Shown here in pieces: positions 1 through 42,058 of a stretch of DNA of 42,058 nucleotides. The translations under genes were made by a program, and so were the position numbers. The notes under the pieces are model-generated. The model ran no database searches, was not told the DNA's origin, and saw only the letters and a list, made by a program, of their open reading frames with translations. Source of the stretch: Crocinitomix sp. (lineage in GTDB: Bacteria; Bacteroidota; Bacteroidia; Flavobacteriales_D; Crocinitomicaceae); the NCBI GenBank assembly GCA_013138735.1, contig WTCE01000022.1:1-42058 (forward strand), written 5' to 3'. Within the stretch, counting starts at the first letter, position 1. Every line of letters begins with the position of its first letter.

Positions 1-25
1 TCCCGACAGCTCTGTTCTGTTGGGA
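1..25. terminator. Hairpin at the window edge, possible end of an upstream gene
   Basis: A 9-bp stem (TCCCGACAG against CTGTTGGGA, one G-T wobble) closes a 7-base loop. No T-run follows on the plus strand and the other side is cut off by the window edge, so it may be a terminator of a gene outside the window or simply an inverted repeat. Confidence 0.3.
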
Positions 26-151
26 AATCTGTCACAAATTCAAGTATAGTCATTCCTTTTTTTCTATAAATGAACAAACTCAATACGTAATCTATTTACG
101 TTCTGGTATAATTGCGACGAATCAATACCAAAACTTAATTCATACCCAACT

Positions 152-253
152 ATGAAAATAATTTCATCCATCCAACCCACACTTCTCCCTTTATCTGCTG
201 CCCAGCGAACAGATGAAAAAATTACTGATCCCCATATTGAAATTAAGCGGTAA
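152..253 (+). CDS. Possible 33-aa small ORF just upstream of the sensor kinase
   Basis: An ATG-initiated reading frame of 33 codons ends 29 bp before the kinase start. The product would begin MKIISSIQPTLLPLSAAQ and end in a charged tail, IEIKR. It has no recognisable domain and no Gly-Gly motif like the peptides downstream of the kinase. A sequence near 110 (TATAATTG, one mismatch from TAnnTTTG) could be a promoter -7 box. In AT-rich DNA an ORF this short can arise by chance, so this is only a candidate leader or signal peptide. Conservation of the frame in relatives would decide it. Confidence 0.25.
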   Translation: MKIISSIQPTLLPLSAAQRTDEKITDPHIEIKR

Positions 254-282
254 AAAAACGAATATTAAGTAAACGTTTAAAA

Positions 283-2244
283 ATGAATTATTCAAGAATC
301 AAATCAGGAATTACGACCCTGCTATTTGTCTTTGTTTCTATAGCGACAAATGCACAAAACCCTGATCTTATTGAGCATATAGATAACTACAGTTTAAACT
401 TAGAAAGAAAAGTGGACAGTTTGAAAGGCTTGTCTTTCACTGATCAATTTGATGAAATTAAAAACATTCGCAGTATCATTCATTTTTACAGAGATTTGAA
501 TATTGACAGTGCTCTAGTTTATAGTAACAAGGAGCTTGAAATTGCAGGGCAAATGGAAGACTTTGATGAACTAGCTAAGGCCAGAATTACTTCGTCCGAC
601 CTCTTAAACCAGTTAGGAAAATTTGAACTTGCTAAAAATATACTTTATTATAACCTCAGGGCAAAGGATAAAATTAATGATACTATTATAGCAAGAACGC
701 GATCTGGACTAAGTAATATTCTTATAAATACTGAAGAGTATGATAAATCAATTGTAGAAGGTCTTGCTGCCGCTGAAACCTTTGAGGAGTTAAAGGATAG
801 TAATAATGCGGGCTTTTCATACATTTCAGTTGCAGAAGTGTACTCATTAGCATTAGACAATGAAAAAGAAGGTATAAGATACATCAAGAAGGCCATTATT
901 TTTTTAAATGCTAAAAGTGCTACAAAGGAATACTTAATAGCCGCCCTTATAACTTATGGCGATCTATGCGTCATACAAAATGACTATGAAAATGCACTAA
1001 ACATTTATTTGGAAGCAAAACAAATAGCAGTTAATAATAATGAATACTGGTACTTTCCGGATATCATGTCAAAATTAGGCAAAGTTTATTATTTTAGAAA
1101 AGAGCATGAAAAATCCATTTCCTACCTTGAGAAAGCAGTTAATAGAATGGAAAGTAATGTAATTAGTCAGGCAGCTAAATACGAATACTTGGGCTTAAAT
1201 TACAGAGATTTGAATCAACCGAAAAAGGCAATTTCATATTTCAATTTATGCTTAGAGTATGAGGAAAGTCCAAGACAATTGAATTATTATAGAGAATATT
1301 TAGTAGAATGTTATCTGCAAATTTCTGATTACCAAACGGCCTTCAATATTCAAAAAGAAATATCCGCATATAAAGACGTTATTAATGGCTCTAAACAAAA
1401 AGAAAAAGTAACAGAAATTATTGAAAAATATGGGAACGAGAAAAAACAACAAGAAATTAAAACTTTAAACGCCGAAACTGAGCTACAAGAAAACCAAATT
1501 AAACAACAAAAGGTTATTCTTTACGGAATAATTGGCTTCTTTTTATTATTAATAGTGTTCGGAATTATTTGGTTGCGAACGCGAACGAAGTTAAAAGAAA
1601 CCAATAAAAATTTAGAAACCGCACAATTGCAACAACGGTTTCTACGAACCCAATTAAATCCGCATTTTTTCTTTCACGCCTTAACCTCTATTGAAAGTTA
1701 TATCTATAGCAGTGACAAAAACCAAGCGGCTTCATTCCTACGTAATTTTAGTAAACTAATGCGTAATATTTTGGAGTTTTCAGATGTAAATTTTATTACG
1801 TTACAACAAGATATTGATTTTATTAAAAAGTATATTGAATTGCAAGGACTCAGTCATGATTTTAAGTTCAAATCAAATATTAACGTTTCAGAGGAACTTA
1901 ATCTATCTGACATTTATCTACCGCCAATGTTAATTCAACCCGCAATAGAAAATGCAATATTGCACGGCGCACTCGGAACAGAAAATGGCATAGTATCAAT
2001 TGATTATACACAAAACAAGGACCAACTTGAAATTAGAATTAGCGATAACGGGAAAACTAAGCCCCAAACATCTTTTGCCGCCAGTAAGCTAAACCGCTCC
2101 ATGAGCACGGATATTACCCTTAAACGAATAAATAATATTCGACAAGTGCATGGAGTTGAGATCATTTATAAAACTTATCAGCCAAACGAAAACGGATCAG
2201 CTGTGATCTTTAGTTTTCCAATCCATTTTAAGCCCAAGTCATAA
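283..2244 (+). CDS. Membrane sensor histidine kinase, TPR sensor plus LytS-type kinase domain
   Basis: The 653-aa protein has an N-terminal signal peptide (about residues 1-24, ending TNAQ), a helical region with TPR-like repeats from about 40 to 380, a coiled-coil stretch (385-408), one transmembrane segment (411-432) and a LytS-type kinase core. The phospho-acceptor is His461 in QLNPHFFFHAL; the ATP-binding N-box has Asn557 in QPAIENAILHG, and Asp588 lies in the SDNGK motif. The TPR part therefore lies in the periplasm as the sensor, with the kinase in the cytoplasm. Such kinases normally phosphorylate a LytTR response regulator, but none is adjacent; the next genes are three Gly-Gly peptides and two secreted PKD proteins, all on the same strand. 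The family call is firm. A role in sensing the neighbouring peptides is inference. Confidence 0.9.
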   Translation: MNYSRIKSGITTLLFVFVSIATNAQNPDLIEHIDNYSLNLERKVDSLKGLSFTDQFDEIKNIRSIIHFYRDLNIDSALVYSNKELEIAGQMEDFDELAKARITSSDLLNQLGKFELAKNILYYNLRAKDKINDTIIARTRSGLSNILINTEEYDKSIVEGLAAAETFEELKDSNNAGFSYISVAEVYSLALDNEKEGIRYIKKAIIFLNAKSATKEYLIAALITYGDLCVIQNDYENALNIYLEAKQIAVNNNEYWYFPDIMSKLGKVYYFRKEHEKSISYLEKAVNRMESNVISQAAKYEYLGLNYRDLNQPKKAISYFNLCLEYEESPRQLNYYREYLVECYLQISDYQTAFNIQKEISAYKDVINGSKQKEKVTEIIEKYGNEKKQQEIKTLNAETELQENQIKQQKVILYGIIGFFLLLIVFGIIWLRTRTKLKETNKNLETAQLQQRFLRTQLNPHFFFHALTSIESYIYSSDKNQAASFLRNFSKLMRNILEFSDVNFITLQQDIDFIKKYIELQGLSHDFKFKSNINVSEELNLSDIYLPPMLIQPAIENAILHGALGTENGIVSIDYTQNKDQLEIRISDNGKTKPQTSFAASKLNRSMSTDITLKRINNIRQVHGVEIIYKTYQPNENGSAVIFSFPIHFKPKS

Positions 2245-2577
2245 GTAGACACCATACATTTCTTTTTAGGGAAATCTCCTTTTTTTGCCTGCACCAAATA
2301 TTAACTCTCCTCAATGGATGTTGTTTTTTCCACACGAAACAACCACTTATCCTCATGGCGTAAAATCACCATTTTTTTCGAAGTAGATTTGGTTTAATAG
2401 AAGTTAAACATTAATCCAAATTACAAGCAATTTTATCGAATCTATTTCAGCGAAGAATTAGACAGAACAATACCCTTAACTCACAAATTGCACTAAAAAT
2501 TTGCACAGTCTTAACTGTTTAATTTCTGAAATATGTCACTGCTAAAACGGTAGATACGAAATTATTTAAGAACTAAA
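2245..2577. other. 333-bp gap between kinase and peptide genes
   Basis: No credible gene is seen. A weak inverted repeat followed by seven Ts (near 2269-2287) could end kinase transcription. The A/T-rich stretch before 2578 should hold the peptide promoter, but no clear TAnnTTTG box was found. The gap suggests that the peptide genes are transcribed separately from the kinase. Confidence 0.4.
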
Positions 2578-2715
2578 ATGAGGCTTATGAACGCAAAAAA
2601 GAAGGAAAAAAGTATTCAAAAAATGAATATTAAACCTATAAGCATGAAACAACTGCACATGATCAAAGGTGGTAGCCGAAATGCTATTGTTGAGGAAACG
2701 GCAGAAGGTATTTAA
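2578..2715 (+). CDS. Gly-Gly leader small peptide 1 (45 aa)
   Basis: The 45-aa product has a Lys-rich leader ending ISMKQLHMIKGG (GG at 31-32) and a 13-residue tail, SRNAIVEETAEGI. It is the first of three tandem homologues. A double-glycine motif after a hydrophobic helix resembles bacteriocin-type leaders cleaved by the peptidase domain of ABC exporters, and Bacteroidota natural-product precursor families have similar leaders. The tail has no Cys and one Ser and one Thr, so a standard lanthipeptide or sactipeptide is unlikely. Several in-frame ATGs exist (codons 1, 4, 16, 23). Codon 1 was chosen because it gives a leader at least as long as the paralogues; codon 4 is equally possible. No exporter or modification enzyme is adjacent. 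Confidence 0.7.
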   Translation: MRLMNAKKKEKSIQKMNIKPISMKQLHMIKGGSRNAIVEETAEGI

Positions 2716-2747
2716 CCCAAAATAATAATCACTTAAAAACAATTAAA

Positions 2748-2858
2748 ATGAAAAAGAGTATCAAAAAATTTAAAGCTGAAAAAATTTCAATTAAGAAATT
2801 AAACCTGCTGATTGGTGGCAGAAACACTATAGTTATTGAAGACGCCGAAGGTATTTAA
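2748..2858 (+). CDS. Gly-Gly leader small peptide 2 (36 aa)
   Basis: This is the second tandem copy: leader MKKSIKKFKAEKISIKKLN followed by LLIGG (GG at 23-24) and the 12-residue tail RNTIVIEDAEGI. It starts 32 bp after the stop of copy 1. The spacer (CCCAA, then ATCACTTAAAAACAA and TTAAA just before the ATG) recurs nearly unchanged before copy 3, so gene and spacer were duplicated together. The leader is closest to copy 3. The predicted mature tail is acidic and Cys-free. Homology to copies 1 and 3 makes it a real gene despite its size. Confidence 0.75.
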   Translation: MKKSIKKFKAEKISIKKLNLLIGGRNTIVIEDAEGI

Positions 2859-2890
2859 CCCAAGTCATTATCACTTAAAAACAAATTAAA

Positions 2891-3004
2891 ATGAAAAAGT
2901 GTATTGAAAAATTTAAGACCAAGAAAATTTCAATTAAGCAATTAAACCTGCTTAAAGGTGGTCGAAATAATGCGATTGTTGAAGAGGATGCCGAGGGATT
3001 TTAG
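2891..3004 (+). CDS. Gly-Gly leader small peptide 3 (37 aa)
   Basis: The third copy has the leader MKKCIEKFKTKKISIKQLN followed by LLKGG (GG at 23-24) and the 13-residue tail RNNAIVEEDAEGF. The tail contains no Cys, Ser, Thr or Lys, which argues against lanthionine, thioether or microviridin-type side-chain crosslinks. The consensus tail of the three copies is R-N-x-(A)-I-V-x-E-x-A-E-G-(I/F). The gene is 77 bp upstream of the first PKD protein, on the same strand. Plausible products are a secreted signal or a short secreted effector; neither is shown by the sequence. Confidence 0.75.
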   Translation: MKKCIEKFKTKKISIKQLNLLKGGRNNAIVEEDAEGF

Positions 3005-3032
3005 TCCCTTACGCTAGAAATAAGACCGGAGC

Positions 3033-3081
3033 TTGCCAAAAATCCGTTAAAAGAGTAGGCGTTTAATCTAATACAAAATTT
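3033..3081 (+). promoter_or_regulatory. Conserved 49-bp upstream block of the first PKD gene
   Basis: From TTGCC to the start codon this block aligns without gaps to the block before the paralogous gene at 5175, including GCGTTTAAT and AATACAAAA. It probably contains the promoter and translation start region, though no exact TAnnTTTG box is present. Confidence 0.5.
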
Positions 3082-5016
3082 ATGAAAAAGAGAGATCATG
3101 AGGCCTACATTGAATCTGATGTTAGAAACCCAAAATTTATGCAATTAAAAAGCATGGTTATCCTGTTTTTGCTGACACTTTTTGGCACCAGTACACTTGC
3201 ACAGCCAAATTGCCCAGCAATGGGATGGGAAAATGAACCTATTCAAGATCCTGATGGCTGTTGTATATTATTTGATATGTTGCCCAGTACACTTGATTTT
3301 CCATGGGCATATTGGTTCGTAGTTGCGGATGGAGCAACCTATAACAGTAGTACTTACCCTACTGGCGAATTTCCTATTTGTTTTGATGATGCAGGAATGG
3401 AAAATGTCGTTGTAACCTATGTTGATGCTTTCGGCATAACGTTATGCGAAAACGATTGGACAGTTTTTGTTGAAACAGGTTGCGCGGTGCCATGTGAAGA
3501 CTGTGTTGATTTTGTCGGAATTGAAATCACTACTGCAGATGAGTGCACATATGATTTTGAAATGAGCTATACAGTTGATCTAAGTTGCGGTGAAGTCATG
3601 ATCACTTCACTATTATGGGATTTTGGTGATGGAACCTTTGATACTGAAAGTTCACCTAGTCACACCTTCCCAGATTATGACGCGTATACAGTTACAGCAA
3701 CAATTGTATATACTGTCGACGGAGAACCTTGTTCTCAAGAGCAAACCGTAACCGCATGGGCATGGGGTTGCGGCGGTGATGGTGACGGATTCGAATGCGC
3801 CCCCTTTGAGTTTATCTCAAGTACTGATACTGAAATGACAATGGGATTACCAACAGCTGAGACTTGCGTGGACCCAACTTATCAAATTAATATTACTGAA
3901 TTTGGTAGTGGAGACCCTTTAGCGCCTGCTACTTTTACCACTACTGAGGTTTCACCAGATGTTTGGGAGGCAACTATAACGGGATTAGATCCATGCACAG
4001 CATACGAAGTTCAAGCTGTACTTCTTTGTGATGGCTTAGTGTTAGGCTCCTGTTCAAAAGATGTGCCTTGGGAAACTAATTGCCCTGCGCCATGCACGGG
4101 TTGTTTGATTGTTGATGAGATAGCTATTATTAGTTTTGACGGCTGTGAATATCGTTTAGAGGCCGTTTACGAAGAAACAGATGCCTGTGGAGTTATAGAT
4201 GTCACCTCCGTTTATTGGGATTTTGGAGATGGAAATACGGATGATGATGCTGTTGTTGATGTATCATTTTTATGTGAAGGAATGAAAACTGTTACGGCAA
4301 CCATTTATTACACCTCTTCTCTTCACCCTGATATTGCATGTGTTGTAGAAATTACTGAGGATATTGATGTAATTGGTTGTGATGGCGAATGCCCACCTCC
4401 TTGCGAAGTAATAAACTCACCACCGATTTGTGAAGATTGTCTTGTTTCAGACGGAATTTCACTTGCAACAGCCCCAAGTGGGTGCGTATACCAGTTTATA
4501 ATGGATTATGCAACTAATGAAGCTGAATGTGGTACAATTGGTATTATTTCTATCGAATGGGATTTTGGTGATGGAACAACAGGCACTGGTCCTATTGGAA
4601 ATCACACTTATGCTGGAGACGGCACTTATACCGTAACTGGAGTGATCACTTACCTTTCTTCAGCTTTAGGCATAGAATGCACACATAGTGCATGCCTAGA
4701 AGTTCATGTAACAGGTTGCGGCGGTCATGCTCCCAAAATGGCTGAAGGACCTGGAAGTGGAATTACTGCTACTACAGTTCCAAACCCAGCAGACGAAATG
4801 GTAACTATTACGGTACTTGACCCAAATAATTCTTCAGGTGTGGATCAGCTTGAATTGGTCATTTTCGATATCAATGGTCGCGAAGTATACCGTGGAAATA
4901 CAACACTTGGATCGCAAAAAATGATAAATGTAAGTCACTTTGAAAGTGGCCTTTATATCTATGAAGTTCGAGATGGTGAAACTGTAATCTTGAAAGAGAA
5001 GTTATTGATTAAATAA
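3082..5016 (+). CDS. Secreted Cys-rich PKD-domain protein with T9SS type A sorting domain
   Basis: The 644-aa protein has an unusual charged N-terminal extension (residues 1-19) before a signal peptide that starts at Met20 and ends near LAQ (39-41). A Cys-rich domain shared with the next gene spans about 41-145. PKD-type modules carry WDFGDG at about 179-184, 379-384 and 493-498, with a fibronectin-III-like segment at 236-330 between the first two. The C-terminus (about 563-644, starting TTVPNPA and ending ILKEKLLIK) is a type A sorting domain, so the protein should be exported by T9SS and attached to or released from the cell surface. Many Cys pairs (CEDC, CTGC) suggest disulfides. The start at 3082 is preferred over Met20 because extension and upstream region are conserved in the paralogue. 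PKD modules usually mediate binding; no catalytic motif is seen. Confidence 0.88.
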   Translation: MKKRDHEAYIESDVRNPKFMQLKSMVILFLLTLFGTSTLAQPNCPAMGWENEPIQDPDGCCILFDMLPSTLDFPWAYWFVVADGATYNSSTYPTGEFPICFDDAGMENVVVTYVDAFGITLCENDWTVFVETGCAVPCEDCVDFVGIEITTADECTYDFEMSYTVDLSCGEVMITSLLWDFGDGTFDTESSPSHTFPDYDAYTVTATIVYTVDGEPCSQEQTVTAWAWGCGGDGDGFECAPFEFISSTDTEMTMGLPTAETCVDPTYQINITEFGSGDPLAPATFTTTEVSPDVWEATITGLDPCTAYEVQAVLLCDGLVLGSCSKDVPWETNCPAPCTGCLIVDEIAIISFDGCEYRLEAVYEETDACGVIDVTSVYWDFGDGNTDDDAVVDVSFLCEGMKTVTATIYYTSSLHPDIACVVEITEDIDVIGCDGECPPPCEVINSPPICEDCLVSDGISLATAPSGCVYQFIMDYATNEAECGTIGIISIEWDFGDGTTGTGPIGNHTYAGDGTYTVTGVITYLSSALGIECTHSACLEVHVTGCGGHAPKMAEGPGSGITATTVPNPADEMVTITVLDPNNSSGVDQLELVIFDINGREVYRGNTTLGSQKMINVSHFESGLYIYEVRDGETVILKEKLLIK

Positions 5017-5049
5017 GCATTTTATCAAATACAGAGCAAATCGTGAATT

Positions 5050-5087
5050 GAACCACTGCGTAATTTTGCGTGGTGGTTCTTTTTTTT
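5050..5087 (+). terminator. Intrinsic terminator after the first PKD gene
   Basis: GAACCAC pairs with GTGGTTC around an inner stem with wobble pairs, followed by eight Ts. The hairpin is nearly identical to the one after the paralogue at 6557. Confidence 0.85.
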
Positions 5088-5125
5088 AAAAGTATTGCCT
5101 ATTACATAATGATAGCAAGAAGAAC

Positions 5126-5174
5126 TTGCCAAAAACCCACTAAAAAAGTAAGCGTTTAATTTAATACAAAACTT
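5126..5174 (+). promoter_or_regulatory. Conserved 49-bp upstream block of the second PKD gene
   Basis: This is the partner of the 3033-3081 block, alignable without gaps. The second PKD gene lies behind a terminator, so it needs its own promoter, which this block probably supplies. Confidence 0.5.
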
Positions 5175-6524
5175 ATGAAAAAGAGAAAAAATGAATCCAC
5201 CTATCCAATGATTAGGAGGCCAAAGTTTATGCAATTCAAAAGTATGATTTTCATGTTCTTACTGACACTTTGCGGAACCAGTGCACTTGCACAGCCAAAT
5301 TGCCCAGGAATGGGATGGGAAAATGAACCTATACAGGATCCAGATGGCTGCTGCATTTTGTTTGACATGTTACCAAGCACACTTGATTTTACATGGGCAT
5401 ATTGGTTCGTAGTTGCAGATGGTGAAACCTATAATAGCGCTACCTACCCAGATGGCAATTTTGAGGTTTGCTATGATGACCCTGGGATGGAAAATGTCGT
5501 TGTAACTTATGTTGATGGTTTGGGTGTCACGTTATGCGAAAATGACTGGACTGTTTTTGTTGAAAAAGGTTGTGAAACAACTTGCGAAGATTGCATCAAT
5601 TTTGAAGGCATTGACATTCTTGCATCCGTTGGCTGTGAGTACACTTTTGAAGCAGATTTTGAATTTACAGATGCTTGTGGCGATATTACCCTAAACTTTA
5701 TTTATTGGGATTTTGGTTTCAATGGTCCAGATGGGACTGAGTATGGTGAAACAGCAGTTTTTGATGCAGCCTTTTTGTGCGCGGGAACATATCGTGTTAT
5801 AGCATATATTTCATTCACTACTGAATCAGGTGAAGTATGTATTGATTCAACTTCAATTTTAGTAGAAGTTGCCGACTGTGATGATTTATGCTCCTCCTGT
5901 TATTTAACTGAATGTGTTGATGCATCTCCTTTTGTAGTTGGGTGGACCGGCGGTGATGATTGTAAACCCACTTTTTGGTTTCATTATTCAGTAAACGAAG
6001 AATGTAAAGACATTGATCCTGCAAGCATATCATTCGACTGGGATTTTGGTTACCCAAGTGGAACTGACACATCCCCAACAGGCACTATTACGCATGAATT
6101 CCCATGTAATGACATATATCTTGTAACTCTAACTTTTAATTACAGGTTTATGGGCGAAATTGAAGATAGATCATGTACCATGACAATTGAATGGGAAACT
6201 ACAACCTGTGACAAAGGATGTCGTGATAAAATGAGGGAAAAGACTGTAAGCGATTTTACAAATAGTCCCTTAGCCGCCACAACTGTGCCAAATCCAGCAA
6301 ACGATATCGTCAACATAATGGTTCTTGACCCTACTAATTCTTCAGATATAAGTCAATTGGTTTTGGTTGTTTTTGATATCAACGGTAAAGAAGTTTTTCG
6401 TGACAATATGAGTCTCGGATCGCAAAAAATGATAGATGTAAGTTCATTTGAAAGTGGCCTTTATATTTATGAAATTAGAGACGGTCAAACTGTAATACTG
6501 AAAGAAAAATTATTGATTAAATAA
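5175..6524 (+). CDS. Secreted Cys-rich PKD-like protein, paralogue of the preceding gene
   Basis: The 449-aa protein shares with its upstream neighbour the charged N-terminal extension (MKKRKNESTYPMIRRPKF), the signal peptide (ending LAQ at 38-40) and an almost identical Cys-rich domain (about 41-140). It has only two PKD-like modules, and both have lost the canonical WDFGDG motif: they read WDFGFNG and WDFGYPS. The last 80 residues form a type A T9SS sorting domain very similar to the neighbour's. The fibronectin-like module and one PKD module of the longer paralogue are absent. Conserved ends with diverged middles suggest tandem duplication followed by loss or exchange of the central modules. 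Surface or secreted location is well supported; ligand unknown. Confidence 0.87.
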   Translation: MKKRKNESTYPMIRRPKFMQFKSMIFMFLLTLCGTSALAQPNCPGMGWENEPIQDPDGCCILFDMLPSTLDFTWAYWFVVADGETYNSATYPDGNFEVCYDDPGMENVVVTYVDGLGVTLCENDWTVFVEKGCETTCEDCINFEGIDILASVGCEYTFEADFEFTDACGDITLNFIYWDFGFNGPDGTEYGETAVFDAAFLCAGTYRVIAYISFTTESGEVCIDSTSILVEVADCDDLCSSCYLTECVDASPFVVGWTGGDDCKPTFWFHYSVNEECKDIDPASISFDWDFGYPSGTDTSPTGTITHEFPCNDIYLVTLTFNYRFMGEIEDRSCTMTIEWETTTCDKGCRDKMREKTVSDFTNSPLAATTVPNPANDIVNIMVLDPTNSSDISQLVLVVFDINGKEVFRDNMSLGSQKMIDVSSFESGLYIYEIRDGQTVILKEKLLIK

Positions 6525-6556
6525 GCATTAACCCGAAGCTGATCAAATCATGAATT

Positions 6557-6592
6557 GAACCACTGCGTAATTTTGCGCGGTGGTTTTTTTTC
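6557..6592 (+). terminator. Intrinsic terminator after the second PKD gene
   Basis: The same hairpin as at 5050 (arms GAACCAC and GTGGTT, the right arm running into Ts) is followed by a T-rich stretch. It separates the plus-strand cluster from the convergent minus-strand gene ending at 6647. Confidence 0.8.
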
Positions 6593-6646
6593 TCTAGAAA
6601 TGAATATTGAATTAGAATGACTGTTATTCAAACTGATTGCAAGACC

Positions 6647-9097
6647 CTATTTTAGAACATTAACATGTCCATTGATCTTATGACGTTGATCGCTTTTGGT
6701 TTCACCAAAATCAAGTGTCCACACATAAGTTCCGTCATCTACCAATTGGCCGCCATAAGTTCCGTTCCAACCGTGCGTAGCATCATAAGATTCAAAGAGT
6801 AATTCTCCCCATCTATTAAAGATCATTAAGTGATAATCATAGATATCCAATCCTGAAACAAATACAGGTTTAAATTCTTGGTTAAAAGCATCCCCATCTG
6901 GCGTAAAGCTATTTGGAATAAAATACAAGACATCTTCTTTAATTAAGATCGTTCTTTGAGCTGTATCAGCACAGCCAAATTCATTACTTACGATTAAATC
7001 AATGGTATACTGCGTATCACCAACTCCCGGATAAGTGTGTTCCGGTTCAAATTCATTCGACAATGAAGTTTCATCTCCAAAGTTCCAAATGTATGCCGTA
7101 GCGTTTGTTGAATGATTGTTAAATCGAACATGCGGATCTGAGACATAAACATCATCTGGGAAATATGTAAATGCTGCAGACGGGACAGGATATACTTCGA
7201 TATAATCATAATACGTAGCTGAATTTATACAGCCATCTGCAGAAGTCACTGTCAATGTGATATCATATACACCAGTAATGTCATAATTATGTGTCACAGT
7301 AGAACCTCCACCTATGCTGCCGTCGCCAAACTCCCATGCGAATGATTCACCTGGGTTAAGACTGTTAAACATTACAAATAGTGGCGGACAATCTGCCAAT
7401 TGATCACCTGTAAATAGTACAATTGGTAATGGGTTTACTGTGATGGTAACAGCATCAGATTCGATACATCCCAATGCATCTTCACCAATAACAGTATAAG
7501 TTGCGGTAGCTCCAGGTGTAAATGAAACTCCATTCACTACTCCATCATCCCATGTGTAAGTGCCACCAACTCCAGCACCAGTTCCATTCAATACGGTTTC
7601 ATCTCCAACACATATTTCAAAGTCAGGTCCAGCATTAATTTCAGGTAATGCACTTACCGTAATTGTAACCAAGTCTGCATTTTCGCAACCATTTTCATCC
7701 GTTCCTGTCACGGTATATGTTAGGGTTTCGATTGGCGTAAATGGTTCGCCATCAATTATACCTAAATCCCAAACGTAAATACCATCTGGGCCTGCACCGC
7801 TTGCTACTAATACTGTTTCGTCTCCAAAACAAATAACTTGATCTGGCCCACCATCTACAGCTGGTAATGGATTAACATTGATCGTAACATCATCCGTATT
7901 TACGCATCCGTTAGCATCTGTTCCAGTTACGGTATAAGTTGTTGTAATTAAGGTTGCAAATAATTCGCCATCAATTATGCCGCCATCCCACTCATAAGTT
8001 CCTCCTACTCCAGCTCCAGAACCCGAAAGTGAAACACTTTCTCCGGCACATACAGTAAAATCTTCTCCTGCGTCAATTATTGGTAATGGATTTACGGTCA
8101 CTTCCATCTCGTCCGTATCCACACATCCATAAGGACCTGTGCCCGTTAATGTATAAATTGCAGTAGCAGGAGGACTAAAAGCCACGCCATCTGCTACGCC
8201 ACCATCCCATACATAAGCCACAACACCTGGACCGTCTGATTCTAATATTATTAAATCACCTAAACATATTTCAAGATCGGGTCCTGCGTCTACAGGTGGT
8301 AGTGCATGAACAATAACCTCTACCGTAGCTTCACAATCATCAGGCGAGTCGCTTGTCGCTGTATAAGTTGTTGTACCCAATCCTGGTTCAAAAGGCTCAC
8401 CATTGATTACCCCGTCGCTCCAAGAAATTGCGGCACCACTCTCTGAAGTAGCGCTTAATGTAATTTCTTCTCCTAAACAAACTTCAGTTACTGGAGCAGT
8501 AACGGTTAAGGGAATACAAACAAATTTGAAATCATCTACACCAACCCAGGTCTCAGCTCCAACCTCATGCAAACTTACAGTAATGTGTGTGGCATCATTT
8601 GGCGCCACAAATTCAACCTCAACATAAGCCCACTCGCCTACAATATATTCGAATGTTAATGCTATTTCTGTTCCAAAATCTAGTCCGCCAACAGATGCGC
8701 CCAATTCTATATTTGTTGTAATACCGCCAAAGGCATATTTATTCCAAAATGAAATAATGTAAGTGTTTCCTGATGTTAATGGGCTTGTCAATTCGAGTGC
8801 AACAATATCAATTTTATGTAAACCAACTAACCAATCTCCTTCGTATGCAGGTGCATAGGTGCCAAAACCAAAAGTTGTAATTAAGTCTAAATTGGGAACG
8901 CCACCCGCTCCAAAATCTTCTAACCCCGTGCAGTTTGGAACCGCCGCATTAAATGCAGGATTCGTCATGTTAATTCCTTCAACTCCAGTATTATCCTCGA
9001 AACTTCCGTTTATAAACTCTTGTCCATGCAGCTGAAAAATTCCGCATAGGAATAGAATGGTCAGTAAAGACAAGGGTTTATGGTTGAATTTTTTCAT
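6647..9097 (-). CDS. Large surface protein: jelly-roll domain, Ig-like and PKD repeats, T9SS type B C-terminus
   Basis: An ATG at 9097 (MKKFNHKPLSLL, 816 aa) directly starts a normal signal peptide ending near FQLHG; the frame can be extended to 9130 but that start is poorly supported. A domain like carbohydrate-binding jelly-rolls (FINGSFED ... VGVDDFKFVC) covers about 27-190. Six Ig-like repeats of about 70-75 aa follow, each with motifs such as ICxGE, YxWDxGxxxG, YTVTGTDxNGC and VNPLP. Two PKD modules come next (AWEFGDGS, YIWNFGDE), and the last 90 residues are the gliding-motility/CHU_C domain (FIPNSFTPDGD ... IFNRWGELLF ... WNGTY), the type B T9SS signal. The protein should be a secreted adhesin. 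It lies 110 bp downstream of the related 9208-14040 gene and may be co-transcribed with it. Confidence 0.88.
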   Translation of the reverse strand: MKKFNHKPLSLLTILFLCGIFQLHGQEFINGSFEDNTGVEGINMTNPAFNAAVPNCTGLEDFGAGGVPNLDLITTFGFGTYAPAYEGDWLVGLHKIDIVALELTSPLTSGNTYIISFWNKYAFGGITTNIELGASVGGLDFGTEIALTFEYIVGEWAYVEVEFVAPNDATHITVSLHEVGAETWVGVDDFKFVCIPLTVTAPVTEVCLGEEITLSATSESGAAISWSDGVINGEPFEPGLGTTTYTATSDSPDDCEATVEVIVHALPPVDAGPDLEICLGDLIILESDGPGVVAYVWDGGVADGVAFSPPATAIYTLTGTGPYGCVDTDEMEVTVNPLPIIDAGEDFTVCAGESVSLSGSGAGVGGTYEWDGGIIDGELFATLITTTYTVTGTDANGCVNTDDVTINVNPLPAVDGGPDQVICFGDETVLVASGAGPDGIYVWDLGIIDGEPFTPIETLTYTVTGTDENGCENADLVTITVSALPEINAGPDFEICVGDETVLNGTGAGVGGTYTWDDGVVNGVSFTPGATATYTVIGEDALGCIESDAVTITVNPLPIVLFTGDQLADCPPLFVMFNSLNPGESFAWEFGDGSIGGGSTVTHNYDITGVYDITLTVTSADGCINSATYYDYIEVYPVPSAAFTYFPDDVYVSDPHVRFNNHSTNATAYIWNFGDETSLSNEFEPEHTYPGVGDTQYTIDLIVSNEFGCADTAQRTILIKEDVLYFIPNSFTPDGDAFNQEFKPVFVSGLDIYDYHLMIFNRWGELLFESYDATHGWNGTYGGQLVDDGTYVWTLDFGETKSDQRHKINGHVNVLK

Positions 9098-9207
9098 TTT
9101 AATTAAATAGGGCTGGTTAAGCACGAACAATATACATAAAGTTCTTTATAAACGTTTAATAAGCGGGCGAGTTGCCTTTGAAATTGAGCGCTTTAGCGAC
9201 AGCTAAC

Positions 9208-12200
9208 TTAACGGAACAAAGTAGTGTTTCCACTAATGCGTCCAGTTCTGCCATTTACCAAATTATAATCCAAGACCCAAGTAAATACACCCGGATTTTC
9301 ATCTCTATTATGATACGTTCCGTCCCAGCCTATGTCTTGATCAGAAGTTTCGAAAACACGTTCGCCGTATTTATTGTAAACCTCTAAATGCACTTCTTCC
9401 AAATTATATCCTTGCACAAAGAGGATGTCATTAATTCCATCTGCGTTAGGAGAAAAACCAGAAGCCACTCCAATGCCTTCAATAAAATTGACCAATACGA
9501 TAACCGTATCATAGGCAAAACAGCCATTTTGATCAGTAAACAGAACTATAAAAGTTTCATCATTACCAGGACTTGCTGTTGTTACATTACAAGTGGGGCA
9601 TTCAATTTCAAAGTCAGGACTCCAAACATAAGAACCTGGCAAAGAACTATTGGCTATTAAATTAGCTGTACCGCCCGTATTAATAATTGTATCTAATTCA
9701 GCGGTAAGATCAGGTGCTGGAAGTACAACTACATCAACCGTAGTTGCAAGTTGGCATCCATCTGAAGAAACACCAATAACGGTATACGTAATTGTTCCAT
9801 CCATATCTGGTGTATGCGGTTCTCCGTCCACCACATCATGATCCCAAATATAAGTAGCTGCGCCGCTTCCAGTAAAAATTACAGATTCGCCAAAGCAAAT
9901 TTCAGAAGGTTCAACAGTTGCAGTAACCTCTGGTAATTCATAAACCGTTACGGTAACCGAATTAGAATTTTCACAAGAAATTGGCCCTAAATAACCAATT
10001 ACTGTAAATGTAAATGTTCCTGGATCTGTCGGGAAAAATGGCGTGCCGTCAGTAGCGCCCATATCCCAAACATAGGTATCTGCTCCGCCACCACTAAAAA
10101 TAATCGATTCACCCATACATATTTCAGTTGGTGTGGCAGTTGCTGTTACTGCCGGATTAGGATAAACAGTAATATCAACCGTCTCTATGTTTTCGCAACC
10201 TGTTGCTGCAATTGTACCTACAACTGTATACGTAAACGTTCCGATTGCCGCAGGAGTAAATGCCAAGCCATCTGTAATACCGCCATCCCAAGCGTAAAGA
10301 TCTGCTCCACCTCCTGTAAACGTAATTGATTCACCCAAACAAATTTCCGCCGGTGTAGCAGTTGCTGTAACAACTGGTAAAGGATTAATAATTAAATCAA
10401 TTGTTGCTGTATTTTCACACCCATCAATCGAGGTTCCTGTAACTGTATAGGTAAATGTTCCAGCTGCCGCAGGAGTAAAAGGTACACCATCTGACACGCC
10501 AGCATCCCATGTATAGGAATCTGCTCCGCCACCTGTAAATGTGGCCGATTCGCCCAAACAAATTTCAATTGGACTAACTGTCGCGGTAACTATAGGCAAA
10601 GCATATACAACAACATCTGTAGAGGCTGTGCTAGAACAGCCCGTTGCCGTAATTGTACCAATAACCGTATGCGTAAAAGTTCCAGCTGCTACGGGGAAAA
10701 ACGCAACCCCATCTAATACTCCTAAATCCCAAACATAAGTATCTGCGCCACCACCAGTAAATGTTATGCTCTCGCCTAAACAAATTTCATGTGGCACTGC
10801 CGAAGCCGTTACTGAAGGCGTATCATTGACAATAACATCAACCAATGCCATATTCTCGCAACCTGTAATAGCATCTGTGCCAGTAACTGTAAACGTAAAT
10901 GTTCCAGCTGCCAATGGAGCAAATGCTACACCATCCGTTACACCACCATCCCATACATAAGCATCAGCGCCTCCTCCATTAAATATTATCGTTTCGCCAA
11001 GGCAAATTTCACTTGGTGTTGCAGTTGCTGTAACCGCTGGTAATGGATTTACAGTTAAATCAACTGTTGCCGTGTTCATGCATCCATCTCCTAAGGTTCC
11101 TGTAACTGTATATGTCACTGTTCCTGCTGCTGCTGGAGTAAACGGAACTCCATCTGTTACACCTAAATCCCAAGCATATGAAACTGCACCGCCGCCTGTA
11201 AATGTTGCTGATTCGCCTAAACAAATTTCAATTGGATCAACAACTGCTGTAACGACTGGAAGGTCGAATACGGTAACATCAACCGTTGCGGTGTTAGTAC
11301 ATCCAGTTGCTGCGATTGTTCCTGTTACAGTATGCGTAAATGTTCCACTTGCCGCTGGAAAAAATGCCACGCCATCCGTTACTCCTAAATCCCAAGCGTA
11401 GCTATCTGCTCCGCCTCCTGTAAACGTAATAGATCCACCCAAACAAATTTCATCAGGTGTAGCTGTTGCCGTCACCACAGGATTATCATTCACGATTACA
11501 TCAACCGTTGCTGTGTTTTCGCATGTAGTTGTCGTATTTGTTCCTGTAACGGTAAAAGTAAACGTACCTGCTGCTGCTGGCACAAATGGAACACCATCTG
11601 TTACACCACCATCCCAAACATAAGTGTCTGCACCGCCGCCTGTAAATGTGATAGATTCGCCCAAACAAATTTCAGTTGGCGCTGCTGTTGCTGTTACTAC
11701 AGGAAGTGCATGGACGGTTAAATCTACCGTGGCAGTATTTACACATCCACTTGGTCCAGTCCCTGTAACAGTATAAGTAATTGTTCCGGCGGCAGCTGGT
11801 GTAAACGCCACGCCATCTGTCACTCCTAAATCCCAAGTATAAGAATCCGCTCCGCCGCCTGTAAATGTGGCTGATTCGCCTAAACAAATTTCAAGTGGAC
11901 TTACAGCTGCTGTTACAACAGGAAGATCATTTACAGTGACATCAACCGTTGCCGTGTTTATGCATCCAGTTGCTGCAATTGTTCCTGTTACAGTATGCGT
12001 AAATGTTCCGCTTGCTGCTGGAAAAAATGCCACACCATCTGTTACACCCAAATCCCAAGCGTAGCTATCTGCCCCGCCTCCTGTAAACACAATAGATTCT
12101 CCCAGACAAATTTCATCAGGTGTTGCAGTTGCCGTCACCACAGGATTATCATTCACAATTATATCAACAGTTGCTGTGTTTTCGCATGTAGTTGTCGTAT

Positions 12201-14040
12201 TTGTTCCTGTAACGGTAAATGTAAACGTACCTGCTGCTGCTGGCACAAATGGAACACCATCTGTTACACCACCATCCCAAACATAAGTATCTGCACCACC
12301 GCCAGTAAATGTGATGGATTCGCCCAAACAAATTTCAGTTGGGGTAGCTGTTGCAGTTACCACAGGAAGCGCATGGATGGTTAAATCTACCGTAGCGGTA
12401 TTTATACATCCATTTAATCCAGTCCCTGTGACGGTATGCGTAATTGTTCCGGCAGCAGCTGGTGTAAATGCTACGCCATCTATCACTCCCAAATCCCAAG
12501 TATAAGAATCCGCACCACCGCCTGTAAATGTTGCTGATTCGCCAATACAAATTTCTACTGGATCAACTGTTGCAGTTACGACAGGCAGAGCCAATACTGT
12601 GACCTCTACTGTTAAAGGACAGTCACTTGGCGAAACCGAAGTAGCGGTATACGTTGTTACTCCTACAGAAGCAGGAAAAAACGGAACACCATTCGTCACA
12701 CCCATGTCCCAATTAACTGCGGCGCCAATAGCCGAAGTTGCATCTAATGTTAAAGGTTGATCAAAACATAATGTAGTATCACTAAAAGGTGTAATTAACG
12801 AATCGCAATCAAATCGATATAAGCGCACGTGACCTGCAGAAACACCTGTTCCATCATTCACATAAGCGGCATCTGCTAAAATATTTCCAACGTCATCTAA
12901 ACCAACAGACCAACCAGAGCGATCGTAAATCATCTCGCCCAATACATTCGTGCCTTTTTGAATCCATACACCTCCAATATTTTCGAAAACCTGAACATGA
13001 CCTGATTCAGCAGTGGCTTCATCATTTTTAGGGCCGCCAATTGCGACTGTATTTCCCAATTCATCTAAGCTCACGGACCAACCATAATTATCATCAGCTG
13101 CTACTCCGTCTAAATCTCCTCCAATTTGCGTCCATACGCCAGCAATATTTTCAAACACTCTGACATGACCCGCATTTACACCAACCCCATCATTTTTTGC
13201 ACCACCTATTGCTAAAACACTTCCGTTACCACTTAAAGATAGTGTTCGCCCAAATTCGTCACCTGCAGCTTCACCATCCATGTCACCACCAATTTGCGAC
13301 CATGTTCCACCACTAAATTCATATACTCTGGCATGGCCCGCAAAGGAACCCATTCCGTCATTTTTATAAGCACCTACTCCAACTATTGTTGCGTCTGAGC
13401 TTAAACTAACGGCACAACCGCTCCAATCGTAAGACGCTTCACCGTCAATATCAGTACCAACCTGTGTCCAAACTCCTGCTAAGTTTTCATAAACTCTTAC
13501 ATGACCTGATTGTGGACCTGAGCCCGTATTGATTGTTGCGCCAATTGCGACAAAAGTACCGTCGTTATTTAAACTTACAGCGGTTCCAGATAAATCACCA
13601 GCAGTTTCGCCGTCAATATCTGCTCCTATTTGTGTCCAAACACCTGCAGAAAATTGATAAATTCTTGTATGTCCTGCATCAAGACCAGCTCCATCATTAT
13701 TTGGAGCTCCAATTGCAACAATATCTCCCGTAGAATTAATGCTTACAGCCGTTCCAAAAGCATCATCAGCAGCCTCACCATTAATATCGGCTCCCACTTG
13801 GGTCCAGACATCTAAAATATTTTGATAAACCCGGACGTGACCAATACCCCCATTTAGTGGTGCACCAATTGCAACAAAGTTGCCACTACCACTTAGGCTA
13901 ACGGATGATCCACTTCGATCTCCTGCTGCTTCACCGTCAATATCCAATCCGATCTGTGTCCAATCTTGCGCAATAAGAGATGTACCTATTAAAAATAGGA
14001 ATCCTGTTATTACACTCTTCAAGAAAGGAATTGTCTTCAT
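9208..14040 (-). CDS. Giant adhesin-like protein: seven-repeat propeller head, 14-15 Ig-like repeats, T9SS type B C-terminus
   Basis: The preferred start is the ATG at 14040 (MKTIPFLKSVITGFLF, 1610 aa); an in-frame GTG lies two codons upstream. After the signal peptide (ending LIAQ) come seven repeats of about 55 aa with WTQIGxDIDGEAxGD, VAIGAxxNDG and AGHxRVYE motifs, as in FG-GAP-like beta-propellers, probably one seven-bladed propeller. Then follow about 15 Ig-like repeats of 72-75 aa (EICLGESxTFTGGGAD, YxWDxGVTDGVxF, GCxNTATVD). The C-terminal 90 residues (SGFSPNADGINDILF ... YNKYGERVF ... WDGTY) are the type B T9SS domain. The Ig-like repeats form a three-domain higher-order unit repeated about four times. 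The usual role of such proteins is surface attachment or gliding adhesion; that role is inferred. Confidence 0.9.
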   Translation of the reverse strand: MKTIPFLKSVITGFLFLIGTSLIAQDWTQIGLDIDGEAAGDRSGSSVSLSGSGNFVAIGAPLNGGIGHVRVYQNILDVWTQVGADINGEAADDAFGTAVSINSTGDIVAIGAPNNDGAGLDAGHTRIYQFSAGVWTQIGADIDGETAGDLSGTAVSLNNDGTFVAIGATINTGSGPQSGHVRVYENLAGVWTQVGTDIDGEASYDWSGCAVSLSSDATIVGVGAYKNDGMGSFAGHARVYEFSGGTWSQIGGDMDGEAAGDEFGRTLSLSGNGSVLAIGGAKNDGVGVNAGHVRVFENIAGVWTQIGGDLDGVAADDNYGWSVSLDELGNTVAIGGPKNDEATAESGHVQVFENIGGVWIQKGTNVLGEMIYDRSGWSVGLDDVGNILADAAYVNDGTGVSAGHVRLYRFDCDSLITPFSDTTLCFDQPLTLDATSAIGAAVNWDMGVTNGVPFFPASVGVTTYTATSVSPSDCPLTVEVTVLALPVVTATVDPVEICIGESATFTGGGADSYTWDLGVIDGVAFTPAAAGTITHTVTGTGLNGCINTATVDLTIHALPVVTATATPTEICLGESITFTGGGADTYVWDGGVTDGVPFVPAAAGTFTFTVTGTNTTTTCENTATVDIIVNDNPVVTATATPDEICLGESIVFTGGGADSYAWDLGVTDGVAFFPAASGTFTHTVTGTIAATGCINTATVDVTVNDLPVVTAAVSPLEICLGESATFTGGGADSYTWDLGVTDGVAFTPAAAGTITYTVTGTGPSGCVNTATVDLTVHALPVVTATAAPTEICLGESITFTGGGADTYVWDGGVTDGVPFVPAAAGTFTFTVTGTNTTTTCENTATVDVIVNDNPVVTATATPDEICLGGSITFTGGGADSYAWDLGVTDGVAFFPAASGTFTHTVTGTIAATGCTNTATVDVTVFDLPVVTAVVDPIEICLGESATFTGGGAVSYAWDLGVTDGVPFTPAAAGTVTYTVTGTLGDGCMNTATVDLTVNPLPAVTATATPSEICLGETIIFNGGGADAYVWDGGVTDGVAFAPLAAGTFTFTVTGTDAITGCENMALVDVIVNDTPSVTASAVPHEICLGESITFTGGGADTYVWDLGVLDGVAFFPVAAGTFTHTVIGTITATGCSSTASTDVVVYALPIVTATVSPIEICLGESATFTGGGADSYTWDAGVSDGVPFTPAAAGTFTYTVTGTSIDGCENTATIDLIINPLPVVTATATPAEICLGESITFTGGGADLYAWDGGITDGLAFTPAAIGTFTYTVVGTIAATGCENIETVDITVYPNPAVTATATPTEICMGESIIFSGGGADTYVWDMGATDGTPFFPTDPGTFTFTVIGYLGPISCENSNSVTVTVYELPEVTATVEPSEICFGESVIFTGSGAATYIWDHDVVDGEPHTPDMDGTITYTVIGVSSDGCQLATTVDVVVLPAPDLTAELDTIINTGGTANLIANSSLPGSYVWSPDFEIECPTCNVTTASPGNDETFIVLFTDQNGCFAYDTVIVLVNFIEGIGVASGFSPNADGINDILFVQGYNLEEVHLEVYNKYGERVFETSDQDIGWDGTYHNRDENPGVFTWVLDYNLVNGRTGRISGNTTLFR
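9500..12800. repeat. Higher-order 663-bp tandem repeat inside the adhesin gene
   Basis: Matching segments recur every 663 bp: for example, GCCGTCACCACAGGATTATC occurs at 11468 and 12131. This equals three Ig-like domains (221 aa) of types ending in HALPVV, NDNPVV and NDLPVV. The two central units are almost identical; the outer ones (toward 9900 and 12600) have diverged. Boundaries are approximate. Confidence 0.8.
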
Positions 14041-14057
14041 TCTCACAGTAGATTTAA

Positions 14058-14065
14058 CAAATATA
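14058..14065 (-). promoter_or_regulatory. Probable -7 promoter box for the giant adhesin gene
   Basis: Read on the minus strand this is TATATTTG, an exact match to the Bacteroidota TAnnTTTG box, 18 bp upstream of the ATG at 14040. No good TTG box was found at the expected distance, so the call rests on the -7 box and position. Confidence 0.45.
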
Positions 14066-14254
14066 AAGCTAGGTTTTTATAAAACGATTGTAAAATCGAG
14101 TAGTTGTCTAAAACGTTTTATAAATCACAATATAATGGTTAATTGCAAGGGATTTAGTAAAAAATTGGATTAATTGTTCTTTGAAAAGGGCAAGTTATAT
14201 GAAGTCCCAAAAATGTTTGTGCTTTTTTACTGCGAAATTTGTTAAAATTAGGTA

Positions 14255-14293
14255 CAAAAAAAAAGTCTAAACGATAAACGTTTAGACTTTTTA
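14255..14293. terminator. Bidirectional intrinsic terminator
   Basis: A perfect 11-bp stem (AAGTCTAAACG against CGTTTAGACTT) with loop ATAAA is flanked by nine As on the left and five Ts on the right. It lies just past the stop of the minus-strand lipoprotein gene ending at 14326, which it should terminate. Confidence 0.88.
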
Positions 14294-14325
14294 TATTATA
14301 ATTGAGTTATAATTTTAATTTTTTT

Positions 14326-14643
14326 CTAATCTTCGTCTTCGTCTCCGTCTCCTACACGATCGTCGATTAGTTCATCATCATCTTCATCAGATTCATCATC
14401 ATCATTATCTGGATCAACAATTACGTCATCATCTTCATCAGATTCATCATCATCATTGTCCTGATCAACAATACCTCCACCATCACTCCCATCAAGGTTT
14501 CCACGAGTTTGAGAATCATCATCAAAAAATTCTAATCCAAAAGCGTCTTGATGCTCATCACAACGAGTAACATCTTCTTTTGTACAAGAATCAAACAACA
14601 AGATTGCTGTTAAAATTGACAATATGTATAAAAATTTCTTCAT
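14326..14643 (-). CDS. Small lipoprotein with acidic Asp/Glu repeat tail
   Basis: The ATG at 14643 gives a 105-aa protein. A lipoprotein signal ends in LLFDSC with the lipidated Cys at residue 20. The rest is extremely acidic and contains two tandem copies of a 17-aa unit beginning DNDDDESDEDDD, encoded by a 51-bp DNA repeat, and ends DGDEDED. The Asp-rich repeats could bind calcium or other cations, but no exact EF-hand or dockerin loop is present. A frame extension starting at a GTG (14655) is unlikely because it only adds MLSE before the signal peptide. It lies downstream of the LytS/LytR operon with its own promoter-like sequence. Function unknown. Confidence 0.75.
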   Translation of the reverse strand: MKKFLYILSILTAILLFDSCTKEDVTRCDEHQDAFGLEFFDDDSQTRGNLDGSDGGGIVDQDNDDDESDEDDDVIVDPDNDDDESDEDDDELIDDRVGDGDEDED

Positions 14644-14674
14644 CTCACTAAGCACAATTGGCTTTTAGTTAAAC

Positions 14675-14705
14675 CAAAGATACAAACAAATATCTGTTAA
14701 TGCAA
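14675..14705 (-). promoter_or_regulatory. Promoter of the acidic lipoprotein gene
   Basis: On the minus strand TATCTTTG (14675-14682) matches TAnnTTTG, and a TTG lies 20 bp upstream (14703-14705). This is the usual Bacteroidota arrangement, 32 bp ahead of the ATG at 14643. Confidence 0.55.
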
Positions 14706-14720
14706 ATCTTTTTTTCATTT

Positions 14721-17684
14721 TTATTCTTGAAACTTCTCAGCACCACCTAATTTAAGGATAACTTTTGTACCTAAACATTCACCATTATCACCATTCATTT
14801 GAAAGGGGCCTATAATTAAAAGGTTCTCACCTGTTAAGCGCCGCAATATTTCAATTCGTCTATTGGTAATTTCAACTCCTTTAGATTCATGATCGCCTGC
14901 AATCTGATCCTTTTTGGCAGCCAAACTATTGTCAATACCCAAACCATTGTCGATCACTTCAAAAACAACTTCACCAAACTCTTGGTATACCTTTACTTCG
15001 ATTTGCCCTTTTCTTTCTAAGGATAATACACCATGAATAATACTATTTTCAACAAATGGTTGCAGAATCATTGAAGGAATTTCAATCGATTCGGTATCTA
15101 ATGCGGAAGAAACGTCAATTGTGAATTCAAACTTATCAGAAAAACGCATTTTTTCTAAGCCAAGATATAATTCAATCCGCTCTATTTCTTCTTGCAAGGT
15201 GACAATAAAATTATTGGCGGCCGAACTGTCCAAATTCATCCGGATCAATTTGGCGAAATTTGAGAGGAATTTATTGGCAGATCTTTTGTTAGAACTATTA
15301 ATGAAATATTGGATGGAATTTAAGGAGTTAAAAATGAAGTGCCTATTCATACTTGCATTTAAGGATCGTTGTTCCAAAAACAATAATCTATTTTTAAGAT
15401 CCAATTTCTCATTGTCCTGTTTTTGCTTGAGCACACGAATCCGCGATTGAAAAACGTAGACAATTATTAAGAATCCAGCTAAAACCATTAATGCTATAAA
15501 CCACCACGATTTCCAAAACGGAGGATGAATAACCAGATTGACTTCTTGTATGGTTGACCAATCTTTACTTTTATTCATTGCTCTTACCTGAAAGGTATAA
15601 GTACCCGGTTGTAAAAATGAATAGGTTGCATAATTTGACTGTGAAACGGGAGACCATTGTTCATCCACACCAATTAGGCGATACTCGTATTGCACGGATT
15701 TTGGATTTTTGAGATTGATTCCTATAAAATCAAATGTCAAGTGATTCTTATTATGCGGAAATTCAATCGTTCTGGGCACATTAAAAACTGAATCTAATTC
15801 GTGCTCATATTCGTTATAATTGAATTTTTCCATGAAGAGTCGTATACCTGTAATATGCAACACGGGAAGTTCATAATTAAATAACGTTTCGCTTGCTGAC
15901 GGATCAATTTTACCAAGGCCTCGCGCAGTTCCTACCCAAATATTCCCCTCAGTATCTTCATACAACGCATTGATATTCGTTTCTTCATCTATTAAACCTT
16001 CAGCTGTACCATAATTGTTTATCGTGTAATTTCGTTTATCTAGATTATCATACTCTACTTGATAAACCCCTTTCATTCCAGATATCCAAACACTACCATC
16101 TTTACTAGTCACGAGTCCCAATATATTTTTTGAACGGTAATTTCTTGCGTCTAAATGGAACCGGTAGACTTTGCGATTTGAATTCATGACAAATAGGCCG
16201 TTTTCAGTTCCGATCCATAAGTTTTTTTGATAATCTGATGTTAATGCATTGATTTTCAATTCAGGCAGCTCAACATGCTCATAAGTTTGGAAATCTCCTT
16301 TGGCGTCAAAAACATATAAACCTGTCGATTCTGTTCCACAGTAGATTTTGCCGTTTAGCTTATATAATTTATTGATATTCAAATCAGGATAATACATATA
16401 AGCAGAATCATTTTGCATCACAATGAGTCCTTCATCACCGCCCATTAACATGGTTTGGCTATTTGCCAGGGCCATGGTTCTAATTTTTGGAAACTTGCCT
16501 TGCAATGGATGGGCAACTGGTTGACTGTTTTCATCTAAAATCGCTAATCCTTGCGAGGTTCCTATCCATGTGCGGTTTAATGAATCTTGAAAGGTAACCC
16601 AAACCGTATTATCAAAAATAACTCCTTCACGACTACGGATGTATTCAACACCACCGTCTGAACGAAAAAGTGTGACGCCACTATCATAGGTTCCAAAAAT
16701 AAACCCTCCACTAGTATCCTGAGCAACAGACAAAACTAAATCACTCCCTAATTCATCATTCGCCGTATAGTATACAATCGAAGTTCCTGAGAATTTAAGT
16801 AAACCACTTCCATTGGTCCCCATCCAAATATTTCCTTCATGATCCTTAAAGAGACAATCCAATCCAAATCCCATTAAACCATTTGAATCATCAAAATACA
16901 ATGTGTCCTTTTCATTGATCAAAAAAGCACCAGCGTTTTTACTGATCCCAAAAATCATATCTTCACTTATAACAACAGCTGAAGCCGAAGTGAAATTTAA
17001 ATCATAATTAACGGACTCACCCGTCAATAAATCATAGGAAAACAAACCAACATGGCGTGCTGTTACGTAAAGTTTATCATTGTGGATACTAACTGATCTA
17101 ACACTAATATCTTCGAATCCAGGAATTAAGAGCTGACTAAATGCTTCACCATTCCAAATGTGCAATCCCTTTTTCGAACCACATATCAAAATGGAATCGC
17201 GATAGGAAACGGTAGATCTTATATAGTATTCCTGCGCAATTGTGTCGCCAACTTGAGAGAACTCAGAATTATTTAAATGTATGAGCCCTGTATTACTAGC
17301 AAAGTACATTTCTCCTTTTAACTCGGCGATATCATTAATCCGATAACTTTCCTGAAAATTGTGCGTGATTATTTCTTTCTTTTGGAAAACAGCGACTCCT
17401 TTTGAAGTAGCAACCCATAAAACACCACGCTCACTCACATACAATCGTCTTACTTTATTATCTGGAAGTCCATCATCAATTGAATAGTTTTTAAACTCAA
17501 TTCCATTATAGCGACTTAATCCGGAAGAAGTTCCAACCCATAAATAGCCGTGCTGATCTTGACAGATGTCAGTTACTTGAGATTGGGCCAATCCATCCTC
17601 AACAGTATAACTTTTGACATTATAATGCTGCGCAAAGGAGAATAACGTGAAAATTGATGCTAAGGCAACGAGAAGACTCTTCAC
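14721..17684 (-). CDS. Propeller-type sensor histidine kinase, LytS family
   Basis: This 987-aa protein starts with a signal peptide (MKSLLVALASIFTLFSFAQ). Two-component-regulator propeller repeats (motifs such as DxxGYLWVGTxxGLSRY) fill about 20-600 and are followed by a Y_Y_Y domain (about 645-710), one transmembrane segment (726-746), a short coiled coil and a LytS-type kinase domain. His782 in MNRHFIFNSLNSIQ is the expected phosphorylation site, and Asn880 in LQPFVENSIIHG is the ATP-binding residue. The start is a GTG at 17684, 3 bp after the stop of the response-regulator gene, and the signal peptide begins directly there. The two genes form an operon and almost certainly a cognate pair. 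The ligand of the periplasmic propeller is unknown. Confidence 0.92.
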   Translation of the reverse strand: MKSLLVALASIFTLFSFAQHYNVKSYTVEDGLAQSQVTDICQDQHGYLWVGTSSGLSRYNGIEFKNYSIDDGLPDNKVRRLYVSERGVLWVATSKGVAVFQKKEIITHNFQESYRINDIAELKGEMYFASNTGLIHLNNSEFSQVGDTIAQEYYIRSTVSYRDSILICGSKKGLHIWNGEAFSQLLIPGFEDISVRSVSIHNDKLYVTARHVGLFSYDLLTGESVNYDLNFTSASAVVISEDMIFGISKNAGAFLINEKDTLYFDDSNGLMGFGLDCLFKDHEGNIWMGTNGSGLLKFSGTSIVYYTANDELGSDLVLSVAQDTSGGFIFGTYDSGVTLFRSDGGVEYIRSREGVIFDNTVWVTFQDSLNRTWIGTSQGLAILDENSQPVAHPLQGKFPKIRTMALANSQTMLMGGDEGLIVMQNDSAYMYYPDLNINKLYKLNGKIYCGTESTGLYVFDAKGDFQTYEHVELPELKINALTSDYQKNLWIGTENGLFVMNSNRKVYRFHLDARNYRSKNILGLVTSKDGSVWISGMKGVYQVEYDNLDKRNYTINNYGTAEGLIDEETNINALYEDTEGNIWVGTARGLGKIDPSASETLFNYELPVLHITGIRLFMEKFNYNEYEHELDSVFNVPRTIEFPHNKNHLTFDFIGINLKNPKSVQYEYRLIGVDEQWSPVSQSNYATYSFLQPGTYTFQVRAMNKSKDWSTIQEVNLVIHPPFWKSWWFIALMVLAGFLIIVYVFQSRIRVLKQKQDNEKLDLKNRLLFLEQRSLNASMNRHFIFNSLNSIQYFINSSNKRSANKFLSNFAKLIRMNLDSSAANNFIVTLQEEIERIELYLGLEKMRFSDKFEFTIDVSSALDTESIEIPSMILQPFVENSIIHGVLSLERKGQIEVKVYQEFGEVVFEVIDNGLGIDNSLAAKKDQIAGDHESKGVEITNRRIEILRRLTGENLLIIGPFQMNGDNGECLGTKVILKLGGAEKFQE

Positions 17685-17687
17685 CTA

Positions 17688-18464
17688 TTATAAGGATTTA
17701 AGCGTTTTAACAAAACTAGAAACACGGTTTCTTGCAACAGAAAGAAGTTTACCATTCTTTAAAATTGCAAAATGGCCATCTTCGTTCAAATATTCTTTCA
17801 AATAATCCATATTTACAATATGTGATTTATGAATGCGATAAAATATATCTGGCGTTAAAATACCCTCGTAAATTTTTAAGGTACGTGTATCCAAATAACG
17901 TGTGCCGTCTGCGAAATACAAGATCGTACAATTGCCTGAAGCTTCTAAGTACATAATATCGTTAATATCAATCAACTTAATTCCTTTTGTATGGCTAATT
18001 GCTACCTTATTTCCATAACCTTGCGATTCCATGGAAGAAGAAAGGTTTTTAATAGACTCAAAATAGGTGTCAAAATTACCTGGGTTCTCAGTAAACGTAG
18101 ATTTAGCTTCTTTAATTTTAGTAACTGCTCGAATTAAATCATCAATATCAACAGGTTTTAAAACGTAGTGAATTGCATTTGCATTGAAAGCGCGCAAGGC
18201 GTAATCTTTAAATGCCGTAACAAATACCACTAAAAAATTTCGATTTTCAATTGTATCCAATAAATCAAACCCTTCTGATCCACTTGGCATACGAATGTCC
18301 AGAAAAACGACATCTGGTTTCAATTCTTCAATTTTTTGTTTAGCCGTGGTGATATTACCTGCATCTGCTATGACTTCAACATCCTCACAGTAATCATGTA
18401 ATAACATGGTGAGATTTTTTCTTGCCAAATCCTCGTCGTCTACTACTATCGCTTTTAATTTCAT
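17688..18464 (-). CDS. LytR/AlgR-family response regulator
   Basis: The 258-aa protein has a receiver domain (1-120) with acidic residues D9/D10, phospho-acceptor Asp56 in VFLDIRMP, Thr83 and Lys103 (VLKPVD). A LytTR DNA-binding domain follows (about 150-255; MYLEASGNCTILYF, YRIHKSHIVNMDYL). It is the first gene of a two-gene operon with the propeller kinase that begins 3 bp downstream. LytTR regulators bind paired direct repeats upstream of targets; no such site could be assigned here with confidence. The acidic lipoprotein and adhesin genes further down the same strand are possible targets, by position only. Confidence 0.94.
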   Translation of the reverse strand: MKLKAIVVDDEDLARKNLTMLLHDYCEDVEVIADAGNITTAKQKIEELKPDVVFLDIRMPSGSEGFDLLDTIENRNFLVVFVTAFKDYALRAFNANAIHYVLKPVDIDDLIRAVTKIKEAKSTFTENPGNFDTYFESIKNLSSSMESQGYGNKVAISHTKGIKLIDINDIMYLEASGNCTILYFADGTRYLDTRTLKIYEGILTPDIFYRIHKSHIVNMDYLKEYLNEDGHFAILKNGKLLSVARNRVSSFVKTLKSL

Positions 18465-18732
18465 TTCCTAAATGTATTATGGTTTCATGATTTGATTTGT
18501 CACTATTGATCAAATCATTGCGCCCGATTTTTTCATGGTTCAAGCTTATAATATTACACGCTTTTTTCAAGAACCTTAATAAGTTTCTTCTAAAAATACA
18601 AATTACATTGGAATACCATTTAATCTGTTTTTAATACATTTTAATAAAAAGATACACCTCTACGCCCAATTTTTCCCTTATGGTTTGCTTTTTTAGCTTA
18701 GATTGCAATTGAAAACATCTAAAAACACGCTT
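18465..18732. other. Intergenic region upstream of the LytR/LytS operon
   Basis: This AT-rich stretch should contain the minus-strand promoter for the operon beginning at 18464, but no exact TAnnTTTG box is visible at the expected position. An inverted-repeat-like sequence lies near 18492-18516 (TTTGATTTGTCACTATTGAT, then CAAAT). No gene was found on either strand. Confidence 0.4.
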
Positions 18733-18798
18733 ATGATCAACACTTTACAGAATGATGCATTAAAACGAAATTGGATTTTTAACGACAATGGCAACTAG
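18733..18798 (+). CDS. Possible 21-aa micro-ORF directly followed by a terminator
   Basis: ATG to TAG encodes MINTLQNDALKRNWIFNDNG followed by a final Asn. The stop lies 13 bp before a strong hairpin with T-runs on both sides. It could be a micropeptide gene or the 3-prime part of a small RNA. The same hairpin also serves the giant gene on the other strand, so its presence is not proof of plus-strand transcription. No clear promoter or homologue is visible. Confidence 0.22.
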   Translation: MINTLQNDALKRNWIFNDNGN

Positions 18799-18811
18799 TT
18801 AAACCAATTCG

Positions 18812-18852
18812 AAAAAAGCGCCCGACAATTTTAATTGCCGGGCGCTTTTTTT
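18812..18852. terminator. Bidirectional terminator after the giant gene
   Basis: GCGCCCG and CAAT pair with ATTG and CGGGCGC around a short loop, flanked by six As on the left and seven Ts on the right. It works for the minus-strand gene ending at 18879 and could end a plus-strand transcript too. Confidence 0.88.
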
Positions 18853-18878
18853 ATGTTCTAATGTCAAATCGGGATTTC

Positions 18879-21800
18879 TTACCCCCTTTTTAGGCCACCT
18901 TTATTTGATGGTTCACCTAATGTTTTCTTATCATCCTCTTTCTTATCATCAGCTGGCTTCATTGTTCCACCACTAGCTACGTATTTAACCGTGTAGGTTG
19001 TTGTTGCCACTTGGTTTCCGTTTTTAGCGCTAATACGAATTGTATTCGAACCTGCTTTTAATTTTAAGGTTGACACTATTTCACCAGAAGTGGAATTGAA
19101 TGTGAAACTTGTTATTCTAACCCCGTTAACTGTGAGTGTTATTCCCGACTTACTTTTTACGTTTGTTACTTTAGTTTTAAGTACAAACGTTGGAGTTTTC
19201 ACCGTTTTTGTAGCAGAAGCCGGATTCACATTTCTGAAAACTGGTTTTTTAGCAACTTGCTGACCACCGCCACCATTGTTGTTTTGTTGCGTTCCTGTTC
19301 CCAAATTTTTGGCAGGTTTTTTATAGGTAATGATGTATGAAACGGTCGCCTTTTTGTTTCCATTAACCGCATCAACCTTTATGGTATTGGCACCTTCACG
19401 TAACCTAACCGTTGCCGACATAGTTTTAGAAGCCGAGCTAAAGGTAAAGTTTGTTGTTTTAGTTCCATTAATGGTTAATGTTAAATTGGATTTAGACATC
19501 ACGTTTGTAGCCAATGTTTTTACAACATAGGTTGACTTATTAGTAGTTGACGTACTAATTTTAGGCGACATCCTTGTCAATTTAGGCGTTAAAACTGCCC
19601 CTTGTTTGTCTCCAAATGTACCGCCATTATCTCCACCAGTACCAACTTGCTGTGCGGCTTGTTTCTCATACGTTATATAATATGTCAATGAGCTTGATTT
19701 GCCATTATTCGCTTCTACCTTAATAGAATTTACACCTTGGTTTAATCGAATTACAGCCGCCATTTGTTTGGTTGAACTGTTATAATTAAAGGCAGATGTC
19801 TTCACACCGTTCACAAATAATTTAATCTCGGATTTGCTTTTAACGTTAATTACTTTTGTTTTCAATGTTAACGTTTGTGACTTCACCGTGACTTTTTTTG
19901 TGACTGGGCTAACTGGTGTAATCTTAGGAGCAACTGCTTCTTGCACCTTAGTTCCACCACCACCGCCATCAGTTCCAACGCCGTCGGTACCTAATCCGTC
20001 TGTTTTTCCGCCATCATCCTCACCCGGTGCAATTCCGCCAGGAATGGTTAATGAAATTGTATAGGTTACGGTTTCAGTACTACAATCATTGCTCAAATTA
20101 AACTGAATTGTATTTGAGCCTGCTTGCAATGTAATTCCTGATAAAGTAACACGTGTACCATCAAAACTAATTGATCTACTTACGCCGTTTACTAGAGCTG
20201 TTACATCACCAGCATCTTCTACATTTGTTGTTCCTAAAATAATCGTATAAGGATTAACTGTAGTTGCAGTACTTAGTCTATTTGGTGTAATTAAGCTAGT
20301 TGTAATTGGTGAACAAGGATCCTCACAAACGCCATCCCAACCTGGGTTGGCTACGTAATCTCCAAATGGCTCACCAGCAGCACTCATATTACAACCTGAA
20401 CGAATCCAAACACCTACAATACATCTACCTAGTTTATCACCAGTTGCAGAGAAAGTACCTGTCATTCCTGTTACATCAGTTAATAATTGTGTCGACCCAT
20501 CATCTAAATTTAAAATGACATTAATCAAATCTCTGTCAGACAATGCGGTTGTTGTTTTATTATCCGCAGCGAAAGTTGCAGACACTTCTGGCACACAATC
20601 TTCATCTTCTAAAATATAAGATACAGCATACGTTACAGTCACGGTTCCGCAATCATTTTCTAAGGTAACAACTGCAGTATTTGTAGGCAATGAAATATAA
20701 GGCATTTCAAAAATCACTGTTCCTGAAGAATAAGTGAAATCAATTGACGCGCCATTTAAGGTTACCGTAACTTGATCTGCTGTCACATTTTCGACAGTCA
20801 AAGAAACGGTATACGTATCGCCTTCGACAGTTACTTCAGATTCGGTTGGAGAAACCATTGTATAAGTTGGTGGTGCGCAAGGTGCATCATAAACTACATT
20901 TACTCCACCTGTTACGCGCTCACAACCATTTACTACAATTTCAATCTCATTAGAACCATCATTTAAAACCAAAGGCGCTTCTAATTGCTGCATACCCATA
21001 TCATATTCGAATGGAACAGCTACGCCATTAAATCTTAAAATAATGTCTCCTGGATCTTCAATGTTAAGAATAGTGGCAAAGAATACTAAATCTTGCTCAA
21101 CTAAAACCATTCCATCCGTTAGACCATTAATAATAATCTCAGGAATGTCACAATGATCGTGATCAATCGTATAGGTAACAGTTTCTGAACTACACTCATT
21201 TCCAAATGTAATAGCCACCGTGTTTGAACCTTCAACCAATGGAATGCTTGCAATTGCAATTACGCCACCAGTGAATGTATGCGCAACTGTGCTTCCATTT
21301 AATGTTGCTGAAATTGTTTCAGCCGAAACGTTTGATGTGTTCAAGCTCAATGCAATTGATTCCTCTTCTGTTTCAGAAACCAATGTACTTGGCGAAACTA
21401 AGCTGTAGGAAACTGGTGTACATGGTAATGTATATGTCACCTGAATCTTGTTAGTTGCAGTTTCGCAACCATTTGCAGTTAATTGAATTGTGTTTACTCC
21501 TTCGTTCAAGTTTAACATTGCAGTTACGGTTCCACTTCCAACATCAAATGCGAATGGTTTTACAGCTCCATTTAGTGTTAGTAATAATTGCGCTTTTGCA
21601 TCAATGTTAGTTACCGTACCTACAAAGTTGTAGATAGGCGCTCCAGCTGTTAATGCGTTTGCAGACAAGTTAACACTAGGCGTGCTACAATCATCATGTG
21701 TAATAGTATATGTAATATTCTCATTACTACATGGATTTACCAATCGCACTACAATTGTGTTAGCGCCATCTTTTAAGTTGATTCCGTTTATTGACAGAAT

Positions 21801-24800
21801 ACTACCACTTAATGTAAATGGAATTGGCAACCCTGCATTGGTTACATTGATGCCTCCTGTGTTTACATGTTGTACAACCAAATTAATGTTGTAGCTACCC
21901 TCAGCGCTTTCAGCAGAAAGTGATGATGGACTACCCAATGTATAAGAAATTGCTGTACAAGGAATCGTATAATTAACAGTGAATGTTTTGTTAACACTTT
22001 CACATCCGTTAGCAATCACCTTAATTGTATTGTTTCCTTCAGCTAAAGTCAAATTTGCATTTACGCCACCTGAAACAGGATCGAAAACGAATGGTACAGG
22101 TGCATCATTTAACAAGACTTGAATCGCGCCAGAAATACCGACATTTGAAACATTCGCTTGGAAGTTATACAATGATTCCGTCACCGTACTTGGATTTGCA
22201 CCAAGTGTTATTAACGGTGGATCACATCCTTCGTAAATGATTGCGTAATTCACAACATCTGAACTACAGTCATTTTCCATACTTACAATCACGTTGTTGG
22301 TCCCGTCAATCAAATCAATACCTGTTATAGTAATAATCTTCGAATCGGGGTTGTACATGAACGGAATTGAAGTTCCATTTAATTTAACGCCAATTTGACC
22401 AGCATTGTCTATACCAAAAACACTCAATGTAATTTCAAATTCGCTTTCAACCGAAACTGTTGGTATTACACTTGGAGACATTAAAGTATGCGAAATTTTG
22501 TCGCAAGGTGTCTCGTAAGTTAAAGTCGCATCAGCAGAAACAGTTTCACAACCATTGGCTTGTATGTCTACTCTATTGCTTCCGTCCAATAATGGAAATT
22601 CAGCAGTTAATAGATGTGTTACTGGTTCGAAATCAAAATCTGCTGGTAAACCATTTACCAATAAGACGATATCAGAAGCATCAGACACATTTGTAACAAT
22701 TACCGCCAAGTTGAAAATTCCCTCAGTAACAACCATACCTGGATAGATACTGTTGATAATAATTACTGGAGGTTCACATCCAACATAATTAATGGTATAC
22801 GTTACAGTGCTTTCGCTACAGCCATTAGACATAGCAACCACTACTGTGTTAGCACCATTCTCTAAACTCAGTCCTGCCAATACAATGTTTCCAGAAATTG
22901 GATCGAACGAAGGTGTAACAGTAGCGCCATTTAATGTCGCTGTAATTTGATCTACGTTCTCAATTCCACTTGCATGCAAGGTTACGTTATACGAATCTGT
23001 TGGTGACGTAACTGTGTTTGAAGCTGGAGATAATAAACTCGTGACAATTGTTTCACAAGGCACTTCTCGCATAACTGCAACTTTGTGAACGTCTGCTCCA
23101 CAAGCATTCTCAACTCTAATCTCAATTGAGTTTGAACCTACATTTAAATTTAACGCTTCCGTTAAAATGTCTGTTCCTTCATTATAAGAAAACTCATGCG
23201 AAACTCCGTTTAGTATTAAAACAATATCCGAAGCAATAGCGTTCGGTATAGTTGCGTTAACAACAATTGATTCCGCTTCTGTGGTCGTTCCATTAACAGG
23301 AGTTACACCAGAAATTTCTGGCTCCTTGCATTCTTCACGAATGATGTTATAAACTAATACAGCGCTTCCACATTCTGTAGTTGCAGTGATTGAAACGGCA
23401 TTGCTACCAATTAACAAGTTCACATCCGCAATTGTAATTGTTCCAGTTCCAGCATCAAACGTAAATGGAATTACACTTCCGTTTAATTTAATTGTTAACT
23501 CACCTGCATTTGCAACATGTGTTGCAGCTGCAACTACTGTTACCTCTTCTGCCAAAGTTGTGAAAGAAGTTTCTCCAACCGCAGTTAATGTAGGATCGTA
23601 ACAAGGAGCGTCAGGCGCTTCATATATTAAAGTAAATGTAGCCTGGTTTGTTCCACACTCGTTTGTTACAATTACGTTTACTGCGTTTGAACCTTCTAAT
23701 AAGATGATTGCTTTAGACGCAATTGACGTTTCACCGTTATAAACCATATAACCTTGACTTAGGCCATTCAATCTTAATTCAACCGTTGTTCCTGGTGAAT
23801 GATTATTGATTTGCGCATCAATTGTTACGTTCGGCTCTTCTACAGTAGAATAAGGTACTGGAGAAATGTAACCAACTGTTGGTATTAAACAAGGTTCATC
23901 ATCTTTCTCATAATTAATTACGGCTAAATCTGAATCAGATCCATCAGCATTTTCTACTGAGACTTCAAAAATATTGCTTCCAGAAATCAACGTTGCGTTG
24001 TATACAATTTGGTTTCCACCAATGAATGCATACGAGGCGTTTGAAATTAACACACCATTTTGTTTGAATACAATTTGGCTTTTAGAATCAATATGCGTTG
24101 TGTTTGCTGTTACAGTAAACGTTGCCACCACTGACAAATGCGGAGAAGTTGGCGGATTAATAAAGTTCACAGTTGGTGGACATGGTACAACAGGTTTTTT
24201 ATACTTGATGATTCTCATGTCCGAATCTGTTCCAGCAACGTTTGTTCCAGAAATTGAAACAATATTACTTCCCTCATTCATCACAATTGGCAAGCTCAAC
24301 ACTTTTGTATATGTGTTATATGTAAAGATTCCCGTTGGAATACCATTTACACTTACACTAATATCAGCTGCACTTGCAACATTTAAAACGCTAGCAACAA
24401 CTGTAATGTTTGGTGATCCAAACTCAATATTGTCAACTGCTGTATATGTGATGTCCACAATTGGTGGTGCTTGAGGAATTGATCTTCTGTAAATGATTGT
24501 AGTTGTTTCCACATCCATTCCATCCGTATTTACCCCTTTTATCTCAATCACATTTGATCCTTCAACCAAACTTGTAGTGAAGTTCATTATATCTGAAGAA
24601 ACACTATAAGAGAAAAGCGTAGAAACCACACCGTTAATCTTTAATGTAATATTACCTGCAGACGCAACATGTTCTACTTTAGCAGTAACATTATAAGAAG
24701 GCACGTACACTGTAATTGGATCCATTGCTGGATCAATAAATGTAACAATTGGTGGCTGCGGCGCATCTGGTCGATTATAAACAATCGTTGTTGATGCGAA

Positions 24801-26558
24801 ATCTGAACCGGCTTCATTAATACCCGTAATTTCTACAATATTGGCACCAATAATTAGTCCTGTGCTAAAATAAATTTCCTTCGTACTTGTGTTGAAAGAA
24901 TAAGATGCTACAGGGTTCCCGTTTACTCTTACATTTAACCCAGCTTTAGAAGCCACGTGCAATGCTGTCGCCCGAATGTTAATTGAAGAAACATTTGTAT
25001 AATGCGGATTCATTCCAGGATTTACAAAGTCCACAATTGGTGGTTGCAATGCATCTGGTTTTCTGTAAATAATTTGAACCGTTTTACTATCACTACCCAC
25101 TTCATTAGTAGCAGTAACTGTAACTGTGTTTGTTCCTTCATTTAAGTTTAAAGAGGCGTTTACAACTCTCGCTGTGCCGTCATAACTGAAAGCATTTAGA
25201 TTAACTCCATTCAAGTAAACGCGAATTTGCGATTTACGATCTACGTTCAACACTGTTGACACTAATCCAAAAATATTAGACGAAGTGTAGTATGGTGTGT
25301 ACGGCGGATTAGTTATTGTAACAATCGGTGGATTTTTTGGTTCCTCCTCTTTTTGATAAATAATTATTACCGACTCATAATCAGATCCAGCTTTATTTGT
25401 TCCAGTAATCTCGAACAAGTTTTGTCCTGGATGTAAAATCACACGACTCTCAAACTGATCTGTATATGGATTAAATGTAAAGTTCGTATTGATGTTTCCA
25501 TCTTGCTTAAATGTTACTTTTTCCTTACTATCCACATAATAGATATTCGCTTTAATTTTAAAGGAATTTACTAATGTTGTATGCGGACTTGAATTCGGAT
25601 CATAAATGTCTACAATTGGTAATTTCTTTGTAACAGGATCAATAACTGGATCAGTAACAGGATCATCAAAATCATCAATATCTGGATCATCTACAACTGG
25701 ATCATCATCATATCTGCCATGGAATAAGTGGAACTTAAACGTTAAGGCTGTATAATGGTAAATATCATTGTCGAAAGAAGGTCCTCCGTTAAATTCATTT
25801 GGCATTCCGTCAAACAAATTATTACGGGTCCATGTCATTTTATGCTCTAATCCAATTGCAACTGCAGGATGAACTTGTTTACTAATTCCAAATCCAAAAC
25901 TTGGTGCCCAATCTACTTCATAGTCAAATGCATCCCCTACTAATGAGGTTTCATAATCATCATCTTGTAAATTAATGATATTTGACTGCGAAGGATTTCC
26001 AGGCAATTGGTCATAATCATAAATTGGTTCATCCAAGAAAATATCGTCATCAACCAAGTTGGTTGCTGTATGATATCCCTTAATTCCAAGTCCGCCAAAG
26101 ACGGAAAGATTCCATCCAGTATTCTGGCGCAAACGATTGGTGTTTAAAACCAACTCTATTGAACCGCTAAATAAATTGGTTCTATAATTAGGAATAAAAT
26201 AACCTAGCGAATCTTGATACGTCTGTAATGTTGGCGTACCATAAAGGTTCATCCCAACAGAAGACGCACTATCTAGTGCATAACGATCAGTTGCCTGTCC
26301 TTGAAATTGTGCGTGCAAAAAACGTGCACGTAAATCCCATGAAAAGATCTTATCTTGATTCATGCCAAACGACTTACCGAAAGTCAGTCCATATCCACCA
26401 CGAACGCGATAATCAACTTCGGTTTGCGTTGTCCAAGTTCCACCAACATTCAATCCAATGAACCATCTGGTGTCTCGGTCGTAATTAACATGATTTTGCG
26501 CAAACCCCTGACTTATTGTAAGTACCGTGAATGCTAAGAGTGTAAATATTCTAATCAT
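18879..26558 (-). CDS. 2559-aa protein: outer-membrane barrel-like N-terminus and 22 Ig-like repeats
   Basis: The start is the ATG at 26558 (MIRIFTLLAFTVLTISQGFAQ); the frame extends to a TTG at 26582, which is less likely. After the signal peptide, about 25-300 looks like an outer-membrane beta-barrel (alternating aromatic/Gly strands, ending LTFKFHLFHGRY). A DDP-rich linker leads to about 22 repeats of 85-95 aa with an xPPIVxxxxP start, LNG in the middle, GxNTVxV and a final YxIxY strand. Repeats 1-6 lack Cys. Repeats 7-19 have Cys after Asn (NxC) and at domain borders. Repeats 20-22 are Lys-rich and follow a Gly/Asp-rich linker. A non-repeat insert lies at about 20320-20605. No T9SS sorting domain is present; the tail is charged (ending GGLKRG). 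Secretion route and ligand are unknown. Confidence 0.85.
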   Translation of the reverse strand: MIRIFTLLAFTVLTISQGFAQNHVNYDRDTRWFIGLNVGGTWTTQTEVDYRVRGGYGLTFGKSFGMNQDKIFSWDLRARFLHAQFQGQATDRYALDSASSVGMNLYGTPTLQTYQDSLGYFIPNYRTNLFSGSIELVLNTNRLRQNTGWNLSVFGGLGIKGYHTATNLVDDDIFLDEPIYDYDQLPGNPSQSNIINLQDDDYETSLVGDAFDYEVDWAPSFGFGISKQVHPAVAIGLEHKMTWTRNNLFDGMPNEFNGGPSFDNDIYHYTALTFKFHLFHGRYDDDPVVDDPDIDDFDDPVTDPVIDPVTKKLPIVDIYDPNSSPHTTLVNSFKIKANIYYVDSKEKVTFKQDGNINTNFTFNPYTDQFESRVILHPGQNLFEITGTNKAGSDYESVIIIYQKEEEPKNPPIVTITNPPYTPYYTSSNIFGLVSTVLNVDRKSQIRVYLNGVNLNAFSYDGTARVVNASLNLNEGTNTVTVTATNEVGSDSKTVQIIYRKPDALQPPIVDFVNPGMNPHYTNVSSINIRATALHVASKAGLNVRVNGNPVASYSFNTSTKEIYFSTGLIIGANIVEITGINEAGSDFASTTIVYNRPDAPQPPIVTFIDPAMDPITVYVPSYNVTAKVEHVASAGNITLKINGVVSTLFSYSVSSDIMNFTTSLVEGSNVIEIKGVNTDGMDVETTTIIYRRSIPQAPPIVDITYTAVDNIEFGSPNITVVASVLNVASAADISVSVNGIPTGIFTYNTYTKVLSLPIVMNEGSNIVSISGTNVAGTDSDMRIIKYKKPVVPCPPTVNFINPPTSPHLSVVATFTVTANTTHIDSKSQIVFKQNGVLISNASYAFIGGNQIVYNATLISGSNIFEVSVENADGSDSDLAVINYEKDDEPCLIPTVGYISPVPYSTVEEPNVTIDAQINNHSPGTTVELRLNGLSQGYMVYNGETSIASKAIILLEGSNAVNVIVTNECGTNQATFTLIYEAPDAPCYDPTLTAVGETSFTTLAEEVTVVAAATHVANAGELTIKLNGSVIPFTFDAGTGTITIADVNLLIGSNAVSITATTECGSAVLVYNIIREECKEPEISGVTPVNGTTTEAESIVVNATIPNAIASDIVLILNGVSHEFSYNEGTDILTEALNLNVGSNSIEIRVENACGADVHKVAVMREVPCETIVTSLLSPASNTVTSPTDSYNVTLHASGIENVDQITATLNGATVTPSFDPISGNIVLAGLSLENGANTVVVAMSNGCSESTVTYTINYVGCEPPVIIINSIYPGMVVTEGIFNLAVIVTNVSDASDIVLLVNGLPADFDFEPVTHLLTAEFPLLDGSNRVDIQANGCETVSADATLTYETPCDKISHTLMSPSVIPTVSVESEFEITLSVFGIDNAGQIGVKLNGTSIPFMYNPDSKIITITGIDLIDGTNNVIVSMENDCSSDVVNYAIIYEGCDPPLITLGANPSTVTESLYNFQANVSNVGISGAIQVLLNDAPVPFVFDPVSGGVNANLTLAEGNNTIKVIANGCESVNKTFTVNYTIPCTAISYTLGSPSSLSAESAEGSYNINLVVQHVNTGGINVTNAGLPIPFTLSGSILSINGINLKDGANTIVVRLVNPCSNENITYTITHDDCSTPSVNLSANALTAGAPIYNFVGTVTNIDAKAQLLLTLNGAVKPFAFDVGSGTVTAMLNLNEGVNTIQLTANGCETATNKIQVTYTLPCTPVSYSLVSPSTLVSETEEESIALSLNTSNVSAETISATLNGSTVAHTFTGGVIAIASIPLVEGSNTVAITFGNECSSETVTYTIDHDHCDIPEIIINGLTDGMVLVEQDLVFFATILNIEDPGDIILRFNGVAVPFEYDMGMQQLEAPLVLNDGSNEIEIVVNGCERVTGGVNVVYDAPCAPPTYTMVSPTESEVTVEGDTYTVSLTVENVTADQVTVTLNGASIDFTYSSGTVIFEMPYISLPTNTAVVTLENDCGTVTVTYAVSYILEDEDCVPEVSATFAADNKTTTALSDRDLINVILNLDDGSTQLLTDVTGMTGTFSATGDKLGRCIVGVWIRSGCNMSAAGEPFGDYVANPGWDGVCEDPCSPITTSLITPNRLSTATTVNPYTIILGTTNVEDAGDVTALVNGVSRSISFDGTRVTLSGITLQAGSNTIQFNLSNDCSTETVTYTISLTIPGGIAPGEDDGGKTDGLGTDGVGTDGGGGGTKVQEAVAPKITPVSPVTKKVTVKSQTLTLKTKVINVKSKSEIKLFVNGVKTSAFNYNSSTKQMAAVIRLNQGVNSIKVEANNGKSSSLTYYITYEKQAAQQVGTGGDNGGTFGDKQGAVLTPKLTRMSPKISTSTTNKSTYVVKTLATNVMSKSNLTLTINGTKTTNFTFSSASKTMSATVRLREGANTIKVDAVNGNKKATVSYIITYKKPAKNLGTGTQQNNNGGGGQQVAKKPVFRNVNPASATKTVKTPTFVLKTKVTNVKSKSGITLTVNGVRITSFTFNSTSGEIVSTLKLKAGSNTIRISAKNGNQVATTTYTVKYVASGGTMKPADDKKEDDKKTLGEPSNKGGLKRG
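18960..25640. repeat. Array of about 22 Ig-like domain repeats inside the giant gene
   Basis: The repeats are about 265-290 bp each and strongly diverged at DNA level, so they are visible mainly in protein. Between about 20610 and 23060 two domain types alternate: A (CSxExVTYTI) and B (ANGCExx ... YxxPC). This gives a two-domain unit of about 540 bp. Boundaries are approximate. Confidence 0.8.
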
Positions 26559-26648
26559 ACGCCTAAATAAAATGTTTCGCAAGGTAAGGATTTTGTTCGA
26601 AAAGGTTTTGGCCTTTCTTGCTTAAATGATGTTATGCATTTTTCGTAC

Positions 26649-26656
26649 CAAAGTTA
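26649..26656 (-). promoter_or_regulatory. Candidate -7 box for the giant gene
   Basis: On the minus strand it reads TAACTTTG, matching TAnnTTTG, about 90 bp upstream of the ATG at 26558. No TTG box was found at the usual distance. Confidence 0.35.
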
Positions 26657-26755
26657 TAAAAATGACCGATAAATGGTTAGTTTTTTCGGATGAAAGGTGT
26701 TGGGGATTGTTTGCTAAATCGTTTAAATTTCCGTGTTATGTGTGAAGTGTTATGT

Positions 26756-26836
26756 GTTTAGTATTTAGATCGCTGCGCTGTTAGTACTTAGATCGCTCTC
26801 CGTCAGCTGACGGATTGCTGTTAGATTTTAGACTTA
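26756..26836. repeat. Dispersed extragenic palindromic repeat
   Basis: Two copies of a TTAGATCGCT motif are followed by GTTAG-type ends, and a perfect 14-bp palindrome, CCGTCAGCTGACGG, lies at 26800-26813. A related element (CTTAGATCGCTTCGCT ... GTTAG) is found at 41222-41279, also beside gene-free repeat DNA. Confidence 0.6.
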
Positions 26837-26876
26837 GTTTTGGAATTAAGATCATTCAACCATTTGAGCTTAAAAA

Positions 26877-27302
26877 TCATTTCACTTTAGTCCACGTCTT
26901 TGTATCAAACAGCCATCCTATGTATCCGCGGACTTTTAGGGTGCCATCTTCTATCCATAATTTGCAATCGTAGGTTTTACCGACTTTTGGATCGTAGATA
27001 TAACCACCGCTCCATTCGCTGTCTTCATAAGAGAAACCGTGCAAAATATCAATACCCATTATAGGGCGTTTCGCCAATTTTTGATCGGGGTTATGTTCGT
27101 CAATTTTTGCTTTGCCATCTTCGTCTGTTGGCTCTGCAATCCAAACAACTCGGCCACAGAACTTACCGTTCTTTTTGTAGATTTCAACTTTGGCGTCTTC
27201 AATTTGCGTGAGCCATGTACCTATCACGGCTGTCGATCCTGCTTGGCTAACTCCAATAAAAGGGAGCAGTATAAATGCTATGAGTAGCGTGCTTTTGAAC
27301 AT
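26877..27302 (-). CDS. Exported DUF2147-family protein
   Basis: The 141-aa protein has a signal peptide (about 1-21, ending GVSQA) and one DUF2147-type domain: IGTWLT near the start, VEIYKKNGKFCGRVVWI, a GIDILHGF segment, WSGGYIYDPKVGKTYDCKL and a final RGYIGWLFDTKTW. DUF2147 proteins are small beta-rich secreted or periplasmic proteins of unknown function. It is the last of three closely spaced minus-strand genes (29624 to 26877) that may form one operon. Confidence 0.8.
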   Translation of the reverse strand: MFKSTLLIAFILLPFIGVSQAGSTAVIGTWLTQIEDAKVEIYKKNGKFCGRVVWIAEPTDEDGKAKIDEHNPDQKLAKRPIMGIDILHGFSYEDSEWSGGYIYDPKVGKTYDCKLWIEDGTLKVRGYIGWLFDTKTWTKVK

Positions 27303-27378
27303 ACGACAATAATAGGGAAAAAAATATTCTTTCGCGGTTTTTTTGATTAAAAGCTATAATTCTGAGTGCTATTTTGAG

Positions 27379-28878
27379 TTATAATTCAAATGTACCGACC
27401 ATCATCACATATTTATAGTCCAGAATTCCTCTTGATTTATTTTTAATCAATTGGATGCCATAATGGAGAAAAGTTCTGTCATACAAATAAATTATTTTGG
27501 AATGAGAAGATTTCACTTTATTTTTTGGATGATACTTTACGATTGTCTGGTTATATTTTCGTGGAAAAATTCTTCCGGCTGCATTCAATTCGTTAAACGA
27601 TAATCTCGCATTTTGGAAGTTTAAGATCCCCGTGTATGCAACCGAATCGGCATCTGAATAAACAATATTCATGTAATTATCATTGAATTTGTCATCCTCT
27701 TTGAATGCATGCATTTTAATTTGCCGATCCCAAACAATATTGCCTTCGTTATCGAAATTAACGATCATTTGATATAATCTGCCGTCATATTCGGATGGAA
27801 AGAGTCTATAGATTTCAGGGGAAAAGTATACATACCCAATAAAAAGGCTGTGCCCATTTGCGCGCGCAATCAATTGTCCTTTACTAATAACAGGAATAGC
27901 CATTGTCCTATATGTGGCATTGGGAATAATTCCTTTCAAGGGTGTTTTTTTTAAAAGATTATTGTAATCATCAAAATCTTCTGAAGTGTACTTTTTCTCA
28001 TAACGCAGCACCCCATCTGTAAACCGCTGATAGCTGATGCCGCCCTCTTTTACATTTTTGTGATATACACTATAATATTCTTGATAAAAATTCGATATAA
28101 CGTAAACTTCATCCTTATCAAAACCACAATCAGCTAATGGATGGATTAAAGATTGGTCTGCGCCTTTCCTAGTTAATTTGGTCGTTTCCTGTTCACCGCT
28201 TTCTATATTCTTTTTCACAAGATGAATGTCATACTTCCTGCTATTATCGTTCTTGAAAAGAATCAAATAATTTTCACCTGATTCGTCAATTTTACTATCA
28301 AGAACTTGCAAAGGTTTTCGCATTTCACCAACATCAATAAATTCAATTTTATATTCTTTTAACTCGAAATCAAATTGCGTGATAGAATATTGAAGATCTG
28401 CGTGATTTCTGATGATATACGGATTGTCGAGCGAAAGATCTGAATGAATAATGTCCCCAATTTTTTTCAAATTAAAAGTGAACTGAGAGCTAGTAGCATT
28501 AATTAAATCGAACTTTTCAAATTGACAATCACCATAATTATTCGTAAAAAACAGATATGCCACGCCGGAATCTACCTCAATTGCATTAAAATAAACTTCT
28601 GACTCATAAACTAAATCAGACTGATTTCTGACATTTAAATCATTATCTAATAGGGTATAATTTACAATAGTTTTACCCTCTGTTACCCCAGTGCCCGAGG
28701 CCATAATTAAAACACCTTGTCCTTTCAGAGAAAGTACTTTGTATTGTAGTTCATTGGACGTCTCTAATTCTTTATAATTATCATAAGTAGTTTGCGCTCT
28801 TAAGTTGTTTGCAAAGAATACCAGCAAAAATAAGCAGATGATCTTTAGTAAACTACGTGGAATGAATGCATATTTCAT
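27379..28878 (-). CDS. Exported protein of unknown function (499 aa)
   Basis: A signal peptide (MKYAFIPRSLLKIICLFLLV, ending LRAQ near residue 29) is followed by a beta-rich sequence with many short strands such as GQGVLIMASG, YLILFKNDNS and DEVYVISNFY. The spacing hints at a propeller-like or repeated-strand fold, but no named family is recognised. There is no T9SS sorting domain; the protein ends KYVMMVGTFEL, so it is probably periplasmic or bound to the outer membrane. Gaps of 59 bp to the upstream gene and 76 bp to the downstream gene suggest co-transcription with the DUF4412-like and DUF2147-like genes. Confidence 0.65.
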   Translation of the reverse strand: MKYAFIPRSLLKIICLFLLVFFANNLRAQTTYDNYKELETSNELQYKVLSLKGQGVLIMASGTGVTEGKTIVNYTLLDNDLNVRNQSDLVYESEVYFNAIEVDSGVAYLFFTNNYGDCQFEKFDLINATSSQFTFNLKKIGDIIHSDLSLDNPYIIRNHADLQYSITQFDFELKEYKIEFIDVGEMRKPLQVLDSKIDESGENYLILFKNDNSRKYDIHLVKKNIESGEQETTKLTRKGADQSLIHPLADCGFDKDEVYVISNFYQEYYSVYHKNVKEGGISYQRFTDGVLRYEKKYTSEDFDDYNNLLKKTPLKGIIPNATYRTMAIPVISKGQLIARANGHSLFIGYVYFSPEIYRLFPSEYDGRLYQMIVNFDNEGNIVWDRQIKMHAFKEDDKFNDNYMNIVYSDADSVAYTGILNFQNARLSFNELNAAGRIFPRKYNQTIVKYHPKNKVKSSHSKIIYLYDRTFLHYGIQLIKNKSRGILDYKYVMMVGTFEL

Positions 28879-28937
28879 GAAAGCGAAGTTAAGAGGATAT
28901 TCAAACCTCTGTTCTTTTAAAGGGGGAATTAATACCC

Positions 28938-29624
28938 TTATTCCTCTTCTTCCTCATTTACCAACTGCATCAATGGCGATTCGGAAAAATCTTTAGCGGC
29001 ATAAGTGCTTGGAATCTCAAACTTATACTTAGATGGTGGATCATCACTAATAAATGTAGCCTCCTGTGTCATAGTTAAACCATATGACGTTGTAACAATT
29101 CGTAGTGGAAATCCGGCAACTCCTTGGATAGATAATGCACTTACGAAACCAATGTCTGCAGCTGTATTGACATTAATTTTGGTTGTGGTCCAATATTCAG
29201 TTACGGTTTCACTTGAATCTGTGGTTTCAGTAACAATATATTTTAAGCACTTATAGCCCATGATTTTTTCCTTGACTTTCGTAGTTTCAACAACTACCTC
29301 AGCAGTTGATTCCACTTCGTCCGCTGGATCATCTTCTATTGTGTAAACTATCTGATTATCATCATCAATCATGACCGTTTTGTCTGTTGCGATATCAACA
29401 ATAAAATCATTCAAAAAAGAACCCATCCCGCCGTTTAAACTCAATCGAAATTTTTTATCGCCAAAATAATAATGACAATCTGAGAAACCAATCATGGCCA
29501 TGTAGTCTGCACCTTCGCCTTCATAAGAAAATTCATATTTAATTGTCCCTTGAAAATCGTCTGATTGAGAATAAGAAAGGATTGGCAATAGGAATACTGC
29601 GAGGATTAAAAGTGTGTTTTTCAT
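28938..29624 (-). CDS. Exported DUF4412-like protein
   Basis: The 228-aa protein has a signal peptide (MKNTLLILAVFLLPILSYSQ). It begins with a GTIKYEFSYEGEG strand, followed by DCHYYFGDKKFRLSL, DIATDKTVMIDDDNQIVYTI, a KEKIMGYKCLKYIV motif and EYWTTTKI. This order (a strand, a stored value, then an xIxGYKCxKY motif and a WTT strand) is typical of the DUF4412 family of periplasmic or surface proteins of unknown function. The C-terminus is a run of glutamates. It is the first gene of a likely three-gene minus-strand operon. Family assignment is by eye and moderate. Confidence 0.6.
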   Translation of the reverse strand: MKNTLLILAVFLLPILSYSQSDDFQGTIKYEFSYEGEGADYMAMIGFSDCHYYFGDKKFRLSLNGGMGSFLNDFIVDIATDKTVMIDDDNQIVYTIEDDPADEVESTAEVVVETTKVKEKIMGYKCLKYIVTETTDSSETVTEYWTTTKINVNTAADIGFVSALSIQGVAGFPLRIVTTSYGLTMTQEATFISDDPPSKYKFEIPSTYAAKDFSESPLMQLVNEEEEE

Positions 29625-29883
29625 AGTAATGCAATTATAGATTTAGCAGGGGCAACTATTTTAGTTATACGAATATAAGTTTATTTCAGAAATTGTTACA
29701 AGACAGCTTTGAGAAATTATAGATCAGTCACAATGTCCTTTGCCAGAGGCTTCGGCCGTCGGTGAAACTTGGGAAGGAATTAGTTGTTCATTTATCGCCA
29801 TTCAAAACGTACTATTATTCTCGTCCGTAACAATTAGTCTTGATCCGAAAGTTGAAAATCAGAATAATCTCATATCAGGACAT
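29625..29883. other. Intergenic region without recognised genes
   Basis: It holds the minus-strand promoter region of the DUF4412-like gene near 29640-29700 (CAATTATA near 29631 is one mismatch from an inverted TAnnTTTG box). A short GC-rich inverted motif (GGCTTCGGCC) lies near 29748. No ORF of note was seen. Confidence 0.4.
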
Positions 29884-29913
29884 AAAAAATCCCCTCGGTA
29901 AACCGAGAGGATT
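29884..29913 (-). terminator. Terminator of the lipocalin-like lipoprotein gene
   Basis: A stem of AATCC and CTCGG against CCGAG and GGATT with loop TAAA (one internal mismatch) is followed on the minus strand by a run of six Ts. It lies 21 bp past the stop codon at 29934. Confidence 0.85.
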
Positions 29914-29933
29914 AATATTATTATAAAAGCAAA

Positions 29934-30362
29934 CTATTGCTTCTCAAAAGTAGATACTGTTGAACCAGCACCTGGCTCAAGCTCCGTGATGACAAGTTTA
30001 GTACTTGTCAACTCATCAATAGTCTTTGACCAGATATCTGTAGATCCCATTTCATCCTTAACTTGCAAAGTTACTCCATCATTTATTACATTATAAACAT
30101 CCGTACTTGTGTTCGTTCCTAAAGAAGTAACGAAGGTAGTAGTCAAATTACAAAATTCGTCATTTTTCAATTTACACCCATCAAATACGTAAGTTGCAGA
30201 TGTGATAAAACCTGCTTCCAATATGTCTACAGTTACACCGTCTTCTGTATAATTAATAGAGGTAGCTTTCCATGTACCGTCTAATTTTTTAACTGCTGCT
30301 TGGTTTTTGTTACATGAAACTGCCATCAAAGCAATCGTTGCGAACATCAATAATTTTTTCAT
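29934..30362 (-). CDS. Lipocalin-like lipoprotein
   Basis: The 142-aa protein has a lipoprotein signal, MKKLLMFATIALMAVSC, with the lipidated Cys at 17. A beta-rich body opens with LDGTWKATSINY, the usual first strand of small lipocalin-like domains in Bacteroidota, and continues with YVFDGCKLKND, TDVYNVINDGVTLQVKD and a final TKLVITEL strand. It is likely anchored in the outer membrane facing the periplasm. It has its own promoter-like box at 30386 and terminator at 29884, so it is probably a single-gene unit. Ligand unknown. Confidence 0.72.
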   Translation of the reverse strand: MKKLLMFATIALMAVSCNKNQAAVKKLDGTWKATSINYTEDGVTVDILEAGFITSATYVFDGCKLKNDEFCNLTTTFVTSLGTNTSTDVYNVINDGVTLQVKDEMGSTDIWSKTIDELTSTKLVITELEPGAGSTVSTFEKQ

Positions 30363-30385
30363 TTTTCCTTATTTTAAAGTTTATT

Positions 30386-30393
30386 CAAAGGTA
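30386..30393 (-). promoter_or_regulatory. Candidate -7 box for the lipocalin-like lipoprotein
   Basis: The minus strand reads TACCTTTG, an exact TAnnTTTG match, 23 bp upstream of the ATG. A perfect palindrome, CCTTTTAAAAGG (30413-30424), sits where a -33 element or operator would lie. Confidence 0.5.
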
Positions 30394-30501
30394 CGACATA
30401 TAGGAAAATCCACCTTTTAAAAGGGGCTTAGAATCATTCCATATTAGGGTCGATTATTGAATGAAAAATCACATTCCAAATAAGGCGTTTAGCAAGCAAT
30501 T

Positions 30502-30747
30502 TTAAGCCAATTCGTGGACCTCATAAAACAGATGTTGGCACATTGGAAATGATTTAACGATATCCAATAATTCATCCCGATTATCCAGATGAAGTTCCAT
30601 CCAAATATGTGCCATTGTTTTATCCATAAAAACCTGTGTTAGGATTTTTTCACGCATTAAGACGGCCATGCGCTCTTGCTCGTACTTTAATACCTCAGGA
30701 GTAAAAACACGTTCTTCATTTCTTCTAAAATGTACTAGAAATTTCAT
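30502..30747 (-). CDS. Muconolactone-isomerase-like dimeric alpha/beta-barrel protein
   Basis: The 81-aa cytosolic protein shows the pattern of the MIase/ferredoxin-like small barrels: strand KFLVHF, helix EVLKYEQERMAVLMREKILTQ with interruptions, strand AHIWMELHL, then DELLDIVKSFPMCQHLFYEVHELA. The LxxIVKSFP and final VHELA segments resemble the C-terminal part of muconolactone isomerases. Catabolic neighbours are absent, so a catabolic role is doubtful; such domains also occur as stand-alone proteins of unknown role. It lies 54 bp downstream of the T9SS gene on the same strand. Confidence 0.6.
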   Translation of the reverse strand: MKFLVHFRRNEERVFTPEVLKYEQERMAVLMREKILTQVFMDKTMAHIWMELHLDNRDELLDIVKSFPMCQHLFYEVHELA

Positions 30748-30801
30748 TAAATAAAGATACTGAAAATTGTCTATCTGTTTGGAAAAAGATGCGGGAGTAA
30801 C

Positions 30802-31731
30802 TTATTCTTTAACGAAGGATTTTACCGCGGCACCTTGCTGGGTATAAACTTTAAGATGATAATTCCCTGAGGGAAAACTGGAAACATCCACCTGGTTTAA
30901 TTCTGCACTGCTTGCATAGATTCGCTTGCCTTGGATATCATATACCTCTACTCTTCGAATTTCACTATTAGGAGCATCTATATAAATAATATCTGCAGTT
31001 GGATTTGGGTATATGGTTAATGCAACAGGATTTTCTTCATCAATGCCAAAAACCAAATAATCATGCAGCACCAAATCGTCAAACATTAAGCCGTCTTTGT
31101 CATCAAAAACACTATCACTAATGAAAGAAAAACGAAACAAAACAGTATCTCCTGCTTCCCAATCAAAAAACTCATGTCCTCCTGATAAATCAATATTGAA
31201 AAATTTCCATTCTCCGCTTTCGCCAGTAAAAAAGACACTATCGGTGCCTCCTGGCCCTTCGTCATACATTTCGATTGGCCAATTATAGGGCTCGCCGTCC
31301 CAGTCTACTCCAACTAAAGTATCATCAGAAATCAGCACCCATGATTCTCCATTATTCGGGGAAAATTCAATTTTACCAAAATCGTTCCCTTCATCTGAAT
31401 CCACAAAATAATTACCGTGCAAACCACTTCCATAATCAAACCCTGTCGCTATCTCATGCATAAGAATAAATGAGGAGGTATCATTAATTGGATAACTGCT
31501 GGTTGAGTCTGTGATGATAACATTGGGAGACGACGAAGCGGCAGTAAAAACCGTCTTGTTCGGCGTTGCAATTTGCCATAAATTATCTGGATTGGCTATT
31601 GTATCCGGATAAATGTATTCGAGATTAAGATCTGTATCAAAATCCAAATAGGTGGAGTATGGATACTCTTCGAACCATTGACTGAATGTGATTGTTGGAA
31701 TTAGAGCTAGGAGGAGGAGTGTGCTTTTCAT
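30802..31731 (-). CDS. Secreted protein with T9SS type A sorting domain
   Basis: The preferred ATG at 31731 starts a normal signal peptide (MKSTLLLLALIPTITFSQ), giving 309 aa; the frame extends to a TTG at 31767 but that region is extragenic-repeat DNA. The body (about 20-225) is Asp/Trp-rich and jelly-roll-like, with segments FDYGSGLHGNYFVDSDEGND, GKIEFSPNNGESWVLIS and DGLMFDDLVL. That resembles domains describing an exposed edge or binding face in Bacteroidota secreted proteins. The last 80 residues (LTIYPNPTADIIYID ... GNYHLKVYTQQG) are a type A sorting domain. No catalytic motif was identified; surface binding or degradation of a polymer is possible but not shown. Confidence 0.78.
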   Translation of the reverse strand: MKSTLLLLALIPTITFSQWFEEYPYSTYLDFDTDLNLEYIYPDTIANPDNLWQIATPNKTVFTAASSSPNVIITDSTSSYPINDTSSFILMHEIATGFDYGSGLHGNYFVDSDEGNDFGKIEFSPNNGESWVLISDDTLVGVDWDGEPYNWPIEMYDEGPGGTDSVFFTGESGEWKFFNIDLSGGHEFFDWEAGDTVLFRFSFISDSVFDDKDGLMFDDLVLHDYLVFGIDEENPVALTIYPNPTADIIYIDAPNSEIRRVEVYDIQGKRIYASSAELNQVDVSSFPSGNYHLKVYTQQGAAVKSFVKE

Positions 31732-31736
31732 TTTTT

Positions 31737-31769
31737 CAATTATCAATGGGCAATGAACAATTATCAATG
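31737..31769. repeat. Short direct repeat (CAATTATCAATG, twice, 21-bp period)
   Basis: Two identical 12-bp copies lie at 31737-31748 and 31758-31769, immediately upstream of the secreted-protein start at 31731. This may be low-complexity extragenic DNA or a regulatory direct repeat. Confidence 0.5.
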
Positions 31770-31805
31770 TGTTGGATGATTATAAAATGATAACGGAAAA
31801 AATGC

Positions 31806-31852
31806 GGAGATGGTTGGTAAACGGTATTGATTCATTATCCCTAGCCATCTCC
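31806..31852 (-). terminator. Inverted repeat after the hybrid regulator gene, possible terminator
   Basis: GGAGATGG (31806-31813) pairs with CCATCTCC (31845-31852) across a 31-base loop. No T-run follows on the minus strand, so termination is uncertain. Confidence 0.35.
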
Positions 31853-31890
31853 TACATAAGGTAATCGTATTTATTCGGGATCCATTCATT

Positions 31891-34800
31891 TCACGAATCA
31901 GTCTGAAAATCAGATGGAGCTACACCAACTTCTTTCGAAAAAATTCTAGAAAAATAAGCGGGGTCGGTAAAACCTGTTTCAAATGCAATTTCTGACACGT
32001 TTAGGCGTCCTTCAATGAGTAATTCTTTCGCTTTTCCAAGTCGTTTTTCACGAATGAATTGTGTTATATTGATTCCTGTTATTGCTTTAATTTTTCTTGC
32101 AAACTGTGATCTGCTTAGCGCCATTTGCTCGGCTAACCAATCTCCATTTAATTCAGAATCGTCAAGGCGTTTTAAAATGGCCTCTGAAACAGCAGACATA
32201 AATACTTCTTCTGCGTTATATTCTGGAATTGCATTTTCCGATTTTACCTCTCTTTTAAAATAAAGGCGCATTGCGTTTCTTGCTTCGATCAATGCTTTTA
32301 TTTGCAATCGCAACTCTGCAGGTTCAAAAGGTTTAGTAAGATATGCTTCAGCTCCAAAATCATAGCCAGATAGTTTTGAATCTTGATCTGCCCGTGCTGT
32401 AAGTAACATGACAGGAATGTGAGAGGTTACTTGATTCTTTTTTAATTTCTGTAACATTTCAGGACCTGTTTGAACTGGCATCATCCAATCAGAAACAATA
32501 AAATCAGGTACTAACTCCACTGCCTTTTCGTAACCAACTTTACCATTTTCGGCAATTATAACATCATAATCATTTTGCAAAACCTCTGCGATATAGTATT
32601 GCATATCACCATTATCTTCAACAATTAATACGGTCGGTTTTTCTGAAGCTGGTTCGCCAAGAGAAACTGTGATTACCTCATTAGATTCAGGGATGATTTC
32701 AATAGAATTAGCCGCAGTATTCTTTTGAAAATTACCGCTAGCAGCAGGGAAGGTTAACGTAAAAGAACTTCCTTTGCCCAATTCGCTTTCTACATCAATT
32801 TCACCTCCTAAAATGCGCGTTAATTCTTGTGAAAGTGCTAAGCCTATACCTGAGCCCTCAAAAGCGCGGCTTGATTCATCATCTACTTGGTAGAATCGAT
32901 CAAATATATGATTCTTATGCTCCGGCGGTATTCCAATTCCCGTATCAGATATAATCCATACAACCTTGTTATCACTATTCTTATCAATTACTATTTTGAT
33001 ACCACCTTGTGATGTAAACTTTAATGCATTGCTTATTAAGTTTTGAATAACATGCGTAATCGCTTTAATATCCGCATCAATCTCAGGTCTCTCGGTCGCG
33101 CAAACAAGTTTAACTTCAAGATTTTTCATCTTAAATGCGGAATCGAAGGCACTAATAAAGTGTTTTGTAAACAAATGCAGATCGACAGTTTCCAAATTCA
33201 ACTTTAGCTTACCTGATTCTATTTTGGAAATATCCAAAAGCTGATTGACTAAAGAAAGTAATTGTGAGCTATTGCGATTCAATACTGCTAAGCCTTTTTT
33301 AAATTTTTCTTCATTTTGTTTGCTATAGGAGTTTTGCAATAAGGGAGACAGGCCTTTAATTAAAGTTAGTGGTGTTCTAAATTCATGTGAAATATTGGTG
33401 AAAAATTTAGTTTTGACTCCATCCAATTCCTTCAAACGATAGGCTTCTTGTTTTTCCAATTGTCTTCTTAATTGGATGCGATAAAAAGTATATAATAGCG
33501 CAATTGAGAATATGATATAGAGACTATATGACCACCAACGGGCGTACCATGGTGGAATTACCACTATTGTTAATTCCGATTCTATGGTACTCCAGATTCC
33601 AGCACTATTAGAACATTTAATTTTTAAAACATAGCTTTTAGGGTCAAGGTTCGTAAATGTAATTGTTCTTTTAGTTCCAAGATTTTGCCAATCTTCATCA
33701 AAGCCTTCCAATTTGTAGGTATATTGATTTTTCATTGGATTTGTAAAATCTAAACCTGCAATTGTAAATGAAATGATTCTATCATCATGATTTAATTCAA
33801 TGTGTTTCATACTGTACACAGGTTCATTAAATCCATCAGAATCGATTGGTTTATTGTTTATATTGATATCGGTTATGATCGTTTGAGGTTGATAATCATT
33901 TTGTTTGATTTTATTTGGGTAAAACCGATTTATACCTTTAATTCCTCCAAAAAACAACTCCCCATCATAAGAAGAATGTTCGGAAAAAATATTGAATTCA
34001 TTGTCTTGAAGCCCATCCTCTACCGTGTAATTGACAACAGCATGGGTGGACATATTGAAACGCATTAAACCAGCATTAGAACTCAACCATAAGTTTCCGT
34101 CATTATCTTTTCTCGCAGCGTATAAAGAATTATCTGCCAAGCCTGAACGCTTGTTAAAGACTTTAAAATCATATCGGATAGTATTGAATCGGATCAAGCC
34201 TTCAGAAATAGTTGCTAGCCACAAATACTTCCCGTTATCTGACGCTTCTATAGTTCTAATATCATATTTAACAAATTGATCCTTACCTATTCTCGGTCTA
34301 TAGCGCCTGAAAGTATTATCATTTGTATTAAAGCTTTGCAAACCAATAGCTGTGCTTAGCCAAATCAAATCAGCATTTTGCAAATAAAGGTCTGGACAAA
34401 AATTCAAATCGACAGCAGGAGAAGTCTCTTCTTCCGGATTCATAAAAGGGAATGATTGAATTGAATAGTCACTCTTTTTTAAACACCATAATTGATAGCG
34501 CCCTATGAACCAGATTTTACCCGCGCCATCATCTATTAAATTGCCCATTTTTGCGTGCAGACCTGGAGACGTAATTGGATCGACCGGAAATTTTTTGATT
34601 TCAACTATTCTTTTTCCCTCTCTTTTAATCCTAGATATGCCCCCGGGATGAGTCGCCCAAATAATAGTGCTATCCTCCTGATCTTCGATCATACCTCTTA
34701 TTTTGTTTCTGTCAGCAAGCTTTTCATTCCCTTCTAAAAAAGCAGGTTGACCGCTATTATCCTTAGAATCAATAAAGTACAACAAACCTCTATTAGAGGC

Positions 34801-35970
34801 ATACCAGAGAATTCCGTCAGTGGTTTTTAAAATTGATCTTGCACTACCAACATCCAGTTTTTCAGCCCCCTGTCCGCTATCGAATTTAAATTGATGCGGA
34901 CTATACATTGATAATCCCAAGCCATTATGTCCAATCCAGATATTGCCAGATTGATCTTCCATTATTTCCGCAGTGTAATTGTTGAGGTATAAATCTTCCC
35001 GATTTCTAAGGGGGTATAGACCAACGCGTTTTGTAAGAATTGGTTCACTTTTTTTGGTAATGGGATCATAAATAAAATTCGAAACTGGCAAACCAACAAA
35101 CCAAATTTTTCCATCAGATGCAGTGAGTACAGATCGATAAGAAAGGTGATTTAGACTAGACGTTCCATTAATTGATTCATGCAAAAGTGGGGTGATTGTG
35201 TCATTTAATTCACTCACAAAATGACCACTTTCTTGGCTAAGCCACAAAACACCATCATGATCTGTAAAAACGAAATTATTATTTCTTGATTCATTCCCAG
35301 GTGAAGGAATTCTGTAATTTTCAATTTTTATATCATCACCGGTATATGTTGCGTTACAAATTCTTCCTTGCGCAGAGATCCAGATCACATTAGCCTTAGA
35401 TTCGACAATGGTTTGAGTCTGTAAATTACCCTTATACGCGATTGGTGATGGAAACGGAAAAACTTTAGACCGATACTCGGACGGAGAAGCATTCTCTGAA
35501 GGGTAAAATAAAACCATCTCTTGTTGCTTAGTAGCAACCCAGATGTTTTTACGTGAATCTTGAAAAATGTATCCAATCCCTACTTGCTCATTTTTTAAAT
35601 CTTTATCTCCAAGTAAGAGTTTCACAAAAGCATCCTTACTTCTATTATAATAACAAAGTCCTACATCAGTACCAATCCAAATATTCCCTTTTTCATCCTC
35701 AAATAGGTGCGTAATATAATTGCCAATAATTGAATTGGTATCCAAAACATTGCTTTCATAAGTAACAATATTATACCCATCATAGCGATTGAGACCATCA
35801 TGCGTTCCAAACCAAATAAATCCTTCCGAATCTTCAATAATGCTACTCACCATGTTCTGTGATAATCCTTCGACTGAATATGGATCAACAATAACCTGAG
35901 CAATAATAGGCCTACTAAAAAATAGGATAGAAACAGCAATAACGATAAGTCGTATTCGCAAGCAGTTCAT
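31891..35970 (-). CDS. Hybrid two-component system regulator (propeller sensor, kinase, receiver, AraC-type HTH)
   Basis: The 1359-aa protein combines a whole signalling pathway. A signal peptide (1-25) and propeller repeats (about 25-730; SEGFIWFGTHDGLNRYDGYN is split over the first repeat) are followed by a Y_Y_Y domain (740-805), a transmembrane helix (811-832), HisKA with His862 in ISHEFRTPLTLI, an ATPase domain with DTGIGIP and GSGIGLAL, a receiver with Asp1161 in VSDWMMP and Lys in LTKPFEP, and a C-terminal AraC-type HTH (about 1255-1355). Such regulators sense oligosaccharides or similar ligands in the periplasm and act on neighbouring genes. No SusC/SusD pair is in the window. The divergent secreted gene at 36153, with a 21-bp direct repeat upstream, is the natural target candidate. 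Confidence 0.95.
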   Translation of the reverse strand: MNCLRIRLIVIAVSILFFSRPIIAQVIVDPYSVEGLSQNMVSSIIEDSEGFIWFGTHDGLNRYDGYNIVTYESNVLDTNSIIGNYITHLFEDEKGNIWIGTDVGLCYYNRSKDAFVKLLLGDKDLKNEQVGIGYIFQDSRKNIWVATKQQEMVLFYPSENASPSEYRSKVFPFPSPIAYKGNLQTQTIVESKANVIWISAQGRICNATYTGDDIKIENYRIPSPGNESRNNNFVFTDHDGVLWLSQESGHFVSELNDTITPLLHESINGTSSLNHLSYRSVLTASDGKIWFVGLPVSNFIYDPITKKSEPILTKRVGLYPLRNREDLYLNNYTAEIMEDQSGNIWIGHNGLGLSMYSPHQFKFDSGQGAEKLDVGSARSILKTTDGILWYASNRGLLYFIDSKDNSGQPAFLEGNEKLADRNKIRGMIEDQEDSTIIWATHPGGISRIKREGKRIVEIKKFPVDPITSPGLHAKMGNLIDDGAGKIWFIGRYQLWCLKKSDYSIQSFPFMNPEEETSPAVDLNFCPDLYLQNADLIWLSTAIGLQSFNTNDNTFRRYRPRIGKDQFVKYDIRTIEASDNGKYLWLATISEGLIRFNTIRYDFKVFNKRSGLADNSLYAARKDNDGNLWLSSNAGLMRFNMSTHAVVNYTVEDGLQDNEFNIFSEHSSYDGELFFGGIKGINRFYPNKIKQNDYQPQTIITDININNKPIDSDGFNEPVYSMKHIELNHDDRIISFTIAGLDFTNPMKNQYTYKLEGFDEDWQNLGTKRTITFTNLDPKSYVLKIKCSNSAGIWSTIESELTIVVIPPWYARWWSYSLYIIFSIALLYTFYRIQLRRQLEKQEAYRLKELDGVKTKFFTNISHEFRTPLTLIKGLSPLLQNSYSKQNEEKFKKGLAVLNRNSSQLLSLVNQLLDISKIESGKLKLNLETVDLHLFTKHFISAFDSAFKMKNLEVKLVCATERPEIDADIKAITHVIQNLISNALKFTSQGGIKIVIDKNSDNKVVWIISDTGIGIPPEHKNHIFDRFYQVDDESSRAFEGSGIGLALSQELTRILGGEIDVESELGKGSSFTLTFPAASGNFQKNTAANSIEIIPESNEVITVSLGEPASEKPTVLIVEDNGDMQYYIAEVLQNDYDVIIAENGKVGYEKAVELVPDFIVSDWMMPVQTGPEMLQKLKKNQVTSHIPVMLLTARADQDSKLSGYDFGAEAYLTKPFEPAELRLQIKALIEARNAMRLYFKREVKSENAIPEYNAEEVFMSAVSEAILKRLDDSELNGDWLAEQMALSRSQFARKIKAITGINITQFIREKRLGKAKELLIEGRLNVSEIAFETGFTDPAYFSRIFSKEVGVAPSDFQTDS

Positions 35971-36070
35971 AGTAAGGTTAGGTTCTTGAGGTAAAGATAA
36001 TCAAATTGAGACATAAATTAACTGCACGACAACCCCTGTTAATGCACTAGTAGTCAGCATGATAAAGATT

Positions 36071-36101
36071 TGTCCAAGTCTATGCACAATCTGTCCAAGC
36101 C
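36071..36101 (+). promoter_or_regulatory. Direct repeat TGTCCAAGyC, 21-bp period: candidate operator of the hybrid regulator
   Basis: TGTCCAAGTC (36071-36080) and TGTCCAAGCC (36092-36101) are in the same orientation, exactly 21 bp apart. They lie in the 182-bp region between the divergent hybrid regulator and the secreted gene starting at 36153. Paired direct half-sites about two helix turns apart are typical of AraC-type regulators. The site is 52-82 bp upstream of the plus-strand start, a sensible activator position. Confidence 0.55.
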
Positions 36102-36152
36102 ATTTGAACAGTCATTGCTGACATTTGTTGTGAACGAATTAATAAAATAAAA

Positions 36153-37430
36153 ATGAATGCTATGAACAACTATTTTAAAATTACTAAAAAGAGGATTACG
36201 AATACAATCCTTCTTTTAACACTAATGTCCACAACAAATGTATTTGGGCAAATTGTAAATTCCAATATTAATACAGCTACTAAACCGGCGGCAATTTATT
36301 ACGACGGTTTTAACGACGTAAGCTCTGACGGAGAACCGTGGTATCGCGTTGATATATACTACACGGCCGGAGATTTTTGGGCTGACCCAGTTTGTCATGG
36401 TTTTAATAGCCCAGACGTGCCACATACCGAAGTTGTAACAGATCCTTCAATTGTACTGGCTGCGTATACTAATATGTCTTTTGACCAAGAAGTTAATTTA
36501 TATTTAAGCATGTGGGAAGATGATAATGGTGAAGAATGCCATTATAATGCTGATGGTGATAATCCAGATGATGATTTTTTCGAGGGATATGTTGACTTTA
36601 CCGAATGTTGCTCAACACCATTCGCCACTTCAGATTCCAAACCAAGTCGTTGGTTTACGAATCATAATACGGCAACTGGTGGTTGGTTACTTCCAGGTTC
36701 TGATGTGTGGGACTTTCAATTAGCAACAACATGGCGTTTCACAGCAGGTTCATCTTGTGACGACCCTCTTATTTTTGAAGCGCTTAATGCTGGAGGAATA
36801 CGCTATAGCTTTAATAGCAACGATCGCTCAATTGAAGGTACGCATCCATATGGTGGAAACATTTTTTCGTATGAAAATGTGGCTGATAACGCTTCTGCAG
36901 ATGTTTACTATTCATTTACAATAACAGAGGAATTGAAGGTGACAATTTCAACGGATAATGCTGCGACAAATTTTGACACTTACATTCGATTATACAATGA
37001 AGGTTGCGGTGCACTGCTTGCGGAAGATGATGATAGTGGAGCAGATAATACATCCATAATAGAAACAATTCTTACAGCTGGAACTTATATGGTTCAAGTA
37101 GAGGGATACGAGGGTAATGAAGGTGATTTTGATCTTTCAATCGCCGCAGGTGGACCAGTATCAGGAACAGAAGAACTAGTAATTGCTACACCTACAGTAA
37201 AAGTTTTCCCAAATCCTGCAAACGATCTTGTTCAAATTGACTTAGGTAAAGATTTTGAAGAAGGAGCAACAATTGAAGTGTTGGATCTACTTGGAAAACG
37301 TGTTTATTACACGACTGCAAGCAGTGCTTCAATTATCAAAATGGATTTAGCAGAACTTAAATCAGGAACGTACATGATTCACGTATCTGATGGAGAAAAA
37401 ACTGCCATTGAAAAATTAATAATCCAATAA
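36153..37430 (+). CDS. Secreted protein with PPC domain and T9SS type A sorting domain
   Basis: The 425-aa protein has a long signal region (1-33; TNVFGQ). A Trp/Asp-rich N-terminal domain spans about 45-205 (WYRVDIYYTAGDFWADP, MSFDQEVNLYLSMWEDD, ECHYNADGD) and belongs to no family I recognise. A bacterial pre-peptidase C-terminal domain follows (about 245-332; VYYSFTITEELKVTIST, NFDTYIRLY, AGTYMVQVEGY). The type A sorting domain spans about 348-425 (VFPNPANDLVQID). Two in-frame ATGs lie at codons 1 and 4. It is transcribed away from the hybrid regulator and may be its target. The N-terminal domain contains Cys pairs (CHGF, ECC) but no protease motif, so an enzymatic role is not claimed. Confidence 0.8.
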   Translation: MNAMNNYFKITKKRITNTILLLTLMSTTNVFGQIVNSNINTATKPAAIYYDGFNDVSSDGEPWYRVDIYYTAGDFWADPVCHGFNSPDVPHTEVVTDPSIVLAAYTNMSFDQEVNLYLSMWEDDNGEECHYNADGDNPDDDFFEGYVDFTECCSTPFATSDSKPSRWFTNHNTATGGWLLPGSDVWDFQLATTWRFTAGSSCDDPLIFEALNAGGIRYSFNSNDRSIEGTHPYGGNIFSYENVADNASADVYYSFTITEELKVTISTDNAATNFDTYIRLYNEGCGALLAEDDDSGADNTSIIETILTAGTYMVQVEGYEGNEGDFDLSIAAGGPVSGTEELVIATPTVKVFPNPANDLVQIDLGKDFEEGATIEVLDLLGKRVYYTTASSASIIKMDLAELKSGTYMIHVSDGEKTAIEKLIIQ

Positions 37431-37472
37431 ACGTCTCCACCTAGACATTACAATTAGTATATTTAATAAACT

Positions 37473-37504
37473 CCTCTCCCTTTTTTTTTTCGATTTGGGA
37501 GAGG
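37473..37504 (+). promoter_or_regulatory. Hairpin hiding a purine-rich tract upstream of the 37518 gene
   Basis: CCTCTCCC pairs perfectly with GGGAGAGG across a loop that contains ten Ts. The right arm ends 13 bp before the ATG at 37518 and is Shine-Dalgarno-like. The structure could mask the ribosome site or act as an attenuator after the 36153 gene; it lacks a T-run downstream, so it is not a standard terminator. Confidence 0.4.
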
Positions 37505-37517
37505 TAAAAAAACAACT

Positions 37518-38159
37518 ATGAAAGCTATATTTAATATTATCGCATTATTTGCCGCAACGCTATTTATCAATAACGCCGCACATGCACAACTAGAATTAAA
37601 AGCACAATCAAAATTAGAAGGTTACACTGAAATATGTAACGAAAATGAAACTAAAGGTTTTTTAGTTCCAACTGATGTTGCTTACGGTATCAATGGCAAG
37701 TACAAACATAAATACAGAGTTACGGCACCAGTTAAGTTTAACAACCAAACTTTTGGTGATCCAGCGCCGGGTGTTGCAAAAAAGGGCTATGCAAAACCGT
37801 ATAAACTTGCAGTTAAAGAAGGTGAATCAAAATCATTTAATGTACCCGTTGTTGCAGCTTATGGCATAAATGGCGAGTTTTTTTATAAAGTTGGTGTTTT
37901 TGGTATGGTGCATTTTAATAACAACTATTTTGGTGATCCAGCGCCGGGTCAACAGAAAAAGGGATATTATAAGCCCTTTAAAAAAGTGGCCAAAGAAGGA
38001 AGTACTTATAAGATTACGGGACGCGCAGATGTGGCGTATGGCGCCAATGGAAAATATATCATCAAGCGTAATGTTACCGGAAATGTTCAATTTACCAACA
38101 GTACTTTTGGTGATCCAACACCAGGTGTTGTAAAAGCTGGATATATCAATCAATTATAA
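37518..38159 (+). CDS. Small secreted protein of three tandem GDPAPG-type repeats
   Basis: The 213-aa protein has a signal peptide (1-23, ending AHA) and three repeats of about 53-60 aa (about 40-98, 99-158, 159-211). Each repeat has the order xVAYGINGKY, V.G.V.FNN or FTN, FGDPAPG and KKGYxKP. As I recall, a similar YGANG ... GDPxPG motif with a conserved Cys pair occurs as an accessory domain in secreted carbohydrate-active enzymes of other bacteria and fungi; here the Cys residues of that motif are replaced. No catalytic domain is attached, so a free-standing glycan-binding or lectin-like protein is a reasonable guess. It follows the PPC-domain gene on the same strand, 87 bp downstream, and lacks a T9SS sorting domain. 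Confidence 0.7.
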   Translation: MKAIFNIIALFAATLFINNAAHAQLELKAQSKLEGYTEICNENETKGFLVPTDVAYGINGKYKHKYRVTAPVKFNNQTFGDPAPGVAKKGYAKPYKLAVKEGESKSFNVPVVAAYGINGEFFYKVGVFGMVHFNNNYFGDPAPGQQKKGYYKPFKKVAKEGSTYKITGRADVAYGANGKYIIKRNVTGNVQFTNSTFGDPTPGVVKAGYINQL

Positions 38160-38177
38160 AAGGTAACTCAGGTATAG

Positions 38178-38223
38178 CGTTCAAAGAGGGGTCGATTCGA
38201 ATGGTTGATTCCCTTTTTGAACG
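38178..38223 (+). terminator. Inverted repeat after the triple-repeat gene, possible terminator
   Basis: CGTTCAAAGAGGG pairs with CCCTTTTTGAACG (one mismatch) around a 20-base loop, 18 bp past the stop at 38159. There is no T-run after the stem, so function as a terminator is uncertain. Confidence 0.4.
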
Positions 38224-38265
38224 TAATTTGCAAATGTGTTTCTAAATATAGACAAGAAACTATTA

Positions 38266-38344
38266 CTACTGCTCCTGAAAATTCACCACCTTTTGGGTGG
38301 ACCCATCATCAAATAAGGCTTCATTTACACTTATTCTACCGCCT
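38266..38344 (-). pseudogene. Remnant of the 3-prime end of a metalloprotease paralogue
   Basis: On the minus strand this encodes GGRISVNEALFDDGSTQ, then KVVNFQEQ and a stop. The stretch LFDDGSTQKVVNFQE equals the C-terminus of the metalloprotease gene that ends at 39667. Upstream of GGR the frame has a stop (TGA), and the Fic operator array begins there. In the 46-bp aligned block (38271-38316 against 39672-39717) the only four differences are synonymous third-codon positions. This suggests descent from a once-functional paralogue whose 5-prime part is gone. Confidence 0.65.
38271..38316. repeat. Direct repeat, left copy (partner at 39672-39717)
   Basis: This 46-bp block matches 42 of 46 bases of the right copy in the same orientation, with the Fic gene and its upstream array between them. 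The left copy also forms a small hairpin, CCACC TTTTG GGTGG. Confidence 0.8.
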
Positions 38345-38350
38345 CAATAA

Positions 38351-38541
38351 ATGGACAGGTTTCTGATATATGTCCATTATAACCACACTAAGTGAACATG
38401 TTGTTCAATCAAGTTCATAATATGGACACGTTTCGGGGATATGTCCATAGAATTAGAAAAAATGAACATATAGCTTGGTTTTCTCAAAAAGTGAACATAT
38501 ATTTGCTTTATGTCCAAATAATTTTAAAAAGTGAACATATT
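38351..38541 (+). promoter_or_regulatory. Threefold operator-like array upstream of the Fic gene
   Basis: Repeated short words occur in both orientations. ATGGACA lies at 38351 and 38422, TGTCCAT at 38371 and 38442, TGTCCAA at 38511, and TGAACAT at 38393, 38463, 38492 and 38532. Two 27-bp units have the form ATGGACA-N13-TGTCCAT with similar spacers (GTTTC ... ATA), 71 bp apart; the third unit is degenerate, starts about 70 bp later and ends at the Fic start codon. The Fic protein has a C-terminal winged-helix-like region that may bind here and repress its own gene. Confidence 0.6.
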
Positions 38542-39648
38542 ATGGCAACATTTGATCGTAACAAGCCTTATAATAATTTACCAGAATTACCCTTACCCGA
38601 GGAAATTATTGATAGAGAGATTCTAAAAAAATGGGGGCTTACTTCACGTGTATTGGCGGAATTAAACAGAAACATCCTTCGGATCCCTAACCCCTCAATG
38701 CTAATTAACACACTTGCTTTGCAAGAAGCAAAAAGTTCAACGGCAATTGAAAACATTTTCACCACAGAAGATGAACTTTACAAAGCAGTTTCAGATTCAT
38801 TGAAGGAAGAGGAAGCAAATCCTTCAACCAAAGAAGTGTTGCGTTATAGAGAGGCCTTGTGGAGTGGATACAAAAATTTAGCAGAAGACCAAGGGTTCTC
38901 AATGGACACCATTCTTCATGTATTTCAGAAAATTAAAAATACAACACAGGGAATACGTCCTGCACAATCCCAAACCGTTATTAAACGCGGACAAAGCGAA
39001 CTTAGGCCAGGAGAAGTTGTATATACTCCACCAAGAGGAGAAGGAGTTATCCAAGAAAAATTGGACAATATGCTTGAATTTTTAAACGAAGAAAATTCGA
39101 TTGATCCATTGATTAAAATGGCCATTGCCCATTATCAATTTGAGGCTATTCATCCCTTTACAGACGGAAACGGAAGAACGGGGCGTGTAATTAACTTACT
39201 GTATTTAGTCGATCAAAAATTATTATCACATCCGGTACTGTATTTAAGTAAATATATTATTGAACATAAGGATGACTATTATTATACCCTTGCAGCTGTA
39301 ACACAAAGGCAAGCATGGAAACCTTGGATATTATACCTATTAACGGCGGTAGAAAGCACGGCTATCAGAACGAATCAAACCATTGATGAAATTATGGCAC
39401 AAATGGATGCTACTTATGCCGTTGTAAAGCAAAAGCTCAAGTGGTATAGTTTTGAACTAAATCAAGCTCTCTTCTCACAACCTTATATTAAACCTAAGCT
39501 AGTGGGGGAGATTACAGGATCGACGAGTAGAACAACCTTAACCAAATACATGAAAGCTCTAGTCAATCTAGGTGTGCTCTCGGTTAATACAGATGGTCGC
39601 GAAGTGTTTTATGTGAACAATGATTTAGTGCGGATTTTAGAAAGCTAG
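38542..39648 (+). CDS. Fic-family protein (class II AMPylase-type) with C-terminal winged helix
   Basis: The chosen ATG at 38542 (MATFDRNKPYNNLPEL, 368 aa) follows the upstream array; the frame extends upstream to a GTG at 38392, but those codons consist of the operator repeats and are unlikely to be translated. The active-site loop is HPFTDGNGRTGR with His204. An N-terminal inhibitory motif, SSTAIEN, with Glu70 marks class II Fic proteins, whose activity is held back until the helix moves. The C-terminal 70 residues (KPKLVGEITGSTSRTTLTKY, then LVNLGVLSV and EVFYVNNDLV) form a winged-helix-type DNA-binding region. Fic enzymes transfer AMP or other nucleotide groups to proteins. The target is unknown, and no antitoxin-like gene is adjacent. 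The gene converges on the metalloprotease, 18 bp away. Confidence 0.92.
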   Translation: MATFDRNKPYNNLPELPLPEEIIDREILKKWGLTSRVLAELNRNILRIPNPSMLINTLALQEAKSSTAIENIFTTEDELYKAVSDSLKEEEANPSTKEVLRYREALWSGYKNLAEDQGFSMDTILHVFQKIKNTTQGIRPAQSQTVIKRGQSELRPGEVVYTPPRGEGVIQEKLDNMLEFLNEENSIDPLIKMAIAHYQFEAIHPFTDGNGRTGRVINLLYLVDQKLLSHPVLYLSKYIIEHKDDYYYTLAAVTQRQAWKPWILYLLTAVESTAIRTNQTIDEIMAQMDATYAVVKQKLKWYSFELNQALFSQPYIKPKLVGEITGSTSRTTLTKYMKALVNLGVLSVNTDGREVFYVNNDLVRILES

Positions 39649-39666
39649 GGTCAGAAGATAATTAAT

Positions 39667-41082
39667 CTATCGTTCCTGAAAATTTACGACTTTTTGGGTG
39701 GACCCATCATCAAATAAAATGATTTGCACGCCTTGGTAATTTTGATCAATGCGGTGTCCCATTACATTATAACGTGCCATTTCTTTTCTAAACGATTGCT
39801 GCTCATTAACTGATGAAAAGCCGGTTGTAATTTGCATTTCATATCCGAATCTTTGAAAGCTTGGATTGGTATCTTCAAAAATCTCGGGAATTGATCCAAT
39901 TATGAAAAAGACAGCCGTGTCTGTAGCCGAAAGATCCAAGGTCAATTTACCGTCAAAGTCATCTGTCATGGTTAAATTATGGAAGGTTGTGCCGCCTGCT
40001 CCTTTTACTACAATTCTACCATCAAAATAAGCAGGATCATCATAAGAACCTGTTTCATCTCCCATTAATTCGAAAGTATATACTTGGTTAATATTGTTCT
40101 CCACTTTAAATGTATTAAAAGCCCAAGCGTTTGTGATTTCATCATCTGAAGGACGCACCCAACCATCACTACCCGCATTCACATAACTTTCGGTGAATTC
40201 ATTGTCGTCTTCCAATTCAGCATACCAATTCCATTCGTTGAGGTTTGCTGTTCGTTGCTCCTCAATAATAAAGTCGAATTCATTGGTCATGTGTGCGCCC
40301 CAATCCATAAAATATCCACGGATTTCGCTGCCGCCAATTTGATTGAAAAAATATTCTTGTGGCAATTCTTCTGTTCCAGCATATAAACCACCCGCAATAA
40401 TATCTGGTGAAATGCCAACCTCATCCGTCAAATAATACAACCAAAGGGCCATTGCATATTGATGCACAAATCGTTGCCAATTGCTTGGGTAATCGTCTGG
40501 CATATTATCATAACTTAACCAAAGCGGTACATGCGGTAAACGCACCAAAGATTCTGCCTCAATAAAAGCACGTGGCGCTCCTTCACTTATTCGACCCGCA
40601 AACCAATTGGCCGTAGCCTCAATATACCATTGACTGTCTCCCGAATAACTGAAACCTGGTGAGGTTGCATTATACTGAAATACGTGAAACACTTCGTGAG
40701 CAACGCTTTCCACATCCCACAAATTAGGCAATGTTAAAAAAGGATAACCGTTGATATCTGTTCCTTGTCCTTGACCCCATCCGTTTGGCGCAAAAAAATC
40801 GCCGCCATTTGTGGCGTAAATATTATAAAAGTAATCGTCTAAAGGATTTGGAGGATCCATCATATCCAATTCATCTAGACAAATATCGCGGTAACTCATC
40901 AAGCTATCCAATAACATAATGGCCTCAGTTGTCATGTCAAAATCTTGATCCCACCAGACTATAAAACCGCCGCGCGTCATTGTATCGCATTCGGTTAAAT
41001 CTCCAAAAACGTCGTTAATGGTGTATTGGGCTTTTGCCGGTGTTAGGGTGATGAATAGAATGAGGGCTAGGAGAGTTTTCAT
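39667..41082 (-). CDS. Secreted zinc metalloprotease-like protein (HExxH...E) with short type A sorting tail
   Basis: The 471-aa protein has a signal peptide (MKTLLALILFITLTPAKAQ). The zinc motif HEVFH lies at 129-133 in VAHEVFHVFQY, and Glu155 in YIEATANWF is placed as the third ligand of gluzincin-type proteases. A Cys-containing pro-like or N-terminal part spans about 20-115. A beta-rich domain follows at 300-425. The end (ARYNVMGHRIDQNYQGVQII, then LFDDGSTQKVVNFQER) is a short T9SS type A C-terminus. No other family match is claimed. The start at 41082 is an ATG, and the upstream region is a 7-bp minisatellite from 41104. The last codons recur in a paralogue remnant at 38266. Confidence 0.82.
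   Translation of the reverse strand: MKTLLALILFITLTPAKAQYTINDVFGDLTECDTMTRGGFIVWWDQDFDMTTEAIMLLDSLMSYRDICLDELDMMDPPNPLDDYFYNIYATNGGDFFAPNGWGQGQGTDINGYPFLTLPNLWDVESVAHEVFHVFQYNATSPGFSYSGDSQWYIEATANWFAGRISEGAPRAFIEAESLVRLPHVPLWLSYDNMPDDYPSNWQRFVHQYAMALWLYYLTDEVGISPDIIAGGLYAGTEELPQEYFFNQIGGSEIRGYFMDWGAHMTNEFDFIIEEQRTANLNEWNWYAELEDDNEFTESYVNAGSDGWVRPSDDEITNAWAFNTFKVENNINQVYTFELMGDETGSYDDPAYFDGRIVVKGAGGTTFHNLTMTDDFDGKLTLDLSATDTAVFFIIGSIPEIFEDTNPSFQRFGYEMQITTGFSSVNEQQSFRKEMARYNVMGHRIDQNYQGVQIILFDDGSTQKVVNFQER
39672..39717. repeat. Direct repeat, right copy (partner at 38271-38316)
   Basis: This is the 3-prime coding end of the metalloprotease gene; it matches the left copy at 42 of 46 bases. Confidence 0.8.
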
Positions 41083-41103
41083 GATTTTATCTTTTTAGTA
41101 TTC

Positions 41104-41229
41104 AGTACTTGGTATTTGGTACTTGGTACTTGGTACTTGGTACTTGGTACTTGGTACTTGGTACTTGGTACTTGGTACTTGGTACTTGGTACTTGGTACT
41201 TGGTACTCAGTACTTGGTACTCAGTACTT
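41104..41229. repeat. 7-bp minisatellite (GGTACTT, 18 units)
   Basis: Eighteen heptamers stand in tandem; twelve consecutive units (41118-41201) are perfect, and the outer ones vary (GGTATTT, AGTACTT, GGTACTC). The array begins 22 bp upstream of the metalloprotease ATG and runs into the dispersed repeat at 41222. Confidence 0.95.
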
Positions 41230-41279
41230 AGATCGCTTCGCTATTAGTAAATAGACCACTCGCTCTGCTCGTTGTTAGA
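41222..41279. repeat. Dispersed palindromic repeat, second copy
   Basis: Contains AGTACTTAGATCGCTTCGCT and CTCGCTCTGCTCGTTGTTAG. These are related to the element at 26756-26836 by the CTTAGATCGCT core and GTTAG end. Confidence 0.6.
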
Positions 41280-41379
41280 AGTTTTTTGTTCGGTTTTATG
41301 CGTTACGGAAAGGTAGTGAAAATTTTGGGGATGATAATGCCTTAATTTCTGTTGTTGGCTCAATCATTTATCGAATGTA

Positions 41380-42058
41380 GGAAAAAGGAGACGCCTTATT
41401 CTGGTAAATAAAATGTCGAATTTCGAACAAGGAATGAGGAATTCTGAAGTTAAAAATGCCTGTATTCTATTGTGGTAAATGACTTAATCAAAGACTGGAA
41501 AAACGATATGACTTATTCTGCAATAAAATGTCGAATTTCGAACAGGGAATGAGGAATTCTGAAGTTAAAAATGCCAGTATTCTATTGTGGTAAATGACTT
41601 AATCAAAGACTGGAAAAACGATATGACTTATTCTGCAAAAGAATGTCGAATTTCGAACAAGGAATGAGGAATTCTGAAGTTAAAAACGCCAGTATTCTAT
41701 TGTAGTAAATGACTTAATCAAAGACTGGAAAAACGATATGACTTATTCTGCAAAAGAATATCGAATTTCGAACAGGGAATGTTGAATTCTGAAGTTAAAA
41801 ATGCCTGTATTCTATTGTAGTAAATGACTTAATCAAAGACTGGAAAAACGATATGACTTATTCTGCAAAAGAATGCTGAATTTCGAACAGGGAATGAGGA
41901 ATTCTGAAGTTAAAAATGCCAGAATTCTATTGTGGTAAATGACTTAATCAAAGACTGGAAAAACGATATGACTTATTCTGCAAAAGAATATCGGATTTCG
42001 AACGGGGAATGAGGAATTCTGAAGTTAAAAATGCCTGTATTCTATTGTAGTAAATGAC
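41380..42058. repeat. 115-bp tandem repeat array, continuing past the window
   Basis: Copies start at 41416, 41531, 41646, 41761, 41876 and 41991, an exact 115-bp period. Five are full length; the sixth is cut by the window end. A diverged, partial unit precedes the first copy. Each unit contains ATTTCGAAC, GGAATTCTGAAGTT and GACTTAATCAAAGACTGG, plus the short hairpin ATTCTGCAAAAGAAT. Copies differ at a few positions only. 115 is not a multiple of three and stops occur in every frame, so the array is not coding. Function unknown. Confidence 0.95.

Follow-up and report, generated by a model that had tools for sequence, protein, structure and literature searches.

Peptide signalling through Gly-Gly (GG) leaders and LytTR regulators is well established in Gram-positive bacteria and, as far as we know, little studied in Bacteroidota. 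Pheromones of the Gram-positive GSP-BlpH/BlpR kind carry such leaders. In the excerpt of its description used here, that system consists of a secreted peptide, a kinase, a LytTR response regulator and a conserved operator ahead of the target genes (PMC8545106), and it is in these parts that the locus analyzed below resembles it. Among Bacteroidales, GG precursors have been noted near signalling proteins, an arrangement that the authors, in the section drawn on here, say could indicate signalling (PMC10352776).

The window, that is, the whole stretch of DNA analyzed, is an entire contig (C150, 42,058 bases) of a 6.84-Mb Crocinitomix sp. genome with a completeness rating of 97.5%. A preliminary description of this DNA had placed three GG mini-genes beside an orphan TPR/LytS kinase and ahead of secreted proteins. 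All three were found as open reading frames at exactly those positions, and T9SS-sorted proteins do lie downstream. The features of this part of the window are as follows:

283 to 2244, + strand: TPR/LytS-type sensor kinase, 653 aa, with TPRs and a His_kinase domain (PF06580); its probable partner is a LytTR regulator encoded at the end of C54
2328 to 2357, + strand: putative LytTR site of two 9-bp direct repeats (2328-2336 and 2349-2357) at 21-bp spacing, 6 of 9 bases alike
2384 to 2391, + strand: putative −7 box, TAGATTTG, invariant in the window and in the related loci L019 and L020
2440 to 3028, + strand: cassette missing from L019 and L020; extent approximate, borders drawn by eye and uncertain by tens of bases
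2578 to 2715, + strand: GG mini-gene 1, 45 aa; leader 2578-2673, tail SRNAIVEETAEGI at 2674-2712 (13 residues); alternative ATG at 2587
2748 to 2858, + strand: GG mini-gene 2, 36 aa; leader 2748-2819, tail RNTIVIEDAEGI at 2820-2855 (12 residues)
2891 to 3004, + strand: GG mini-gene 3, 37 aa; leader 2891-2962, tail RNNAIVEEDAEGF at 2963-3001 (13 residues)
3082 to 5016, + strand: secreted PKD protein with a T9SS sorting domain, possibly co-transcribed with the mini-genes; an orthologue (54-55% identity) follows the kinase in both relatives
5050 to 5079, + strand: terminator-like hairpin, 13 pairs and 8 T

The mini-genes form a tandem array with a period of 143 bases (77% matches) and belong to a family of which this genome carries 12 intact members and a decayed one, spread over four loci: the window (three copies), contig C54 (three), contig C27 (one, plus the decayed copy) and contig C106 (five). 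In the window leaders, the terminal GG is preceded by Leu at −7 and by hydrophobic residues at −12 and −4, a combination expected of peptides exported by C39 ABC transporters. Set against the ComA leader consensus, given in the part of the source drawn on here as Leu(−12)-X3-Glu(−8)-Leu(−7) before GG (PMC6363468), leaders of the family share the Leu at −7 and the hydrophobic residue at −12 and lack the Glu at −8. The bacteriocin leader model TIGR01847 recognized one C54 copy (16.1 bits, cut-off 15.7) and scored a C106 copy below that cut-off (13.4 bits), with none of the three window copies among the matches listed. Scores for TIGR04149 (GG_sam_targ_CFB, rSAM-modified RiPP) were 13.2, 11.2 and 12.3 bits, all below the curated cut-off of 25.

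The tails had been said to be more alike than drift would leave them, implying selection on the mature part. We compared leader and tail by pN/pS and by a simple binomial test, for each copy pair, of whether nonsynonymous changes were fewer than the neutral expectation, and found signs of purifying selection. Between window copies 2 and 3, the tails had a pS of 1.06 and a pN of 0.16; nonsynonymous changes in the tails fell below neutral for copies 2-3 (P = 0.0026) and 1-3 (P = 0.0092), but copies 1-2 gave no such sign (P = 0.46), and selection on the tails is thus upheld for two of the three window pairs. The corresponding values for the leaders were P = 0.024 (2-3), 0.024 (1-3) and 0.069 (1-2). 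Tail likeness likewise holds among the window copies but not between loci, where leaders are the better kept part: comparing copy 3 with the three copies on C54 and the one on C27 gave a pN of 0.37-0.46 for tails and 0.25-0.28 for leaders. C54 copies a and b have no synonymous difference in their tails although their leaders do differ, a pattern that suggests tail recombination. We take the three mini-genes to be real genes.

So far, the family is known from a single genome. A single-copy query at E ≤ 0.1 returned seven matches in its own genome, itself included, and none among 39 relatives, and copy 3 found nothing at E ≤ 1 in a plasmid search. A seven-member profile at E ≤ 0.1 matched 8 of 150 family-level genomes, the seven besides its own at only 0.009-0.08; of two of these inspected, G002 holds a GG peptide of another kind and G054 shows no GG peptide at the site in its open reading frame listing. 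With a 12-member profile at E ≤ 0.001, the only match among 395 class-level genomes was the genome itself. We found no literature on the family among open-licence PMC papers. On C27, the decayed copy (L014:8418-8522) carries in-frame stops and adjoins the intact one; by eye, both have a similar upstream segment, which is also common to the first C54 copy. An intergenic stretch on C106 (L076:2932-3045) is a remnant of a further copy that has no start codon.

We turn to the kinase, which the preliminary description had taken for an orphan and for the receptor of the peptides. It probably looks like an orphan only because the window begins at a contig edge: the orthologue of the regulator that stands ahead of the kinase in relatives, a LytTR-domain protein (78% identity), lies on another contig, at C54:65687-66427. 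That regulator ends 178 bases short of the end of C54 (66,608 bases) and the kinase begins 282 bases into the window, the corresponding gap at L019 being about 70 bases; we infer that the end of C54 joins the start of the window. The orphan label is therefore unsafe, an orphan kinase is unlikely given this regulator, and the kinase is probably one half of an ordinary kinase/regulator pair. A small open reading frame a little upstream of the kinase (window positions 152-253) opens with MKIISSI, similar to the MKIFSSI or MKIFSRI with which the kinases of the relatives begin, and is perhaps a remnant near the contig edge. A second LytS/LytTR-like pair, a propeller kinase with a regulator, occupies 14721-18464; no GG mini-gene was noticed alongside it.

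The nearest named relatives of the kinase are found in two MAGs labelled uncultured Crocinitomix (72-73% identity). At both orthologous loci, L019 (G005, contig C340) and L020 (G003, contig C68), the order is response regulator, TPR kinase and PKD/T9SS orthologue, and the kinase-T9SS interval holds no GG mini-genes in either (2/2), although these loci are close kin (kinases 92% and T9SS proteins 98% identical) and count as little more than one independent case. The kinase-peptide order that the preliminary description had proposed to look for is thus absent from both relatives, an outcome that, by its own refuting condition, counts against the kinase as dedicated receptor. The cassette was either lost in the relatives or gained in this genome, which is not settled. 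Aligned with its two orthologues, the window kinase shows identities of 0.74-0.76 over the TPR part (residues 100-380) and 0.75-0.76 over the catalytic part, falling to 0.59-0.62 over residues 1-100, which include the signal peptide. When L019 and L020 are compared with each other, it is the catalytic part that is better kept (0.96, against 0.90 for the TPR part). Since the TPR part of the window kinase is as alike as its catalytic part, there is no clear sign of a sensor retooled for a peptide; with the linkage missing as well, the idea of a dedicated receptor fares poorly. The conservation pattern fits a kinase that would switch the cassette on.

The stretch between kinase and cassette bears on this role. 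The putative −7 box fits what we take to be the Bacteroidota consensus, TAnnTTTG. Upstream of it, a block at 2325-2357 has 28 of 33 columns invariant in an alignment of the window, L019 and L020, and it includes the paired 9-bp repeats, of which 8 of 9 bases are alike in both L019 and L020. In these two loci, no lag from 10 to 40 gives a better repeat than 21 bp within the 149 bases that follow the kinase, and the 21-bp repeat was equalled by 2 of 500 and 0 of 500 shuffles, respectively, of the whole kinase-T9SS interval; the window repeat on its own is degenerate and not significant (208 of 500 shuffles). A search pattern written to match the window and its relatives gives no independent test of the site. 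A typical LytTR site consists of 9-bp direct repeats separated by 10-13 bp, according to the portion of the source drawn on here (PMC11347149), and a LytTR regulator may bind the block. Because the cassette has this conserved promoter block on one side and the T9SS gene on the other, the kinase is more likely its switch. Besides the hairpin after the T9SS gene, the + strand of 2245-5180 contains one other, weaker and within that gene (4934-4950); the two terminator-like sites in the scan do not exceed the number in shuffles (mean 1.7). The window has two paralogous PKD/T9SS proteins with similar upstream stretches at 3082-6524, and a single one is seen directly after the kinase at L019 and L020.

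We next consider the other family loci; counting the window, three of the four lie beside signalling genes. On C54, three acid-tailed copies are divergent from a propeller (Reg_prop/Y_Y_Y) LytS kinase with a LytTR regulator; the probable kinase start is a TTG at L013:5623, which gives 987 aa. On C106, five copies precede another propeller LytS kinase/LytTR regulator pair. The two regulators are 63% identical and the kinases 44% (with the C54 kinase frame taken from L013:5935). The family is thus linked to LytS/LytTR pairs outside the window too, but the evidence at these loci points to transcriptional control rather than to sensing.

Both peptide sets are preceded by repeats with AAATTCT-type cores, all at exactly 21 bp. 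On C54, the gap of about 310 bases between the divergent genes contains three half-sites, at 163, 184 and 205 bases upstream of the first ATG, and these were equalled in 3 of 500 shuffles of a 311-base stretch ending at the kinase start (5 of 500 for a 619-base stretch that took in the start of the divergent kinase gene). On C106, three of the five copies have a half-site pair 106-131 bases ahead of the ATG; one pair is strong (0 of 500 shuffles), and those of C106_a (450 of 500) and C106_b (51 of 500) do not stand out and were recognized by motif, not by shuffles. A half-site matrix built from the C54 and C106 sites scored their pairs at 21.9-26.9, which is high by construction; scores of at least 14 occurred at 8 of 340,330 positions (loci of this genome, both strands, C54 sites included). 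C27 scored weakly (11.6 at lag 21 against 14.4 at lag 22). Ahead of the window genes AAATTCT pairs are absent, the best pair scoring 4.2, and it is this low value that is informative, since the matrix was trained on C54 and C106. The pattern RATTCT-N15-RATTCT occurs 21 times in the genome against 7 for the reversed control; among the 19 occurrences with a hit-centred locus (the off-centre L106 and L108 being left out), 6 fall outside open reading frames of at least 90 aa, and 3 of those 6 are at C54 and C106. As the motif derives from these two loci, only its recurrence between them is independent. That the motif recurs ahead of two peptide sets whose neighbouring regulators are related is the best sign of LytTR control over the family and of a different LytTR regulator for the window set.

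Next to the C54 copies, a 403-aa H[QE]xxH protein stands beside a DCH-type GG peptide (L013:3214-4425 and 4649-4789) and may represent an unnamed RiPP enzyme family. Its homologues (3 of 394 other genomes, G328, G466 and G478, at E ≤ 1e-4) adjoin, by eye, C39-exporter-like proteins and GG peptides of the ACH/DCH type, a type to which the fourth C54 peptide (KGGTAQDCH...) conforms but the acid-tailed copies do not; we accordingly set this protein aside as a maturation enzyme for the latter.

The preliminary description had proposed searching the genome for a C39-peptidase ABC exporter, and one is present, unlinked to the window genes. Among four PF03412 (C39) matches, one lies within a full C39-ABC protein (C126, 737 aa) and the rest in open frames 272-355 codons long. 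None of the TIGR01193 matches in the nine genus genomes, that of the C126 exporter included, reaches the curated cut-off; full-length matches to this profile occur in four of these genomes (this genome, G000, and G001, G002 and G005). G003 has the TPR-kinase locus and no such full-length exporter, and its best match to the C54 regulator is only 41% identical, not a close orthologue. By eye, the neighbours of the C126 exporter are HlyD-like and TolC-like genes and a GG peptide of its own, and in view of the latter it need not take the peptides described here. The wider C126 region (L016:3607-13923) may be another secretion or RiPP locus: next to the exporter set it has two large proteins, one of which contains TPRs, and a GG peptide with the ending MGGGCYSNECCAPSLN. 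A relative, G005, has on contig C538 (L147:5926-10612) a C39-exporter-like protein together with three GG peptides and what by eye, from its CxxxCxxC motif, is probably a radical SAM protein. Neither an exporter nor a modifying enzyme was recognized by eye in the open reading frame listings of the window.

Taken together, we favour, as somewhat the better bet, an explanation in which the three genes encode precursors of 12-13-residue secreted peptides whose expression is switched by LytS/LytTR systems. The TPR kinase would be the switch of the cassette, not a receptor, and would turn on the peptides and the T9SS surface protein together from the conserved promoter at the TPR-kinase/regulator locus. 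Most likely, the one C39 ABC exporter, on C126, would remove the leader behind GG and export the tail, after which the peptide would act outside the cell as an induced signal or a microcin-like effector.

In a contrasting reading, the exported tails are pheromones sensed by the adjacent kinases, the TPR kinase in the window and the propeller kinases at C54 and C106, closing a loop of autoinduction like that of Gram-positive bacteriocin circuits. In its favour, LytS/LytTR pairs stand next to two of the three other family loci, with rough chance odds of 0.0001-0.002 if 20-80 such kinases are assumed among 6000 genes, LytTR-like sites precede the C54 and C106 peptide genes, and there are weak leader matches of window copy 1 to EntF induction factors (17 bits, cut-off 35) and of a C54 copy to BlpC (14.1 bits, cut-off 70). 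We nonetheless consider this unlikely: this genome has many LytS kinases (15 matches at E ≤ 1e-20), two related genomes retain the TPR kinase (72-73%) at loci that have no peptide genes, and G005 keeps the C54 kinase (76%) and regulator (82%) where the profile finds no peptide gene, though the contig there starts inside the kinase gene. A composite network, in which acid-tailed GG peptides at C54 and C106 run under their own LytS/LytTR pairs through the 21-bp repeats and are sensed by the propeller kinases, a lasso-cyclase-like enzyme matures some of them and the window set has been captured by the promoter of a different kinase, is as a whole rather improbable.

Whether the peptides are modified is a related matter, on which the preliminary description had judged common RiPP crosslinks unlikely. 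Its premise holds, as C, S, T and K are all missing downstream of GG in the translation of copy 3, but the unmodified state is not settled, because the C106 locus encodes an Asn-synthase-like enzyme that makes modification possible, at least there. This 656-aa protein (L076:3602-5572) matches Asn_synthase above cut-off (9e-18) and the lasso cyclase model NF033535 at 1.2e-15; it keeps SGGLDS and has no Cys at position 2. Its last 117 residues give weak winged-helix matches (HTH_IclR 18.9 bits, cut-off 22), which might mark a leader-recognition domain. As E or D occupies positions 7-9 in 10 of 12 tails, the peptides could be RiPPs, crosslinked perhaps as macrolactams between residue 1 and that acid, with the enzyme acting in trans on the window copies too. 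We regard this as rather unlikely, though compatible with the switch explanation. Both tails that lack the acid are C106's own, the lasso match reaches 57.1 bits against a cut-off of 525 and is outscored by asparagine synthase TIGR01536 (94.6 bits, also below its own cut-off), and no B1/B2 was recognized by eye among the listed C106 open reading frames, nor any such enzyme beside the window, C54 or C27 copies. A homologue occurs in just 1 of 394 other genomes (E ≤ 1e-20, 25% identity). Lasso precursors, moreover, usually have no GG/C39 leaders. It is very improbable that the copies are merely spreading, decaying duplicates that have no present function: the decayed C27 copy, the C106 remnant, the restriction of matches to one genome and the neutral-looking tails of window copies 1-2 would agree with this, but the depressed nonsynonymous change in the other two pairs and the repeats ahead of the C54 and C106 copies would not.

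The recurring association of peptide genes, LytTR pairs and readable sites makes a testable circuit in a phylum where, as far as we know, few have been described, and a genome of this kind gives a direct means of finding out whether such circuits exist in Bacteroidota. The locus also carries a warning: what looks like an orphan receptor kinase next to mini-genes, when it lies at a contig edge, may have its own partner and act as a switch.

These properties set the locus apart from the systems it most resembles. The kinases here are PF06580 proteins with TPR or propeller sensors, whereas BlpH, in the excerpt consulted, has five transmembrane regions (PMC8545106); the C39 exporter is unlinked, and sensing would be hypothetical here. 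Of the hallmarks of Gram-positive three-component systems, a polytopic receptor kinase and kept linkage, neither was found: the window kinase combines TPRs with PF06580, and L019 and L020 have no peptide genes. The C106 protein, encoded among the peptide copies, is a distant relative of lasso cyclases (NF033535) and differs in its far sub-cut-off score and in the GG leaders of those copies. To GG_sam_targ_CFB (TIGR04149) there is a weak likeness in the GG leader, with no radical SAM enzyme seen by eye in the open reading frame listings of the four loci. The Bacteroidales RiPP cluster BGC5, which includes a kinase and a regulator, has, in the part of its description drawn on here, rSAM and LanC-like genes and long predicted cores, in contrast to the window locus, where no modifying enzyme was recognized and tails are 12-13 residues long; what the two share is GG-type precursors beside signalling genes in Bacteroidota (PMC10352776).
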